This document shows, in pieces, positions 1 through 64,000 of a stretch of 64,000 bases of DNA. The stretch spans positions 372,001-436,000 of the forward strand of contig NZ_CALPDB010000001.1 in assembly GCF_943193155.1 (NCBI RefSeq). Reading direction: 5' to 3'. A program made the position numbers and the translations under genes. The notes beneath the pieces were generated by a model. It was not told the origin of the DNA, did not search any database, and saw only the letters and a list, made by a program, of their open reading frames with translations. Every line of letters starts with the position of its first letter. Positions within the stretch are counted from its first letter, which is position 1. The DNA comes from Veillonella intestinalis. Its GTDB lineage: Bacteria > Bacillota > Negativicutes > Veillonellales > Veillonellaceae.

Positions 1-775
1 TTAATATATATTCAAATGTAACTCGACGATCAGTTTTTTCATAATAAGTTTTTACTGATGCCAATACATCTTCTAAATTATAGTGAGCACCAATTGGCAT
101 AATTTCACATCGAATAGTATCATTTGGGGCATGTAAACTAAGTGCTAAGGTAATAGGAATACCTTCATCAGCTAGCAAATAGATATTCTCTACAACACCA
201 CAAGTAGATAAGGTCATACGACGATAGCCAATATCAAAGGCTTCTTTTTCATGAAGCAGACGAAGTGCATTAATAGTGTTGGTATAATTTTGTAGTGGTT
301 CGCCGGCTCCCATGACTACGATGGAGTGAATCCGCTCTTTTAGTAAAGCACCAAAAAGTAGTACTTGTGCCACAATTTCATGAGTTTCTAAATTCCGGTA
401 TAAGCCACCTGTGGTAGAAGCGCAAAACACACAACCCATAGCACAGCCTACTTGTGAAGATACACAAACTGAATTACCATAATGCTGTTTCATTAACACT
501 GTTTCCACTTGATTACCATCTGAAAGTTTTAACAGTAATTTTTTGGTTAGACCATCGGGCGCAGTCTTTTCAGTCACCACTTCTGGAATAGAAATTACGC
601 ACTCCTTTACTAACCAGTCACGCATATTGCTTGGTAATTGTTGCATCGCTTCGAAATCAAAAACATAACGTTTATATATGTAATCCATAATTTGCTTGGC
701 ACGAAACTTTGGAAATCCTGCTTCCACAATTATGGTTTGTAATTCTGTGAGGTTCTTACCTAATAATTCTATCAT
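1..775 (-). CDS. rlmN: 23S rRNA (adenine2503-C2)-methyltransferase RlmN, C-terminus outside window
   Basis: Radical-SAM enzyme that methylates A2503 of 23S rRNA (and A37 of some tRNAs in the family). The reading frame opens at the ATG at 773-775 behind an AAGGAT-type ribosome site and runs without a stop to the window edge, giving about 258 residues of an expected 340-350, so the C-terminus is missing. The cluster CAMGCVFC (CxxxCxxC, encoded near 436-459) is the radical-SAM [4Fe-4S] motif, and the N-terminus (MIELLGKNLTELQ) is typical of RlmN. It follows rsmB by 33 bases and is the last visible gene of the priA-def-fmt-DUF116-rsmB operon, the usual Firmicute position. Confidence 0.95.
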   Translation of the reverse strand, partial: MIELLGKNLTELQTIIVEAGFPKFRAKQIMDYIYKRYVFDFEAMQQLPSNMRDWLVKECVISIPEVVTEKTAPDGLTKKLLLKLSDGNQVETVLMKQHYGNSVCVSSQVGCAMGCVFCASTTGGLYRNLETHEIVAQVLLFGALLKERIHSIVVMGAGEPLQNYTNTINALRLLHEKEAFDIGYRRMTLSTCGVVENIYLLADEGIPITLALSLHAPNDTIRCEIMPIGAHYNLEDVLASVKTYYEKTDRRVTFEYIL

Positions 776-808
776 AATTATATCCTTAAGTAATCAATTT
801 TGTAAGTA

Positions 809-2179
809 TTAACCCTGTTTACGTAGGCGTGCTATAAAAAAGCCATCCATTTCATCTCGTTGCGGCCATAACGTAATCATTGGACCTGTTACAGGAAATG
901 GTAAAAACGGAGCACTATCTTCTAAGACAAATTCACTATGAGTAGCTAAAAATTTATTAACTACCTCTTCGTTTTCGGCTTCATTAATAGTACAAGTTGA
1001 ATATACAAGTACACCGCCGTTCTTTACTGTTTTAGCAGCTTGTTCTAAAATATCAAACTGTAAAAGCGGTAATGATTGTAAAGACTCGGCTGTTTTATGC
1101 CAACGCATATCTAGCTTCCGCTGTAAAATACCTAGACCTGAGCAAGGCGCATCTACTAATACTTTATCAAATGTTTCTTGCCACTCAGAAGGTAGCTTTG
1201 TGGCGTCTTGCAATTTAAACTCAGCGTTAGTAACACCTAATCGTTTCGCATTTGTAGCCATGAGCCCTAATTTATGCTCATGAATATCATCAGCTATAAT
1301 ACGACCCTCATTATTCATGCGAGCTGCCATATGCATTGTTTTCCCCCCTGGAGCGGCACAGCAATCAAGAATATGCTCACCCGGCTTAGGATCCACTACA
1401 TAGGCTACGGCCATAGAAGCTTCATCAGAAAAGGTTAAAATACCATCTTTTACTAATGAAGAGTTTTCTAAAGACCCATGATGGCGCGTAATATGTACTG
1501 CTTCTGGCAGTTTACCCGTTGGCTCTACTTCCCAGCCAGCCTCTTCTATCGCCTTCAGTGCTTCAGGAATGGAAAGCTTTAAAGTATTGATGCGGGCGGT
1601 CAGTTTAGGTCGTTCGTTAAACCAAGCACATAGACCAAGGGTTTTTTCTTCACCATAAATAGTTAGCCAATGTTCTAATAGCCAAAGAGGCTGGTTATAA
1701 ATAAATGCTAAACGCTCCACTTCACTTGTAGCTAATTCATCAATGCTAAAGCTATCACGATTACGAATAAAATTGCGCAATACACCATTTACAAAACCAT
1801 CAAGGCCTCTAGCCATTTTTTTAGCCAGCTTAACACTTTCATTGACAGCAGCACTATCAGGTACTTTATCCATATAAATAAGCTGATAAAGCCCTAATCG
1901 TAAAATTTCAACTACAATCGAAGATAATTTGCGTAAAGGTCTTTTGGCTAAGCCTTCAATAATAGCATCTAAATAGTTTTTTCGACGAACTACACCATAC
2001 ACAAGTTCTGTAAAAAAACGGCGATCCACATCTCCTAAGTGTTGTTCGGCCAATATTTGTTGCAACACAATATTGGCATACGCTCCGTCACGATTAATCG
2101 TTAATAAAGCTTGTACGGCTAAGCGGCGAATATTTACTTGTCCTTGCGAGGTTTGCCTCGATGTTTGCATGTTAGCCAT
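809..2179 (-). CDS. rsmB: 16S rRNA (cytosine967-C5)-methyltransferase RsmB
   Basis: Methylates C967 of 16S rRNA using S-adenosylmethionine. The 456 residues have the family layout: an N-terminal NusB-like RNA-binding domain (about 15-145) and a C-terminal Rossmann methyltransferase domain (about 230-456). The SAM site LDCCAAPGGK lies near 261-270. Both catalytic cysteines are present: DAPCSG near 343-348 (motif IV) and STCT near 394-397 (motif VI). The start overlaps the end of the DUF116 gene by 8 bases, indicating translational coupling in the priA operon. A second ATG three codons in could also serve as the start. Confidence 0.95.
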   Translation of the reverse strand: MANMQTSRQTSQGQVNIRRLAVQALLTINRDGAYANIVLQQILAEQHLGDVDRRFFTELVYGVVRRKNYLDAIIEGLAKRPLRKLSSIVVEILRLGLYQLIYMDKVPDSAAVNESVKLAKKMARGLDGFVNGVLRNFIRNRDSFSIDELATSEVERLAFIYNQPLWLLEHWLTIYGEEKTLGLCAWFNERPKLTARINTLKLSIPEALKAIEEAGWEVEPTGKLPEAVHITRHHGSLENSSLVKDGILTFSDEASMAVAYVVDPKPGEHILDCCAAPGGKTMHMAARMNNEGRIIADDIHEHKLGLMATNAKRLGVTNAEFKLQDATKLPSEWQETFDKVLVDAPCSGLGILQRKLDMRWHKTAESLQSLPLLQFDILEQAAKTVKNGGVLVYSTCTINEAENEEVVNKFLATHSEFVLEDSAPFLPFPVTGPMITLWPQRDEMDGFFIARLRKQG

Positions 2180-2942
2180 TAATTAACTTCTCCACTACAT
2201 CTTTAATTCGGTCTGTATCTACCCGTGTATTACAACAAGGTCCGCAAGGACGCTCATTAAGTACACCTATAACAGGAATTGGAAATACATCATTCATACC
2301 ACTCACTAAATCTCGTTCACAAGCAATGGCCACAATGGCTTTAGGTCTAATATTTTTAATCATAAGCCTTGCCAAAGTGCCGCCAGTAACTACTACAAAT
2401 TTACACCCATATGTATCTGCAATATCAAGTAAAGTTCCTACCTGACAGCGTCCACAGCGTTTACAATTATGAACATCCGTTGTTACTTTATGCACACAAT
2501 CACTTTGTTGTAAACAATGAGGCGTTAATAGTAGCACTCGATCAGCTGGTACTTTATACAAATTTAACTCAACTAAATGGTTAATTAAATCAATTAGTGC
2601 TTGACTAGCCTTATCTTTAGTGATACCTACAATTTTACCGATTAATAAAACAAACGGAAAAAATGCATAGAGCCAACGATTACTAATACGAAGCCAAATG
2701 GGATGAATTCGTAAATGACTCGTTGCTGCTAAGGCCATACTTCCCCACATAATCCAACAGAGTAAAGGAAATAGAGCTAAAAGAATTTCTGCTGTAATCG
2801 CTATAGGTTCACCCCAGCGATGTAGCCCAGGCCATAATAAATAGCCTAAAACTGCCCATAATAAAGTGAGAATAACAAATACAGCAAAGGTTAATTTAAA
2901 ATACAAAGGATATTGTCCTAAGCTTTCTTGTTGATTACGCAT
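2172..2942 (-). CDS. DUF116 family membrane protein with cysteine clusters
   Basis: Function unknown. The 256-residue protein has two predicted membrane segments near 17-38 and 45-73, then a soluble domain rich in cysteine. Visible clusters are CLQQSDC, NCKRCGRC and RPCGPCC, spaced like metal or Fe-S ligands. This matches the DUF116 family as I know it, commonly found beside fmt and rsmB in Firmicutes. Its start overlaps the fmt stop by 8 bases and its end overlaps rsmB, so it is translated as part of the priA-def-fmt-rsmB operon. The context suggests a role linked to translation start or methyl/formyl metabolism, but nothing in the sequence proves this. Confidence 0.85.
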   Translation of the reverse strand: MRNQQESLGQYPLYFKLTFAVFVILTLLWAVLGYLLWPGLHRWGEPIAITAEILLALFPLLCWIMWGSMALAATSHLRIHPIWLRISNRWLYAFFPFVLLIGKIVGITKDKASQALIDLINHLVELNLYKVPADRVLLLTPHCLQQSDCVHKVTTDVHNCKRCGRCQVGTLLDIADTYGCKFVVVTGGTLARLMIKNIRPKAIVAIACERDLVSGMNDVFPIPVIGVLNERPCGPCCNTRVDTDRIKDVVEKLING

Positions 2943-3909
2943 TCAGTGTTAATCCTGCCTTTACTTGATGTCCACGACAAAAGTCGCCAGCGTTCATGCG
3001 TTTCTTATTATCTGGCTGTACTTCTACTATTTCTAATACACCACTGCCAGTAGTTACAAAGAAACTTTTCTCTGTTACAGCTACAATTGTACCTGGCATA
3101 GTTGTAGCTACATTAGGTAATAAATTGGATAGTAAGGTGGTATCTTTAACTACATGTGCTTGCCATACTTTAATACGTTTACCATCGTCAAAAAAAGTGA
3201 AACAGCCTGGCGCTGGACTAAGACCTCTAATTTGATTAGCCAATTCCTCAGCGCTGCAATTCCAATCTAAGGCTCCCATGTCTTTGGTTATCTTATTAGC
3301 ATAAGTAGCCAATGTATTGTCCTGCTTAACCGGTTGTAGAGTGCCAGCTATAGCTTTTGCTAACACTTCGTTAATGACTTCGCCCCCCATAGGTGCTATA
3401 CGGTCAAATAATTCACCCGTTGTTTCATCTGGTTTTATCCCTAACGGAATGATTTCAAGCATATCACCTGTATCTAGGCCATCATTCATTTGCATAATTG
3501 TCACGCCTGTTTCCGTATCGCCATTTAAAATAGCCCAATGGATCGGTGCGGCACCACGATATTTTGGTAATAAGGATGCATGTACATTAATGCATCCATA
3601 TTTAGGTAAACGAATAAGCCATGGCGGTAAAATTTTACCATAAGCGACTACTACTACCACATCAGGTGCTAGCGAACGCAATAAGGTTTCAGACTCTTCA
3701 TCACGTAACGTAACTGGTTGATATACAGGTGCATCAGCTGCTAAAGCACACTCTTTAACTGGTGGCATTTGCACTTTTTTGCCACGTCCTTTTTGTTTAT
3801 CTGGCTGGCAAAAAACGCCGACTACTTTATGCGGGCCATCAATTAAAGCCTGTAAAGTAGGTACAGCAAAATCAGGGGTTCCCATAAAAATAACCCGTAA
3901 TGACTCCAT
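2935..3909 (-). CDS. fmt: Methionyl-tRNA formyltransferase
   Basis: Transfers a formyl group from 10-formyl-tetrahydrofolate to initiator Met-tRNA in the cytoplasm. The 324-residue length fits the family (about 310-330). The N-terminal start VIFMGTPDFAVPTL and the active-site stretches INVHASLLPKYRGAAP and NDGLDTGDML (Asn, His and Asp of the formyltransferase fold) are intact. The C-terminal OB-fold tRNA-binding domain follows from about residue 205. A strong AGGAGGT site sits before the ATG. It lies 9 bases after def, the deformylase that later removes the same group. Confidence 0.97.
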   Translation of the reverse strand: MESLRVIFMGTPDFAVPTLQALIDGPHKVVGVFCQPDKQKGRGKKVQMPPVKECALAADAPVYQPVTLRDEESETLLRSLAPDVVVVVAYGKILPPWLIRLPKYGCINVHASLLPKYRGAAPIHWAILNGDTETGVTIMQMNDGLDTGDMLEIIPLGIKPDETTGELFDRIAPMGGEVINEVLAKAIAGTLQPVKQDNTLATYANKITKDMGALDWNCSAEELANQIRGLSPAPGCFTFFDDGKRIKVWQAHVVKDTTLLSNLLPNVATTMPGTIVAVTEKSFFVTTGSGVLEIVEVQPDNKKRMNAGDFCRGHQVKAGLTLNA

Positions 3910-3918
3910 GTATACCTC

Positions 3919-4437
3919 CTATGCTTGTGCTGATTCTTTTACAATATCTGCTTCCGCTTCTGCCATAGCCACTGCATTTTCATCTTTTAATTTATAAGCA
4001 GCTTCTACTTTTTCTATGAATAAAATACCATTTAAATGATCAATTTCATGTTGAATAATTCGAGCTAAAAAGCCTTCCGCTTTTAATTTTTTCTTTTTAT
4101 TATGACGATCAATATAGTGAACTTCGATATCTTGATAACGTTTAACATCACCAAAATACCCTGGTACACTTAAACAACCTTCCACACCGATTTGCTCACC
4201 ATCGGCTTTAACAATTTCTGGGTTAATAAATTCTTGTAAGCCAGTACCGTCGTCCACTACAATGATTCGTTGTGAAACATTAACTTGCGGTGCTGCTAAA
4301 CCACAACCATCAGCAACACGCATAGTTTCCGCCATATCATCTAATAATTGACGTAATTTTTTATTCACAAAGTCAACTGGCTCTGCCACTTTTTTTAATA
4401 CGGGATGTCCCGCTTTTACAATATCTAAAACTGCCAT
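3919..4437 (-). CDS. def: Peptide deformylase
   Basis: Metalloenzyme that removes the N-formyl group from new proteins. All three family motifs are present in 172 residues: GCGLAAPQ (motif 1), EGCLS (motif 2, metal-binding Cys) and QHEIDH (motif 3, metal-binding His residues and catalytic Glu). The C-terminal tail is about 15 residues longer than the shortest bacterial forms and is Ala/Glu rich. The gene lies between priA (11 bases away) and fmt (9 bases), with an AGGAGG site in front of the ATG. Confidence 0.97.
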   Translation of the reverse strand: MAVLDIVKAGHPVLKKVAEPVDFVNKKLRQLLDDMAETMRVADGCGLAAPQVNVSQRIIVVDDGTGLQEFINPEIVKADGEQIGVEGCLSVPGYFGDVKRYQDIEVHYIDRHNKKKKLKAEGFLARIIQHEIDHLNGILFIEKVEAAYKLKDENAVAMAEAEADIVKESAQA

Positions 4438-4448
4438 ACTTCCTCCTA

Positions 4449-6629
4449 TTAAACAGGATCTACATCAATATGTAATCCTTCTTGTGTAAAAATCCATGAA
4501 TTGTATATAAAGTCTTTTATGGACTCTAAATTATTGCCTCGCACCATAATAGCCACACGATATAAATCACGTACTTTCTTGATACCTTCTTCATAAGGCC
4601 CCATAATATCAAGCTCACCTGGCACTGCAAAAGGCTCCAACGCAGTAACAATCTTTTCTGCAATGGCCATCGCTTTAGATGACTCTTTATGCTGGATTCG
4701 AAAATGCATCATCGCGCCTAGCGGTGGATACCCGAGCATTTCACGGGCCTGTATTTCTTCATTATAAAAGCCAATATAATCATGAGCCTTACTCTTTATT
4801 ATAGCATAATGTAGCGGATTATAGGTTTGAATTACTACTTGCCCTTTCCCCGTACTTCGTCCAGCACGGCCTGCTACCTGTGTTAATAAGTCAAAGGTTC
4901 GCTCTGAAGCACTATATAAAGGAATATTTAATACCGAGTCCGCTGTCAATACGCCAACGGCAGTAACACCTTTAAAATCATGACCTTTCGCCACCATTTG
5001 AGTACCTAGTAAAATATCGTATGCCCCAGCACCAAAATCAGCCAGAATTTGTTCACCATTGCCCTTTTTAGCGGTGACATCTTGATCTAAACGGGCAATA
5101 CGAGCCTTTGGAAAATTACGCTGTAATTCTTCTTCTACTTTTTGTGTGCCAGAACCAAAGAATTTAATCTTCTGGCTACCACAATGAGGACATACTTTTG
5201 GTACAGGCTCATGATATTCACAATAATGACATCGTAACGCATCACCACTTTGGTGATATACCATAGCAACATCACAATGAGGACACTTAATCGGTTCACC
5301 ACATTCACGACACATAACAAAGGTACTATACCCACGACGATTCAATAAAACAATCATCTGTTCTTTATTCGCTAGCGTTTGACGAATTAAATGACTCATG
5401 GCTCCTGAAAATACAGAATAATTGCCATACATCATTTCTTCTTTCATATCAATAATCTGTACTTTAGGTAATGGCTGGTGAAAAATTCGATGCTTTAATT
5501 CTAAAAGCTTATACATTCCCTCTTTAGCCAAATAATACGACTCAATAGATGGCGTAGCCGAACCTAAAATTAAAGGGCAATGATTGGCCTTAGAACGCCA
5601 CTGAGCCACTTCACGAGCATGATAACGGACCATATCTTCTTGTTTATATGATGTATCATGCTCCTCATCTACTATAATAAGCCCAATATCTTCAGTAGGC
5701 GCAAACACAGCTGACCGAGCACCAATTATAATGTGACTATCTTTACGTCGTAATCGTTCCCAATTATTATACCGCTCACTAATCGTTAACTTACTATGGA
5801 ATACCACTACTTCATCACCAAATGCCTCTACAAACCGAGTAACAATTTGATTAGTTAACATAATTTCCGGTACCAGTACAATGGCAATACGATCCATAGC
5901 AATGCAATCGCTGGCTGCTTTCATATAAATTTGTGTTTTGCCACTACCAGTAACACCATGTAATAAAAAAGTATCAGCTACACAATTTGTAACCGCTGTT
6001 TTAATCGGTTCATAACATTGGCGCTGCTCATCAGTTAAGGATAACTCTTTCATTGGACAAGAATTAAACTTTGTCTTTGTTTGAGTATATCGCTCCTCTA
6101 CCGTAATGCCTTCATACATCATGACTTGTTTAATAACCGGTAAGGTAAAACCGTCTTTTTGAAGGCTATGAACCGATGCAGTGCCTAACTCTTGTAAATA
6201 GAAACCTAATTCTCGCTGCTTTTTCCGTTTTAGTGGAATATGCGCTGGTTGAAACCAGGGCTGCACTACTAGCCATTGTTCTTTAGGCCGTTCATAACTT
6301 TTCAATTGTTTCTTATCAATAGTAAATAAACTTAACGCTTCCGATAAAGCGCATAAATAATATTTACTTAATTTTTCTGCTGTTGCTAGCATTTCCTGGG
6401 TAAACCACGGTTCTTTATCCAATACTGCTTGAATAGGCTTGATTTCATAAGAAGGAATCTCATCTAACTCACGATAGCCAATAAGTATACCTTCTTCTTT
6501 TGTTCGCCCTAAAGGGACAGCTACCCGTGTACCAATGGCAATTTCGCCTAATTGTGGCGGCACAGCATAGCTGAATGGACTATTCATTTTCTTTGCTGGG
6601 CGATTAATAATAACCTCCGCTACACGCAT
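4449..6629 (-). CDS. priA: Primosomal protein N' (replication restart helicase PriA)
   Basis: Superfamily-2 DNA helicase that reloads the replisome on stalled forks. The 726-residue protein shows the N-terminal DNA-binding domain, the Walker A loop GVTGSGKT, the DEEHD box (variant DEAH), and the paired zinc-binding cysteines seen from CRECGEPIKCPHC to VCPHCG. The C-terminal helicase lobe includes the QVAGRAGR motif VI. It is first in the operon, behind an AGGAGG site and a likely promoter at 6656-6684. Confidence 0.97.
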   Translation of the reverse strand: MRVAEVIINRPAKKMNSPFSYAVPPQLGEIAIGTRVAVPLGRTKEEGILIGYRELDEIPSYEIKPIQAVLDKEPWFTQEMLATAEKLSKYYLCALSEALSLFTIDKKQLKSYERPKEQWLVVQPWFQPAHIPLKRKKQRELGFYLQELGTASVHSLQKDGFTLPVIKQVMMYEGITVEERYTQTKTKFNSCPMKELSLTDEQRQCYEPIKTAVTNCVADTFLLHGVTGSGKTQIYMKAASDCIAMDRIAIVLVPEIMLTNQIVTRFVEAFGDEVVVFHSKLTISERYNNWERLRRKDSHIIIGARSAVFAPTEDIGLIIVDEEHDTSYKQEDMVRYHAREVAQWRSKANHCPLILGSATPSIESYYLAKEGMYKLLELKHRIFHQPLPKVQIIDMKEEMMYGNYSVFSGAMSHLIRQTLANKEQMIVLLNRRGYSTFVMCRECGEPIKCPHCDVAMVYHQSGDALRCHYCEYHEPVPKVCPHCGSQKIKFFGSGTQKVEEELQRNFPKARIARLDQDVTAKKGNGEQILADFGAGAYDILLGTQMVAKGHDFKGVTAVGVLTADSVLNIPLYSASERTFDLLTQVAGRAGRSTGKGQVVIQTYNPLHYAIIKSKAHDYIGFYNEEIQAREMLGYPPLGAMMHFRIQHKESSKAMAIAEKIVTALEPFAVPGELDIMGPYEEGIKKVRDLYRVAIMVRGNNLESIKDFIYNSWIFTQEGLHIDVDPV

Positions 6630-6655
6630 ACTATCCCTCCTTTGCAGTATTTTTT

Positions 6656-6684
6656 ATTATACCATTTTTTTCGATATTTTTAAA
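6656..6684 (-). promoter_or_regulatory. Probable promoter of the priA-def-fmt-rsmB-rlmN operon
   Basis: On the minus strand a perfect TATAAT (6656-6661) is preceded, with 17 bases between, by TTTAAA (6679-6684), a weak -35 match. It lies 27 bases before the priA start codon, in an AT-rich gap with no other candidate. Inferred from consensus only. Confidence 0.55.
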
Positions 6685-6710
6685 TAAAAGACAGTCTTAG
6701 AATACAATAA

Positions 6711-6783
6711 AAAAATCGTCATACAAATTACGAAACGACAATATTCTTAAGAATGTCGAATGCCTATTTGTATGACGATTTTT
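6711..6783 (-). terminator. Long hairpin after metK, probable terminator
   Basis: An 18-base perfect inverted repeat (6711-6728 with 6766-6783) encloses a second smaller inverted repeat (CGACA...GTCG, 6736-6758). It begins just after the metK stop. Its outer arms are A/T-rich at both ends, so the minus-strand transcript ends in a U-run after the stem. It separates metK from the priA operon and resembles an unusually long intrinsic terminator. Confidence 0.75.
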
Positions 6784-6785
6784 AA

Positions 6786-7976
6786 TTATAAGCCTGCTTC
6801 TTTACGAAGAATATCTGCTTTATCAGTATGTTCCCAAGGAAGATCAACATCAGTACGACCAAAGTGACCGTATGCTGCTGTTTGATGATAAATTGGACGA
6901 AGCAAGTCAAGCATTTCAATAATACCTGCTGGACGAAGGTCAAAATGTTTCTTAACAAGTTCCGCGATTTTTTCTTCCGCAACTTTAGCAGTGCCAAAAG
7001 TTTCCACCATAATGGATACTGGTTTTGCTACGCCAATAGCGTAAGCAATCTGAATTTCACATTTATCAGCAAGGCCAGCTGCTACAATGTTTTTAGCTAC
7101 ATAGCGAGCTGCATACGCTGCACTACGGTCAACTTTTGTAGGATCTTTACCAGAGAAAGCACCGCCCCCATGACGAGCCATACCACCGTAAGTATCTACA
7201 ATAATTTTACGACCAGTTAAACCAGCATCCCCTTGAGGACCACCAATAACAAAACGGCCTGTTGGATTAATAAAGAATTTAGTATTTTCATCAACAAAAC
7301 CTTCAGGTAATACTGGTTTAATTACTAATTCTTTTAAATCAGCTTCAATTTGTTCACGCGTTACTTCTGGACCATGTTGTGTAGAAATAACGATAGTTTC
7401 AATACGCTTAGGCACACCATCTACATATTCAACAGTTACCTGAGTTTTCCCATCGGGACGAAGATATGGTAAAGTACCATCTTTACGAACTTTAGTTAAC
7501 TGACGGGATAAACGATGAGCCAACGCGATTGGCATAGGCATAAATTCTTCTGTTTCATTGGTAGCGTAACCAAACATCATACCTTGGTCACCAGCACCAA
7601 TCTTATCAAATTTATCACTTCCGCCTTCACGAGTTTCAAGTGCATCATCAACACCCATAGCAATATCTACGGACTGTTCATCAATCGCTACATTAACACC
7701 ACAAGTATCGCAATCAAAACCATATTTAGCACGAGTATATCCAATTTCACGAATAGTTTCACGCACTATATGATTAATATCAACATAACATTTAGTAGAA
7801 ATTTCCCCTACTACATGAACCTGACCTGTTGTTACGAGCGTTTCGCAAGCAACATGAGCCGTTGGATCTTGTGCAAGAATTGCATCAAGCACAGCATCCG
7901 AAATTTGGTCAGCAATTTTATCAGGATGACCTTCTGTTACGGATTCTGATGTGAAAAAAACATGTTTTTCAGCCAT
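6786..7976 (-). CDS. metK: S-adenosylmethionine synthetase
   Basis: Makes S-adenosylmethionine from methionine and ATP. The 396-residue protein matches the family throughout: [13 protein letters not shown] near the N-terminus, the ATP-binding GAGDQG, and the phosphate-binding segment [13 protein letters not shown]. Many enzymes in this window (RlmN, RsmB, RsmD) use its product. It is a single-gene unit. A SAM-I riboswitch with its terminator lies directly upstream (7994-8130), so expression should fall when SAM is abundant. Confidence 0.98.
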
Positions 7977-7993
7977 TTACCCAATACCTCCAT

Positions 7994-8027
7994 AAAAAAA
8001 TTCCTCATCAGCCAAACGATGAGGAAT
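7994..8027 (-). terminator. Regulated terminator of the metK SAM-I riboswitch
   Basis: The minus-strand hairpin ATTCCTCATC...GATGAGGAAT is followed by seven Ts and lies just before the metK ribosome site. Its 5' arm (CCTCATC) can instead pair with the 3' strand of riboswitch P1 (GATGGGG), forming an antiterminator when SAM is not bound. This is the usual SAM-I off-switch arrangement. Confidence 0.9.
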
Positions 8028-8031
8028 CAAA

Positions 8032-8130
8032 CCCCATCTTTCGGCATAGTACCGTCGGACTTAGCACCTTTTCATTATGAATGGTTGCTGTAGCTTCACA
8101 GGGCCTTTCCCTCCACTACTCTTGATGAGA
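8032..8130 (-). promoter_or_regulatory. SAM-I (S-box) riboswitch aptamer
   Basis: The minus strand carries the SAM-I core in order: the P1 5' strand and CATCAAGAG, GGAGGGAAAGGCCCTGTGAAG, CAGCAACC, GGTGCTAAGTCC, and the closing GCCGAAAGATG. P1 pairs CTCATC (8124-8129) with GATGGG (8033-8038). The expression platform is the adjoining terminator, and the gene controlled is metK, a classical target. The motif positions and the gene context agree, so the call is firm. Confidence 0.96.
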
Positions 8131-8176
8131 CAAAAGTTATTATTAAACTGATTGTGATACTTCATATCACTGATTC

Positions 8177-8205
8177 ATTATACAATAGAATTACAATTCT
8201 GCCAA
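8177..8205 (-). promoter_or_regulatory. metK promoter
   Basis: TTGGCA (8200-8205) and TATAAT (8177-8182) are separated by 17 bases on the minus strand, about 45 bases upstream of the SAM-I aptamer. The -35 box lies inside the last codons of coaBC. No intrinsic terminator is visible between coaBC and this promoter, so some readthrough into metK is possible. Confidence 0.8.
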
Positions 8206-9372
8206 GGCTGAAATAATTCGCTTAGCTACATCAATTTTTGTCATAAGTGGCAATGGACGAACTTGACCACCTGGATAAATCAAGGTAACTTCATTAGTGT
8301 CAACATTAAAGCCTGCATTTTGCTTACTTACATCATTGGCCACTAACATATCAAGATTTTTGTTAAGTACCTTAGATTTGCCGTATTCAATAACATTTTG
8401 AGTTTCCGCAGCAAAACCAATTAACTTTTGATGAGTTTTATTCGCACCTAGCCCTTTAAGAATGTCTGGATTTTTGACTAATTTAAGTTCTAATGTATCC
8501 ATCTTCTTAATTTTTGTGTCAGCCATATTCTCGACTCTAAAATCAGCTACAGCAGCGGCCATAATAACAGCATCACAATCTTCATAGCGACTATTTACAG
8601 CTTCTTCCATAGCTCTAGCAGAATCAACAGAAACTAATTCTACACCAAAAGGCACAGGCAAATTTGTTGGCGCGGAAATTAAAATTGTACGAGCACCAGC
8701 TAAGGCCGCTTGTTCAGCTATAGCATAGCCCATTTTTCCGCTTGAACGATTGCCAATATATCGCACTGGATCGATAGCTTCTTGTGTACCACCAGCTGTT
8801 ACGATTACTGTCTTATTAGACAATAGATTAGTTTTCATCATGTGAAAAGATAACCACTCTACAATGCGAGCTGGTTCTGGTAAACGACCTTTCCCCGTTA
8901 CACCACAAGCTAAATGACCACTATCAGCTTCTAAAATATGCATGCCTAATTCTCGTAAAGTATTCATATTTCGTTGCGTAATAGGGTTTTCATACATATT
9001 AGTATTCATAGCAGGGCATAAAAAGATAGGCGCTTTTGTTGCCATAAGCTGTGTAGTGAGCATATCATCAGCAATGCCAGATGCTAATTTACCAATTACA
9101 TTAGCAGTAGCAGGTGCAACTACATAGGCATCAGCCCAAGTAGCCAATGCAATGTGCTCTACATTCCAATCATGAACATCTTCAAACATCTTTACAGCGA
9201 CTGGATGTCCACTAATTTCACCAAATGTCATAGGGGATACAAATTTAGTTGCATTTTCAGTCATAACAACTTTTACTTCTGCCCCTAATTTACGAAGACG
9301 ACTTACTACTTCTACTGCTTTATAAGCAGCAATACCACCAGATACACCTACGATTATGTGTTTATTTTTCAT
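8191..9372 (-). CDS. coaBC: Bifunctional phosphopantothenoylcysteine decarboxylase / phosphopantothenate-cysteine ligase
   Basis: Carries out two consecutive steps of coenzyme A synthesis: cysteine ligation to 4'-phosphopantothenate (C-terminal CoaB half) and decarboxylation (N-terminal flavoprotein CoaC half). The flavoprotein half shows GVSGGIAAYKA at the N-terminus and the substrate motif PAMNTNMYENP. The hinge ACGVTGKGRLPEP holds the catalytic Cys. The CoaB half begins near VIVTAGGTQEAIDPVRYI. I chose the ATG at 9370-9372 (MKNKHIIVG) over a GTG nine bases upstream because it matches the family N-terminus. It is last in the yicC-remA-gmk-rpoZ-coaBC operon. Confidence 0.96.
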   Translation of the reverse strand: MKNKHIIVGVSGGIAAYKAVEVVSRLRKLGAEVKVVMTENATKFVSPMTFGEISGHPVAVKMFEDVHDWNVEHIALATWADAYVVAPATANVIGKLASGIADDMLTTQLMATKAPIFLCPAMNTNMYENPITQRNMNTLRELGMHILEADSGHLACGVTGKGRLPEPARIVEWLSFHMMKTNLLSNKTVIVTAGGTQEAIDPVRYIGNRSSGKMGYAIAEQAALAGARTILISAPTNLPVPFGVELVSVDSARAMEEAVNSRYEDCDAVIMAAAVADFRVENMADTKIKKMDTLELKLVKNPDILKGLGANKTHQKLIGFAAETQNVIEYGKSKVLNKNLDMLVANDVSKQNAGFNVDTNEVTLIYPGGQVRPLPLMTKIDVAKRIISALAEL

Positions 9373-9409
9373 CCTCAACACCTATTATAGTTCACGTTTA
9401 GCGTACGCT

Positions 9410-9622
9410 TTATTTAATACCATCTTTAGTACGAGCAAAGCCAATTTTATCATCTGCAATTTCATGAAGCGCTACTGATACTGGTTTATCTGTATCAAGA
9501 CCGGTAACCATAGCTTCATCGCCATCGGTTAATTCACGAGCTCGCTTCGCTGCTAATGTAACCAATGTATATTTACTATCTACATGTTTTTCTAAATCCT
9601 TTAATAAAGGTTTTACCATCAT
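9410..9622 (-). CDS. rpoZ: DNA-directed RNA polymerase omega subunit
   Basis: Small RNA polymerase subunit that aids assembly of the beta' subunit. The 70-residue product has the omega core (SKYTLVTLAAKRARELTDGD) with the conserved AAKRAR helix. An AAGGAG site precedes the ATG. Its place between gmk and coaBC is the standard Firmicute order and supports the call despite the short length. Confidence 0.93.
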   Translation of the reverse strand: MMVKPLLKDLEKHVDSKYTLVTLAAKRARELTDGDEAMVTGLDTDKPVSVALHEIADDKIGFARTKDGIK

Positions 9623-9635
9623 AACGCATTACTCC

Positions 9636-10253
9636 TTACTTCGCATATTGCTTATAAATATATTGTATTTTTTCTTTATTTCGCTTAATTTTACAAGCTT
9701 CAGCACGTAAAATGGACGCCACTTTTTCTACTGCATCTGGTAATATATCATTCACCACAATGTAGTCGTAGCGATGTGCTAAGGCTAATTCAGAGCTTGC
9801 TTTGGAAAGGCGCTTATCAATAACCTCAGCAGCATCTGTACCACGATCCCGTAGACGGTTTGATAATATATCTAATGATGGCGGTACAATATAAATAAAC
9901 ACGGCTTCACTAAAGCGCTCTTTTACCTGCATAGCCCCTTGAATATCAATCTCTAAAATGACGCTCTTGCCTTCGCTTAATAAATCCATTACATGCTGCT
10001 TAGGCGTGCCATAATAATTATCATATACTTGAGCATATTCTAAGAAGGCATCTTCTTCGATAAGCTGTTGAAACGTTTCCTTATTGCGAAAAAAATAACT
10101 AACCCCTTCTTCTTCACCAACGCGTGGTGCTCGTGTAGTCATAGATACTGAATACACAAGATTGGGCATTTGTTTACGTAGTTCGGCACAAATAGTCCCT
10201 TTACCAGCCCCTGAAGGACCAGATAACACAATCAAAATCCCTCTATCCGACAT
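9636..10253 (-). CDS. gmk: Guanylate kinase
   Basis: Phosphorylates GMP to GDP. The 205-residue protein has the P-loop GPSGAGKGT near residues 11-19, the GMP-binding segment SMTTRAPRVGEEEGVSYFF, and the lid region RLRDRGTD. Length and motifs match the family. It sits 8 bases from remA and 13 bases from rpoZ, so it is co-transcribed with both. Confidence 0.97.
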   Translation of the reverse strand: MSDRGILIVLSGPSGAGKGTICAELRKQMPNLVYSVSMTTRAPRVGEEEGVSYFFRNKETFQQLIEEDAFLEYAQVYDNYYGTPKQHVMDLLSEGKSVILEIDIQGAMQVKERFSEAVFIYIVPPSLDILSNRLRDRGTDAAEVIDKRLSKASSELALAHRYDYIVVNDILPDAVEKVASILRAEACKIKRNKEKIQYIYKQYAK

Positions 10254-10261
10254 AATAGCAC

Positions 10262-10528
10262 CTACGCTTCCGTAGACTCAGCTGGTGTAGCTTGAACAAT
10301 ACGATGCGCTACTGTTTCTGGTTGAATCGCTGATAACACAATCTGACCACTATCCATCACTAAGACAGCTCGTGTTTTACGACCATATGTAGCATCTACT
10401 AATACACTCTTTTCACGCGCATCTTGAATCATTCGTTTAATTGGCGCGGACTCTGGACTGATGATAGCAATTAGGCGATTTGCCGAAACCATGTTACCAA
10501 ATCCAATGTTTAAAAGCTTTGTACTCAT
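10262..10528 (-). CDS. remA: RemA-like DNA-binding regulator (DUF370)
   Basis: An 88-residue protein closely resembling Bacillus subtilis RemA, a DNA-binding activator of biofilm matrix and osmoprotection genes. Typical segments are [32 protein letters not shown] and [17 protein letters not shown]. RemA has an LytTR-like fold and forms rings; the arginine-rich segment is the probable DNA contact. The position between yicC and gmk is conserved in Firmicutes. Its targets in this organism cannot be told from the window. Confidence 0.9.
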
Positions 10529-10554
10529 ACTTAGTGACTCCTTACTCTTGCAAC

Positions 10555-11436
10555 CTACTCTATATTTTGAATTTGCTCTCTAATTTTCTCTAACTCACAT
10601 TTCAATACTACAACACGGTCTGTTATGGCTAAATCGGATCCTTTAGATCCCATTGTATTTACTTCTCGATTCATTTCTTGTAATAAGAAATCTAACTTAC
10701 GCCCAATCGGTTGATTCTCTTTTAGTGTGTTTCTTAATTGTACCACATGAGAGCCAAAACGTACAATTTCTTCTGTAATATCTGTTTTATCACTCATAGT
10801 GGCTACTTCTTGCAGAAAACGATCCATGTTAACCGTTACATCGGTTTTATCTAGCACGTTTTGAATCCGCTGTAATAAGCGCTCTTCGTATTTTTTTACA
10901 GCTATATCTTTGTTAGCCGTCACTTCTTGCAATACTGACTCTAATGTATTTACTCGTTTTTCAATTTCAACTTGTAAATTATTACCTTCAAGAGCACGCA
11001 TTTCACAAAGACCCTTTAACGCTAAATTTAAAGCGCTAACAGCAGCGCCTTCTAATTTAGACTCTTCAAAGGGTACATCTTCTAAAACTAACCAATCTTG
11101 TGAAATACTCATCATATCCCGTAAGGCTACTCGTTCTTTAGTTGGTGAAAAACCCTGGACAACTAAAAAATCTCGAATTTGATTAGCCAACGTTGTATTT
11201 ACAGTAAAAACTTTCTCCCGATCACTTGTATTTTTAAGCGATACATTAATTTCTACTTTACCTCTTTGAAGGGTTTCTTTGATATGACGTCGTAATGTAT
11301 TCTCTAAAAAATATAAGGTTGATGGCATATTGAGATAAAGATCTAAAAATCGTGAATTTACACTTTTTATTTCAATTGTAATCTGTAAACTCTCATCAAC
11401 CCCAATGCCACGACCAAAACCGGTCATACTATTCAT
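10555..11436 (-). CDS. yicC: YicC/YloC family endoribonuclease
   Basis: A family of stress-linked endoribonucleases (E. coli YicC, B. subtilis YloC). The N-terminal signature [10 protein letters not shown] and the C-terminal DUF1732 region ([19 protein letters not shown]) are both present. The frame is open 12 codons further upstream, but I set the start at 11434-11436 because family members begin just before SMTGFGR and a GGATAACT site precedes it. It is the first gene of the yicC-remA-gmk-rpoZ-coaBC operon and is divergent from rqcH. Confidence 0.93.
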
Positions 11437-11602
11437 AATACCAGTTATCCTTTCTACATAATATTGTTTCACATATATGTCTTAATCTTCATATTCTATT
11501 TCATTTTATCACGTTACTTACACAGGGTAAAGGAATCTACTCCCTTCTATAGTTTATAAATGTGATATACTTATTATATTGAATATTACAAAGGAGTTAA
11601 CT

Positions 11603-13354
11603 ATGAATTTAGATGGTTTAACCTTAGCCGTTTTAACCAAAGAATTAGCCAAGCATCTTGTTACTGGCCAAATTCAGCGGCTATTGCAAATAGATAAAAC
11701 AACTTTAGTACTTAAAGTAAATACAAGTAAAGGTAATCAAGATTTAGTAATCACGGCTGGTAATATGCCTGCCTGTTATTTAAGTCATGGCATAACAGAT
11801 TTGCCAAAAGAACCGACTGCTTTATGCATGTTCTTGCGCAAACATTTAGAAGGCGCTCGTATCACTGCGATTGAACAGCTTAATGGCGATCGTATATTAC
11901 GTGTTAGTGCTGATAAATTAGCCCTTGATGGCTCACTTATTTCTAATCGAATTTACATTGAATTAATGGGCAAATATTCAAATTGTATCTTTGTGCAAGA
12001 TGGACTTATTTTGGAAGCCTTAATCCATGTAACGCCATTAATGAATCGGGAACGTTCCATTGCCCCTAAACTACCTTATGAATTGCCCCCTAATAGTGAA
12101 CGTGGTAGTTTATTCGAGTTTAAAGATAACGAAATATTAGAGTTATTGCACAATTTTGGTCAAGGTACAGTAGCTGAAACTGTACGTCGCATTTTTAATG
12201 GCTTTGGTCCAGCCTTATTAAAAGAAGTTTGTTATAAAGCTAATCTTAGTGAAAAAACAGAGTTAACCACTTTAACTAGTGAAGCCATTAATGAATTAGG
12301 CCAGGCTTTAATTGCACTAAAAAACGATCTGTCTATAGCAACCCAATTATTAGAATATGAAAATGAAAAGCATAAGAAGTTTTATAGCCCTATTCCCCTC
12401 ACTTACTTAGTGGCGCTAGGTGGCCAATTAAAAACTACCTATGATTCTATATCAGAACCTTTAGAATTAGCCGTTGTCAAACAAGGAGGTATTAACACAA
12501 CCACTCACGAGTTAGAGCGAACTTTGCAACAGGCCATAAAAAAAGAAGAGTTACGCCATTCAAAGATTCAAGCGGAATTAGATGCTAGTGATAAAGCCGA
12601 AGAATATAAATCATATGGTGATTTATTAATGATTAATGCCTATTTAGATACTCAATATAAGCCCACAATTACTTTGGATAATATTTTAGTAGAACCTGTA
12701 GAGCCCATTACGATTCCCTTACAACCAGAATTAACAATTGTTGAAAATGCACAGCATTATTATAAACAATATACAAAATTAAAAAATCGTATGCAAAGTG
12801 GCTTATATCAATTAAATCAAAGTGCACAGCGCATAGATTACCTTCAATCTGTCTTATATAGCTTATCCATTGCCGATAGTAAAGAGTTAGTACAAGAAAT
12901 TTATAACGAATGCGAACAAGCAGGTTTACTAAAAAAATCTAAGAAGCCTGTTAGCTACAAAGCACCTAAACATAATTTTATGCGCTTTCCTATCAATGGC
13001 GGTGAAATATTTATAGGTCGTAATAATCAACAAAATGAATATTTAACCCATCGTTTTGCCAAGCCTACCGATATTTGGTTCCACACCTTACAAGTTCAAG
13101 GCAGTCATGTTATTTTACGGCCTATTGAAGGAACTATGGCAACTGATGAAATGCTTACCTTAGCAGCTCAATATGCAGCTTATTTTAGTAAAGCTCGTGA
13201 GTCTTCAAAAGTGGCCGTTGATTATGCGCCTATAAAATTTATTAAAAAGCCCCCTGCTTCGCCACTGGGTTTTGTTATCTATACAAATCAAAAAACAGCG
13301 GTCATTGATCCAAAAGAACCACAGCTCAACGAAGGGACAAATTTATACGAATAA
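11603..13354 (+). CDS. rqcH: Ribosome quality control protein RqcH (Rqc2/NEMF homologue)
   Basis: Binds obstructed 50S subunits and recruits tRNA-Ala to add C-terminal alanine tails that mark stalled peptides for breakdown. The 583-residue protein shows the NFACT-N domain (about 1-270), helix-hairpin-helix and coiled-coil middle (about 280-440), and the NFACT-R domain with DIWFHTLQVQGSHVI near 490-505. Older annotations call this family fibronectin-binding protein. The start is the ATG at 11603, behind AAGGAG (11591-11596). It is one of only two plus-strand genes in the window and shares a bidirectional terminator with the coaD operon. Confidence 0.93.
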   Translation: MNLDGLTLAVLTKELAKHLVTGQIQRLLQIDKTTLVLKVNTSKGNQDLVITAGNMPACYLSHGITDLPKEPTALCMFLRKHLEGARITAIEQLNGDRILRVSADKLALDGSLISNRIYIELMGKYSNCIFVQDGLILEALIHVTPLMNRERSIAPKLPYELPPNSERGSLFEFKDNEILELLHNFGQGTVAETVRRIFNGFGPALLKEVCYKANLSEKTELTTLTSEAINELGQALIALKNDLSIATQLLEYENEKHKKFYSPIPLTYLVALGGQLKTTYDSISEPLELAVVKQGGINTTTHELERTLQQAIKKEELRHSKIQAELDASDKAEEYKSYGDLLMINAYLDTQYKPTITLDNILVEPVEPITIPLQPELTIVENAQHYYKQYTKLKNRMQSGLYQLNQSAQRIDYLQSVLYSLSIADSKELVQEIYNECEQAGLLKKSKKPVSYKAPKHNFMRFPINGGEIFIGRNNQQNEYLTHRFAKPTDIWFHTLQVQGSHVILRPIEGTMATDEMLTLAAQYAAYFSKARESSKVAVDYAPIKFIKKPPASPLGFVIYTNQKTAVIDPKEPQLNEGTNLYE

Positions 13355-13370
13355 TTCTATAAGAAACCAA

Positions 13371-13425
13371 AAAGGCTCTCAGGAAACACCTTATATACTA
13401 AGGTTACTTCCTGAGAGCCTCTTTA
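13371..13425. terminator. Bidirectional intrinsic terminator between rqcH and the coaD operon
   Basis: AGGCTCTCAGGAA (13373-13385) pairs with TTCCTGAGAGCCT (13408-13420), with a second inner pairing ACACCTTA/TAAGGTT. It is flanked by an A-run on the left and a T-rich stretch on the right, and lies between two convergent genes, so it can end transcripts from both sides. Confidence 0.88.
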
Positions 13426-13430
13426 TTTAC

Positions 13431-13883
13431 TTATTCTCGATTGGATTGTTTTAAGCTTTCACGATTTTGACGTAAGCTTTCTAATGTTTTTTCTAAATTA
13501 TTTTCTACATAGCGCATTACATCACTAGCGTATTGAATTGAGCTATCTTTCAATTCCTGTGAGGATTGATTAGCTAACATAATAATCTGGTTTGCTTGTG
13601 TTTGCGCTTGCTTTACTAATTCACTTTCTTCTGTCAATTTAGCAATGTAATCTTTAGCTTGTGCAATCAAAGTATCTGCCTGACGTTGTGCATCAGCCAA
13701 AATTTTGTCTTTTTCGTTCATAATGCGACGAGACTCTTCAAGCTCTAATGGCAAGGACTCATTAATAGCGTCTAGTACGCGCATAATTTCTTCTTCTTCA
13801 ATAACACGTTTGGTGGTCATAGGAATGCGACCACTGGTTTCGATTAAATTTTCCAAATCTTCTAAAAGTTTTTCTGTTTTCAT
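13431..13883 (-). CDS. Coiled-coil protein of unknown function (DivIVA / ATP-synthase-b-like)
   Basis: I do not recognise a defined function. The 150-residue product is almost entirely charged helix with heptad-like spacing from about residue 40 (repeated ADAQRQADTLIAQAK-type segments), which resembles DivIVA-type and ATP synthase b-subunit coiled coils. There is no signal peptide or membrane segment. The start is the ATG at 13881-13883, eight bases after AGGAG; a GTG nine bases upstream is less well placed. It follows coaD by about 20 bases and is the last gene of the rsmD-coaD unit. Proteins of this shape are often annotated ATPase by similarity alone; no nucleotide-binding motif is present. 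Confidence 0.8.
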   Translation of the reverse strand: MKTEKLLEDLENLIETSGRIPMTTKRVIEEEEIMRVLDAINESLPLELEESRRIMNEKDKILADAQRQADTLIAQAKDYIAKLTEESELVKQAQTQANQIIMLANQSSQELKDSSIQYASDVMRYVENNLEKTLESLRQNRESLKQSNRE

Positions 13884-13903
13884 TCTCGCCACTCCTATTA
13901 GTA

Positions 13904-14392
13904 CTATTTACTACGATTTGCAAACTTTGCTTTCAAAGCCTCTTTTACTGTTTCAGGAACTAAACCGTCCAAAGAGCCATTAAATTTCGCTAACTCACGA
14001 ATTCCTGTTGAACTAACAAAAGAGTACTTATTATTTGTCATAATAAACACAGTTTCAATATCATCATCTAAATATTTTGAAAATAAAGCTCGCTGAAACT
14101 CATATTCAAAATCACTGAGCGCTCGCAAGCCCCGAATAATCATATAACTATTCTTTGACTTGGCATAATCAATTAATAATCCCGATGCACAATCAACCTC
14201 AACATTTGGTATATGGGCTACAGAGGCTTTAATTAATTCCACACGCTCTTGTTGCGTGAATAAACTATGTTTATTAGGATTATCTAAAACCGCTACAATC
14301 AATGTATCTACAAGCTTACTCGCTCGTTCGAAAATATCGACATGCCCATTTGTGACAGGGTCAAAACTCCCTGGACAAATGCCAATACGCAC
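13904..14392 (-). CDS. coaD: Phosphopantetheine adenylyltransferase
   Basis: Fourth step of coenzyme A synthesis from phosphopantothenate: adenylates 4'-phosphopantetheine. The family motif GSFDPVTNGH is near the N-terminus and SSTGIREL near the C-terminus. I place the start at the GTG at 14390-14392 (reading MRIGICPGSF), seven to eight bases after AAAGGAG; this gives 162 residues, the normal length. The open frame extends 19 codons further into rsmD, but that part is not conserved-looking. Together with coaBC the window holds two CoA genes in separate operons. Confidence 0.96.
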   Translation of the reverse strand: MRIGICPGSFDPVTNGHVDIFERASKLVDTLIVAVLDNPNKHSLFTQQERVELIKASVAHIPNVEVDCASGLLIDYAKSKNSYMIIRGLRALSDFEYEFQRALFSKYLDDDIETVFIMTNNKYSFVSSTGIRELAKFNGSLDGLVPETVKEALKAKFANRSK

Positions 14393-14396
14393 TATA

Positions 14397-14951
14397 CTAG
14401 CTCCTTTCAAGCTCATAGGGTACACAATACGTAACCTTTGTATAACCAAATTGCTGCTCTTTCAGTATATGCCAGCCTTCTGGTAACACAAGTGGTTCCT
14501 TTTCATGATGCTCCACAATAAGCATTCCATTTTCTTTTAGTAATTGTTGATTCACTACTACAGCTAACGTAGCACCTACAAAACCTTGCTCATAGGGTGG
14601 ATCTGAGAAGATATAGTCAAATTGCCGACCTGCTAATTGTTTACCTGCTACTTCAATAGTAACTGGTAAAATTTCCACGTCTTGTTCAAAATGGCAATGA
14701 ACTACATTTTCTTTAATAATACGCGCTGTCCGTTTATCAACGCAAACGGCTAGTGAGGCACCACGACTTACTGCTTCTAATCCAAAAGCACCTGTGCCAG
14801 AGAATAAATCAAGGACTGTCGTATCGACTAAACCATAATTACTTAACACATTAAAAATACTTTCACGAACCCGATCTTGGGTCGGACGTGTATTCATCCC
14901 TTTAGGTGCTTTTAAACTATGGCCTTTGGCACGACCTGCAATAATTCTCAT
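14397..14951 (-). CDS. rsmD: 16S rRNA (guanine966-N2)-methyltransferase RsmD
   Basis: Methylates G966 of 16S rRNA using S-adenosylmethionine. The 184-residue protein starts with MRIIAGRAKGHSLKAP, contains the SAM-binding DLFSGTGAFGLEAVSRG near residues 45-61, and the catalytic DPPY motif (SDPPYEQG). Length and order match the family. It lies directly before coaD, the usual Firmicute pairing, and is likely the first gene of this small operon. Confidence 0.95.
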   Translation of the reverse strand: MRIIAGRAKGHSLKAPKGMNTRPTQDRVRESIFNVLSNYGLVDTTVLDLFSGTGAFGLEAVSRGASLAVCVDKRTARIIKENVVHCHFEQDVEILPVTIEVAGKQLAGRQFDYIFSDPPYEQGFVGATLAVVVNQQLLKENGMLIVEHHEKEPLVLPEGWHILKEQQFGYTKVTYCVPYELERS

Positions 14952-15035
14952 ACTTCCCTCTTTATGCCTACACTTGTCTCTTAATTATAGTATATTATAT
15001 AACAAAATAAAAGTACATGTACGGTGAAAAATTAA

Positions 15036-16037
15036 TTATAGGAACATTTCATCTTTTAAATTTCGTCCCATTAAATCCATTAAGGCCTCTTGTGGTGCTT
15101 TTTGATGATATAACACCTCATATAAAACACTTGTAATTGGCAAATCTAATTGCTTCGCTTGGGCTACTTCATACACCGTTTTTACTGCAAAAAAACCTTC
15201 TACAACCATATTGGAATGATTCATAATGTAATCCATAGTTTCGCCATTAGCTAATTTTTGGCCGGCAGCGCGATTGCGACTATGTTGACTCATACAAGTA
15301 GCAATTAAATCACCCATCCCTGCTAAGCCCGCATAAGTTTCGCGCCTTGCCCCTAAAGCAACACCAAATTTTGTCATTTCGTGAAGCCCTCGTGTAAGTA
15401 AGGCCGATTTACAATTGTCACCCAATGCCATACCATCAGCAATCCCAGCAGCTAGCGCAATAATGTTTTTAGTGGTACCTGCTAATTCTACACCGGTCAT
15501 ATCTTCGTTAACATACACTCTAAAATTATGGGTGCTAAGAGCTTTTTGCACAAACTCCGCAGTCTCTTTACTAGTACCAGCCACCACGGTGGTAGCTGGC
15601 AAATCACGGCCAATTTCTTCTGCATGATTAGGCCCCGATAAAATAGCTAGTCGATCTGTAATACTACTTAGTACCTCTTTAGCTACTTCTGATAATCGTT
15701 TACCAGTTTCTCGTTCAATGCCTTTTGAACAAATAACCACAGTAGTAGACTTGTTCACAAAAGAGTGTAATTGTTCTAATGTGTGCCGTACATAAATAGA
15801 AGGCGTTACAATCAGTAAAATATCACTATCTTTTGCAATCGTTGCTAAATCAGAACTTATCTGCAAAGAGTCAGGTAACATAACACCTTTCAAATAGGTC
15901 ACGTTTTCACGAGTCGCTCGCAGTGCTTGAACTTGTTCTTCACGACGACAATAGAGCCAGGCTTCATTGCCTGCTTGAGCAGCTTTACACGCTAATGCTG
16001 TCCCCCAACTCCCAGAACCTATAATACCAATTTTCAT
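15036..16037 (-). CDS. gpsA: Glycerol-3-phosphate dehydrogenase [NAD(P)+]
   Basis: Reduces dihydroxyacetone phosphate to sn-glycerol 3-phosphate, the backbone of phospholipids. The dinucleotide-binding loop GSGSWGTALA is at residues 7-16. The catalytic region includes AGTTKNIIALAAGI (active-site Lys) and GLAGMGDLIATC, and the product-binding SRNRAAG is present. The 333-residue length is typical. Its ATG overlaps the plsY stop by one base; PlsY uses its product, so the two are metabolically and translationally linked. Confidence 0.97.
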   Translation of the reverse strand: MKIGIIGSGSWGTALACKAAQAGNEAWLYCRREEQVQALRATRENVTYLKGVMLPDSLQISSDLATIAKDSDILLIVTPSIYVRHTLEQLHSFVNKSTTVVICSKGIERETGKRLSEVAKEVLSSITDRLAILSGPNHAEEIGRDLPATTVVAGTSKETAEFVQKALSTHNFRVYVNEDMTGVELAGTTKNIIALAAGIADGMALGDNCKSALLTRGLHEMTKFGVALGARRETYAGLAGMGDLIATCMSQHSRNRAAGQKLANGETMDYIMNHSNMVVEGFFAVKTVYEVAQAKQLDLPITSVLYEVLYHQKAPQEALMDLMGRNLKDEMFL

Positions 16038-16639
16038 TAGGAATCATCACGCTCCGTTCGTTCTACTTTTAGTTCTTGACCACGCAAGAGCCGTAAAATA
16101 TTTTCACGATGTCGTAAAATTACAAATAAAGCGGCTACGCCACCAAAAATGATATACCAAAATGGTTCGCCAAAAACAATCATAAGTATAGGCACCAAGG
16201 CAGCCCCTACAATAGATCCTAGTGAAACATACTTAGTAAAGTAGACAATCACGGCCCAGGTAGCAAAACAAATAGCAGAAATAAGAGGCACTAAAAAAAT
16301 AAGTACTCCTAATCCCGTAGCTACACCACGGCCTCCTTTAAAGCCCAAAAATACAGACCAATTATGACCAACCATTGCTAAAATACCACCTAAGAGCATT
16401 AAGTTTGGCTCTGGTGAAAAAATCGCTACCCCTGCCATACCTTTAGCCGCGTCACAAAGGAATACCGGTAAGGCTGCTTTCATGCCTAATACGCGATACG
16501 TATTAGTGGCACCAATATTCTTACTTCCATACTGACGCACATCAGTATTAAAAAATAACTTACCAATAATTAACCCACTAGGAATAGAGCCTAATAGATA
16601 GGCAACTAAAGCCAATAAAACCGTATACATTGTAAACAT
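16037..16639 (-). CDS. plsY: Glycerol-3-phosphate acyltransferase PlsY
   Basis: Membrane enzyme that transfers acyl groups from acyl-phosphate to glycerol 3-phosphate. The three PlsY loops are visible: GSIPSGLIIGK (motif 1), GSKNIGATNTYR (motif 2) and GFKGGRGVATG (motif 3), separated by hydrophobic segments; five membrane helices are expected in 200 residues. The start overlaps the der stop by one base (TAATG) and the stop overlaps the gpsA start, so der-plsY-gpsA are coupled. Confidence 0.96.
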   Translation of the reverse strand: MFTMYTVLLALVAYLLGSIPSGLIIGKLFFNTDVRQYGSKNIGATNTYRVLGMKAALPVFLCDAAKGMAGVAIFSPEPNLMLLGGILAMVGHNWSVFLGFKGGRGVATGLGVLIFLVPLISAICFATWAVIVYFTKYVSLGSIVGAALVPILMIVFGEPFWYIIFGGVAALFVILRHRENILRLLRGQELKVERTERDDS

Positions 16640-17973
16640 TAGTCGTCATCATTTCCCTTCTTGCCACGTAAAATTAAACGAATTGGCGTACCTTCAAAAC
16701 CAAAGGATTCACGAAGACGATTTTCTAAGAATCGCATATAAGAGAAATGAATTAATTCTGGTTCATTAACAAATAATATAAATGTTGGCGGTTTTACGGA
16801 AGCTTGCGTCATATAATAAATCTTAGGCAAGCGTCCACTGCGAGATGGCACAGGATTTACATTTTGCGCATCAGATAACACTTGGTTGAGCACACTTGTA
16901 GAAATGCGCATATGCTGCTGTTCTGATACAAATTTAATCAAATCAGATAAGCGATGAATTCGTTGTTTAGTCAAAGCTGAAGCAAATAAAATAGGTGCAT
17001 AACGCAAAAAGCCCATTTCATCATAAATATCTTCAGTATAGCGAATCGTAGTTTTATCATCTTTTTCAACTAAATCCCATTTATTGACTACGATAACAAT
17101 ACCTTTACCAGCTTCATGAGCATAACCAGCAATTTTTTTATCTTGCTCAGTCACTCCATCTACACCATCGAGTACAAGCACTACAATGTCAGCTCGATCA
17201 ACAGAGCGCAAAGAACGTACAATACTATAGCGCTCTACTGGTGCATCAATTTTTGCTTTACGACGCATACCGGCTGTATCAATCAAAATAAATTTCTGAC
17301 CATCATGTGTCCAATGTGTATCAATAGAGTCTCGTGTAGTACCGGCTACATCACTTACAATAACACGATCTTGCCCTAATAAGGCATTTGTTAAAGAAGA
17401 TTTACCCACATTTGGTCGGCCAATCAAAGCAACGTGAATGGTATCTTCTTCTGATACTGCTGTGGCACCATCAGGAAAATGCTTAACTACATCATCTAGC
17501 AAATCCCCAAGATTCATTAAGTTTTTTGCAGAAATGCCAATAGGATCACCAATGCCTAAATTATAAAACTCATAAATATTTGCTTCTTGTGTTACACTAT
17601 CAATCTTATTAACTACTAGAATAACAGGCTTGCCACTGGCTCGTAAAATATTGGCTACTTCTTCGTCTGCTGGTACTACCCCTTGTTTACCATCTACAAC
17701 AAATAGAATAACATCAGCTTCTTCAATAGCCAATTGTGCCTGTAAACGCATCATTTTAGGAATTTCATGACTATCAGCGGTAATAAACTCTATTCCCCCT
17801 GTATCAATCATAGTAAATTCTCTATTTAGCCATTCTGCGTCAAAATAAATTCTATCCCGTGTTACACCGGGAATATCCTCTACAATGGAAATACGTTTAT
17901 TTACTATGGCGTTAAACAACGTAGATTTTCCCACATTAGGACGCCCTACTACTGCTACTAATGGTTTTGCCAT
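16639..17973 (-). CDS. der: Ribosome biogenesis GTPase Der (EngA)
   Basis: Tandem GTPase required for 50S subunit assembly. Two G domains are clear: GRPNVGKSTLFN near residues 8-19 and GRPNVGKSSLTN near 186-197, each with DxxG (DTGG, DTAG) and NKxD motifs (NKID, NKWD). A KH-like domain occupies the last 80 residues. The 444-residue length is normal. First gene of the der-plsY-gpsA operon, behind a GAGGTG site. Confidence 0.97.
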   Translation of the reverse strand: MAKPLVAVVGRPNVGKSTLFNAIVNKRISIVEDIPGVTRDRIYFDAEWLNREFTMIDTGGIEFITADSHEIPKMMRLQAQLAIEEADVILFVVDGKQGVVPADEEVANILRASGKPVILVVNKIDSVTQEANIYEFYNLGIGDPIGISAKNLMNLGDLLDDVVKHFPDGATAVSEEDTIHVALIGRPNVGKSSLTNALLGQDRVIVSDVAGTTRDSIDTHWTHDGQKFILIDTAGMRRKAKIDAPVERYSIVRSLRSVDRADIVVLVLDGVDGVTEQDKKIAGYAHEAGKGIVIVVNKWDLVEKDDKTTIRYTEDIYDEMGFLRYAPILFASALTKQRIHRLSDLIKFVSEQQHMRISTSVLNQVLSDAQNVNPVPSRSGRLPKIYYMTQASVKPPTFILFVNEPELIHFSYMRFLENRLRESFGFEGTPIRLILRGKKGNDDD

Positions 17974-18102
17974 ATTGTCACCTCAATCAAACATAAAATA
18001 TCACTTTACATTGTAACATATTCAACGTAATCCATAAAGAACTTAGCCTTCACTATAAGCGTAAAAAACAAACTAATTGCTTTACTTCATCATAAAATAG
18101 AC

Positions 18103-18146
18103 AAAAGGAGCTGTAAAGTGGAAATTCCACCTACAGCTCCTTTATA
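18103..18146. terminator. Hairpin terminator after ispH/S1
   Basis: AAAGGAGCTGTAAAGTGGAA and TTCCACCTACAGCTCCTTT form a near-perfect long stem with a very short loop, flanked by A-rich and T-rich sequence. It lies 27 bases past the stop of the ispH/S1 gene, upstream of the der operon, and should end the long scpA-ispH transcript. Confidence 0.85.
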
Positions 18147-18172
18147 AAAGCACTATGTGCTAATTGCTAAAA

Positions 18173-20080
18173 TTATTCAGCGTCAGAATCAGCAGATTCT
18201 ACTGGTTCCATTAATTCAGTTAAAGCTAAACCCAATTTCTTTTCATCTTTGTTAAGAGAAATAACTTTAACTTCTACTTCACGACCACGAGTTAAGTAGT
18301 CTTCTACTTTAGCATTACGTTGTTTAGTAATTTGAGAAATGTGAAGTAAACCTTGGATGTCGTCGTTAACAGCTACGAATGCACCGTAAGCTACTAAACG
18401 AACAACTTTACCAGTTAATACATCACCCACGTTGATAGTTTCTTCAGCTACATCCCAAGGGCTCTTAGTTAATGCTTTTAAGGATAAGGAAAGTTTGTTG
18501 CTTTCTTCATCAAAGGATTGCAATTTAACTTCAATTTCTTGACCAACGGATAACACGTCTTCTACGCGTTTAATTTTGTGCCAAGAAATATCGGAGATGT
18601 GAAGCAAACCTTCAATACCACCGATATCAACGAACGCACCATAAGGCATAATTTTACGTACAATACCTTTATAGTTGTCGCCAACATTAATATTTTTCAA
18701 GGCTTCTTCTAATTTAGCCTGACGAGCTACTTCTAATACTGCACGACGGGAAAGAACCAAACGGTTTTTCTTTTCGTCGATTTCTAATACCTTAGCTTCA
18801 AATTCAGTACCTACTAAGCTATCAAGAGATTTAACGAAGTGTACATCCCCTTGGGAAAGTGGAATAAAACCACGAAGGGATTTTACAGTTACTACAAGAC
18901 CAGCTGGAATTGCGTCCACACCTTTACAGATGATAGGTTCGTCTTTTTCCTGAGCTTCTTGTACATACTGCCAATCTTCGTCTTTAGCCAAACGAGTGAT
19001 GGACAAGTAGATAGGATTATCTTCCTTGATGTGGTTCATGATTACGGCTTTGATGTGATCGCCATTTTTTAGCACGTCTTTTGCAGAGGCAGGTGCTGGA
19101 TAAGCGATTTCAGTACGGTTCAAAGTTGCTTCTGTTTTATAACCGAAGGAAACGTACGCTTTGTCGTCGTCAACTTCTACTACAGTACCTTCTACTACAG
19201 TGCCTTTCTTAAAGTCTTCTGCCCAGTCAGCTTCTTTGGCTAACAATTCTTCAAATTCATTCATTGTGTCAATGACCTCCTTAATTATCCAGTCGGGTGT
19301 CGATGCACCGGCTGTAACCCCTACCGTGTTGACTTCGTTAAACCAAGCCAGTTCTAATTCAGCAGCGGTCTCTATATGATAAGTAGTACATCCAACGTCA
19401 CGACAGACCTCTGCTAATCTGTTCGTATTACCGCTGTTTTTACCACCTACCACAATCATAAGGTCCACCGTTTTTGCCAAGTCTACTGCCGAATTTTGAC
19501 GTTCTTGAGTAGCTGTGCAAATCGTTTTGAAAACCTTTAGATTTTGAGTTTTTTTCTCTAATATATCTATTATACTTTGAAATTTAAATTGTGAAAAGGT
19601 AGTTTGTACAACTACACCCCTATTTTCCACGAAAGGCAGAATTTCAGCTTCTTCTTCCGATTCTATGACTATGCCTTTGTTTTGCGCCCATAAATTGATA
19701 CTAATTACTTCAGGATGCTTTTTTTCGCCCAAAATAACAAGTGACATTTCAGAGTCAATTACCGATTTAGCATCTTGTTGCGCTTTTTTTACATGCGGAC
19801 AAGTAGCATCTACTACATGAAGGCCTTTATTAGTAGCTTCATCATAAATAGCAGGCCCTACCCCATGAGAACGAATAATGACAGTGCCTTTAGGAATTTC
19901 TTCCAAGGAATCCACAGCATATACACCATGATTTTCTAAATTGGCAACTACCTGAGGGTTATGAATAATAGGACCTAATGTATAACTACGGTCTAAATGG
20001 TTTGAGGTATCTTGTGCCATGCTTACAGCACGCTTTACACCATAACAAAAGCCACAATTTTCTGCAATACGTATTTCCAC
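18173..20080 (-). CDS. ispH: Fused 4-hydroxy-3-methylbut-2-enyl diphosphate reductase (IspH) and S1-domain protein
   Basis: One 635-residue chain joins two unrelated functions. Residues 1 to about 280 are IspH, the last enzyme of the non-mevalonate isoprenoid pathway, with the [4Fe-4S] cysteines in NCGFCYGVKRA, DATCPHV and TICTATQ. From about residue 290 to the end are four S1 RNA-binding repeats (for example YGAFVDIGGIEGLLHISD), as in ribosomal protein S1. The GTG start follows AAAGGAG. Fusions of this kind are known in Clostridia and Negativicutes. It ends the scpA-cmk-plsC operon; cmk next to S1 is a very common pairing (cmk-rpsA). Confidence 0.96.
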   Translation of the reverse strand: MEIRIAENCGFCYGVKRAVSMAQDTSNHLDRSYTLGPIIHNPQVVANLENHGVYAVDSLEEIPKGTVIIRSHGVGPAIYDEATNKGLHVVDATCPHVKKAQQDAKSVIDSEMSLVILGEKKHPEVISINLWAQNKGIVIESEEEAEILPFVENRGVVVQTTFSQFKFQSIIDILEKKTQNLKVFKTICTATQERQNSAVDLAKTVDLMIVVGGKNSGNTNRLAEVCRDVGCTTYHIETAAELELAWFNEVNTVGVTAGASTPDWIIKEVIDTMNEFEELLAKEADWAEDFKKGTVVEGTVVEVDDDKAYVSFGYKTEATLNRTEIAYPAPASAKDVLKNGDHIKAVIMNHIKEDNPIYLSITRLAKDEDWQYVQEAQEKDEPIICKGVDAIPAGLVVTVKSLRGFIPLSQGDVHFVKSLDSLVGTEFEAKVLEIDEKKNRLVLSRRAVLEVARQAKLEEALKNINVGDNYKGIVRKIMPYGAFVDIGGIEGLLHISDISWHKIKRVEDVLSVGQEIEVKLQSFDEESNKLSLSLKALTKSPWDVAEETINVGDVLTGKVVRLVAYGAFVAVNDDIQGLLHISQITKQRNAKVEDYLTRGREVEVKVISLNKDEKKLGLALTELMEPVESADSDAE

Positions 20081-20091
20081 GTTTGTCTCCT

Positions 20092-20709
20092 TTATCGTTT
20101 AAAGTCAGGATGACTAGCTCTATACTCTTCCATTAGGCTTTCTAAGGCTGATTTAATTTCTTCATTTAAAGCAGCAATAGCTTCTGCTGTGGGCTTTGCT
20201 TTTTCTACAGGAATAGGCTTACCAATTATAGCCGCTACTTGTCCCCGTTGTATTGCATAGGAGCCCATAATTGCTACTGGCACTACTGGTACACCCGTGC
20301 GAAGAGCCATAGAAGCAACACCATCATGAAAACGGCCTAACATTTTATCTTTTTTTTGCCGTGTACCTTCTGGAAAAATACCTAATACCAAATTTTCTTT
20401 TAGCAAATTCATAGCATGTCGAATTGCGATTTTATCTACACCACCCCGTTTAAGCGGAAAAGCGCCTAACCAGCGGCAAAGAAAATTGGATATAGGATTT
20501 TTAAATAATTCTTCCTTAGCCATGAAACTTACATGTCTAGGCAAGGCATGCCCCACAATACAAGGATCATTATTGCTTTTATGATTTGGCGCTACTATTA
20601 CAGGGCCTTCCTTAGGAAAATTCTCACGCCCTACTACATCTGTTTTGTATATCCAACCATATACAATTTGAAAGGCAGAACGCCATAAACATTCTGAAAA
20701 TTTATCCAT
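20092..20709 (-). CDS. plsC: 1-acyl-sn-glycerol-3-phosphate acyltransferase
   Basis: Adds the second acyl chain to lysophosphatidic acid to give phosphatidic acid. The catalytic HX4D motif (NHKSNNDP) is near residue 43 and the substrate motif FPEGTR near residue 113. The 205-residue length is that of the short bacterial form. It lies 11 bases before ispH/S1 and 14 after cmk, in one operon. It would act after PlsY encoded at 16.0-16.6 kb. Confidence 0.93.
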   Translation of the reverse strand: MDKFSECLWRSAFQIVYGWIYKTDVVGRENFPKEGPVIVAPNHKSNNDPCIVGHALPRHVSFMAKEELFKNPISNFLCRWLGAFPLKRGGVDKIAIRHAMNLLKENLVLGIFPEGTRQKKDKMLGRFHDGVASMALRTGVPVVPVAIMGSYAIQRGQVAAIIGKPIPVEKAKPTAEAIAALNEEIKSALESLMEEYRASHPDFKR

Positions 20710-20723
20710 AAAGCAATACTCCT

Positions 20724-21398
20724 TTACTGTTCAGCTGCTGTTATTAATTGTACCATACGGTCTACAGTTTCATCAAAAGTTAAATTATCTGAATTCACCA
20801 CAATCGCTTCTGGTACACAAACTAATGGAGACTCTTTACGATTGGTATCCATCTCATCACGCGCCATTACACTAGCTTTAATAGTTTCTAAGGAAATAGA
20901 TTCTTTCTCTTTAGTTTCTAGCCAACGACGCTTAGCCCGCGCATCTACTGAGGCTGTCAAATAAATTTTTAATTCCGCCTGAGGCAACACAACCGAACCA
21001 ATATCACGACCATCTAAAATAACGCCACCACCAGCAGCCATAGCACGTTGCTGAGCCACTAAAAATTGGCGTACCGTTTTAATGGATGCAATTTGAGATA
21101 CAGAGTTATTGACCATTTGACTGCGAATAGCATCAGTCACATCTTCGCCATTAACAAATACTTTAAAAGCCTCAACAGTTGGTTCCAAACGCAAAGTTAA
21201 ATTATCTAACAAAGTTGTTACAGCACTTTCATCAGTTGGATCAATTCCCTGCTGTAAAACTGCCCAAGTAACTGCGCGATACATAGCACCTGTATCAATA
21301 TATAAATAGCCTAATTTTTTTGCTACTACTTTAGAGATACTACTTTTGCCTGCCCCAGCAGGTCCATCAACAGCTACAGCAATCCGCTTATTACTCAT
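20724..21398 (-). CDS. cmk: Cytidylate kinase
   Basis: Phosphorylates CMP and dCMP. The P-loop GPAGAGKSSISK is at residues 11-22; DTGAMYRAVTW and the substrate segment GRDIGSVVLP are present, all as in Cmk. 224 residues is normal. AAGGAG precedes the ATG. Located between the BaiN-like gene and plsC. Confidence 0.97.
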   Translation of the reverse strand: MSNKRIAVAVDGPAGAGKSSISKVVAKKLGYLYIDTGAMYRAVTWAVLQQGIDPTDESAVTTLLDNLTLRLEPTVEAFKVFVNGEDVTDAIRSQMVNNSVSQIASIKTVRQFLVAQQRAMAAGGGVILDGRDIGSVVLPQAELKIYLTASVDARAKRRWLETKEKESISLETIKASVMARDEMDTNRKESPLVCVPEAIVVNSDNLTFDETVDRMVQLITAAEQ

Positions 21399-21442
21399 AA
21401 TGCAAAACTCCTTGCCATGCAGTAAGCATGGACTTAAAAATA

Positions 21443-22693
21443 CTATATTTCATCACTATACACAGCATGTTGAGCCGCCACATACGCAGTAGCAAAAGCG
21501 GCTTGTAAATTATAGCCTCCTGTAAAAGCATCAATATCTAATACCTCGCCAGCTGCATATAAGCCTTTTATTTTCTTTGACTCCATTGTCTTAGGCACAA
21601 ACTCTTTAACGGAAATACCACCAGCCGTTACTATAGCTTCCGCAATCGGACGCATTTGTTTAAATGTTAATGGCATATGTTGTAAAACATGAACTAAGCG
21701 TAACCGTTCTTCCCGACTGATTTGATTGATAAATTTATCTGATTCTAGTTCCGCCAATTCTATTATGACAGGTATTAACCGCTGTGGTAATAAATCTTTC
21801 AAACCATTAGCTAATTGCTTCTTGGAATAGGTTACAAAATCACGTTGTATACGCTGATCTAATTGTTCTACTGTCAAAGCTGGTTTTAAATTAATCTCTA
21901 ACAAAATCGTGCCTATATTCTTTTTCTTTAATAGCTTCCCTACGGTATGACTCAACGATAACACAATAGGGCCTGTAATACCGAAATGAGTAAACATCAT
22001 TTCGCCAAATTGCTTACTCTGCACCTTGTCTTTAGCTACTACAGAAAGTTCAACATTACGTAAACTTAAACCCATTAAATCCTTTACCCATAGCTCTTTG
22101 GTTTCTAGAGGCACTAAAGATGGTCGCAAATCTGTAATCGTATGACCTACCGCTTCTGCCATTTTATAACCATCACCAGTAGAACCTGTCAAAGGATAGG
22201 ATAAACCACCAGTAGCTAAAATAACAGCATCACCATAATAAGTCTCCTTATCGGTTACAACACCTTTTACTTCACCAGCTTCTACGATTATTTTTTTTAC
22301 TGCTTCGTTCAAATGAAGTATACCGCCATACCCTTTAAAAACACGCATAAACATATTGCGTACTTCTAAGGCTGAGTCAGACTCTGGAAACACTCGGCCA
22401 CCTCGTTCTACTTTAGTTGCTAGTTTCCAGCTATGTAATAAATCCAATAAATCACGATTATCAAATTGTTGATAGGCACTCATTAAAAACTTGCCATTAC
22501 CAGGCGTTTTACCAATAAAATCAGCAATAGGTGCATCATTAGTAATATTACAACGCCCTTTGCCAGTAATACCCATTTTTTTGCCTACCATATTCATCTT
22601 CTCAATAAGCGTAACTTTGGCTCCTTCACGGGCTGCAATAGTTGCCGCCATGAGTCCTGCTGCGCCAGCACCTATCACAAGGATATGTTTCAT
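21443..22693 (-). CDS. HI0933/BaiN-like NAD(P)/FAD-dependent oxidoreductase
   Basis: Flavoprotein of the HI0933 (YhiN, BaiN-related) family, whose true substrate is mostly unknown. The FAD-binding GAGAAGLMAATIA is at residues 7-19. The family segments GKKMGITGKGRCNITN and the C-terminal GEVLDIDAFTGGYNLQAAFATA are intact. The ATG overlaps the rluB stop by one base. The BaiN name comes from bile-acid dehydroxylation clusters; there is no sign of such a pathway here, so a specific function should not be assigned. Confidence 0.9.
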   Translation of the reverse strand: MKHILVIGAGAAGLMAATIAAREGAKVTLIEKMNMVGKKMGITGKGRCNITNDAPIADFIGKTPGNGKFLMSAYQQFDNRDLLDLLHSWKLATKVERGGRVFPESDSALEVRNMFMRVFKGYGGILHLNEAVKKIIVEAGEVKGVVTDKETYYGDAVILATGGLSYPLTGSTGDGYKMAEAVGHTITDLRPSLVPLETKELWVKDLMGLSLRNVELSVVAKDKVQSKQFGEMMFTHFGITGPIVLSLSHTVGKLLKKKNIGTILLEINLKPALTVEQLDQRIQRDFVTYSKKQLANGLKDLLPQRLIPVIIELAELESDKFINQISREERLRLVHVLQHMPLTFKQMRPIAEAIVTAGGISVKEFVPKTMESKKIKGLYAAGEVLDIDAFTGGYNLQAAFATAYVAAQHAVYSDEI

Positions 22694-23574
22694 TAACGGC
22701 CTCCTCTACTATGGCGTTGACTGCCACGATTAGCGCCACTACGACCAAATTGCTTTTTATTGTCTTTAGTTAATACACGTTTACCATTTGCATCATTATT
22801 ACTAGTCTTGCCAAACGGTAATTTGCAAAAAGCTTTTAGTTGTCTTACTTCTTCGCCTTGTAATTTGCGATAAGCACCACGTTTTAAACCAGATAGAGTT
22901 AAACCACCATAAGCTATGCGTTTTAAATTGTACACACTGTATTTAAAATGTTCAAACATTCGACGCACTTGACGATTACGACCTTCATGAATAGTAATTT
23001 CTACCGTCGTAGTATTAGTTTTGCCATCAAATCCATAATCAACTAAATCTGCCGGCGAAGTTATACCATCTTCCAATGTAATCCCTTTACTCAAAGCCTC
23101 AAGATGTTCATCCAGAACTCGACCTTTTAGTTTAACTTCATAAGTCTTTGTAATACCTCGAGAAGGATGCATTAAAGCCTGTGCTAGGGCCCCATCATTA
23201 GTAAAAAGCAATAAGCCTTCTGTATTATAATCAAGTCGACCTACAGGATAAATTCGAGTTTTTATATCTTTTAAATAATCCATAACTGTCGCTCGGCCTT
23301 GAGGGTCACCTACTGAAGTGATACTTCCCTTTGGTTTATTAAAAATATAGTATTCCAATGCTTCAGGTTCAATCCGCTGCCCTTCAATCTTTACTCTATC
23401 AATGGCAGGATTAATTTTAACACCCAATTCTGTAACTAAGCGCCCATTAACTTGCACTTTGCCCGCTACAATTAGTTCTTCTGCTTTACGTCGGGATACA
23501 TATCCACAACGGCTAATATATTTTTGCAAACGTTCTGTTTCCATCAGTATATCTTTACGCCTCCTTATGCTCAA
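22693..23574 (-). CDS. rluB: 23S rRNA pseudouridine synthase (RluB/RsuA family)
   Basis: Converts a specific uridine of 23S rRNA to pseudouridine. An S4 RNA-binding domain (about residues 14-70) is followed by the catalytic domain with GRLDYNTEGLLLFTNDG, whose Asp is the nucleophile. The tail is basic and Gly/Arg-rich. The start is uncertain: the first ATG (23574) overlaps scpB by 20 bases and lacks an upstream site; METERLQKYI (ATG at 23542-23544) fits the family better, but its AAGGAGG lies about 15 bases away, longer than usual. Confidence 0.92.
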   Translation of the reverse strand: MSIRRRKDILMETERLQKYISRCGYVSRRKAEELIVAGKVQVNGRLVTELGVKINPAIDRVKIEGQRIEPEALEYYIFNKPKGSITSVGDPQGRATVMDYLKDIKTRIYPVGRLDYNTEGLLLFTNDGALAQALMHPSRGITKTYEVKLKGRVLDEHLEALSKGITLEDGITSPADLVDYGFDGKTNTTTVEITIHEGRNRQVRRMFEHFKYSVYNLKRIAYGGLTLSGLKRGAYRKLQGEEVRQLKAFCKLPFGKTSNNDANGKRVLTKDNKKQFGRSGANRGSQRHSRGGR

Positions 23575-24106
23575 TTGCTATATCTTCAATTACTTCTTGC
23601 TTCAATGTCTCTACAGACTCAATCCCTACACTACGTAAGAAAGTATCCGTAGTGCCATATATAACAGGACGTCCTATACTTTCCTTCCGTCCTAATTCCA
23701 TGACTAAATCCCGCGTGACTAGCTGTTTTAACACTTTTTCACAATTTACACCACGTATTTCTTCTATTTCACTCTTTGTCACAGGCTGCTTAAATGCAAT
23801 CACTGCTAAAGTCTCCATTGCGGCTGGAGACAAACGATCTTCGCGCTGTCGAATTTGACTCACATAAGCGCTACTTTCAGGTGCACTTACCAATTCAGCA
23901 CCTACACCGCTAATCTTAAGTCGCAGCCCGCGTTGATTCTTTACTAATTGCTCATTATAGAGTTGTAATAAGTGATCTAATTCATCTTCAGAGAGATTAA
24001 ATAATTCACTTAAAAGAGCGAGTGGTACTGGTTTGGCCGCTGAAAATAAAACGGCCTCTACATGGGCCAATAACATCGCTTCCGTAGGCTGATTCACATC
24101 TGTCAT
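23555..24106 (-). CDS. scpB: Segregation and condensation protein B
   Basis: Kleisin-associated winged-helix protein that works with ScpA and SMC in chromosome compaction. The 183-residue product has two winged-helix units and the family stretch LAVIAFKQPVTKSEIEEIRGV. It follows scpA by 45 bases and overlaps the open frame of rluB. The scpA-scpB-rluB order is standard. Confidence 0.95.
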   Translation of the reverse strand: MTDVNQPTEAMLLAHVEAVLFSAAKPVPLALLSELFNLSEDELDHLLQLYNEQLVKNQRGLRLKISGVGAELVSAPESSAYVSQIRQREDRLSPAAMETLAVIAFKQPVTKSEIEEIRGVNCEKVLKQLVTRDLVMELGRKESIGRPVIYGTTDTFLRSVGIESVETLKQEVIEDIAIEHKEA

Positions 24107-24151
24107 ACTCTATTTTCATACCTTTCTTTATACATAAACTGATTCAAAGGC

Positions 24152-24889
24152 TTAAATAACTTCACTAATTAGTGTTACATCTTGCAAAGAACCATCATTA
24201 TTTCCCTCATTAGGAGCACTAATGCTAAAAATCTGTCGTTTCAGCAATTCGAGTACAGCAATAAACATAGTTACTTTCGCAGCTCTTACTGTAGTTTCTT
24301 CCAACAATGCGACAAAACTAAAACGACGTGTTTGTTTAGCTCGTAACAATAGGGAATCAATCATCTCCTCTAAACTATACGCTTCTTTTTCCACTTTAAC
24401 CTTAGGCGGTTCAGGTACTACTTCTTGTGCCCGTTCATAGCAAGATTTAAAGATTGTATATAATTGAGCAATATCAAAACGAAATACAGATTCTTGTCCC
24501 CATTGACTTAACGCATCAGGACGACTAAAACTTTGACTACTTATTTCTGTCTTTGCAGTCAATGCATCGGTCAACTCTTTAATTTGTTTATACTCTAATA
24601 AATTAGCCACCAATTCATCACGAGGATCTTCCGTTTCCTCTGGATTTAAAGGGGCTGTTCGTGGCAATAGCATGCGAGATTTAATCTGTAATAAAGTCGC
24701 TGCCATGACTAAGAACTCACTACTATATTGAATATCAAAAGTTTGCCATAATTCAAGTTGTGCCATGTATTGTGAAGTAATTTCTACAATAGGAATATCA
24801 TATATATCTATTTTATGCTTTTCAATTAAATGGAGTAATAAATCCAAAGGCCCTTCAAATACAGCCAACTTATATTCGTAGGATTTCAT
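24152..24889 (-). CDS. scpA: Segregation and condensation protein A (kleisin)
   Basis: Bridges the SMC heads in the bacterial condensin complex. The N-terminal kleisin signature FEGPLDLLLHLIEKHKIDIY is at about residues 10-29 and a C-terminal winged-helix follows. The 245-residue length is normal. It is the first gene of a seven-gene operon reaching ispH/S1. A promoter and a terminator-like hairpin lie in its leader (24917-25006). Confidence 0.95.
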   Translation of the reverse strand: MKSYEYKLAVFEGPLDLLLHLIEKHKIDIYDIPIVEITSQYMAQLELWQTFDIQYSSEFLVMAATLLQIKSRMLLPRTAPLNPEETEDPRDELVANLLEYKQIKELTDALTAKTEISSQSFSRPDALSQWGQESVFRFDIAQLYTIFKSCYERAQEVVPEPPKVKVEKEAYSLEEMIDSLLLRAKQTRRFSFVALLEETTVRAAKVTMFIAVLELLKRQIFSISAPNEGNNDGSLQDVTLISEVI

Positions 24890-24916
24890 CCTGTCTCCTC
24901 ACCTTATAGTCAAACA

Positions 24917-24945
24917 AATAAGAGGGGTTATACGCCCCTCTTATT
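24917..24945 (-). promoter_or_regulatory. Terminator-like hairpin in the scpA leader
   Basis: An 11-base perfect stem (AATAAGAGGGG with CCCCTCTTATT) and a 7-base loop, followed on the minus strand by TGTTTGAC, a partial U-run. It lies between the likely promoter at 24977-25006 and the scpA start, not at the end of a gene, since the neighbour on the right (25099) points the other way. It may be an attenuator or a 5' stabilising structure. Confidence 0.6.
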
Positions 24946-24976
24946 GCTATCACGAAGTCTCGATAACCTTTTTCTC

Positions 24977-25006
24977 ATTGTATCATAGAAATTTACTATT
25001 TAACAA
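24977..25006 (-). promoter_or_regulatory. Probable promoter of the scpA operon
   Basis: TTGTTA (25001-25006) and TACAAT (24977-24982) with 18 bases between, on the minus strand, about 90 bases before the scpA ATG. Consensus-based inference. Confidence 0.55.
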
Positions 25007-25098
25007 CCTAAAGTATAGGTAAAATCCTATTATCTCCTTGTAATTTTGCCCTAATTCTGCTATCGTATTGATGATATTATATTACAAAGGACTTGACT

Positions 25099-26925
25099 AT
25101 GAAACCACTTACTTTTTGGTGGCGCAACGCCATCTTACAGGCAGCCTTGTGGTGTATCCTCATCTTTGCCGTCTTTTACTATATTTACGAACCTATTACC
25201 TTGGGTTTTGATTGGGAAGATATAACTTTACTGGCTATCCCTTCCATCTTAGGTCTAGCTTTATTTCAGCAATTAATTCGTAGTACCTTGTGGCATCGTG
25301 TATTTTTAGGCCATGGTCTATTGGGCTTTAGCTGGGCCCTTACATATCCACTACTATATCACTGGTCGTATACAAAACCATTTTACTTTTATGAATTCTT
25401 TTCAGATTTCTTATTTGGCGCCTTGCTCTTTATGGGACTTAGCTTAATCCATTACTTTATAGCCTATCACTTACCCTATCGACGTAGGGTAAGCCTTATT
25501 ATAGCGCTAATACAATGGAGCCTTTCTATAATACCTATAATTCAGATTGGCTACTACATAAAGACTTGGCATTGTTTAACGCCAGCAACCCTTATGGCAT
25601 TATATCAAACGAATCCAGAAGAAGCATTTGGTTTCTTAAAAAGTGCTGGAGGAATCTGGGGCCTCATGGCTATGACCTTAGGAGCCATTCTTCTATTTTT
25701 ATTCTACTACTGGTCAAATGAGGGCATGAGTAAACTTGCCCGCCGTCAAGCGATGAGTAAATTCCGCCTTGGTGGTTTAAGTATTATTTGTTTAAGTTGT
25801 GCTATCTATCTGCCCTTTGGCTTTTATCAAACTGATATAGTAAAAAACTGGTGTGATGTAGCCACATATATGAAAGAATTACAACAATATAGTGATAAAC
25901 ATCAGGCCATATATAATGAGTTACAATTAACAAATACAGATACAGCAGCGCAAAAAGTACCAGGTACCGTAATCTTAGTCATCGGTGAATCTTCTTCAAA
26001 AAATTATATGAAAGTATACAATCCTAATTTCGAATATGAAGATACCCCATGGCAAAGTGAAATGGCTGCCAATAATCCTAACTTTATCTTTTTCCGCAAT
26101 GCCTATTCTTCATATGTGCAAACAGTGCCTACATTAGAAAGAGCACTTACAGAACGTAATCAATATGACGATAAGCCATTTTTAGAATCAGCCAGCATTT
26201 TGGATGTAGCTAAAAAAGCTGGTTACTTTACAAGTTGGTTTAGTAATCAAGGCGTATATGGCGAATATGATACGGCTATTTCACTGATTGCTAAAACAGC
26301 TGATCGCCCTCTCTGGGCCCATGAAGCATATATGTTCTCTGACAAATATGATGGCGTATTATTACCATTACTTGATCAAATAGAGCCTTATAAAAATAAC
26401 TTTATTGTAATTCATATTATGGGCAGTCACATTTATTATAATGATCGCTATCCGCATGAATTCAGTAAATGGAAAGTTGGCGAAGTACCTCGTGGCAAAG
26501 AAGCCTATGCCAATAGTCAACTATACACAGATTGGCTCTTACAGCAAATCTATACCTATGGTAAAAACAAATTAAATTTACAAGCTATGATTTATTTCTC
26601 CGACCATGGTGAAAGTTTACATCATTCTCACAATCCAGATATTTTTGATTTTGATATGACACGTATCCCGCTCTGGGTATATGTATCCCCAGAATATGAA
26701 GCGGCCTTCCCTGAAACTACTTCAATTCTACGAGATCATGAACACAAATATTTTACTAATGATTTACTCTATGATTTTATATCAGGCATTCTACAAGCGC
26801 CTTCCAATCGATATGATCGAAGTCGTGACTTCTCCAATCCAAATTATCGCTTTGACAAGTATAATTTGACAACCTTATTGGGACAAGAGCCTTTGACGAA
26901 TGATCCAGAAGCAGTAGATCCATAA
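25099..26925 (+). CDS. Phosphoethanolamine transferase (EptA/CptA-like, sulfatase fold)
   Basis: Probable inner-membrane enzyme that transfers phosphoethanolamine from phosphatidylethanolamine to lipopolysaccharide or another envelope glycan. About five hydrophobic segments fill the first 250 residues, followed by an alkaline-phosphatase-type domain. The nucleophile motif appears as LVIGESSSKNYM, with Ser where EptA has Thr; CptA-type members also have GES. The metal-binding FSDHGES and the later DHEHK are present. The ATG at 25099 follows AAAGG. It is a single-gene unit ending in a terminator. The exact acceptor cannot be told from sequence. Confidence 0.87.
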   Translation: MKPLTFWWRNAILQAALWCILIFAVFYYIYEPITLGFDWEDITLLAIPSILGLALFQQLIRSTLWHRVFLGHGLLGFSWALTYPLLYHWSYTKPFYFYEFFSDFLFGALLFMGLSLIHYFIAYHLPYRRRVSLIIALIQWSLSIIPIIQIGYYIKTWHCLTPATLMALYQTNPEEAFGFLKSAGGIWGLMAMTLGAILLFLFYYWSNEGMSKLARRQAMSKFRLGGLSIICLSCAIYLPFGFYQTDIVKNWCDVATYMKELQQYSDKHQAIYNELQLTNTDTAAQKVPGTVILVIGESSSKNYMKVYNPNFEYEDTPWQSEMAANNPNFIFFRNAYSSYVQTVPTLERALTERNQYDDKPFLESASILDVAKKAGYFTSWFSNQGVYGEYDTAISLIAKTADRPLWAHEAYMFSDKYDGVLLPLLDQIEPYKNNFIVIHIMGSHIYYNDRYPHEFSKWKVGEVPRGKEAYANSQLYTDWLLQQIYTYGKNKLNLQAMIYFSDHGESLHHSHNPDIFDFDMTRIPLWVYVSPEYEAAFPETTSILRDHEHKYFTNDLLYDFISGILQAPSNRYDRSRDFSNPNYRFDKYNLTTLLGQEPLTNDPEAVDP

Positions 26926-26930
26926 ACCAC

Positions 26931-26968
26931 AAAAGCGAAGTAAGCTATAACAGCCTACTTCGCTTTTT
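26931..26968 (+). terminator. Terminator of the phosphoethanolamine transferase gene
   Basis: AAAGCGAAGTA and TACTTCGCTTT form the stem, followed on the plus strand by a run of Ts. It starts seven bases after the stop codon and lies between convergent genes. Confidence 0.88.
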
Positions 26969-27030
26969 TATTTCAAATTATAGACAACCCTCACTAGTAA
27001 TGAATATACCAAGACTTCAGATTGAAAATT

Positions 27031-27483
27031 TTATGCCAATGGCAAGGATAAATGAACAACCGTACGTACAGGCTTTTTCACGTTTCTATCAGTACTCTTA
27101 AAACCTAATGCTTTATATAATTCCTTAGCGCTTTCCATGCTAGGCAAACTATCCAATAATAAAGTCTTGTAGCCTTTTTCTTTAGCTTCTTCTACAATAA
27201 TATGAGCAATATTCATACCAAGGCCCGTACGACGAAATTCTGGACGTACATACAAGCGTTTCATTTCAGCTGTTTCATAGTTCACATGACGTAATGCTAC
27301 ACAACCAGCTGGTACATTGTCTACAAAGGCAATATATAAAGCTTCGCGTTCCCCTTTGTACTTATCTTCTAATCCTTCAAATTCCTTTATATCGGCCGCT
27401 ACACCAAGGGACCGAACATAATCGACAAATAATTTTTTTACTTCATCAATATACTTGTGACCATCCCGAAGTTCAAAGTTCAT
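27031..27483 (-). CDS. GNAT family N-acetyltransferase
   Basis: The 150-residue protein has the GNAT acetyl-CoA-binding loop VRPEFRRTGLGMNIAHIIVEEA (Arg-Arg-x-Gly-x-Gly at about 77-82) and the final YKALGFKS element. The substrate is not evident. AAAGGAGG precedes the ATG. The 220 bases upstream, up to the tRNA cluster, contain several small hairpins but no further gene. Confidence 0.88.
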   Translation of the reverse strand: MNFELRDGHKYIDEVKKLFVDYVRSLGVAADIKEFEGLEDKYKGEREALYIAFVDNVPAGCVALRHVNYETAEMKRLYVRPEFRRTGLGMNIAHIIVEEAKEKGYKTLLLDSLPSMESAKELYKALGFKSTDRNVKKPVRTVVHLSLPLA

Positions 27484-27675
27484 ACAAAATCCTCCTTTAG
27501 CTAGGCCTTACAGCTACTAAGCAATCCATTCCTAGCAATTACCTTTTAAAACTAACAGCTAAAGACTTAGCTGCTAAAATAATCATTTTATGGCTATGAT
27601 TAATTCTTCATTTATATAGTTCGCTATGGAGGATTAAAACTCCTTCTTTTGAATTAAAACTTCTTAAAATAAAAA

Positions 27676-27702
27676 TAGACTGAACACGAATGTTCAGTCT
27701 AA
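27676..27702 (-). terminator. Terminator of the tRNA operon
   Basis: AGACTGAACA and TGTTCAGTCT form a perfect stem right after the CCA end of tRNA-Leu, followed on the minus strand by ATTTTTATTTT. It ends the five-tRNA transcript. Confidence 0.9.
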
Positions 27703-27703
27703 A

Positions 27704-27792
27704 TGGTGCCGAGGACCGGAATCGAACCGGTACGGTTGTCTCCAACCGACGGATTTTAAGTCCGTTGCGTCTGCCTGTTCCGCCACCCCGGC
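27704..27792 (-). tRNA. tRNA-Leu (anticodon TAA)
   Basis: Minus-strand sequence folds as a class II tRNA with a long variable arm. The anticodon loop reads CTTAAAA, giving TAA (reads UUA/UUG). The T-arm GGTTCGATTCC and an encoded CCA end are present; the discriminator base is A. Last of five tRNAs in the operon. Confidence 0.96.
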
Positions 27793-27808
27793 ATGGGTGG
27801 AATATATA

Positions 27809-27883
<75 letters not shown>

Positions 27884-27890
27884 AAAAAAG

Positions 27891-27965
27891 TGGAGCGGAA
27901 AACGAGATTCGAACTCGCGACCCCCGCCTTGGCAAGGCGGTGCTCTACCACTGAGCTATTTCCGC
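27891..27965 (-). tRNA. tRNA-Gly (anticodon GCC)
   Basis: Acceptor GCGGAAA pairs with TTTCCGC; the anticodon loop TTGCCAA gives GCC; T-arm GAGTTCGAATCTC and CCA end are encoded. Discriminator U. Confidence 0.97.
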
Positions 27966-27970
27966 ACACA

Positions 27971-28046
27971 TGGTGCCCCAGGACAGAATCGAACTGTCGA
28001 CACAAGGATTTTCAGTCCTTTGCTCTACCGACTGAGCTACCGGGGC
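27971..28046 (-). tRNA. tRNA-Phe (anticodon GAA)
   Basis: Acceptor GCCCCGG region pairs with CTGGGGC; the anticodon loop CTGAAAA gives GAA; T-arm CAGTTCGATTCTG and CCA end are encoded. Discriminator A. Confidence 0.97.
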
Positions 28047-28051
28047 AAACG

Positions 28052-28127
28052 TGGCGACCCCGATCAGATTTGAACTGACGATCTTCGCCGTGACAGGGCG
28101 ACATGTTAACCGCTACACCACGGGGCC
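28052..28127 (-). tRNA. tRNA-Asp (anticodon GTC)
   Basis: Acceptor GGCCCCG pairs with CGGGGTC (one G-U); the anticodon loop CTGTCAC gives GTC; T-arm CAGTTCAAATCTG and CCA end are encoded. First gene of the tRNA operon. Confidence 0.97.
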
Positions 28128-28144
28128 GTTTACGTTACTTTGTT

Positions 28145-28173
28145 ATTATAGGGGTTTCAGCAGTAAATGTCAA
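28145..28173 (-). promoter_or_regulatory. Consensus promoter of the tRNA operon
   Basis: Perfect TTGACA (28168-28173), 17-base spacer and perfect TATAAT (28145-28150) on the minus strand, 18 bases before tRNA-Asp. A full-consensus promoter is expected for stable RNA. An A/T-rich stretch upstream may act as an UP element. Confidence 0.92.
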
Positions 28174-28263
28174 GCAACTTTTTTAAAAGATTTTTAAGCT
28201 TCTTTTTCCTACTTACATAAGCCTTAACAACGAAAATAATTCTACCATTTTTCTAACCACTTT

Positions 28264-28312
28264 GTCTAGTGCAAATTTAAAATTTTATTTCAAATCTTTA
28301 ATTTGCACTAGT
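28264..28312. repeat. Perfect inverted repeat between livF and the tRNA promoter
   Basis: CTAGTGCAAATTTAAA and TTTAATTTGCACTAG form at least 12 perfectly paired bases with an A/T-only inner loop. It lies about 20 bases after the livF stop. No U-run follows the stem on the minus strand, so it is not a textbook terminator; it may protect the 3' end of the liv transcript or serve as a protein site. Confidence 0.6.
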
Positions 28313-28332
28313 CATCCACATTCTATTCCCTC

Positions 28333-29043
28333 TTATTCAGATTTTCCGCCCAAATAAGCATCCATTACTCTTGGATTATTAGCAATCTCTTGGGCAGTAC
28401 CATGAAGCACAATTTTACCTGTTTCTAATACATAAGCATAGTCAGAAATTTTTAAAGCTTGCCGTGCATTCTGTTCTACCAACAACACAGTAGTACCAGC
28501 CTCATTAATCTCTTTTATGGTTTTAAAAATATCATTAACTACTAAAGGTGCGAGTCCCATAGATGGTTCATCCAATAGCAATAACTTAGGCCGTGCCATT
28601 AGGGCTCGACCAATCGCCAGCATTTGCTGCTGTCCGCCCGACAAAGTGCCACCAAGCTGATAACTGCGTTCATCTAAAATAGGAAATCTTTGAAACACAG
28701 CTTTAATATCTTGCTCTATTTCCTTATCTTTGCGTGTATAAGCCCCCATTTCTAAGTTTTCATACACAGACATATCTTGCAATATTTGACGGCCTTCTGG
28801 AACTAAAGAAATCCCTTGTTTTACTATATCGTGAGTCTTCTTATAACAGATATTCACGCCATCAAAGGTAATAGCCCCTTCAGAAGGATTTAATAACCCC
28901 ATAATGGTACGCATCGTTGTAGATTTACCAGCCCCATTAGCACCAATAAGTGAAACAATAGAACCTTCAGGCACTTCAAAGCTAATATTCTTTATAGCGG
29001 TTATATTGCCATAACCAGCTACAACACCTTCTAACTTTAGCAT
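28333..29043 (-). CDS. livF: Branched-chain amino acid ABC transporter, ATP-binding protein LivF
   Basis: One of two ATPases driving uptake of leucine, isoleucine and valine. The Walker A GANGAGKST, signature LSGGQQQM and Walker B LLLLDEPSMGLAP are present in 236 residues, the length of LivF. Last gene of livKHMGF; AGGAGG precedes the ATG. Confidence 0.95.
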   Translation of the reverse strand: MLKLEGVVAGYGNITAIKNISFEVPEGSIVSLIGANGAGKSTTMRTIMGLLNPSEGAITFDGVNICYKKTHDIVKQGISLVPEGRQILQDMSVYENLEMGAYTRKDKEIEQDIKAVFQRFPILDERSYQLGGTLSGGQQQMLAIGRALMARPKLLLLDEPSMGLAPLVVNDIFKTIKEINEAGTTVLLVEQNARQALKISDYAYVLETGKIVLHGTAQEIANNPRVMDAYLGGKSE

Positions 29044-29044
29044 C

Positions 29045-29803
29045 TTATGCCTCCTTCCCTAAATACGCTTCAATAACTAATGGATTGGCTTGAATTTCAG
29101 CTGGCGTTCCTTCTGCAATTTTTTTACCAAAATTAAACACCACTAATCGATCACAAATATTCATCATTAATGACATATCATGTTCAATAACAATAACAGT
29201 AATTCCTAAATCGCGAATTTTACCAATCAATTGACGCAATAATTCCGTTTCACTATCATTCATACCCGCTGCAGGTTCATCCAACAAAATTAATTGCGGA
29301 TGTGTTGCTAAAGCCCTCGCTATTTCAAGTCTTCGCTGTTTGCCATAGGGCAAAGAAGTAGCCACTGTATTAGCATCTTCAGCTAAACCTACAAATTCAA
29401 GAAATTCATAGGCAATTCCACGACAGCGTTCTTCTTCAATGCGCTGCCGTTTAGTTCGTAAAAAACTACTTAAAAAGCCAGAACCCGTTCGACAATGCAT
29501 ACCAGTAAATACGGTGTCCAAAGCTGTCATATTGCCAAAAAGCCGAATGTTTTGAAAGGTGCGCGCAATCCCCATTTCTACCGTACGATGAGGCTTAATA
29601 CCAACAATGGATAAACCATCAAATACAATTTCACCGTCTGATACAGGAAATACACCAGTAATTAAATTAAATAAGGTTGTTTTACCGGCTCCATTAGGAC
29701 CAATTACACCATATACTTCACCTTGTTCAACACCAAAGGATATGCCTGTCAAAGCAGCAATACCGCCAAAGCGTTTACTTACGTCATTTAGTTCTAATAA
29801 CAT
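29045..29803 (-). CDS. livG: Branched-chain amino acid ABC transporter, ATP-binding protein LivG
   Basis: Second ATPase of the transporter. Walker A GPNGAGKTT, a short signature region SLPYGKQRRLEIARAL (LivG-type, YGKQRR in place of LSGGQ), and Walker B LILLDEPAAGMND identify LivG. The 252 residues include the typical insert after the Q-loop. Lies between livM and livF with a two-base gap to the latter. Confidence 0.95.
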   Translation of the reverse strand: MLLELNDVSKRFGGIAALTGISFGVEQGEVYGVIGPNGAGKTTLFNLITGVFPVSDGEIVFDGLSIVGIKPHRTVEMGIARTFQNIRLFGNMTALDTVFTGMHCRTGSGFLSSFLRTKRQRIEEERCRGIAYEFLEFVGLAEDANTVATSLPYGKQRRLEIARALATHPQLILLDEPAAGMNDSETELLRQLIGKIRDLGITVIVIEHDMSLMMNICDRLVVFNFGKKIAEGTPAEIQANPLVIEAYLGKEA

Positions 29804-29813
29804 GGCTATCCTC

Positions 29814-30839
29814 CTATCGTTTATGTTCTTTAGGCTGCTCTAAATGTTCAGCCCTCATACGTTGAAAACGTTCTGTTAAAACCTGCTGCTCACCAGTTGG
29901 TTGATAATCTTTAATCCAACCAAATTTTCTACCGATACGATCAACCACTTGTTCGGTAATCAAACCATCGGGGCGAACAGCCATAAGCACGACTAACAAA
30001 ATACCATAAATTACATCTCGGTAATCAGCCATAAAGCGTAATACTTCAGGTAATAAGGTTAAGACAAAAGAACCTAATAATGAACCCCACACTACATTTG
30101 AACCGCCAAAGACTGGATATAATAGTATTTGTACTACTTTGTGATAGCTAAAATCAGTAGGATTAATAAAGAATGTAATATGCGCGTACAAACCGCCACC
30201 AATACCAGCGATAAATGCGCCAATCATAAAGGCTGCCATTTTATAATACACTACATTAATCCCCATCAATTCGGCTGCATGAGCATCCGCCTTAATGGCG
30301 GCAAATGCACGACCAATTCGGCTGTTATTAATGCGTACACAGAAGAAAATTAATAAAGCGAGTAAAACAAGCAATATAATGACTAAACCAATATTGCCTA
30401 ATGTTTGTGCATCTAAATCGCCTATACCATCAAGTCCTATTTCATAAAAAAAGACAGTTATTTCTTGTGCAATTGATGGAATACCTGATAAGCCCAAAGC
30501 ACCATTAGTAATTTCTAAATTAAGGAAAATAACGCGTACTACTTCACCAAACCCTAATGTGGCAATCGCTAAATATAAACCCTGTAAACGTGTAGTTGGT
30601 AAGCCAATAACGAAGGCTACTAACATGGCACATAGGCCTCCAATTAAAATAGCCAAACTAATCGGTAAAGATAGCTTTAATGTTAACAATGCCGCTACAT
30701 AAGCTCCTACACTCATAAAACCTGCTGCGCCAAGACTAAGCTGTCCGGTAGCCAATGTAATATAAATTGAAATGCCCATAATAGCATTTATAATCATAAA
30801 CATAAAAATTTGTAGATAATAGGGATTAAAAATATCCAT
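29814..30839 (-). CDS. livM: Branched-chain amino acid ABC transporter, permease LivM
   Basis: Membrane channel subunit with about eight to ten hydrophobic helices across 341 residues. The family stretches SLGAAGFMSVGAYVAALL and RIGRAFAAIKADAHAAELMG (the cytoplasmic coupling loop) are clear. The C-terminal tail of about 40 residues is hydrophilic and charged. Its start overlaps the livH stop by one base. Confidence 0.95.
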   Translation of the reverse strand: MDIFNPYYLQIFMFMIINAIMGISIYITLATGQLSLGAAGFMSVGAYVAALLTLKLSLPISLAILIGGLCAMLVAFVIGLPTTRLQGLYLAIATLGFGEVVRVIFLNLEITNGALGLSGIPSIAQEITVFFYEIGLDGIGDLDAQTLGNIGLVIILLVLLALLIFFCVRINNSRIGRAFAAIKADAHAAELMGINVVYYKMAAFMIGAFIAGIGGGLYAHITFFINPTDFSYHKVVQILLYPVFGGSNVVWGSLLGSFVLTLLPEVLRFMADYRDVIYGILLVVLMAVRPDGLITEQVVDRIGRKFGWIKDYQPTGEQQVLTERFQRMRAEHLEQPKEHKR

Positions 30840-31720
30840 TATGGTCGACCCCCTTTATCTTTAGCGCCAAAAAGCCCTTGTGGACGCCAGAATAATAATA
30901 CAATAATAAGACCAAATGCGACTGCATCTCGATACGATGAATCACCATAAGCAACTGTTAATACTTCAGCAAGGCCTAAAATAAAGCCCCCTGCCATAGC
31001 CCCTGGTATATTTCCTAAGCCACCTAAAATCAGTACAGCTAGACCTTTAAAGCCAATAACGACACCCATCATAGGTTCAATCGCATCAAAGGTAAGACCT
31101 ACTAATACCCCTGCGGCAGCGCCTAACGCAGAGGCTACCATAACCGTTAAGGAAATAATAAAATTAGTATTTACACCTAATAAAGAAGCTGTTTCCGTGC
31201 TTAAAGACGTGGCACGAATTGCTTTACCAATTTTAGTGCGTTTTAACCAAATATTTAAGGCCACCATCAATAAAATCGCCGTTCCTAAACTAATGATTTG
31301 AACCGTAGAAATTTTAAATAATTGAAAATCAATAACACTACCAGTAAATTCTGTAGGGAAAGAACGTGTCTGTGGACCCCAGATTAGTAAGGCCATACTT
31401 TCTAAAAAAATAGACACCCCTATAGTGCTAATAAGAGGTGCCAAATGAGATACTTTTTTGCGTCGTAAAGGTCGTAAAGCACATACTTCGAGTATATACC
31501 CTAAAACAGCACCGCCAAGCATAGCACCAAGAATAGCGACAAAAATATTAACATGAAATTCAGTTACCAGTAAAAGTCCAATAAAAGCTCCGAGCATAAA
31601 AATGCCACCATGAGCCATATTAATAATATTTAAAACCCCAAAAACTAGGGTTAAACCCAACGCTATAACCGCATATGAGCTGCCGAGGGTCAAGCCATTG
31701 ATTAATTGTTGTATAAGCAC
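30839..31720 (-). CDS. livH: Branched-chain amino acid ABC transporter, permease LivH
   Basis: Partner permease of LivM: 293 residues, mostly hydrophobic helices, with NIINMAHGGIFMLGAF near the N-terminus and the coupling loop KIGKAIRATSLSTETASLLG. Translation begins with GTG (31718-31720) behind AAGGAGCG. It follows livK after a 107-base gap holding a stable hairpin. Confidence 0.95.
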   Translation of the reverse strand: MLIQQLINGLTLGSSYAVIALGLTLVFGVLNIINMAHGGIFMLGAFIGLLLVTEFHVNIFVAILGAMLGGAVLGYILEVCALRPLRRKKVSHLAPLISTIGVSIFLESMALLIWGPQTRSFPTEFTGSVIDFQLFKISTVQIISLGTAILLMVALNIWLKRTKIGKAIRATSLSTETASLLGVNTNFIISLTVMVASALGAAAGVLVGLTFDAIEPMMGVVIGFKGLAVLILGGLGNIPGAMAGGFILGLAEVLTVAYGDSSYRDAVAFGLIIVLLFWRPQGLFGAKDKGGRP

Positions 31721-31770
31721 TCTCTTTCGCTCCTTTTTCTCAATTCCTATACATCTATAATAGGTAGAAT

Positions 31771-31804
31771 AGGTAGCGGTGAACTAGAATCGTTCACCGC
31801 ACCT
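31771..31804 (-). promoter_or_regulatory. Intercistronic hairpin between livK and livH
   Basis: GCGGTGAAC pairs with GTTCACCGC, extended by AGGT/ACCT across a one-base bulge. No U-run follows. Such hairpins often protect the upstream mRNA or partly end transcription, giving more binding protein than permease; that role here is inferred from position. Confidence 0.6.
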
Positions 31805-31827
31805 ACAAGATTTAAATTTTAAAAATT

Positions 31828-33012
31828 CTACTTACCTTTAAGGGCATCATATTGACCATTTACAACTTCCAATACTTGCACTTCCATTTTTGGATTGCGT
31901 TTTTCATCAAATACAAATTTACCAGTTACACCAATGAAATCTTTAAGATTGGCTAATGCATTTCTAAACTTTTCACGATCCGTAGTGCTACCAGAATCTT
32001 TTAATGCTTTTTCTACCATGTACATACCATCATAAGCTTGGGCTGCAAATTGATCTGGTTCCGTACCATATTTAGCTTTATAAGCGGCTCTAAAGTCACG
32101 AACTTTTTGATCATCTTTATTAGGGAACCAAGGTGTACCTACAATAGCCCCATCCGCAGCAGCGCCAGCACCTTTAATAAATACCGGTGTATTGAAGCCA
32201 TTAGAACCAATAACTTTTTGAGTCATACCCATTTCGCGCATTTTTTTAACAATTAAAATCCCTTCTTGGTACAAAGAAGCTACGATGACAATATCTGGAT
32301 TAGCTCGCTGAATTTTAGTTAATTGAGCTGAAAAATCTGTATCTTTATCTGCAAATGTTTCAGAATCGACAACTTGTACCCCTAAGGATTGTAAAGTCGC
32401 TTCTGCTGTCTTATTAACAGATACCATTTGGTCATTATTATTAGAATACATAATAGCAGCTGTTTTAAAACCAAGTTTTTCATGAGACTGTTTAATTGCT
32501 TCTGCTACAGCAATTGATTCAGGCACAGCATTTCTAAATGCATAATCGCCAATTTCTGTAATCCCTTCGGCTGTAGAAGTTGTAGTAAATACTACGGTTT
32601 TATTTTTATTGGCAATAGGTCCTGCCGCAAACATGTCACCAGATAGCATAGGACCAACAACGGCCACTACATTATCCTTATGAATTACTTTGTTCATAGC
32701 ATTAATTGCTTCATTCTTATCACCTTTTGTATCTTCCACTTGAAGTTTAATTTTAATGCTATTAGCATCTTTATTAATTTCTTCAACGGCTAACTCTGCC
32801 CCATTTTTTACAGATTCACCATAAGCAGCAGCCCCACCAGAAGTAACCGTCAGCAAAGCTACTTTTGCTTCATCACTACTACCAGAACCTCCGCTAGAGC
32901 TACCACAGCCAGCTACCCCAATTGCTAAGGCTGTCACTAAAGAAAGACCAATCATATTGCGCATCATACGCTTACTCATCCGCCCCATTTGTTTCATACC
33001 CATCATTTTCAT
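31828..33012 (-). CDS. livK: Branched-chain amino acid ABC transporter, substrate-binding lipoprotein LivK
   Basis: Periplasmic (here lipid-anchored) receptor of the transporter. The start MKMMGMKQMGRMSKR is at 33010-33012, behind GAGAGGA; the open frame further upstream belongs to the leader. A hydrophobic signal segment ends in the lipobox VAGC, with the lipid-bearing Cys near residue 36, followed by a Gly/Ser linker. The rest is a type I periplasmic binding fold (VALLTVTSGGAAAYGESVKNGAE onward). First gene of the liv operon, controlled by the T-box leader at 33135-33496. Confidence 0.95.
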   Translation of the reverse strand: MKMMGMKQMGRMSKRMMRNMIGLSLVTALAIGVAGCGSSSGGSGSSDEAKVALLTVTSGGAAAYGESVKNGAELAVEEINKDANSIKIKLQVEDTKGDKNEAINAMNKVIHKDNVVAVVGPMLSGDMFAAGPIANKNKTVVFTTTSTAEGITEIGDYAFRNAVPESIAVAEAIKQSHEKLGFKTAAIMYSNNNDQMVSVNKTAEATLQSLGVQVVDSETFADKDTDFSAQLTKIQRANPDIVIVASLYQEGILIVKKMREMGMTQKVIGSNGFNTPVFIKGAGAAADGAIVGTPWFPNKDDQKVRDFRAAYKAKYGTEPDQFAAQAYDGMYMVEKALKDSGSTTDREKFRNALANLKDFIGVTGKFVFDEKRNPKMEVQVLEVVNGQYDALKGK

Positions 33013-33097
33013 ACATCTCGTCCTCTCTCGCAAAACTATAACATTATAAATTAACAACTCATAACACAACACAGATATACAATGTAGAAAGACAATA

Positions 33098-33142
33098 TTT
33101 AGTAAAAAAATATAGCCCCATTCTATTAAAACTTTTACTAAA
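33098..33142 (-). promoter_or_regulatory. Third hairpin in the livK leader
   Basis: TTTAGTAAAA (33098-33107) is the reverse complement of TTTTACTAAA (33133-33142), a 10-base stem with a 25-base loop. It overlaps the U-run of the second T-box terminator, so it could compete with release there. Function is speculative. Confidence 0.4.
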
Positions 33143-33240
33143 AAACGCTCCTACTTGCTAGTTGCAAATAGGGGCGTGAAAACGCGGTACCACCCTACAT
33201 TATACTTTAGTAACCAAAAATATAACTATTGAAGTTGGTT
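33135..33240 (-). promoter_or_regulatory. Second T-box antiterminator/terminator module in the livK leader (no Stem I)
   Basis: Contains a second T-box sequence AGGGTGGTACCGCG (33183-33196) and a following terminator (33140-33177: ACGCCCCTATTTGC against GCAAGTAGGAGCGT, then a T-run). A 26-base stretch here (33183-33208) is identical to that of the first module (33308-33333). Only about 55 bases separate it from the first terminator, too few for a Stem I, though AACCAA...TTGGTT may form a small Stem III-like helix. Confidence 0.85.
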
Positions 33241-33262
33241 TATGTAACTTGTACTCATAGAG

Positions 33263-33496
33263 AAAAAAATCGCCCCCATTCACAATTGTGAATAGGGGCG
33301 TTAAATACGCGGTACCACCCTACATTATACTTTGGTTATCACCCATAACGTGGGCTAGACGTCTTTTACTACCTGTCGCAAAAGAAACTCTCGAGTGAGT
33401 ATTTCATATCCGTGTGTATTGGCTCACACCAACCGCCAATTCTCTGTATCAGTGACGCATATCTTTATCTCGGTCATCGTTTGTATCTATGTTATG
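33263..33496 (-). promoter_or_regulatory. T-box leader of livKHMGF, probable tRNA-Leu sensor
   Basis: The minus strand carries a Stem I (about 33365-33480), the T-box AGGGTGGTACCGCG (33308-33321) and an excellent terminator (33263-33300; CGCCCC(T)ATTCACAATTGTGAAT(G)GGGGCG then seven Ts). In the Stem I specifier loop, GAAATACTCA follows the usual GAA...NNN-A pattern with CTC (Leu) as the specifier. The variable base of the antiterminator bulge (TGGT) matches discriminator A, as in tRNA-Leu. Uncharged tRNA-Leu should thus turn on the transporter. The specifier assignment is inferred from pattern, not a fold calculation. Confidence 0.88.
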
Positions 33497-33502
33497 AACG
33501 TT

Positions 33503-33531
33503 ATTATGCCTCATATAGACATTTTTGTCAA
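33503..33531 (-). promoter_or_regulatory. livK promoter
   Basis: TTGACA (33526-33531), 17-base spacer, CATAAT (33503-33508) on the minus strand, directly before the T-box Stem I and 43 bases after the end of the MBL hydrolase gene. Confidence 0.85.
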
Positions 33532-33573
33532 CAGGTATTATACATTTTTCTTTATATCAAAAACACATATAAC

Positions 33574-34173
33574 CTATGCTTTTAAGTAGGGATTATGAAT
33601 TAGCTCTATTTCTAAGGTTGTATCCTCTGCATGACCGGGATGAATAATCAACTTTGGATCCCAACCCATAATTCGTTGCAAAGACTTAGCTAACACCTGA
33701 GCATCCCCATTATAGTTATTCGTAGCACCTACAGAATTTTTAAATAGTGTGTCGCCTGTAAAAATATGATTCTCCCATTGAATAACTACACTGCCCTTAC
33801 TATGACCTGGCGTTTCAAAAATAGATAGTTCAAATGGTCCTATTTCTAATTTCCCTTCTGAAAGTGGTATATAAGGCGATTGACATAATCCCTTATACGC
33901 CGATGGCATGCGACGCTTTGTGTGCAATAATTCGTCATCTCCTGGATGCATATATACTGGTACTGGCTTTACTTGTCGTACCCCATCAACAGCACATATA
34001 TGATCACAATGGCCATGAGTTAGTACAATAGCCAATAACTCATCATTACCAACCATGTCCAATACTTTGGGTGCATGAAACCCTGGATCAATAACTATAG
34101 CCTGCCCCGCCTCTTTTAACACATAACAATTCGCCTTATACAGACCTAATGGTTGTTTTACTATTTGTGTCAT
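33574..34173 (-). CDS. MBL-fold metallo-hydrolase (glyoxalase II-like)
   Basis: The metallo-beta-lactamase signature THGHCDH is present, with further metal-binding His/Asp in the segments TPGHSKGS, FTGDTLF and HPGHAED, the pattern of the YcbL/glyoxalase II group. I set the start at the ATG at 34171-34173 (MTQIVKQPLG) behind AAAGGAGC, giving 199 residues; the open frame extends further upstream into trkH. The substrate is unknown. Last gene of the long obg-trkH operon. Confidence 0.88.
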   Translation of the reverse strand: MTQIVKQPLGLYKANCYVLKEAGQAIVIDPGFHAPKVLDMVGNDELLAIVLTHGHCDHICAVDGVRQVKPVPVYMHPGDDELLHTKRRMPSAYKGLCQSPYIPLSEGKLEIGPFELSIFETPGHSKGSVVIQWENHIFTGDTLFKNSVGATNNYNGDAQVLAKSLQRIMGWDPKLIIHPGHAEDTTLEIELIHNPYLKA

Positions 34174-34202
34174 CAAGAAGCTCCTTTCTATGATAGTAAA
34201 AA

Positions 34203-35711
34203 TTATAAACGGCGATGAGTCCCTGTAGGTTGCCATACTTTATAACTACGTTTACGACGTTTTAAGAAATATCCCTGCCAAAAATCAGGATGCAATAATA
34301 CTAATAAAGTAAATAACTCCAAACGACCTAATAACATATCTACAATACAAATGACTTTAGCTATAGGATGCAATATAGTAAAGGAGCCTTCTGGTCCTAA
34401 TGCACCAAAAGCAAGCCCTACATTGCCTAAAATGCCCGCTACACATTGTAAAGACTCACCAAAACTAAGTCCTGTAGCCGAAATACCTAAGGCGGAAATA
34501 GCAAATACTGTCATATATAAGAAAAAGAACTCCTGAGTCATTTGCACCCATTTTTGTGGCATCCGCTTGCCATTAATGGTAATGGATTGCACAATATCTG
34601 GATGAATCGCTTTACGTAAATAGATAATCACACTTTTTATTAAAATAATAATTCGAATAATTTTAATACCACCCGTTGTAGATCCACTACAACCACCAAA
34701 AAAGGTCGCTGTAAATAACATCATTTGTGCTAATGGTGGCCAAATATCATAATTACCTAAAGCCAAGCCAGAACCTGTCTGCATAGATACAAGCATAAAG
34801 GAAGCATTATTAATCGCGTCATTAATACTTTGACCACCAGCGAAAAATAAAGCTAAGGTGACAATAAAAATACCAATTCCTAAAATAAGTAAATACATAC
34901 GATACTCAAAATCTTGCCATACTGCTTTCAATCCCCGTTGAAAAACAGCATAATATACCGTAAAATTACCACCTGCTAAAATCATAAAAAACATCAATAA
35001 ACCTCTGATAATTCCATTTTCAGCATAAATCTCTGCCACCCCTGTATTCGGAGTATATCCACCGGTAGCAATAGTAGTAAAAGTCATATTTACAGCATCA
35101 AAATAACTCATACCAGCCAAACAAAGCGATATAAAGCAAACAGCGGTAAATAATAGATAAATAGTCCATAACTTAAAAGCCATAGAACGAATTCGCGGTA
35201 ATACAACGCCCGGTCTTGGAACGGAGGCTTCTGCATTAAACAAATGAGCCGAGTCAGCTCCTAAATTCTTTAGAAATGCAAGGACTAAAACCACAATCCC
35301 CATGCCGCCTAACCAGTGTGTCAAACTGCGCCAAAGAACGTAACTTGGTGGCAAACTGTCGATATCAGAAACTACGGAAGCACCTGTAGCAGTAATACCT
35401 GATACAGATTCAAATAAGGCATCAACAAAGTTAGGCAAAATCCCACCAAAATAAAAAGGCAAGGCTGCAAAAAAAGAAACAAATATCCAAATAGAACTTA
35501 CAGTTAGAAAGCCATCTCTCAAGCTGTAAGTTGAACTGGACTCACCATAACGATAAAGTAGTCCCCCCGTAATAGCGGCCAACACAGAGCTTATCAAGAA
35601 AGATGCATAAATTTCTTCAAATACCAAGCCATAGCAGAATGGCACAAGCATAATGGCGGCTACAACTAGAATTAGTTGCCCCACTAAGTGCATTACAATT
35701 TGTATACGCAT
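34203..35711 (-). CDS. trkH: Trk potassium uptake system, membrane subunit TrkH
   Basis: Potassium-translocating channel subunit of 502 residues. The four half-pore signatures are visible: TGATGASV, TIATGGYTPNTG, MQTGSGLALG and LGNVGLAFGALG, each with the filter Gly. Hydrophobic helices fill the sequence between. It follows trkA by 12 bases; TrkA gates it with NAD(H) or nucleotides. Confidence 0.96.
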   Translation of the reverse strand: MRIQIVMHLVGQLILVVAAIMLVPFCYGLVFEEIYASFLISSVLAAITGGLLYRYGESSSTYSLRDGFLTVSSIWIFVSFFAALPFYFGGILPNFVDALFESVSGITATGASVVSDIDSLPPSYVLWRSLTHWLGGMGIVVLVLAFLKNLGADSAHLFNAEASVPRPGVVLPRIRSMAFKLWTIYLLFTAVCFISLCLAGMSYFDAVNMTFTTIATGGYTPNTGVAEIYAENGIIRGLLMFFMILAGGNFTVYYAVFQRGLKAVWQDFEYRMYLLILGIGIFIVTLALFFAGGQSINDAINNASFMLVSMQTGSGLALGNYDIWPPLAQMMLFTATFFGGCSGSTTGGIKIIRIIILIKSVIIYLRKAIHPDIVQSITINGKRMPQKWVQMTQEFFFLYMTVFAISALGISATGLSFGESLQCVAGILGNVGLAFGALGPEGSFTILHPIAKVICIVDMLLGRLELFTLLVLLHPDFWQGYFLKRRKRSYKVWQPTGTHRRL

Positions 35712-35723
35712 ATAGCACCTCTA

Positions 35724-37073
35724 CTACATTGGTTTTAAATAAGTCAACAATTTATTAACATGATTCGGTAAAGTAAAGAATACTATGTGATCCTCTGCTC
35801 GAAGCACCGTATTCCCTGTTGGCACGATAGTAGAACCATCACGCACAATAGCACCTACTAAGGCTTTACCTGGCAGTTTTAAATCTTTTAACGCACAGTT
35901 TACAATAGGTGACACGGGGCTTAATACGACTTCAACCGCTTCGGCCTTTGAACCTTCAAAGGTAGAGATACTCACTACATTTTCGCCTTTACGAACCATA
36001 CGTAAAATTTCCCCCGAAGTAAGTAAACGCGGTGAAAATACAATATCAATCCCCACTTGTTCCATAAGAACAATATATTCAGGACGACCTACACGAACAA
36101 TAGTCTTAGGCACACCCAGATGCTTTGCTAATAAAGCCACTAAAAGATTTAGTTTGTCATCGTCGGTTAAACAAATAATAGCATCACAGTCAGAAATTTC
36201 TTCAGCCTCTAACAATTCCATATTAGTGCCATCACCATTGATAATCATGGCATTATCTACCATAGCGGCTAAATGCTCACACCGTTCCATATCCTTTTCT
36301 ATAACTTTTACTATATAACCTGCTTTTTCTAGTAATATAGCTAAGTTACAGCCAATAAGACCAGCTCCCACTAACACAATGCGTTTCGTTTGTTCTAACA
36401 TGGCATCTTCATGGAAATCTTCAGCAATTTTTAAAATAGCTTCACGGGCTCCCAGAATAAAGACTTTATCCATAAGTAATAAACGACTTTCCCCATGAGG
36501 TATAATCATTTCACCATTACGCAAGATACCTACAATAATAACGCCTTCTGGAAAGCGAATATCTCGTAATCGCTTGCCTACATACTGCACATCTTCATGC
36601 ATTTTAAATTCCATCAAACGAACAGCACCACTAGCAAAATCTTCTACATCAAGCGCTGCTGGAGTCTGCAAAACTTGAACAATTTCTTGGGCTGATACCA
36701 TTTCTGGATTAATAAATAAATCCACCCCTAATTGTTCTTGCAATTCACGGTTTTCTTCTTTTAGATAATCATTATCTCGAACGCGCGCAATTGTACGAGG
36801 AATGCCCCCAATTTTAGCTACTGAACAAGCTAACATATTCACTTCATCGGAATCAGTTACGGCAATTAACATGCCCACATCATCCATGCCAATCTCTTTA
36901 AGCAGTTGCAAACTACTACCATTACCTTGCACTAAGCTAACATCTAAGCTATTTTCTAAATTACGAATACGCTCAGCTGATTTTTCAATAATATATACAT
37001 CATGTTCATCTTGCACTAGACGCTGTGCTACTGAATAGCCTACTTTACCAGCGCCTACAACAATAATTTTCAT
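35724..37073 (-). CDS. trkA: Trk potassium uptake system, peripheral subunit TrkA
   Basis: Cytoplasmic gating subunit with two RCK units. Two NAD-binding loops are clear: GAGKVGYSVAQRL near the N-terminus and GAGLIGCNLAILLEKAG near residue 235, each followed by an RCK C-domain. Start set at MKIIVVGAGK (ATG 37071-37073) with GAGGG before it; the open frame has six more codons upstream. 449 residues from this start, normal for TrkA. Confidence 0.96.
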   Translation of the reverse strand: MKIIVVGAGKVGYSVAQRLVQDEHDVYIIEKSAERIRNLENSLDVSLVQGNGSSLQLLKEIGMDDVGMLIAVTDSDEVNMLACSVAKIGGIPRTIARVRDNDYLKEENRELQEQLGVDLFINPEMVSAQEIVQVLQTPAALDVEDFASGAVRLMEFKMHEDVQYVGKRLRDIRFPEGVIIVGILRNGEMIIPHGESRLLLMDKVFILGAREAILKIAEDFHEDAMLEQTKRIVLVGAGLIGCNLAILLEKAGYIVKVIEKDMERCEHLAAMVDNAMIINGDGTNMELLEAEEISDCDAIICLTDDDKLNLLVALLAKHLGVPKTIVRVGRPEYIVLMEQVGIDIVFSPRLLTSGEILRMVRKGENVVSISTFEGSKAEAVEVVLSPVSPIVNCALKDLKLPGKALVGAIVRDGSTIVPTGNTVLRAEDHIVFFTLPNHVNKLLTYLKPM

Positions 37074-37124
37074 AATTAATCCCTCATACACATTTACAGA
37101 AAAGCAAAGAAAGGCGTAATTCTA

Positions 37125-38087
37125 TTACGCCTCACTTGTTTTACTGGTGGATTGACTCACCTGCATAGACGCGTTCGGCGCTTCTAAGCCATCTGCGACT
37201 TCACTAATTGCTTCTGCTGCTAGGCGACCTGTTTCCGTCAACAGAGTCCACCCATCTTCTTGTACCACTTTATTGGCTTTCATTAAATGGCCTATTGCCC
37301 GCTTAAAAGCAGCTTTACTAAAACCAAATTTTTCTTTAATAATTTCAGCCGATGTTTTATCACTATAAGGCATGCGACCATTACGTTGTAACAAATACTG
37401 TAATAGACGATCCCCATCAATAGTAAGGGCTGTTTCTTTTACGGGACGCATAGAAACATTAATTCGCCCATCATCTCGTTTGTAAGTGACCCGTGCTTTA
37501 ATCAATTCCCCAACTTTTAAATGACGTGTCATTTCACTGCGATGCAAAAAGGCAATCCACCGTTCAGGTGTAATAAAGAAAGCCCCATCAGGTGTAAAGT
37601 TATATATAGCACCACGCACAATTTGTCCTACAGTAGCTTCAATAGCTGGCTTAGCCGCACGACGCATCGCATCATCAACATCCATTGACACTGCTAAACG
37701 ACCTGATTTATCCGTATATAAACGGACCCAAACCTTTTCCCCTAATTGTGGTCGGCCACGCATTTCTGCATGGGGCATAAAGATACCACGTTCTGTTCCT
37801 ACTTCTACGAAACAGCCAAATTGAGTTGTATTGATAACTTCAACATAGCCAATTTGACCTTCTTTAATCGCAGGTAAACGCATGCTAGCTGTCAAACGAC
37901 CTTTAGGATCGCGATACAAAAAGACAGATACTTCATCACCAATAGCCACTGGTTCAGTTTGTTGCTCCTTATGCAATAAAATATCATCATTTGTATTACC
38001 TGTACCACCGTCTAAAAAAGCACCTTGATCGCTTTCACGTAGCACTTTTAAAGTGGCTAAGGTATTTTCTGATAATTGTGTTGCCAT
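37125..38087 (-). CDS. cvfB: CvfB-like S1 RNA-binding protein
   Basis: Resembles CvfB (conserved virulence factor B) and YitL: three S1-type beta-barrels (about 5-75, 75-140, 150-225) and a C-terminal winged helix (about 225-290, with GRMPYSDKTSAEIIKEKFG). CvfB family members bind RNA and affect virulence genes in Staphylococcus. The tail (about 30 residues) is Ser/Thr rich. Sits between rsfS (one base gap) and trkA. Confidence 0.88.
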   Translation of the reverse strand: MATQLSENTLATLKVLRESDQGAFLDGGTGNTNDDILLHKEQQTEPVAIGDEVSVFLYRDPKGRLTASMRLPAIKEGQIGYVEVINTTQFGCFVEVGTERGIFMPHAEMRGRPQLGEKVWVRLYTDKSGRLAVSMDVDDAMRRAAKPAIEATVGQIVRGAIYNFTPDGAFFITPERWIAFLHRSEMTRHLKVGELIKARVTYKRDDGRINVSMRPVKETALTIDGDRLLQYLLQRNGRMPYSDKTSAEIIKEKFGFSKAAFKRAIGHLMKANKVVQEDGWTLLTETGRLAAEAISEVADGLEAPNASMQVSQSTSKTSEA

Positions 38088-38088
38088 A

Positions 38089-38451
38089 TTAAGCCCCTAC
38101 AAATTCTACGCGTGTTGCATCGTTCCAAAGTTGTTCTAAACCATAGAAAGTACGCGTTTCTGTACCACCAAAAATGTGGCAAATGATATCACCAAAATCA
38201 AGTAAAATCCATTCACCTTCATGATAGCCTTCACGGTGTAATACGGTAACACCTTCTTCGGCCCCTTTATCTTCAATTTCATCAGCAATACTTTGGGCCT
38301 GTTTTACATTAGAAGCACTAACAAGAACAAAATAGTCCGCTAAACTAGATAGTCCTTCTAAATCCATAATTTCAATGTCAGTCCCCTTTTTATCAAAACC
38401 AGCCTGTGCTAATGCTAAGGTAATTTGTTTAATTTCTTGTTTCTCTTTCAT
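38089..38451 (-). CDS. rsfS: Ribosomal silencing factor RsfS
   Basis: Binds uL14 on the 50S subunit and blocks subunit joining during starvation. Family segments DIEIMDLEGLSSLADYFVLVSA and GDIICHIF are present. I set the start at the ATG 38449-38451 (MKEKQEIKQI) behind AAAGGAG, giving 120 residues, the normal size; the frame is open 40 codons further into the lcp gene but those codons overlap it. The nadD-yqeK-(lcp)-rsfS order is conserved in Firmicutes. Confidence 0.94.
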   Translation of the reverse strand: MKEKQEIKQITLALAQAGFDKKGTDIEIMDLEGLSSLADYFVLVSASNVKQAQSIADEIEDKGAEEGVTVLHREGYHEGEWILLDFGDIICHIFGGTETRTFYGLEQLWNDATRVEFVGA

Positions 38452-38500
38452 GTATACTCCTTTATCGCTTACAATATATCCTGCTCTAACCTTACGATTA

Positions 38501-39565
38501 TTAGCCTTCTTTCGCCTTACTTTCACTATTTCCTTTAGAATCAGCGGTACTGCCATCGCCACCACCTTCAATTGGTGTATTTCCCATGGTTATACCTAAT
38601 AACTGCTGCGCTTCTACAGGATCATAATTCCAGTAAATCTCATTATTAATTGTTTCTTTTGTACCAGGCAAAATATAATATTGAATTTGTTCTGCTGATA
38701 AACTTCCTAAATTCATAACTAATTTAATGGCATCAGAAGTAGCTATATTACTTGTAAAGTGACTCCAAATACGCCAAATATGCCACATTCTCGAAATAGT
38801 AAATGTATCCTCTTGACTACCTAATAACTGCTTCAAAAATCGTTCTTGCCGTTGTGTACGACTGAATGCATTTTTGTCACTATCTACATAGCGCACATAC
38901 TGCAAGGCTTTATCAGCATCCAATGTTTGATAGCCACGAGCTAAATTAACATCAGCATTACCAGTCGTACTATCTACATGAACCATTTCTTTTTCCACAT
39001 ACATATCCTGTGAGCCTATAACTTCCATTGTCTTTTTAAAAGCGGCCTCATCTACAACAATGTAATAAGGAATAGGGATGTGAAATAAATCTTCCACTAC
39101 AGCTTTAGTCAATTCAATATTACCAGAGCTGTACATAGTATTAATCATAGCTACAGACTTTTTATCACGGCTATCAATTTTAGTATTTGAAGGAATGCCT
39201 ATAACATCAATGTTCCGCTGTTGTTCATTAACAGACAATAAAAATAATGCATCCCCTTGTGCCGGATTGGAACTATCTTTACCAACCAATAAAATATACA
39301 TAGGTTTATCTAAAGATTTTTGTTCTAACGGAACGGTCGGTTCTTTAGGATTATCCGCTGGTGGTGCCGCCTCTGTACTTACACTCGTTGTTTCAGTAGC
39401 ACTCCCTGTAAAATAACCTTTAGCAGCTTCATATCCTTTCATAATGCCAAATATGAGCCCCCCTATTATGGCTGCAACCAAAAGCAGAGCTATAATAACT
39501 CGCCCCCAACGGACATTATTCTTTTTTCGTACGCGCCGTTTAGGCCTTTTTTGTTCTTGTTCCAT
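38501..39565 (-). CDS. LytR-CpsA-Psr (LCP) family protein
   Basis: Likely membrane-anchored transferase that attaches glycan polymers to peptidoglycan. After a basic cytoplasmic tail (KRPKRRVRKK) comes one membrane helix (about 24-46), a Pro/Ser/Thr linker, and the LCP domain (about 88-250) with PMYILLVGKDSS, the lipid phosphate-binding region and the conserved RTQRQERFLKQLL. A GTG directly upstream could be used instead of this ATG. In a diderm Negativicute the polymer is unknown. Insertion of lcp between yqeK and rsfS is common in Firmicutes. Confidence 0.88.
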   Translation of the reverse strand: MEQEQKRPKRRVRKKNNVRWGRVIIALLLVAAIIGGLIFGIMKGYEAAKGYFTGSATETTSVSTEAAPPADNPKEPTVPLEQKSLDKPMYILLVGKDSSNPAQGDALFLLSVNEQQRNIDVIGIPSNTKIDSRDKKSVAMINTMYSSGNIELTKAVVEDLFHIPIPYYIVVDEAAFKKTMEVIGSQDMYVEKEMVHVDSTTGNADVNLARGYQTLDADKALQYVRYVDSDKNAFSRTQRQERFLKQLLGSQEDTFTISRMWHIWRIWSHFTSNIATSDAIKLVMNLGSLSAEQIQYYILPGTKETINNEIYWNYDPVEAQQLLGITMGNTPIEGGGDGSTADSKGNSESKAKEG

Positions 39566-39576
39566 CACAATTCATC

Positions 39577-40146
39577 CTATCGACTTTTAATGCGACGTAC
39601 TATATCATTGCGTCCTAAAATTGTTTTAAAATAAATACTTAGCCCTTGATCTAGCAAATGACGAATCGTATTATCATAACCAGCTAGTACAGCTTTTTCT
39701 AAATCTTCAAAAGCAATTAAGCGTAATTCTTCCACGCCAGGAAAATTACGTGTTTCTTCGATATAATCAGCTAAAAATATAATCATATCAAGGGTTGTCA
39801 TACCAACACGACCCGTTGTATGATAACGAATTGCTTCTAAAATATGTGTACTGGTCACGCCATAGCGAGAGCGTGCTAAAATAGCACCACTTACACCATG
39901 TAATAAAGCCCCATTTACATACATATCTACATCAATTGTTAAGCCACTATTATCTACCAATGCTTGCATCTGTGATAAGGGAATCTCTTTAGCACAATCA
40001 TGTAATAAACCTGCTAAATAAGCTTCCTCTGGATCTTCCCCATATCGTTCGGCCAAAGCTACAGCAGCTCGTGCTACACCTAAGGTATGAGCGAAACGTT
40101 TTGAACTTAAACAATTTTTTAAATCTTCGATTATTTCTTCATACAT
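39577..40146 (-). CDS. yqeK: HD-domain hydrolase YqeK (probable symmetrical Ap4A hydrolase)
   Basis: YqeK-type enzymes split diadenosine tetraphosphate into two ADP. The HD metal-binding set is visible: H in RFAHTLGVARAA, HD in LLHDCAKE, H in ALLHGVSGA, and D in FLADYIEETRNFPG. The 189-residue length fits. It follows nadD by 15 bases, its standard neighbour. Confidence 0.94.
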   Translation of the reverse strand: MYEEIIEDLKNCLSSKRFAHTLGVARAAVALAERYGEDPEEAYLAGLLHDCAKEIPLSQMQALVDNSGLTIDVDMYVNGALLHGVSGAILARSRYGVTSTHILEAIRYHTTGRVGMTTLDMIIFLADYIEETRNFPGVEELRLIAFEDLEKAVLAGYDNTIRHLLDQGLSIYFKTILGRNDIVRRIKSR

Positions 40147-40161
40147 GCGTAAAATCTTGCC

Positions 40162-40773
40162 TCACTTTTTATAAATGTCATGTTTTGCAATATATTGAAC
40201 TACTGCTTTAGGAATCATATAGCGAACACTGCGTTTTGTACGCAAACGGGCCCTCAAATCAGTAGCCGACAATTGCATTAAAGGAACTTCCAATAAGTGA
40301 ATTCGTTCTTTCCCTAATTCGCCAAAATGCTGGATTACTGGCTCAATAGCAGCTGACCCATCTGGTCTGACTGCCCCTATAAAATGACAAAGTTCTAATA
40401 ATTCTTGAATGTATTTCCAATTGGGTAAATCCTGAATGGTATCTGTCCCGGCAATAAAATAGTATTCTTTGTCATCACCATATAATTCTTTAAAATATTT
40501 AATTGTGTCCACGGTGTACGAAGGACCTTCTCGTTTAAATTCAACATCAGAGATGGTAAATTTAGGATTATCCATAACAGCAACGGCTGTCATTTCATAG
40601 CGGTAATGTGCTTCAATCACATCATCATGTTTATGAGGCGGATGATACGCAGGAACGAAAATTACACGCTCAAGTTCATACGCCTCTTGAGCCATTTCAG
40701 CAATCATTAAATGGCCTAAATGAATGGGATTAAAGGTACCTCCTATAATACCAATCTTACCTGTCACTTTCAT
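40162..40773 (-). CDS. nadD: Nicotinate-nucleotide adenylyltransferase
   Basis: Adenylates nicotinate mononucleotide in NAD synthesis. Motif GGTFNPIHLGHL at residues 11-22 and the C-terminal SATDLRARLRTKRSVRYMIP (ISSTxIR-type) are clear. 203 residues. Its ATG overlaps by 3 bases the stop region of the 49-residue small gene at 40770-40919, so the two are translationally coupled. Confidence 0.96.
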   Translation of the reverse strand: MKVTGKIGIIGGTFNPIHLGHLMIAEMAQEAYELERVIFVPAYHPPHKHDDVIEAHYRYEMTAVAVMDNPKFTISDVEFKREGPSYTVDTIKYFKELYGDDKEYYFIAGTDTIQDLPNWKYIQELLELCHFIGAVRPDGSAAIEPVIQHFGELGKERIHLLEVPLMQLSATDLRARLRTKRSVRYMIPKAVVQYIAKHDIYKK

Positions 40774-40919
40774 AAACTATCCATTATCCTCATAGCTAGT
40801 ATTGATAATATAATCCACAATATAAGTGCTATGCCATATGAGCGCCACTCATAGCGTCCTTTAGGACTTTTCATGTACTGCCAATAGGCCTGCACTTTAT
40901 AAAACCATTGTTTACTCAT
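40770..40919 (-). CDS. Small single-span membrane protein, 49 residues, unknown function
   Basis: A short gene not recognised by name. Its ATG (40917-40919) overlaps the proA stop as ATGA, and its TGA (40770-40772) overlaps the nadD ATG in the same way, so it exactly fills the gap between two real genes. The product begins MSKQWFYKVQAYWQY, has a basic middle (KSPKGRYEWRSYG) and ends with a hydrophobic segment of about 17 residues (IALILWIILSILAM), suggesting a cytoplasmic N-terminus and one membrane span. The double coupling argues strongly that it is expressed. Confidence 0.78.
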   Translation of the reverse strand: MSKQWFYKVQAYWQYMKSPKGRYEWRSYGIALILWIILSILAMRIMDSL

Positions 40920-42175
40920 GACCTAATTTGGCCATCCCCTTCAACATAATATTTATACGATGTTAAAGCTAATAGGCCCATAGGTCCACGAGCATGTAAC
41001 TTCTGTGTACTGATGCCGATTTCTGCACCCAAGCCAAATTCAAAACCATCAGTAAAGCGAGTAGATACATTCACATATACAGTCGAAGCATCTACCTGTT
41101 GTAAAAAAGTTTGTGCGGTTGTTTTGTTTTCAGTAATAATACATTCAGAATGCTTAGTGCCATACTGATTAATATGATGAATAGCCTCGGCCACATCTGA
41201 CACGACTTTAACATTCATAATTAAATCATTGTACTCTGTACTCCACGCCTCGCTATCAGCCTCGTGAATAGCAGGCACAATAGCACGACTAGTAGCATCC
41301 CCACGTAATTCTACTTGCTTAGCAAATAGAGCCTGCGCTACTTCAGGTAAGAGCTTAGGTGCTACTTCCTCATGAATAAGTAGTGTTTCTGCAGAATTAC
41401 ACACAGATGGTCTTTGTACTTTTGCATTAATAACAATTGGTACAATCTTATTAGTGTCACAATCTTTATCAATATAAACGTGAACAACACCACTGCCCGT
41501 TTCAATAACAGGAATACGGCTTTCTTCTACAATGCGCTTGATAAGTCCAGCCCCACCACGTGGAATAACGACATCAATATACTCTCGCTGTTTTAATAAA
41601 TCTGAAACAGCTGCTCTATCAGTTACAGTCACTAATTGTACTGCATCTGCTGGCAGATTATTTTCTGTTAATGCCTGACGAATTAAAGTTACTAAGCACT
41701 GATTGGAATTAAATGCTTCTTTACCACCACGCAAAATAACTGCATTGCCAGTTTTTAAAGATAAAGCCGCTGCATCTACCGTTACATTAGGGCGTGCCTC
41801 ATAAAGCATAGCAATTACACCTAAAGGGACACGAACTTTAGTAATAGCCATCCCATTAGGTCGTGTACTAGATTCTATAACCTCACCAATAGGGTCCGAT
41901 AAATCTACTAATTGCCGTACGCCTAAGGCCATTTGTTTAATTCTATCTTCGGTAAGACGTAAACGATCTAACATCATAGCAGGTAAACCATAGGAGTCAG
42001 CCTGTTTCATATCTTCATCATTTGCTGTTAATATAGCCGCTATATTAGCTTCTAAAATATCAGCAATGGATACCAATAGTGAGTTTTTTGTTTCTGTTGT
42101 AGCTACTTGAAGTTGAGTTGATGCCATACGAGCTTGCTGCCCCATGGTTTCAAATAGTGTCGCATAATCGGTCAT
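40916..42175 (-). CDS. proA: Glutamate-5-semialdehyde dehydrogenase (gamma-glutamyl phosphate reductase)
   Basis: Second step of proline synthesis: NADPH reduction of gamma-glutamyl phosphate. The catalytic Cys lies in VQRPSVCNSAETLL; the family stretches EARPNVTVDAAALSLKTGNA and GRG-type GLGAEIGISTQKLHARGPMG are present in 419 residues. AGGAGG precedes the ATG. It follows proB by nine bases and overlaps the small gene downstream. Confidence 0.97.
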   Translation of the reverse strand: MTDYATLFETMGQQARMASTQLQVATTETKNSLLVSIADILEANIAAILTANDEDMKQADSYGLPAMMLDRLRLTEDRIKQMALGVRQLVDLSDPIGEVIESSTRPNGMAITKVRVPLGVIAMLYEARPNVTVDAAALSLKTGNAVILRGGKEAFNSNQCLVTLIRQALTENNLPADAVQLVTVTDRAAVSDLLKQREYIDVVIPRGGAGLIKRIVEESRIPVIETGSGVVHVYIDKDCDTNKIVPIVINAKVQRPSVCNSAETLLIHEEVAPKLLPEVAQALFAKQVELRGDATSRAIVPAIHEADSEAWSTEYNDLIMNVKVVSDVAEAIHHINQYGTKHSECIITENKTTAQTFLQQVDASTVYVNVSTRFTDGFEFGLGAEIGISTQKLHARGPMGLLALTSYKYYVEGDGQIRS

Positions 42176-42184
42176 AAGAACCTC

Positions 42185-43339
42185 CTATCTGAGGATAACT
42201 AAATTATCACGATGAATAGCTTCTGCATGGGCTGTTTGAACCTGTAAACGTTCTGCTATTTCGTGAGAGTTACAGCCTTTAATCTGCTCAATATCTTGTG
42301 ACGAAAAATTAACCATCCCACGGGCAATTTCTTCGCCATCATACATAATACTAATTGTTTCCCCTTCAAAAAATTCACCCGACACTGCAATAATCCCTAC
42401 TGGCAGCAAACTTGAGCCATTTTTCAAAATCGCCTTAGCACAACCAGCATCTACAGTAACTGATCCTTTAAGACGAGAACCAAAAGCTACCCAACGTTTA
42501 CGCATATGTGGTTTTGTTTGGCGCGCTACAAAATGAGTCCCCCGTAAACCACCATTAGCCACAACTTGAATAGAGTCACTGTGTTCACCAGAAGCAATGA
42601 CCATATGAACCCCAGAATTAACAGCAATATTAGCAGCCTCTATTTTAGTAAACATACCACCCGTACCTCGAGCTGTACCAGCTCCACCAGCAATTTCATA
42701 AATATGTGGTGTTATAGTTGCTACTTCAGTAATCAAGGTAGCTGTCGTATCAGTTTGCGGATTCGCTGTATATAGACCTTCAATATCAGACAATATAATC
42801 AACAAATCAGCTTCTACGATACTGGCCACAGTAGCTGATAAAGTATCATTATCACCAATTTTAACTTCATCAATAGCCACTACGTCATTTTCATTAATAA
42901 TAGGAATAACCCCTAAGTCGATAAGTGAAAATAAAGTATTCCGCAAATTAACATAACGAGAACGATGAGTACTATCTTCACGTGTTAATAAAATTTGGCC
43001 CACTGTATGTCCATATTCGCGAAATAATTTTTCATACATATGCAGTAAAATGCCTTGTCCGACAGCAGCGGCTGCTTGTTTCATAGCAATATCCTTAGGT
43101 TTTTCTTTAAAACCTAAGGGTGCTAAGCCTGCCCCAACTGCACCAGAACTGACTAAAATCATTTCTTTGCCTTGATTGGCTAAATCTGCCAATTGCTTTA
43201 CAATAGCTTCAATACGATTCAAATTCAAACGACCATTAGCATAGGTAAGCGTACTGGTCCCCACTTTTACAACAATACGCTTAGCATTCGCCAATTCTTG
43301 GCGTCCTACTACATTTCCAACTTGCTCTCTTTCACTCAT
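42185..43339 (-). CDS. proB: Glutamate 5-kinase
   Basis: First step of proline synthesis. An amino-acid kinase domain (about 20-275; VVKVGTSTLT, LVSSGAVGAGL, NENDVVA) is followed by a PUA domain (about 290-370). I chose the ATG at 43337-43339 (MSEREQVG) because AAGGAG lies six bases before it; the longer frame begins at 43360 inside the yhbY stop. Probably inhibited by proline, as in the family. Confidence 0.96.
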   Translation of the reverse strand: MSEREQVGNVVGRQELANAKRIVVKVGTSTLTYANGRLNLNRIEAIVKQLADLANQGKEMILVSSGAVGAGLAPLGFKEKPKDIAMKQAAAAVGQGILLHMYEKLFREYGHTVGQILLTREDSTHRSRYVNLRNTLFSLIDLGVIPIINENDVVAIDEVKIGDNDTLSATVASIVEADLLIILSDIEGLYTANPQTDTTATLITEVATITPHIYEIAGGAGTARGTGGMFTKIEAANIAVNSGVHMVIASGEHSDSIQVVANGGLRGTHFVARQTKPHMRKRWVAFGSRLKGSVTVDAGCAKAILKNGSSLLPVGIIAVSGEFFEGETISIMYDGEEIARGMVNFSSQDIEQIKGCNSHEIAERLQVQTAHAEAIHRDNLVILR

Positions 43340-43359
43340 AGGCGTCTCCTTCTGCCTCA

Positions 43360-43647
43360 TTAACGAGGCAAAATAATTTTAGGTTCTTTTTTAGCCTTAT
43401 AAAGAACTCCATTATGACCGATAACTTGAACTAATTCTGCACCTAACATATCTGCTAGATCTTCAAATGTTTCTGCTGGATCTACCGGTGAATTATTCAG
43501 CACTTTGACCTTAATTAATTCTCGTGCTGTAATAGCTGCTCTAGCACTATCAATCACAGAATCTTCTAAGCCTCCCTTGCCAATCATAACTACAGCTGGC
43601 ATCGTACTGGCTAAGGCTCTTAAAAATCGTTTTTGTTTCCCTGTCAT
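43360..43647 (-). CDS. yhbY: YhbY-family ribosome-associated RNA-binding protein
   Basis: A 95-residue CRM-domain protein that binds pre-50S particles. Family features KRFLRALASTMPAVVMIGKGG and a GxxG-like turn are present. Lies between obg and proB, its usual Firmicute location, with AGGAG before the ATG. E. coli YhbY associates with the 50S precursor, matching its neighbour Obg. Confidence 0.93.
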   Translation of the reverse strand: MTGKQKRFLRALASTMPAVVMIGKGGLEDSVIDSARAAITARELIKVKVLNNSPVDPAETFEDLADMLGAELVQVIGHNGVLYKAKKEPKIILPR

Positions 43648-43661
43648 ACTATCTCCTACCC

Positions 43662-44936
43662 TTATAAATCATGGAATGTAAAACGTTGATCCCCAATGAC
43701 TACTTCATCGCCATCTTTACAGCCACGTTCTTTCAAGCGACGATCTAAATCCATATAAGACCAAATTTTTTGGAAACGGCGAAGTGCTTGTTCATCATCT
43801 AAATTAGTCATAGCAACTAATTTTTCTATGCGAGCACCACTAATAATAAAGGAAGCATCATCACCTCGAGTAATCGTAAAGTCTGTATCTGGTTTTGCTT
43901 CGTATAAAACAGTATCGTCTACAGCTTCTGGCTCTGGTACATAATTTTCTACATAATACCAAGCTCGTGCAACCAAATCTGGTAAACCTTCACCAGTCAA
44001 TGCATTGACTGGAAAAACTTCATAACCCTTTTCTGTGAAATAGGCGCTTACACGAGGCAATGTGTCTTCATCTTGTAACATATCTATTTTATTTAGTGCA
44101 ATTAATTGTGGCTTTTTACTTAATTTTTCACTATATTTAGCTAATTCTGCATTAATCGTATGGAAATCTTCAATCGGATCACGCCCTTCCATACCAGACA
44201 CATCTAGAACATGAATTAAAATATTACTTCGTTCTACATGGCGTAAGAAAGAGTGCCCTAAACCGACCCCTTCACTAGCCCCTTCAATAAGGCCCGGAAT
44301 ATCAGCCATAACAAAACTATGACCTTCTCCTACAGATACTACACCTAATACAGGTGTTAATGTAGTAAAATGATAAGCTGCTACTTCTGGTTTAGCAGAG
44401 GATACTTTACGAATAATACTAGACTTACCAACACTTGGATAGCCTAACAAACCTACATCAGCTAATACTTTCAATTCTAATTGTAGCCAACGTTCCTCTC
44501 CAGGCTCACCTTTTTCTGCAAACGTAGGTGCTCGGTTAGCACTTGTATGGAAATGAGCATTGCCACGACCACCACGACCACCTTTAGCCACTACATAAGT
44601 CTGGCCATCTTCAATAAGATCTGCCATTAATTTGCCACTTTCTTCGTCTTTTACAGTAGTTCCTAATGGCACGGGAATAATCATATTCTCTGCACCGCGA
44701 CCATATTTATTACTGCTTTGCCCGCCTTCACCAGCGGGCCCTTTAAATTGGCGTTTATATCTAAAATCAACAAGAGTATTGATATTTCTGTCTGCTTTTA
44801 AAATGATGTCTGCTCCTTTACCGCCATCGCCGCCGTTTGGGCCGCCGTTAGGAACATACTTTTCGCGTCGGAAACTACTCATCCCGTTGCCGCCGTCACC
44901 GGCTTTCACAAAAATTCGTGCACGATCGATAAACAT
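43662..44936 (-). CDS. obg: GTPase Obg
   Basis: Essential 50S-assembly and stress GTPase. The Gly-rich Obg fold (1-158), the G domain (GYPSVGKSSI, DIPGLIEGA, NKIDM), and the C-terminal OCT domain (about 345-425) are all present. I set the start at MFIDRARIF (ATG 44934-44936) eight bases after AAAGGA; an ATG three codons upstream has no properly spaced site. First gene of the long operon reaching the MBL hydrolase. Confidence 0.96.
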   Translation of the reverse strand: MFIDRARIFVKAGDGGNGMSSFRREKYVPNGGPNGGDGGKGADIILKADRNINTLVDFRYKRQFKGPAGEGGQSSNKYGRGAENMIIPVPLGTTVKDEESGKLMADLIEDGQTYVVAKGGRGGRGNAHFHTSANRAPTFAEKGEPGEERWLQLELKVLADVGLLGYPSVGKSSIIRKVSSAKPEVAAYHFTTLTPVLGVVSVGEGHSFVMADIPGLIEGASEGVGLGHSFLRHVERSNILIHVLDVSGMEGRDPIEDFHTINAELAKYSEKLSKKPQLIALNKIDMLQDEDTLPRVSAYFTEKGYEVFPVNALTGEGLPDLVARAWYYVENYVPEPEAVDDTVLYEAKPDTDFTITRGDDASFIISGARIEKLVAMTNLDDEQALRRFQKIWSYMDLDRRLKERGCKDGDEVVIGDQRFTFHDL

Positions 44937-44965
44937 AGTTTTCATCCTTTACTAATACTAATATG

Positions 44966-44991
44966 GGCGGTAACTGCTGTTAGCTACCGCC
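44966..44991 (-). promoter_or_regulatory. Hairpin between ctpA and obg
   Basis: GGCGGTAGCT and AGTTACCGCC pair over ten positions (one G-U) in the 51-base gap between ctpA and obg. No U-run follows. It may end some ctpA transcripts or shape the obg leader. Confidence 0.5.
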
Positions 44992-44996
44992 ACCTA

Positions 44997-46163
44997 TTAT
45001 TTTGTCATTAAAATCTCAATTGCCTTTTTAAGTTGCGTATCATCAGCTTCTGATGAAGCACCTTCAGGAAGGCTTACTTCTACATCTGGTTTAATACCAG
45101 TACCATCAATAACACGGTCATTTGGAGTATGATATTTGGCAATGGTAATTTTTATACCTTCATCACCTAACATACTTAATACAGTCTGAACTGTACCTTT
45201 ACCATAACTATTAGTACCTACAATGGTACCTACTTTTTCATCCTGCACCGCCCCTGCAATAATTTCAGAAGCACTAGCAGAACCTTGATTAATTAAAACA
45301 ACTAAAGGAATAGTTGGCATTAAGCCTTTTGAATCATAAGATTCTATACGACCAGACCGATCTTGAATCGTTACTATTGGTCCAGCCGGTAAAATATAGT
45401 CCGACACTTCTTGTGCCGTCGTTAATAATCCACCAGGATTATCACGCAAATCAAGGACAAGTTTAGTCATGCCCTTTTCTTTTAATTCATTATAAATGTT
45501 AGCAAAATCAGGACCTGTAGGTTCAGCAAACTGACTGATTCGGATATAGCCAATATGATTGTCTAACATCTTACCTTTTACTGTAGGAAGGCTAATTTGT
45601 TGTCTTGTAATCGTAAACTCTTTAATTTCATTATCACGCATTACACTTAGTACAACTTGGGTGCCTTCTTCACCACGAATCATTTTAGAGGCATCTTCCA
45701 TGGCTAAGGTACTGGTTTTAATCCCATCAATAGCCACTATGATATCCCCTGATTTAATACCCGCCGTTGCTGCTGGCTGACCTTCTATGGCCGTAGCCAC
45801 CTTCATAAGCCCTTCTTTATCTTGACCTAACACAATACCGACACCACTATAGCTGCCAGACGTTTGCATATAAATATCGTTAAAGGCTTTTTCATTTAAG
45901 AATTGGCTATGAGGCTCCCCTAAGGAGTCAACCATACCGGCCAGACTACCTTCAAACAAGGTCGTTTTAGCTACCGGCTCCATATAAAAATGACTGGCTA
46001 CAAAATAGGTAAAAAAGAATTTAATAGCCCCTGCTGGAGACCCTGAAATATACCAAAATACAAGCCACAAAAATACAAGACCAGCCACTGTAAATTTAAT
46101 GGCAAATTGGATACCAGACTTTAAAGAGCCTGGCAACCAACCTTTAAGAAAATTATTTTTCAT
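44997..46163 (-). CDS. ctpA: Carboxyl-terminal processing protease CtpA (S41)
   Basis: Membrane-anchored serine protease of 388 residues: one N-terminal membrane helix (about 22-42), a PDZ domain (about 100-170, with YSGVGIVLG and GDIIVAIDG) and the S41 catalytic domain. The nucleophile Ser is in NQGSASASEI and the base Lys in NSYGKGTVQ. Lies one base after the EnvC-type gene, linking a protease to peptidoglycan turnover during division. Confidence 0.95.
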   Translation of the reverse strand: MKNNFLKGWLPGSLKSGIQFAIKFTVAGLVFLWLVFWYISGSPAGAIKFFFTYFVASHFYMEPVAKTTLFEGSLAGMVDSLGEPHSQFLNEKAFNDIYMQTSGSYSGVGIVLGQDKEGLMKVATAIEGQPAATAGIKSGDIIVAIDGIKTSTLAMEDASKMIRGEEGTQVVLSVMRDNEIKEFTITRQQISLPTVKGKMLDNHIGYIRISQFAEPTGPDFANIYNELKEKGMTKLVLDLRDNPGGLLTTAQEVSDYILPAGPIVTIQDRSGRIESYDSKGLMPTIPLVVLINQGSASASEIIAGAVQDEKVGTIVGTNSYGKGTVQTVLSMLGDEGIKITIAKYHTPNDRVIDGTGIKPDVEVSLPEGASSEADDTQLKKAIEILMTK

Positions 46164-46164
46164 C

Positions 46165-47355
46165 TTATAAATACCCTTGAGGATCTACAGGATCACCATT
46201 AATACGTACTTCAAAATGTACATGAGGTCCTGTAGAGTTCCCTGTACTACCAGCATAGGCAATAACAGAACCTTTGCTTACTGTTTCGCCTTCGGATACA
46301 GCTAAATCTGAATTATGACCATATAAAGTAGACATACCATTACCATGATCAATAACTACAACATAACCATAACCATCCATCCACCCGGAGTATTCTACAT
46401 AACCACCATCAGCAGCATGTACTGGTGTCCCTTCATCAACACCTATATCCATGCCGGAATGAAGGATTTGACGACCGAAAATAGGATGCTCACGCCAACC
46501 AAAATCAGAAGTGATAACCCCTGATACAGGCCAACTTAATACACCAGATCCTTGTACATATGTATAGCCGCCACTGCTACCGCCACTACTTTGTGCAGCC
46601 GCGGCTGCCGCTGCGGCACGTTCTGCCGCTCGTTGCTGTAACATAGCTTTAATAGCATTTGAAGATGCTTGTAAATCGGCTTGCATCTGTTCTGCTACAG
46701 CTTTATCATTTTGTGCTTGGGCCAAAATAGCCGACTGTTCATCCTTTTTCTTCTGAATAACAGCCTGAGCTTCCCGTGCTTTATTTTCTAATTCAACAAC
46801 TTTAGCACGATCAGCCTCTAATTCAGCTTTACGCTGAGCAATTTCTTCTCGCTCAGTTTTAATACTGCTAATTAATTTAATATCAGCATCAATAATGCGT
46901 TTAAGCATTTCTAAACGATTGGCAAAATCACTAAAATCCTTAGCACCAATAATAACTTCTAAATAGCTAAGACGCCCATTGATATAAATATCACGAACGC
47001 GTTTATTAAAAACTCCTTCACGAGTAGCTAAACGAGCTTGTGCTTCTGCTAATAGTTTTTCATTTTTTACAATTTCATTTTCTACAGCCATGCGCTGCTG
47101 TTCGTAATTTTTTAAATTCGCTGTTGCCTCATCTAATTCCACCTGAATCTGATGTAATTGTTCAGATACATTGATAATAGTAATCTCTGCATTGGCTTTC
47201 TTGTTACTTGCTTCTTCCATTTGCTGTTGAATGCCACTTAGCTGATTAGTTAAATCTTCATCTTCCGCTCTCATAGTGCCAAACGGAATTGAGGCTAATA
47301 CAGTAGTACTTAAAAGAACGGCTGCTACACGCATGGATAATTTATTATTTGCCAT
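46165..47355 (-). CDS. EnvC-type coiled-coil protein with LytM/M23 peptidase domain
   Basis: Exported protein (signal peptide about 1-30) with a long coiled coil (about 35-255), a Gly/Ser linker, and a C-terminal M23 domain (about 275-396). The M23 metal residues look complete: HSGMD (HxxxD) and HVHFE (HxH), plus YGHN. E. coli EnvC has lost these and only activates amidases, so this protein may be an active endopeptidase. It follows ftsE-ftsX directly, and FtsEX is known to drive such coiled-coil hydrolase partners. Confidence 0.92.
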   Translation of the reverse strand: MANNKLSMRVAAVLLSTTVLASIPFGTMRAEDEDLTNQLSGIQQQMEEASNKKANAEITIINVSEQLHQIQVELDEATANLKNYEQQRMAVENEIVKNEKLLAEAQARLATREGVFNKRVRDIYINGRLSYLEVIIGAKDFSDFANRLEMLKRIIDADIKLISSIKTEREEIAQRKAELEADRAKVVELENKAREAQAVIQKKKDEQSAILAQAQNDKAVAEQMQADLQASSNAIKAMLQQRAAERAAAAAAAAQSSGGSSGGYTYVQGSGVLSWPVSGVITSDFGWREHPIFGRQILHSGMDIGVDEGTPVHAADGGYVEYSGWMDGYGYVVVIDHGNGMSTLYGHNSDLAVSEGETVSKGSVIAYAGSTGNSTGPHVHFEVRINGDPVDPQGYL

Positions 47356-47370
47356 ACATACCCTTCTTTA

Positions 47371-48258
47371 CTATACTTTCATATATTGTTTCAACGAAAT
47401 AGTAGAACCAATAGCCCCTACTAAGACACCAACGCCCAATAGAATAGCACTTAAATCATAGAAGAATGGCAACATAGGCACTAATGGTAAAAAGGCTAAG
47501 GAATTTTCTACTTCCACCGTAATGAAATGATAGAACTCCCATACACAAGCGGTAGCGATTGCACCACCAATAAACCCTAAGAGCATACCTTCAATAAGAA
47601 ATGGCCAACGAATAAACCAGTTAGTAGCCCCTACATATTTCATAATGCCAATTTCTTTACGACGAGCGAACACTGTTAAGCGAATCGTATTGGAAATAAT
47701 AAACAAAGTAGCACCGGCCAAGAAGGCAATTAAAGCAATGCCACCAATGCGAATAATTTGGGTCATTTTGAAAATTTGTTCAATAATATCCTGACCATAA
47801 TGTGCACTTTCAACTTCTGGGAAAGTAGACACTAATTTTGCTGTATTTTTTACTTCTTCTGGATCTTCGAAAGTAAGTACATATGCCGATGGCAATGGAT
47901 TGTTACCATCTAACGCTTCTACTAAACCTTGTTGATCTCCTAAGCGCTCTTTAAAGCGTTTCATAGCTTCATCTTTATTGACAAATTCAATATTTTTAAC
48001 TTTTGGTAAGGCTTTTAACTTTTTACCAACTTCCATAACTTGATTAGTAGTCAAACCGTCTTTCATATAAATACTGATTTCAACTTGACTTTCTAAATTA
48101 GATGCTAGGTTGTTTAAATTTACTACACCGCATGTAAAAACACCTAGGATAAAAAGCGATAAAGCCACTGTTGATATGGACGCTAATGTCATTAGACCAT
48201 TGCGGGTCATAGACTTAAGCGCTTCTTTCACAAAGTATCTAAACGTTCTAAGCTTCAT
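47371..48258 (-). CDS. ftsX: Cell division protein FtsX
   Basis: Transmembrane partner of FtsE that passes ATP-driven change to periplasmic peptidoglycan hydrolases. Four membrane helices are visible: one near residue 22-45, and three in the last third (starting [15 protein letters not shown]). Between helices 1 and 2 lies the extracytoplasmic loop. The start MKLRTFRYF (ATG 48256-48258) overlaps ftsE by 11 bases; GAGGTG precedes it. Confidence 0.95.
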
Positions 48259-48934
48259 TGAATTCAGCACCTCGCATTCTATCACTCGTCACGCGGCCAT
48301 CTTCCAATGCAATAACCCGCTTATTCAAATACTTAACCATTTCCATATCATGCGTTACCATAACAATAGTTGTACCTGAATTATTAATTGTCTTAAATAA
48401 TTCTACAATTCCCTTACTTGTTGCAGGGTCTAAGTTACCAGTTGGTTCGTCAGCAATCAATACTAATGGCTTATTAACAATAGCTCGCGCAATAGCTACG
48501 CGTTGTTGTTCACCACCACTTAGGTCTTGTGGTAAATCATTCGCCTTATGACTAAGCCCAACCATCTCAAGAACTGAAGCTACACGTTCTTTAATAACTT
48601 TTGGTTTTTCTTCAATAACTTCAAGCGCAAAGGCAATATTTTCAGATACCGTTTTATTCGGTAACAAACGGAAATCTTGGAATACAATGCCTAAGCGACG
48701 ACGTAAATAGGGAATTTTACGTTTTTTCAAATGAGAAACTTCCATGTCATTTACGACAACCGTTCCTGAATCAGGCACTACTTCATGTGACAATAGTTTA
48801 ATAAATGTGGATTTCCCAGCACCACTAGGCCCACAAATGAGTACAAACTCACCCTTCTCAATGTGTATAGATACGTCATCCAAAGCTAATGATCCATTGT
48901 CGTACACTTTGTTGACATGGTTAAATTCAATCAT
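48248..48934 (-). CDS. ftsE: Cell division ATP-binding protein FtsE
   Basis: ABC ATPase of the FtsEX complex, 228 residues. Walker [10 protein letters not shown], signature [14 protein letters not shown] and Walker [14 protein letters not shown] are complete. Gene order transketolase-ftsE-ftsX-envC-ctpA suggests one transcript with the promoter before the transketolase. Confidence 0.97.
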
Positions 48935-48949
48935 TGATAACTTCCTTTA

Positions 48950-49882
48950 CTATTTTCGTTCAATTGCAGTCTTAACAGCTTCCATAATATGTTCTGCTGT
49001 TAGGCCATATTTTGCCATTAATTCTTTAGGCGTACCAGATTCACCAAAAGTATCTTTTGTACCTACGCGAATTACTGGCACAGGCGCTAATTCAGTAACT
49101 ACTTCAGCTACAGCAGCACCTAAACCACCAAGAATATTATGCTCTTCTGCCGTTACAATAGCGCCTGTTTCTTTAGCCGCTTTAACAATAGCGTCAGCAT
49201 CAATCGGCTTAATAGACGCCATATTTAATACACGAGCTTTTACACCAGTATCAGCTAATTGTTTTGCTGCTTGTACTGCAGGACCTACTAAAGCACCACA
49301 GGCAATAATAGTAACATCAGTACCAGATACTAATTCTACCGCTTTACCTGGAGTAAACGTATAACCTTCAGGAGTTACATCATCCACACCAGCACGACCT
49401 AATCGAACATATACAGGTCCTTCATAATCAGCAGCCCATTTTACAACAGCGGTAGTTTCAGCTTCATCAGCAGGCACAACAACTGTTAGATTAGGAATAG
49501 CACGCATACAAGCAATATCTTCTAAACTTTGATGCGTAGCACCATCTTCACCTACAGTAATCCCTGCATGAGTAGCACAAATTTTTACATTTAATTTAGG
49601 ATAGCATACAGCATTACGCACCTGTTCAAAAGCACGACCTGTAGCAAACATGGAGAAAGAAGATACAAATGGAATTTTACCAGTTGCTGCTAAACCAGCA
49701 CCAACACTAATTAAATTCTGTTCTGCAATCCCTACGTTAAAGAAACGATCAGGATATGCTTTTTTAAAATTATCAGTCTTTGTAGATTTAGATAAATCCG
49801 CATCTAATACGACTACGTTTTCATGTGTAGCCCCTACTGCTACTAAGGCATTACCATATGCTTCACGAGTTGCTTTTCCCAT
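48950..49882 (-). CDS. Transketolase, C-terminal subunit
   Basis: Pyrimidine-binding and C-terminal half of a split transketolase (310 residues). Family segments include RFFNVGIAEQNLISVGAGLA, the pyrimidine-domain Glu in GIAEQN, and AEEHNILGGLGAAVAE. It starts one base after the N-terminal subunit stops. Two-gene transketolases are common in Firmicutes and Archaea. Confidence 0.94.
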   Translation of the reverse strand: MGKATREAYGNALVAVGATHENVVVLDADLSKSTKTDNFKKAYPDRFFNVGIAEQNLISVGAGLAATGKIPFVSSFSMFATGRAFEQVRNAVCYPKLNVKICATHAGITVGEDGATHQSLEDIACMRAIPNLTVVVPADEAETTAVVKWAADYEGPVYVRLGRAGVDDVTPEGYTFTPGKAVELVSGTDVTIIACGALVGPAVQAAKQLADTGVKARVLNMASIKPIDADAIVKAAKETGAIVTAEEHNILGGLGAAVAEVVTELAPVPVIRVGTKDTFGESGTPKELMAKYGLTAEHIMEAVKTAIERK

Positions 49883-49883
49883 C

Positions 49884-50717
49884 TTATACCTCCAAAAGTT
49901 CGGCTACAAATTTTTCACATTCTTCAGCGGATGGTGCTTTACCATGCCAACCAGCTTGGCCTTCCATCTCTTTAACACCTTTACCTTTAACTGTATTCAT
50001 TACGACTACAGTAGGTTTATCCGTGCAAGTCTTAGCAGCTTCAATGGCATTGTGAAGTTCATCTAAATTATGACCATCTACTTCAATTACATTCCAATTA
50101 AACGCTTCAAATTTTGAACCGATTGGCAATGGAGACATAACTTCACGAATATCACCATCAATTTGAAGTCCGTTAAAATCAACGAAAGCTGTTAAATTAT
50201 TTAATTTGTAATGACCGGCAAACATAGCGGCTTCCCATACTTGCCCTTCTTCCAATTCACCATCACCAAGTACAGCATATACTCGATAATCTTTTTTGTC
50301 GATTCGACCAGCTAATGCCATACCACAGGCAGCACTAATGCCTTGGCCCAAAGAGCCAGTGGACATGTCAACGCCCGGGGTGTGTTTCATATCAGGATGA
50401 CCTTGCAAAATGCAATCTATCTTACGTAAATTGGTAAGCTCATCTTTAGAGAAAAAGCCTTTCTCTGCCAAGGTAGCATATAATGCTGGTGCCGCATGCC
50501 CTTTAGACAATACAAAACGGTCACGATTAGGATCTTTTGGGTCCTCTGGATTTACATTCATTTCTACAAAATACAACAGCGACATAAGGTCTGTAATCGA
50601 TAAAGAACCACCTGGATGCCCTGATTTTGCAGCGGTTACAGCTTTTAAAATACTTACGCGAATCGCTGTCGCTTTTTCCTGAACTAAAGAAGTTTGTTCA
50701 GCTGTTAATGTTGTCAT
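49884..50717 (-). CDS. Transketolase, N-terminal (thiamine diphosphate-binding) subunit
   Basis: Binds the diphosphate of the cofactor. AKSGHPGGSLSITDL, and the GDGELEEGQ...N motif that binds Mg and diphosphate, are in place; 277 residues. With its partner it moves two-carbon units in the pentose phosphate pathway. A GGAGGG site precedes the ATG. The 113 bases upstream contain TATAAT near 50756-50761 as a possible -10 box, but no clear -35. Confidence 0.94.
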   Translation of the reverse strand: MTTLTAEQTSLVQEKATAIRVSILKAVTAAKSGHPGGSLSITDLMSLLYFVEMNVNPEDPKDPNRDRFVLSKGHAAPALYATLAEKGFFSKDELTNLRKIDCILQGHPDMKHTPGVDMSTGSLGQGISAACGMALAGRIDKKDYRVYAVLGDGELEEGQVWEAAMFAGHYKLNNLTAFVDFNGLQIDGDIREVMSPLPIGSKFEAFNWNVIEVDGHNLDELHNAIEAAKTCTDKPTVVVMNTVKGKGVKEMEGQAGWHGKAPSAEECEKFVAELLEV

Positions 50718-50830
50718 AAAGACCCTCCATTCCTAGTTGGAAAATAAGTAAACAGATTATATAAAATCGTATACAAAAAAAGATAGGAATCAATTCTTAT
50801 TCTACCCCTTTATCTTAGTAAAATCTAGTT

Positions 50831-51919
50831 TTACGAATCTAAGAGGGATAAAGCAATGTGAGCATTTTTAAGAGATTCTTCCCTTAATTTAATAATTCGT
50901 TGCACTACCTGCTGTTGCAACGCTGTATTTTCTAAGAAATTAGCTGTTGCTTCATAAATAGTATCAGCCCTAATTTCATCAAGAGTACCTACTGGCGCTT
51001 GACCAATCATATGCAAGAAATTAGTAATTTTAGGGTCATAGGAAATACCTACTACCGGCTTTTCCATGAGAGAAGCAAATACTAAAGCATGCAAGCGCAC
51101 CCCTATCAATACATCCATACAGCCTTCAAGGGAAAGGAGCTCTGTCGTATTATACATACGCTCTAATACAACTGGTTCACTTTTCATAAGGGCTTTAATC
51201 GCCAATGCCTCTTTAGTATCAGCAGGATGTTGCATTGGAATGAACACAACTTGCGCCCCTAATTCATCATGAAGCTGATCAAGGGCTTGCGCCAATTCAC
51301 TGCGATATGCAGTGGATTGTTTCCAATTACGCACTGATACACCTACACGATAACGGACTCCCGATAATTGATACGGTTTCAATAGGCGTTTACCAATAGT
51401 TAAATCGACAGGATGCATAGCTAATACTGCATCAGCAGTAACTTCAATAGGAACTTGCGTAACTCCCATATCAAGTAACTCAGCTTTTGACCGCTCGTCA
51501 CGAACTGTAATCATAGTTACTTTATTTAATACTTGACCTACAATACGACGAGCTCGTTTACGCCGTAAAGGTCCAATACCTTGGGCATATAACATTACGC
51601 GCTTCCCAAAAGTAGTTGCTAACGTAATGATACTTAAATAATAGTATAAACTCCGCTTACTAGTTACATCTTGTAGCAGACTACCGCCACCACTGATGAG
51701 TAAATCACAACGACCAATGGCATTTAATATACCAAACATATCAAAGCGACCTACTGCTTTAACGCCATGATTAGCTGCTGTTTGTTTAGGATTCCCTGAA
51801 ATAACCGTAATATCAGCATCAGGCACTACTTCTAAAATAGCTTCTAGAATAGCAGCTAACATAGCTTCATCACCGGCATTACCAAAGCCATAATACCCAG
51901 AAATGACAAGTCTAGTCAT
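50831..51919 (-). CDS. csaB: Polysaccharide pyruvyl transferase CsaB
   Basis: Belongs to the family that adds ketal-pyruvate to cell-wall polysaccharide, creating the anchor for SLH-domain proteins. The N-terminus VISGYYGFGNAGDEAMLAAI and the later GVRLHALVFASLMEKPVVGISYDPK are typical. Start set at MTRLVISGYYG (ATG 51917-51919) behind GGAGGTG; it overlaps the DUF5693 gene by 8 bases. A nearby membrane protein of unknown function may act with it. Confidence 0.92.
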   Translation of the reverse strand: MTRLVISGYYGFGNAGDEAMLAAILEAILEVVPDADITVISGNPKQTAANHGVKAVGRFDMFGILNAIGRCDLLISGGGSLLQDVTSKRSLYYYLSIITLATTFGKRVMLYAQGIGPLRRKRARRIVGQVLNKVTMITVRDERSKAELLDMGVTQVPIEVTADAVLAMHPVDLTIGKRLLKPYQLSGVRYRVGVSVRNWKQSTAYRSELAQALDQLHDELGAQVVFIPMQHPADTKEALAIKALMKSEPVVLERMYNTTELLSLEGCMDVLIGVRLHALVFASLMEKPVVGISYDPKITNFLHMIGQAPVGTLDEIRADTIYEATANFLENTALQQQVVQRIIKLREESLKNAHIALSLLDS

Positions 51920-53954
51920 TAGACACCTCCCCACGACGGGCCCAGGCAATAGTATATGCTAAAAAGCGGAATACTAAAATAGCAACTACCCCAGCAACAA
52001 CACCTATAAATAAGCCATCATAACCTCGTGCGATTGACATTAACACAGGTGTTCGCAAATGACAGAAGGTTTCCACCATTGAACCAATACCAATAACACC
52101 TGCTATGGTGCAAAGGAAATGGAATACCATAGGCCAACGGCGCAATACCGCAAAAGATGCTAACATAAGTGCCGGATGACCAATCAAAAATTCTTTTTCA
52201 CGTGGACGCGCATATAATGTGTTTTCTAAGAAACGACGCAAGGCAATTTCAAAACTAGGTACTGGTACACCTGCTGTATGACCACTACGACCAACAAATA
52301 TCCAGCCTACAATTCCCAAGAACGCAAACACAATAATCATGTATAGTTTCACATCTAGCGTGAGGAAAGAACGCAAAAAACTACGACATTCAAGCCAAGA
52401 ATCAACTGTGCGACCTTGCCATAATGGAAAACGTTGTAAATAAGCAATTGCTGTTAAAATAATTGGTGCAACAAACACTAATTTTACGCCACGGAATAAA
52501 GAAAATTCCATAAAGAACCGTGTGTTGCCAAGCATAGCAGCAATTAATATGCCCCCTATAGCAGCTATAATAGCAGCCCCTACCAAATAAACAGCAGCTT
52601 CCAAAGTAGCTCGCCATGAACCTACCATAGGGCCTTCAGCACGACGTACCCAACAATCCATAATCAATATAATAGCAACTACAGGCGCACAAATCGCTGC
52701 ACTTAAGGCCCAAATTTGAGTAATTAAAGTGCCCCCAGTTACAGCATATAAAACGACTGTAATAAGCAATAAAGTAAAGTTAACTACTAACTGACTATAC
52801 TTACGCATTGGGTAGAATAAATTCAGCATAAACGTGAACAAAGCCACAGAACCTGCCATCGTTAATACTACTGCCAATGGGCTTGGCATATAGGCAGGAT
52901 AAATAGAAGCACGCCCAAAAGTAAAACCTCGATTCGTTAATTTCTCTTTTAACGAATTCATATAAGTTATACTAGTTGCTAACGCTGTTTTGTTATCGCT
53001 ACCTTCTTCATAGATTGGCAATAGATTAAAGCGTATATTTCGTTCAATATCACTGATAAAGAAACGCTGCGATACTTCTTCAGGACTTAATTTTTTAAGT
53101 TCTTCTTTTGAAATCGTATATAAACGTCCAATACTGTAGTTATCGGCTACAGCTAAGTCATTATTAAAACCGACTTGATTTTCATACTGTAGTTGATTTA
53201 CGGCCTCTATACCAACAACAGGAATTCTTAAATTATGTAAATATTCATTAGTAAGACCTATAAACTCAGGATATCCTAAGGCTTCTTTGCCTACAAAAAC
53301 CATGCCAGTTACATTGGGGATACCATCAATACGACTAAATACATGATCTACATTATCCCGCGTTACATGCTTAAAATTAGTTGGTCTCACAATAACGTTA
53401 AAGCCTAAATTACTAACCTCTTGAGCTTGTAAGCGTGAAATGCTTAATTTCATATCCATAAGGGCTTCAAACGGTTGTGCTAACGCGATGACGGGCCCCC
53501 GATTAGAGTATAAAATAGTTACTTTATCTTTACCTAGTCGTTGCACTAAATCATCTTGAATTTCTTTGAAATACCCTTCTTTACCATGAGCAGCTACTAA
53601 ATATGTATATCCAGCAGTGGGTTGTGTACCATAAAACTGAAGTGCATTAGCGTCTAACCCTTGATATACAATAATTTCTCCAGCATCACGGGCCTTCTCT
53701 AGAGTGCGATCATAAATAGCCATAGCCGTTACGCCCGCTTCTTTTAAGGCTTGCAAGGCCTCAGCTGTACTGCGTTTCTCAAAGGAAGCCGCTCGTAGCG
53801 CTGCATCATAATCAACAATGTTTTCTACCTGATGCTGAGCTGATTCAATTTGATGCCGTTGCTGCACTAAATACAAACCAGCCAGTAAGCCAATAATAAT
53901 AATGGCTATAAGTATTAACGAATGTTTTCTTTTCTTTCTAATAGCTTCCTTCAC
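51912..53954 (-). CDS. DUF5693 family multi-span membrane protein
   Basis: Function unknown. 680 residues: an N-terminal membrane helix (about 11-31), a large probably extracytoplasmic domain (about 35-355), and a C-terminal half with about eight to ten membrane helices. The protein begins with GTG (53952-53954) after AAAGGTG. It overlaps csaB by 8 bases, so the two are translationally coupled; a role in export or modification of the pyruvylated polymer is a reasonable guess but not shown by any motif. Confidence 0.85.
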   Translation of the reverse strand: MKEAIRKKRKHSLILIAIIIIGLLAGLYLVQQRHQIESAQHQVENIVDYDAALRAASFEKRSTAEALQALKEAGVTAMAIYDRTLEKARDAGEIIVYQGLDANALQFYGTQPTAGYTYLVAAHGKEGYFKEIQDDLVQRLGKDKVTILYSNRGPVIALAQPFEALMDMKLSISRLQAQEVSNLGFNVIVRPTNFKHVTRDNVDHVFSRIDGIPNVTGMVFVGKEALGYPEFIGLTNEYLHNLRIPVVGIEAVNQLQYENQVGFNNDLAVADNYSIGRLYTISKEELKKLSPEEVSQRFFISDIERNIRFNLLPIYEEGSDNKTALATSITYMNSLKEKLTNRGFTFGRASIYPAYMPSPLAVVLTMAGSVALFTFMLNLFYPMRKYSQLVVNFTLLLITVVLYAVTGGTLITQIWALSAAICAPVVAIILIMDCWVRRAEGPMVGSWRATLEAAVYLVGAAIIAAIGGILIAAMLGNTRFFMEFSLFRGVKLVFVAPIILTAIAYLQRFPLWQGRTVDSWLECRSFLRSFLTLDVKLYMIIVFAFLGIVGWIFVGRSGHTAGVPVPSFEIALRRFLENTLYARPREKEFLIGHPALMLASFAVLRRWPMVFHFLCTIAGVIGIGSMVETFCHLRTPVLMSIARGYDGLFIGVVAGVVAILVFRFLAYTIAWARRGEVSND

Positions 53955-53967
53955 AATAACACCTTTC

Positions 53968-54657
53968 TTACTTTGCTATAGGGTTCACAAATAAATGAAT
54001 TTCATCATTCATTGTTTCAATGCGATCCGCTTTTACAGGAATTGGGAATTCTGCAAAATCATAAATAGTAATTGGTTTTAATACAGAGGCATTTAAACCG
54101 CCAATACCAGCACCATTGATTTCAAATCGCTGTGGTGAAAATACAAGAGCATTATTTTTAATTTCTAATAAGCCTTTAATATTAGCTGTCCCTTTAACAA
54201 AACCCATGTCAACGGACCCAATAACTTCGATACCGTTAGAATTGATTACTACATCTTTAATGGATAAACCTTTAACTGATTGCTCCATAAAATTCTGCAA
54301 ATCACTGGCTGTTACCGTTCCTTCAATCTCCCCATTCCCTAATTGATTAATCTCCATAGTTTGATTCATCAACAAAGCAATTGGATTGAACTCTAAATTG
54401 GTTACATCCATATGAATATCAGCAAAATTTAAGTGGCCTAACTTAACATTTTCTAACACACCACGCATAGTATCAACATGGCCACCTAGCATTGTAATTG
54501 CTGGTGACGATTCAATGCGTAAAGCAATCGTTTCTGGATTTAATTTATTACTAATTTCACGCTCTAATTGTTTAGCCACAAAACTAGGTAAGAAAAATTG
54601 AGCCGCTACAACAAGAGCTACTATAACAACAACAATGAAAGCGATAAACTTTTTCAT
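53968..54657 (-). CDS. DUF2993 (LmeA-like) lipid-binding-type exported protein
   Basis: 229 residues with an N-terminal membrane/signal helix (about 3-23), then a beta-rich domain resembling DUF2993, a family including mycobacterial LmeA (phospholipid binding, mannan lengthening) and distantly related to TULIP-type lipid carriers. No catalytic residues are evident. It lies 14 bases after prfB and 13 before DUF5693. The assignment rests on general pattern (repeated small beta-strands, NGIEVIGSVDMGFVKGTANI), so moderate certainty. Confidence 0.75.
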   Translation of the reverse strand: MKKFIAFIVVVIVALVVAAQFFLPSFVAKQLEREISNKLNPETIALRIESSPAITMLGGHVDTMRGVLENVKLGHLNFADIHMDVTNLEFNPIALLMNQTMEINQLGNGEIEGTVTASDLQNFMEQSVKGLSIKDVVINSNGIEVIGSVDMGFVKGTANIKGLLEIKNNALVFSPQRFEINGAGIGGLNASVLKPITIYDFAEFPIPVKADRIETMNDEIHLFVNPIAK

Positions 54658-54671
54658 AAGTCTAAACTCTC

Positions 54672-55779
54672 CTAAACTTTTAAATTAGCTTCTTTTTTTA
54701 AGAAACCTTCCATAAATGAATCTAAATTACCATCCATAACGGACTGAACATTCCCAGTTTCCACACCCGTACGATGATCTTTTACTAAATTATAGGGATG
54801 GAATACATAGGAACGAATTTGGCTCCCCCATTCAATAGCTTGATAGGTACCACCAATTTGTTCTTTTAATTCAGCTTGTTTTTCTAATTCCAATTCAAAT
54901 AATTTAGCGCGCAATAACTTCAAAGCCTGTTCACGGTTTTGAATCTGAGAGCGTTCGCTTTGACACTGTACAACAATGCCAGTTGGAATATGAGTCATAC
55001 GAATAGCTGAGTCAGTCTTATTAATATGCTGTCCCCCTGCACCGCTAGCACGATATGTATCAACGCGGACATCCTTCATATCCAACTGAATTTCCACTGT
55101 ATCATCAATTTCAGGCATAACATCAACAGCGCCGAATGAAGTATGACGACGTGCATTAGCATCAAATGGCGAAATACGAACTAACCGATGAACACCTTTT
55201 TCAGATTTTAAATAGCCAAAAGCATTTTCGCCTTTAATAAGAAAGGTCGCACTCTTAATACCAGCTTCATCACCTGGTTGTTCATCCATCATCGTAATAG
55301 TAAAACCATGTTGCTCAGCCCAACGCAAGTACATGCGAATCAGCATAGACACCCAATCCTGTGCCTCTGTACCGCCAGCACCAGCATGAAATGTTAAAAT
55401 GGCATTGTTTTTATCATATTCACCACTTAACAACAATAATACTTCACGACGTTCTACATCTTCTTGAATTTTCTCAATAGAAGCTGCTAATTCGCTTTCT
55501 AATGATGTATCCTGCTCTTCGATTGCCATATCTAGCATTAATTTTACATCTTCGATTTCACCAACAAGTGCTTTATAGCCTTCTACCACATCTTTTAACT
55601 GTGTGGCTTCTTGGGAAATTTCTTTCGCTTTGTCCGGATCATTCCAAAATTCTGGATCACTCATTTTAACATCTAGTGTAAAAATTCTATCTTCTTTCTG
55701 AGCAATGTTAAAGTGAATCCCTCATTCCATAAATTCGCTCCTCTAAATTGTCAATAGGGCCTTTTAAATCCTCTAACAA
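54672..55779 (-). CDS. prfB: Peptide chain release factor 2, with programmed +1 frameshift
   Basis: Releases peptides at UGA and UAA. The main frame (54672-55664 and upstream in the same frame to 55709) has the GGQ motif in GAGGQHINKTDSA. A short zero frame starts at TTG (55777-55779, AGAGGTG before it), runs 23 codons (MLEDLKGPIDNLEERIYGM...), and stops at TAA (55708-55710) in the context CTT-TAA-C. A +1 shift at CTT joins it to the main frame. The internal GAGGGA (55718-55723) has the spacing of the usual stimulatory site. The stop is TAA, not the usual TGA. The ATG at 55664 has no ribosome site. Confidence 0.93.
55718..55723 (-). promoter_or_regulatory. Internal Shine-Dalgarno-like stimulator of the prfB frameshift
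   Basis: GAGGGA on the minus strand, followed by TTCA and the slippery CTT at 55711-55713. In known prfB sites an AGGGGG with the same spacing pairs with 16S rRNA and pushes the ribosome forward one base. This copy is weaker than the standard. Confidence 0.75.
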
Positions 55780-55869
55780 TTTATTCACCTCTTTCTAATT
55801 TTACAGCAATAAAAACAGAAAATGGCCGTGCCGAAAATACTCTCCCGGCAACGAACCATTCTGCGTTAT

Positions 55870-58314
55870 CTAATCTACATTTTGTGGTTCCAACACATCA
55901 TCATGATGGGTTTGCGCATTGGCCAGGGGATCTGCTGTTGCTTCTTCTTCAATCACTTCATCATTTAATTCAATGCGAATGCGATAGAGATACATAATAG
56001 TATCTTCTTGAATAGCTTCAATCATAGCTTCAAACATGTCATATGCTTCAAATTTGTATTCCACAAGTGGGTTCTTTTGGCCATATGCACGAAGGCCAAT
56101 CCCTTCGCGGAGCATATCCATAGAATCTAAATGTTCCATCCACTTGCTATCTACAACTTTTAGCATAACAGCTTTTTCGAGTTCACGCATATTAGCTTCG
56201 CCAATAAGTTTTTCTCGTTTTTCATATTCTTCATGCGCAATAGAAAGTAATTTTTCTTGTAATTCACCGCGGCCATATTCTTCCATTTCAGCCACAGTAA
56301 ATTGTCCAGGTTCTAGGAAGAATAACTCTAAATGTTTGAGTAAACCTTCATAATCCCATTCTTCTGGATACAATTTTTCATCCGCATATTGATCCATTGC
56401 TTTAACAACTAAAGAATCTACCATGTCTAAAATCGTTTCTTTTAAGGAATCATTGCCTAAAATCTTACGACGTTGATCATAGAGAACTTCACGTTGCTGA
56501 TTCATTACATCATCATATTCAAGGATATATTTACGAATGTTAAAGTTGTGGTTTTCCACTTTTTTCTGAGCTCGTTCAATGGATTTAGTAATTAAGGAAT
56601 GCTCAATTGGTTCATCCTCTTCCATTCCCAATTTATCCATCATGCCAGAAATATTATCAGCACCAAAAATACGCATCAAATCATCTTCTAAAGACAAGAA
56701 GAATTGACTAGAGCCAGGGTCCCCCTGACGTCCTGACCGACCGCGTAGCTGATTATCAATACGACGACTTTCATGACGTTCTGTACCTAAAATATGTAAG
56801 CCCCCTAAGTCGGCTACGCCTTCTCCTAAGGAAATATCGGTACCACGACCAGCCATATTCGTGGCAATTGTTACCATGCCACGTTGACCTGCATTGGCAA
56901 CGATTTCAGCTTCTTTTTCATGGTGTTTAGCATTCAATACATTATGCGGTACACCACTTTTAAGTAACATGTCACTTAATTCTTCAGACTGTGTAATCGA
57001 AGTTGTACCCACCAAAACTGGTTGTCCATTTTTATGGCGTTCTACTACATCTTTTACAACCGCTTTATATTTTGCCTTTTTAGTTTTAAAAATTAAGTCT
57101 GGCAAATCTTTACGTAATAAAGGACGATTTGGCGGAATTTCATAAACTTCAAGACCATAAATATTATTAAACTCTTGTTCTTCCGTTTTAGCAGTCCCTG
57201 TCATACCCGCCAATTTTTCATACATACGGAAATAGTTCTGGAATGTAATAGCCGCTAGAGTTTGACTTTCACGTTCAACTTTGAGGCCTTCTTTAGCTTC
57301 AATAGCTTGATGTAAGCCATCAGAATAACGACGCCCAAACATCAAACGACCAGTAAATTCGTCAACAATAACAACTTGACCATCTTTCACTACATAGTCT
57401 TTATCACGATGCATCATTGCATAGGCACGTAAGGATGCATTTAATAAGTGATTAAGCTCTAAATTAGCAGAATCATACAAGTTTTCAATTTTAAGCAATT
57501 TTTCAACTTTAGCAATCCCAGATTCAGTAGGTGCAATTGTTTTTTGCTTTTCATCAATAGTATAGTCTTCACCAGCCACTAATTGAGGTACTACTTTAGC
57601 TAAGGTATAGTAACTATCCGTAGAACGTTCCCCTGGGCCAGAAATAATTAATGGTGTACGGGCTTCGTCAATAAGAATCGAGTCTACTTCGTCGACAATC
57701 GCATAATTCAATGGACGTTGTACCATTTGCTCAGCATGGATTACCATATTATCACGCAAATAGTCAAAACCAAATTCATTATTAGTACCGTAGGTAATAT
57801 CTGCAGCATAAGCCATCTTACGTTGATTATAATCAAGATTAGCTACAATTAAACCTACTGATAAGCCTAACGCACGATATAATTTACCCATCCACTCACT
57901 GTCACGAGTTGCTAAATAATCATTAACTGTAACGACGTGAACACCTTTACCAGTTAATGCATTTAGATATACAGGCAAAGTGGCTACCAAAGTTTTACCT
58001 TCACCAGTACGCATTTCAGCAATATTGCCTCGATGTAAAGTGATACCACCAATAATCTGTACATCAAAATGGCGCATGCCTAGCACGCGCTTTGACGCTT
58101 CACGAACAACTGCAAACGCTTCTGGCAAAATATCATCTAGTGTTTCACCTTCAGCTAAACGCTTTTTAAATTCCTGCGTTTTCCCTGCTAACGAACTATC
58201 ACTAAGACTGCTTAAACTAGCTTCTAAGCCATTAATTTCGTCTACAATAGCACCCATTTTTTTTATTTCACGAGCACTGTTATTACCAATTAAACGTTGT
58301 ATAAAACCGAACAA
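55870..58314 (-). CDS. secA: Preprotein translocase ATPase SecA
   Basis: Motor of the Sec export system. The Walker [22 protein letters not shown] (DEAD-like), and helicase motifs VLVGTTSI and GRGTDI are present. The start is TTG (58312-58314, [12 protein letters not shown]) eight bases after AAGGAG; the frame is open further upstream but is not protein-like. The chain ends [18 protein letters not shown] and lacks the Cys-rich SEC-C zinc tail of many SecA proteins. It follows the metQ terminator and precedes prfB, the common Firmicute pairing. Confidence 0.96.
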
Positions 58315-58364
58315 ATAAATCAACTCCTTAAGTCTGTATATTCTCATATATACATATTCAATTT

Positions 58365-58392
58365 ATTATATCACAAAGTCTATAAAAAACAA
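58365..58392 (-). promoter_or_regulatory. Probable secA promoter
   Basis: TTGTTT (58387-58392), 16-base spacer and TATAAT (58365-58370), on the minus strand, 50 bases before the TTG start. The -35 box lies in the T-rich tail of the metQ terminator. Confidence 0.6.
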
Positions 58393-58422
58393 AAAAATAG
58401 CAACCCGAAGGTCGCTATTTTT
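58387..58422 (-). terminator. Terminator of the metNIQ operon
   Basis: AAATAGC(G)ACC / GG(T)TGCTATTT hairpin (58396-58422), loop TTCG on the minus strand, followed by seven Ts. It lies 20 bases after the metQ stop. Confidence 0.9.
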
Positions 58423-58441
58423 ATTGCATTCTTGCAAGTTA

Positions 58442-59272
58442 TTATTTAGTTTCTGGTACATACCATAAACCATTATTATGTGTTTTCATATATTCTTTGA
58501 ATTCTGGAGAGTTATAAGCTTCTTTAAGGTCTTTTGCCCATTGTGTATCTTTATATTTATCCAATACTACTAATTGTAATAAAAGATGTGGTAAAATGTC
58601 TTCTTTTACTAAGGCTGTAGCAGGATCAATTTTCGCATTATACACAATAGAACCAGTAATTACAATGAAGGCAAAATCAGTTCGAACTGATGGAATTGTT
58701 AAGGATTTCATTTCAACAAAATTTAAATTGTGTGGATTGTCAACAATATCAGCTTTCGTTACCGTCGAAAGATCTTTGCTTGGATCTAATTTAATAAGAC
58801 CTGCTTTTTGTAATAATGCATAGGCCCGCGCTGTATTGGATGCATCATTAGGCACAGCAATAGTATCACCATTAGCAATTTGATTCAATTGAGTTTTTGC
58901 GCCTGGATAAATACCCGCTGGTACTGTTGGTATAGCTGTTAAAGCCACTAAATGACCACCTTGTTTATTATTAAAGTTTTCCATATAAGCTGTGTGTTGT
59001 TCTACATTAAAATCAACTTCACCATCATTCAAGGCCACATCAGCTTGTACTAAATCAGACATGTCACGAGCTGTAATTTTGTAACCTTTCTTTTCTAATA
59101 TAGGCTGAACCCCTTGTTCAAATAATTCAGAATAAGGGCCTTGCGATTTACTAAATACTAATTCTTTTTTATCAGCCGAGCCTGAATCATTACCACAACC
59201 AGCTAGCAATACCGCCCCTAACGCAACTGACAATGCTAAAGCTCCTAATTTTTTAAAACGTTTCATACTCAT
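58442..59272 (-). CDS. metQ: Methionine-type ABC transporter, substrate-binding lipoprotein MetQ (NlpA family)
   Basis: Lipoprotein receptor of the transporter, 276 residues. The signal peptide ends in the lipobox LLAGC; the mature part matches the NlpA/MetQ fold (ARDMSDLVQADVALNDGEVDFNVEQHTAYMENFN pattern, shown here only as landmark near residues 70-100). Family members bind methionine, some bind other amino acids or dipeptides. Last gene of metN-metI-metQ. Confidence 0.93.
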   Translation of the reverse strand: MSMKRFKKLGALALSVALGAVLLAGCGNDSGSADKKELVFSKSQGPYSELFEQGVQPILEKKGYKITARDMSDLVQADVALNDGEVDFNVEQHTAYMENFNNKQGGHLVALTAIPTVPAGIYPGAKTQLNQIANGDTIAVPNDASNTARAYALLQKAGLIKLDPSKDLSTVTKADIVDNPHNLNFVEMKSLTIPSVRTDFAFIVITGSIVYNAKIDPATALVKEDILPHLLLQLVVLDKYKDTQWAKDLKEAYNSPEFKEYMKTHNNGLWYVPETK

Positions 59273-59310
59273 AATATGCCTTCTTTCTCTTTCTCAAAAT
59301 AATTTTTTAA

Positions 59311-59973
59311 TTAATGGTTTCTCATTTTAAAAGCAAAGTGATTACCTACAGATTGTATAATCTGCACAAAAATAACTAGAATTACTACCGTAAATAACAT
59401 TAAAGGAAAGTTCAATCGCTCATACCCATAAGTAAGCGCTAAATCACCGATACCACCAGCGCCAATAGCACCAGCCATAGCTGTGGCTCCAATTAAGCCA
59501 ATCGTGCCAGTAGTCACGGACAAGATTAAAGACGCTTTAGCCTCTGGCAAAATGAAATTCCATACAATTTCAAAATGGGAGGCTCCCATAGCTTGAGCTG
59601 CTTCTATGATTCCTTTGTCCACATCTAATAAGGAGTTTTCAAATAAACGTGTTAGATACGGCGCAATAAAAATCACCAATGGCACTAAAGCTGCTGTAGT
59701 ACCAATACGTGTACCTACTAATAATTTTGTAAGTGGCAAAATAAATACCATCAAAATGATGAAAGGTACACTTCTGATAATATTAACAATCGTATTAATA
59801 ACGTTAAATACATAATCATGACGTAATATACCGTCTTTATTTGTCAGTACTAATACAACCGCTAATATAAGACCTATAAGTGAACCAATAATCAAAGACA
59901 CAAACACCATATATAAGGTTTCTTGTGCGGCCAAGATTATTTGCTCATTAGGCACACCTAAATCTGGCATCAT
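59311..59973 (-). CDS. metI: Methionine-type ABC transporter, permease MetI
   Basis: Permease of about five membrane helices, with the EAA coupling motif near IIEAAQAMGASHFEIVWNFILPEA. Start MMPDLGVPN (ATG 59971-59973) overlaps the metN stop as ATGA; GGGAGGC lies before it. Two residues could start the protein. 220 residues, normal for MetI. Confidence 0.94.
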   Translation of the reverse strand: MMPDLGVPNEQIILAAQETLYMVFVSLIIGSLIGLILAVVLVLTNKDGILRHDYVFNVINTIVNIIRSVPFIILMVFILPLTKLLVGTRIGTTAALVPLVIFIAPYLTRLFENSLLDVDKGIIEAAQAMGASHFEIVWNFILPEAKASLILSVTTGTIGLIGATAMAGAIGAGGIGDLALTYGYERLNFPLMLFTVVILVIFVQIIQSVGNHFAFKMRNH

Positions 59974-60992
59974 ATATTCACCGCCTCCCATTCTAAACCA
60001 CTATCTGTTATGTATTTTTTCACAGTGGCAATCGTATCTTCAGCGCCCACGATCTGTAAAATAAATATGCCCAATGCAGAATCTTGGAGTTGATTGACTG
60101 AAGCAAATACAATATTCGTTTCTACTGACAAATTTTTATTAATTTCATAAATTACATTCTTAGTGACTGCACCCCCTAAAAAACGAACCTTTATTAATTC
60201 ATACAGCCTTGTTTCAGCCTGTAAGCTAGTCACTACCGTATCTGGAATACGCTCTGGAATAACCGTCTGCACAAAACGCTTAGTAATACTTTCTTTTGGT
60301 TTACTAAATACATCGAGTACAGAGCCAGTTTCAACAACGCGCCCATGTTCCATAACAGCAACACGATTACAAATTTCTTTGATTACATGAATTTCATGAG
60401 TAACTACTAAAACAGTAATATTAAATTCTCTATTAATTCGCTTCAACAATTCCAAAATAGCTTCTGTAGTTTCTGGATCCAAAGCACTTGTTGCTTCATC
60501 ACATAATAAAATGGATGGATTCGTAGCTAATGCACGAGCAATCCCTACACGCTGTTTCTGCCCACCTGACAATTGAGTTGGATATGCATTAGCTTTGTCT
60601 GGTAAATTAACAAATTCCAATAATTCTTTAACCCGTTTATCAATAACATCAGATGCTACTTTATTTAATCGTAATGGAATTGCAATATTGTCATATACTG
60701 TCTTTGAATTTAGCAAGTTAAAAGACTGAAACACCATACCAATTCCCTTACGAACTTGTCGAAGCTCATTATGACTCAATGAATTAATATTCACATCATC
60801 AATAAGGACTTCACCACTCGTAGGAGTTTCCAGTGCATTAACCATGCGCAATAAAGTTGACTTACCAGCACCACTAAAACCGATAATGCCAAAAATATCG
60901 CCATCATTAATCGTTAATGACACGTCTTGGAGGGCTTGAACTCGTTGCTTTTTAACTACGAACTCTTTATTGATATGCCTTAGTTCTATCAT
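59970..60992 (-). CDS. metN: Methionine-type ABC transporter, ATP-binding protein MetN
   Basis: ATPase of 340 residues: Walker A GFSGAGKST, signature LSGGQKQRVGIARA, Walker B ILLCDEATSALDP, and a C-terminal NIL domain (about 265-340). In E. coli the NIL domain binds methionine and shuts the transporter. AGGAGGTG precedes the ATG. First gene of metN-metI-metQ, controlled by the T-box leader at 61014-61216. Confidence 0.95.
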   Translation of the reverse strand: MIELRHINKEFVVKKQRVQALQDVSLTINDGDIFGIIGFSGAGKSTLLRMVNALETPTSGEVLIDDVNINSLSHNELRQVRKGIGMVFQSFNLLNSKTVYDNIAIPLRLNKVASDVIDKRVKELLEFVNLPDKANAYPTQLSGGQKQRVGIARALATNPSILLCDEATSALDPETTEAILELLKRINREFNITVLVVTHEIHVIKEICNRVAVMEHGRVVETGSVLDVFSKPKESITKRFVQTVIPERIPDTVVTSLQAETRLYELIKVRFLGGAVTKNVIYEINKNLSVETNIVFASVNQLQDSALGIFILQIVGAEDTIATVKKYITDSGLEWEAVNI

Positions 60993-61013
60993 AATTCACC
61001 TCCTAAAAATTAA

Positions 61014-61216
61014 CAAAAAAAGACCATCCGCCCCTATACAGAGACGGTGGCCCGTGGTTCCACTCTGCTTGCAACTCAAAAGTTGCACTCAAATCCCATA
61101 ACGGTGGATAACCGTGAGAACCTACTTACATTCAGCTCTCCCGCTCACAAAGGCATTCCTCCTAAATCTACTATAACGAGCTTCCAGCCATGACTCGTCT
61201 CTCTGTATAGTTCATC
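61014..61216 (-). promoter_or_regulatory. T-box leader of metNIQ (specifier Met or Cys)
   Basis: On the minus strand a Stem I (about 61120-61205) with an AGGAGGAATGCC apical motif is followed by a Stem III region (CCGTTATGGGA), the T-box AGAGTGGAACCACGG (a known variant of AGGGTGGNACCGCGG) and a terminator with seven or more Ts (61014-61050). In the specifier loop the sequence is GAATGTAAG: ATG (Met) or TGT (Cys, followed by the expected A). The bulge reads TGGA, which pairs with discriminator U, as in tRNA-Cys, while tRNA-Met normally has A. Confidence 0.88.
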
Positions 61217-61263
61217 AAAAGTACTTGTTTTGTTCATAGCGTTTTAATTTAAAACATACTAAT

Positions 61264-61292
61264 ATAATAGGTTTTAAATTCTCATTTGTCAA
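61264..61292 (-). promoter_or_regulatory. metN promoter
   Basis: TTGACA (61287-61292), 17-base spacer, TATTAT (61264-61269) on the minus strand, about 45 bases upstream of the T-box Stem I. Confidence 0.85.
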
Positions 61293-61335
61293 GTAACAAA
61301 TAAAAATATTCATAATTTCAGCTAAATATGAACAA

Positions 61336-61376
61336 GAAAAAAGCAAGGACAGGTTATACTCAACCTGCCCTTGCTT
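61336..61376 (-). terminator. Terminator of hpf
   Basis: AAGCAAGGGCAGGTT and AACCTGTCCTTGCTT pair almost perfectly (one mismatch) with a six-base loop, followed on the minus strand by a T-run. It lies about 55 bases after the hpf stop, separating it from the metN promoter. Confidence 0.92.
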
Positions 61377-61429
61377 ACACTATTCAATTATATAAACGTC
61401 CTATGTTTAATCTCCCTCTGGAGTTGCCT

Positions 61430-61966
61430 CTAATTCTCAGGCTCAATCAACCCATAGGAACCGTTTTTACGACGATACACAACATTCATAACTTCAGTTT
61501 CTGCATTATAGAACATAAAGAAGTCATGACCTACTAAATTCATTTGCATAATCGCTTCTTCCACATTCATAGGTCGTACTGCAAAATGTTTGCGACGAAC
61601 TACATCAATTTCTTCTTCTTGTACTGGTACTTCCGGTACATATGCATCTGGTTTGAAACCAGCTTCCTTCTTGAAGCGACGTGCTAGACGTGTTTTATAT
61701 TTGTGAATTTGACGAACTATTTTATCTACTACCAAATCAATAGCTGCGTACATGTCAGCGTTCGATGCTACACCACGAAGTACAACACCTTCTACAAAAC
61801 AAGTTAATTCAACTACTCGATTTTCTTTTTCTACGGAAAGAACGGCTTGTACATCAAATGGTGCATCAAAATAACGAGCAAGTTTATCCACACGTTTTTC
61901 TAAATATTCCCGAAGTGCTGTAGTGACTTCTAAATTCTTACCTCTTACTGTTACTTTCATATGCAA
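61430..61966 (-). CDS. hpf: Ribosome hibernation promoting factor, long form
   Basis: Binds 30S subunits and joins 70S ribosomes into 100S dimers in starvation. 178 residues, the long form with an N-terminal HPF/YfiA domain (1-100) and a C-terminal dimerisation domain (about 122-175, RRKHFAVRPMNVEEAIMQMNLVGHDFFMFYNAET). Either of two ATGs two codons apart may start it (AAAGGA upstream). It has its own promoter and terminator. Confidence 0.95.
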   Translation of the reverse strand: MHMKVTVRGKNLEVTTALREYLEKRVDKLARYFDAPFDVQAVLSVEKENRVVELTCFVEGVVLRGVASNADMYAAIDLVVDKIVRQIHKYKTRLARRFKKEAGFKPDAYVPEVPVQEEEIDVVRRKHFAVRPMNVEEAIMQMNLVGHDFFMFYNAETEVMNVVYRRKNGSYGLIEPEN

Positions 61967-61979
61967 ACATCCTTTCTTC

Positions 61980-62000
61980 CAAGTTCCAATTAAGAACTTG
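61980..62000 (-). promoter_or_regulatory. Hairpin just before the hpf ribosome site
   Basis: CAAGTTC and GAACTTG pair perfectly across a seven-base A/T loop, ending directly upstream of the AAAGGA site. It may affect translation start or mRNA life; inferred from position. Confidence 0.5.
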
Positions 62001-62009
62001 TTTGTCTAT

Positions 62010-62037
62010 ATTATACTAATTCTCCAGAGAGTTACAA
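62010..62037 (-). promoter_or_regulatory. Probable hpf promoter
   Basis: TTGTAA (62032-62037), 16-base spacer, TATAAT (62010-62015) on the minus strand. Upstream, 62040-62100 is nearly pure A/T, which could act as an UP element. No gene is visible from 62038 to 62225. Confidence 0.7.
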
Positions 62038-62225
62038 AAGTCCTTTTTATTTTTTAAAAATTTTTTAATTTTTTTCAACTTTTTTAAATTAAACAAATCT
62101 AGCTGTGCTTAATTCTTATTTTTCAGTAATATATCCAAATCCAAATTGTAATTACAGTATATATACAAGTCTGTTATATGATAATTAATAATTATCATAC
62201 CTCTATAGATTTTTAGGCAAAATAA

Positions 62226-62250
62226 AAAAGACCAGCCTAGGCTGGTCTTT
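62226..62250 (-). terminator. Terminator of the cold-shock gene
   Basis: AAAGACCAGCC and GGCTGGTCTTT form a perfect stem with almost no loop, followed on the minus strand by TTTATT. It begins 12 bases after the csp stop. Confidence 0.92.
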
Positions 62251-62262
62251 CAGTGTAGTTAT

Positions 62263-62460
62263 TTATGCATTAGTGACATTCGTAGCCTGTGGGCCGCGTT
62301 CACCATCAACGATTTCAAAGTTTACTTCTTGACCTTCATTCAAGGATTTGAAACCATCTTCTTGAATCGCGGAGAAATGTACGAATACATCGCCACCGTC
62401 TTCTCTTTCAATAAATCCATAACCTTTTTCTGCACTGAACCACTTAACTTTACCGAGCAT
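62263..62460 (-). CDS. Cold-shock domain protein
   Basis: 65-residue single-stranded nucleic-acid-binding protein. RNP1 (KGYGFIERE) and RNP2 (DVFVHFSAI) motifs are complete. AGGAGGA lies before the ATG. Promoter -10 TATAAT is at 62549-62554, so the mRNA has a leader of about 85 bases that contains a small perfect hairpin (62513-62528), a usual place for temperature control in this family. Confidence 0.96.
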
Positions 62461-62512
62461 AAAAAATTCCTCCTAAAAAATCCCTGCATTAGAGTACCTA
62501 TAGTACCCTTCA

Positions 62513-62554
62513 ACTATGTTAGCATAGTAAGTGTTAAAAAACAAGGATATTATA
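62513..62554 (-). promoter_or_regulatory. Cold-shock gene promoter and leader hairpin
   Basis: TATAAT (62549-62554) on the minus strand is a good -10 box; the -35 is unclear. Downstream, ACTATG and CATAGT (62513-62528) form a perfect six-base hairpin with a four-base loop in the leader. Confidence 0.55.
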
Positions 62555-62893
62555 CCGTATATGCATTATAAGTATACATACAATTATTTATGGCACTATT
62601 ATGCAAAATTAAACATCTTGTTGATTCTCAATTTGACTTTATCATTTTATAAAGTCCTACAAATGTTGAAACTATAAGGTTCTTGCGACTAACCTCAGAT
62701 TTTCAAATCAAAAATTCATAGGCTATACTAATAACAATTTAACATGTAATTTTAAATCAAAACAGTTATAAATTATTACTATTTATTCATCTTAATTCAG
62801 TGAACCAAAAGTTCGCTTTATTCTTTTTATACGCACACTTTATCTTATTCATAAAATAAAAATTTTAATAACTTTTATTTATAAATTTTAAAA
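62555..62893. other. AT-rich non-coding gap between csp and the glnQ-type operon
   Basis: About 340 bases with no coding frame of usable length and no tRNA-like fold. The only structures I see are an inverted repeat GACTTTAT...ATAAAGTC (62635-62656, six-base loop) and a weaker AGGTT...AACCT hairpin near 62679-62698. No function is assigned. Confidence 0.6.
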
Positions 62894-62923
62894 ATGACGT
62901 CTTTCAAAAAGAAAGACGTCATC
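62894..62923 (-). terminator. Terminator of the glnQ-type operon
   Basis: ATGACGTCTTTC and GAAAGACGTCAT form a perfect 12-base stem with a five-base loop, followed on the minus strand by a T-run. It begins eight bases after the stop of the ATPase gene. Confidence 0.93.
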
Positions 62924-62930
62924 ATATACT

Positions 62931-63650
62931 TTATAAAATTTTAGACAAAAACAATTGTGTACGCTCATTTTTTGGATGCTCAAATACATCAACTGGCGTT
63001 CCTTCTTCTAAAATCTTACCTTCATCAACAAAAAGAACACCTGTTCCTACTTCTTTCGCAAAACCCATTTCATGAGTTACTACGACCATTGTCATACCTT
63101 CGTTAGCCAATTCCTTCATTACATCTAGTACTTCACTAACCATTTCAGGATCAAGCGCCGAGGTTGGTTCATCAAAGAGCATAACTTTAGGTTTCATAGC
63201 TAAAGCACGAGCAATAGCCACACGTTGTTGTTGTCCCCCAGATAGCTGTTCTGGATAAGCTTGCGCTTTATCTTTTAGACCTACTTTTTCAAGCAATTCT
63301 AAAGCAACGGCTTCTGCTTCCTCCTTAGAACTATTACGAATTTTTTGCGGTGCGAGCGTAATATTATCTAAAACCGTCATATGAGGGAATAAATTAAAGC
63401 GTTGGAATACCATCCCCACTTCAGCGCGTACATGATTGATGTTTTCTTTATTATTCAAATTCATGCCATCAACAATAACATCACCAGTCGTAGGTTCTTC
63501 TAAATAATTCATACAGCGTAATACTGTACTTTTACCAGATCCAGAAGGACCGATAATAACAACCACTTCTCCGCGCTCAACATGAAGATTAATCCCTTTT
63601 AATACTTCATTTTTGCCAAAGCTTTTATGTACATCTATCATCTTAATCAT
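62931..63650 (-). CDS. Polar amino acid ABC transporter, ATP-binding protein (GlnQ/ArtP type)
   Basis: ATPase of 239 residues with Walker [10 protein letters not shown], signature [14 protein letters not shown] and Walker [15 protein letters not shown], all as in GlnQ/HisP-type proteins. The ATG overlaps the permease stop as ATGA. The substrate (glutamine, cystine, arginine or other) cannot be told from the ATPase. Last gene of its operon. Confidence 0.95.
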
Positions 63651-64000
63651 TTGATATTATATCTCCTTTCAAGGAAGGCTACTAACTGTGAAATACTCAA
63701 TGTCATTACTAAGTAAATGATTGCCACAGCTGTCCAAATCTCAAAAGAGCCATAGGTACGAGCAATGATAAGCTGACCACGACGAGTTAATTCTTCAAAA
63801 CCAATAACAGATACTAAGGAAGTATCTTTCATCATAGCAATAAATTCATTACCAAGTGGTGGAATAATTGCTTTAAAAGCTTGTGGCATTACAATATACC
63901 GCATTGTTTGGGCCCAAGTTAAACCTAAGGAGCGACCAGCTTCCATTTGACCTTTATCAATAGATTGAATACCAGCACGGAAAATTTCAGATACATACGC
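63647..64000 (-). CDS. Polar amino acid ABC transporter, permease (HisM family), N-terminus outside window
   Basis: The frame continues from the stop at 63647 to the window edge, 117 residues visible. An ATG at 63944-63946 is internal: codons upstream of it read [18 protein letters not shown], matching the family region before the EAA motif ([21 protein letters not shown]). The end shows the last membrane helices. The remainder of the gene and probably the binding protein lie beyond the window. Confidence 0.92.

Follow-up and report, generated by a model that had tools for sequence, protein, structure and literature searches.

The leader of a livKHMGF operon in Veillonella intestinalis carries one T-box Stem I followed by two antiterminator/terminator modules and is probably (roughly 60% by our estimate) a partially tandem, or "semi-tandem," leucine T-box, in which a single tRNA-Leu held by Stem I would be checked twice, with lower leak and a steeper response. 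The DNA analysed is a 64,000-nt window (GCF_943193155.1, contig NZ_CALPDB010000001.1, positions 372,001–436,000 of the forward strand), and window coordinates are used throughout. On the minus strand ahead of livKHMGF, a promoter is followed by a complete T-box and terminator; after a 54-nt linker comes a second T-box sequence, which has a terminator too (33208–33140). The parts are as follows:

33503..33531, minus strand: sigma-70-type promoter, TTGACA-17-CATAAT (11/12 consensus matches; congener L016 has the same hexamers at the same spacing)
33291..33486, minus strand: complete T-box leader with Stem I, Stem II/IIAB, and the first discriminator (RF00230, 102 bits, cut-off 93, model positions 1–219)
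33397..33399, minus strand: specifier codon CUC (Leu), aligned to the RF00230 specifier position
33293..33333, minus strand: first discriminator/antiterminator with purine segment AAAGUAUAAUG, helix A1 UAGGG/CCCUA, bulge UGGUACC, and helix A2 GCGU/ACGC (computed pairing, −8.3 kcal/mol without tRNA)
33263..33300, minus strand: first terminator and U-tract (hairpin 33300–33271, 13 bp, −24.5 kcal/mol)
33209..33262, minus strand: linker between the modules, without Stem I (z-score +1.0, folding no better than shuffles; ~46% identity to the congener)
33169..33208, minus strand: second discriminator/antiterminator with the purine segment as in module 1, a UGGUACC bulge, and helices A1 and A2 (RF00230 3' part, 27.7–28.5 bits; congener core 89% identical)
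33140..33177, minus strand: second terminator with a C-A mismatch and U-tract (hairpin 33177–33145, 13 pairs, one C-A mismatch, −18.7 kcal/mol; the congener has the mismatch too)
31828..33012, minus strand: livK-like branched-chain amino acid binding protein, first gene of livKHMGF (NF011933, E 4e-27, below the curated cut-off)

Genes downstream of the leader encode LivK-, LivH-, LivM-, LivG-, and LivF-like proteins, with matches below the NCBIfam equivalog cut-offs. An earlier note on this DNA had described two segments here, each with a T-box sequence and a strong terminator; both were found (−24.5 and −18.7 kcal/mol), and its anatomy of one Stem I serving two modules agrees with the covariance search and with the congener. 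The window contains exactly two copies of the motif AGGGTGGTACCGCG, even when two mismatches are allowed (33321–33308 and 33196–33183, minus strand), and two matches were seen in 0 of 100 shuffles. A chance repeat is ruled out by these shuffles and by the lack of the motif elsewhere in the window. The run identical between the modules is 27 bases long (AAAGTATAATGTAGGGTGGTACCGCGT) at an offset of 125 nt; the note had given the same offset and counted 26 bases. The same window also contains a second, canonical T-box (61246–61037, 119.5 bits) and a SAM riboswitch (8131–8031, 84.4 bits).

The first unit is a full-length RF00230 match above the cut-off, and a search of the whole genome returned 13 full-length T-boxes together with a single 3'-only match that corresponds to the second module (27.7 bits, model positions 160–216, E 2.4e-4). 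The genome encodes a tRNA-Leu(GAG) with A73-CCA that fits both the CUC specifier and the UGGU bulge of both modules, with A73 complementary to bulge position N. The specifier had been read as CTC in the earlier note, as a feature of the first module only, and the alignment bears this out, with CUC in module 1 and none for module 2. At the base of helix A2, both modules have C (33298 and 33174) at the position of the G-U wobble, where the other T-box in the window (61246–61037) has U. This conserved wobble has been proposed to be the steric sensor of the aminoacyl group (2020 review, PMC7583486).

The second module lacks a Stem I, because only model positions 121–219 could be aligned in 33100–33285 in a covariance search at a permissive threshold, which found no Stem I there. 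Such a search had been named in advance as a check for a degenerate Stem I between the modules, and that candidate is excluded in the window and in the congener. An antiterminator with a T-box bulge thus lies downstream of the first terminator, with no second Stem I or specifier, beyond a linker that is unstructured and unconserved. Antiterminator 2 and terminator 2 are mutually exclusive, as both use ACGCCCCUA at 33177–33169. Neither here nor in the congener does each unit have its own Stem I, as in a fully tandem T-box. A separate short transcript starting from a promoter of its own is a highly improbable account of module 2: a promoter-like site does lie at 33248–33219, but its 9/12 matches are at chance level and the congener linker has none, so that the candidate was rejected as not conserved.

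LivK of this type was found in two of the seven genomes of the genus searched, and both have the two-module leader. Between these two genomes, identity is 92% for Stem I-II, 95% for module 1, 46% for the linker, 89% for the module 2 core, and 59% for the rest of the leader. As the linker and the distal leader have drifted in the congener (G006) while the module 2 core has not, module 2 appears to be selectively kept, and judged by its sequence it is neither a chance repeat nor a decaying copy. The C-A mismatch of terminator 2 is present in both genomes. If module 2 were a fail-safe duplicate, its terminator would lower leak and its antiterminator would be carried along, unused by tRNA. That the modules share 27 identical bases in this genus is in keeping with this rather unlikely account, but conservation of the bulge and purines against a drifting linker is not, nor are the paired changes in helix A1 described below, and a second terminator acting unconditionally would leave the operon mostly off.

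Conservation was followed across the order in 61 genomes, which were searched by LivK homology and not by the repeat, and the leaders were then read. One Stem I with two modules was found in seven of the eight livK leaders read from a second family (f2), the eighth (L173) having a single T-box sequence 610 bases upstream. Pattern searches added four further f2 leaders, three before a livH-like start and one before livK. The comparison with relatives proposed in the earlier note therefore finds the second copy kept both in the congener and in a second family of the order. A genome of a third family (L171, f3) has a single-module leader, and the leaders read ahead of LivK in two other genera of the window's own family contained no recognisable T-box. 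About 100 bases before livK in L150, which has no T-box match, TTAGGGTG precedes CGCCCCTGTGAGG...CTTCATAGGGG, which may be what is left of a T-box terminator.

Read directly, specifiers in liv leaders are CUC, GUC, or AUC, with N = U in both modules; as those of relatives read GUC or AUC, liv leaders stay within the branched-chain amino acids. The second modules of f2 retain UGGU-ACC, and most have an upstream purine segment resembling GAGUGAUAAA / RAGUGAUAAA, where Veillonella has AAAGUAUAAUG. The liv leaders read are a subset of liv copies and the leader finder demanded the TGG and ACC of the bulge, so conservation of the bulge is partly built in. Every first module of f1 and f2 has T-A as the fifth pair of helix A1, whereas most f2 second modules have C-G there; in L172 the second pair is A-T where others have G-C, with the 3' arm of the terminator altered to match. 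The retained purines and bulge, together with these paired changes, thus make the second module resemble a functioning discriminator more than a spare terminator. Counting against the reading that we favour, one of the five A1 pairs is broken in five f2 second modules (L166, L167, L169, L170, and L172).

Within the genus, module 2 is close to module 1, including the AAGUAUAAUG segment that is typical of first modules across the order and at which f2 second modules differ. We infer that the duplication may have occurred separately in the two families, or that, in this genus, one copy may have overwritten the other. The recent duplication suggested in the earlier note can be at most part of the explanation: the layout is kept in the congener, and the second family has a diverged module 2 with paired changes.

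Under the preferred reading of one tRNA and two checkpoints, Stem I/II would read tRNA-Leu(GAG) once via the CUC specifier, and the nascent RNA would then meet two complete discriminator-terminator checkpoints in series. With uncharged tRNA-Leu, the ACCA end would pair with the UGGU of antiterminator 1 to allow readthrough by the polymerase, and the same tRNA, still tethered or re-captured by Stem I, would offer its 3' end to the near-identical second discriminator. With charged tRNA-Leu, polymerases leaking past terminator 1 would reach terminator 2. The outcome would be an operon for branched-chain amino acid uptake with a lower basal level and a steeper response, and serial checkpoints of this type follow a pseudo-cooperative logic (PMC9481103). 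Hand-over from platform 1 would need a very stable complex to release its tRNA, which counts against this reading. tRNA bound to Stem I alone dissociates at ~0.2 per s (PMC5951919), so the first complex need not be permanent. A cross-module antiterminator, formed from the 5' strand of module 1 and the 3' strand of module 2, is possible but weak, at −4.5 kcal/mol compared with about −8 kcal/mol for local pairing, and was set aside.

Use of one tRNA at both platforms is, we infer, the best of the options raised in the earlier note. Another of these was that the second platform senses uncharged tRNA ends without codon matching, acting as a separate sensor of any uncharged A73 tRNA and hence as a general starvation gate. 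A complete second discriminator that lacks a specifier fits this option, but the option appears improbable, because any uncharged A73 tRNA would switch the second platform. Moreover, Stem I is responsible for the initial capture of tRNA, in which the antiterminator takes no part (PMC5951919), so that binding to platform 2 should be weak and unspecific, and the two modules share N in all liv leaders read.

A further point against the one-tRNA reading is that, in this genus, terminator 1's 3' arm, once freed, can pair with terminator 2 instead. On this strand-exchange account, tRNA at antiterminator 1 would release this arm (GUGAAUGGGGGCG), which would disarm terminator 2 by pairing with its 5' arm (CGCCCCUAUUUGC), and one decision would set both terminators. 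The exchange duplex has 13 uninterrupted pairs at −20.2 kcal/mol, compared with −16.5 kcal/mol for terminator 2's own arms, the C-A mismatch of which is kept in both congeners. When antiterminator 1 is held, the exchange helix is predicted to form during chain growth, ahead of the emergence of terminator 2's 3' arm. Over 77 loci, exchange pairing is at −12.6 kcal/mol, against a weaker −10.2 kcal/mol between shuffled loci. Nonetheless, we consider such strand exchange unlikely. Terminator 2 wins at full length, duplication alone predicts the complementarity, and the UGGU bulge of module 2 would not need to be kept. Among the f2 leaders listed, the exchange helix falls far short of terminator 2 in stability (e.g., −32.9 kcal/mol for terminator 2 versus −21.1), so the exchange is at most a feature of this genus; as a general mechanism it was rejected, not being kept in relatives. 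To our knowledge, a relay in which one ligand-binding event sets two terminators by strand exchange has not been described for riboswitches.

Pairs of T-box sequences spaced 106–136 nt apart were sought in GTDB genomes by a scan that gave at least 118 stretches. A hairpin and U-tract follow both copies in at least 65 loci (scan stretches plus one order-level locus), and among the matches listed, many of the others are repeats of an unrelated kind from GC-rich genomes. Contexts include polar amino acid ABC transporters (Lactobacillales), livK-like genes (Peptococcaceae-type), DAHP synthase, trp genes, lysA, and others. Among the matches listed, the two modules carry the same base at bulge position N at 45 of 65 loci, where 25 would be expected, a comparison that ignores phylogenetic relatedness. 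The base differs in the other 20, mostly in Lactobacillales (e.g., L028, L047, and L019), so the second platform may be relaxed there and may fail to match the tRNA's discriminator base; this counts against the one-tRNA reading. Three genomes from one other family of the class (L139, L140, and L141; 1498–1700) have three T-box sequences, spaced 63 and 66 nt apart, behind one Stem I. Their specifier reads UUC (Phe) and the gene behind looks like DAHP synthase; the first two T-box sequences have no obvious terminator hairpin, yet a U-run follows each.

T-boxes with duplicated terminator-antiterminator elements were reportedly described by Vitreschak et al. in 2008. The earlier note had called a second copy without Stem I worth testing; such a copy is not new, as "partially tandem T-boxes" are already an acknowledged class (PMC7583486), and this leader is therefore a further member of it, with comparative support for a functional second module. 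It shares with that class a single specifier domain with two or more antiterminator/terminator elements after it, and we can name no structural difference. The livKHMGF instance and its conservation in the order may be absent from print. The mechanism of partially tandem T-boxes was called open in the 2020 review (PMC7583486), and the leader offers a compact test case, with one specifier, two near-identical discriminators, natural variants in the branched-chain amino acid specifier, and the single-module relative L171 as a control. As the layout is common and precedes several kinds of operon in the census, a mechanistic answer would apply widely.

Like the transcriptional T-box of RF00230, the leader has a Stem I with distal AGAGA/GGUUGGUG motifs, a specifier, Stem II/IIAB, a T-box bulge, and a terminator; it differs in its extra 3' discriminator-terminator unit, a compact Stem III region, and, in both modules, a G-C pair where helix A2 usually has G-U at its base. 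Fully tandem T-boxes (trp, thrS, and ilv operons; PMC12452182) and pseudo-cooperative tandem riboswitches (PMC9481103) likewise place two terminators in series under the same amino acid, but each of their units has its own sensor domain, whereas here one sensor must serve two platforms.
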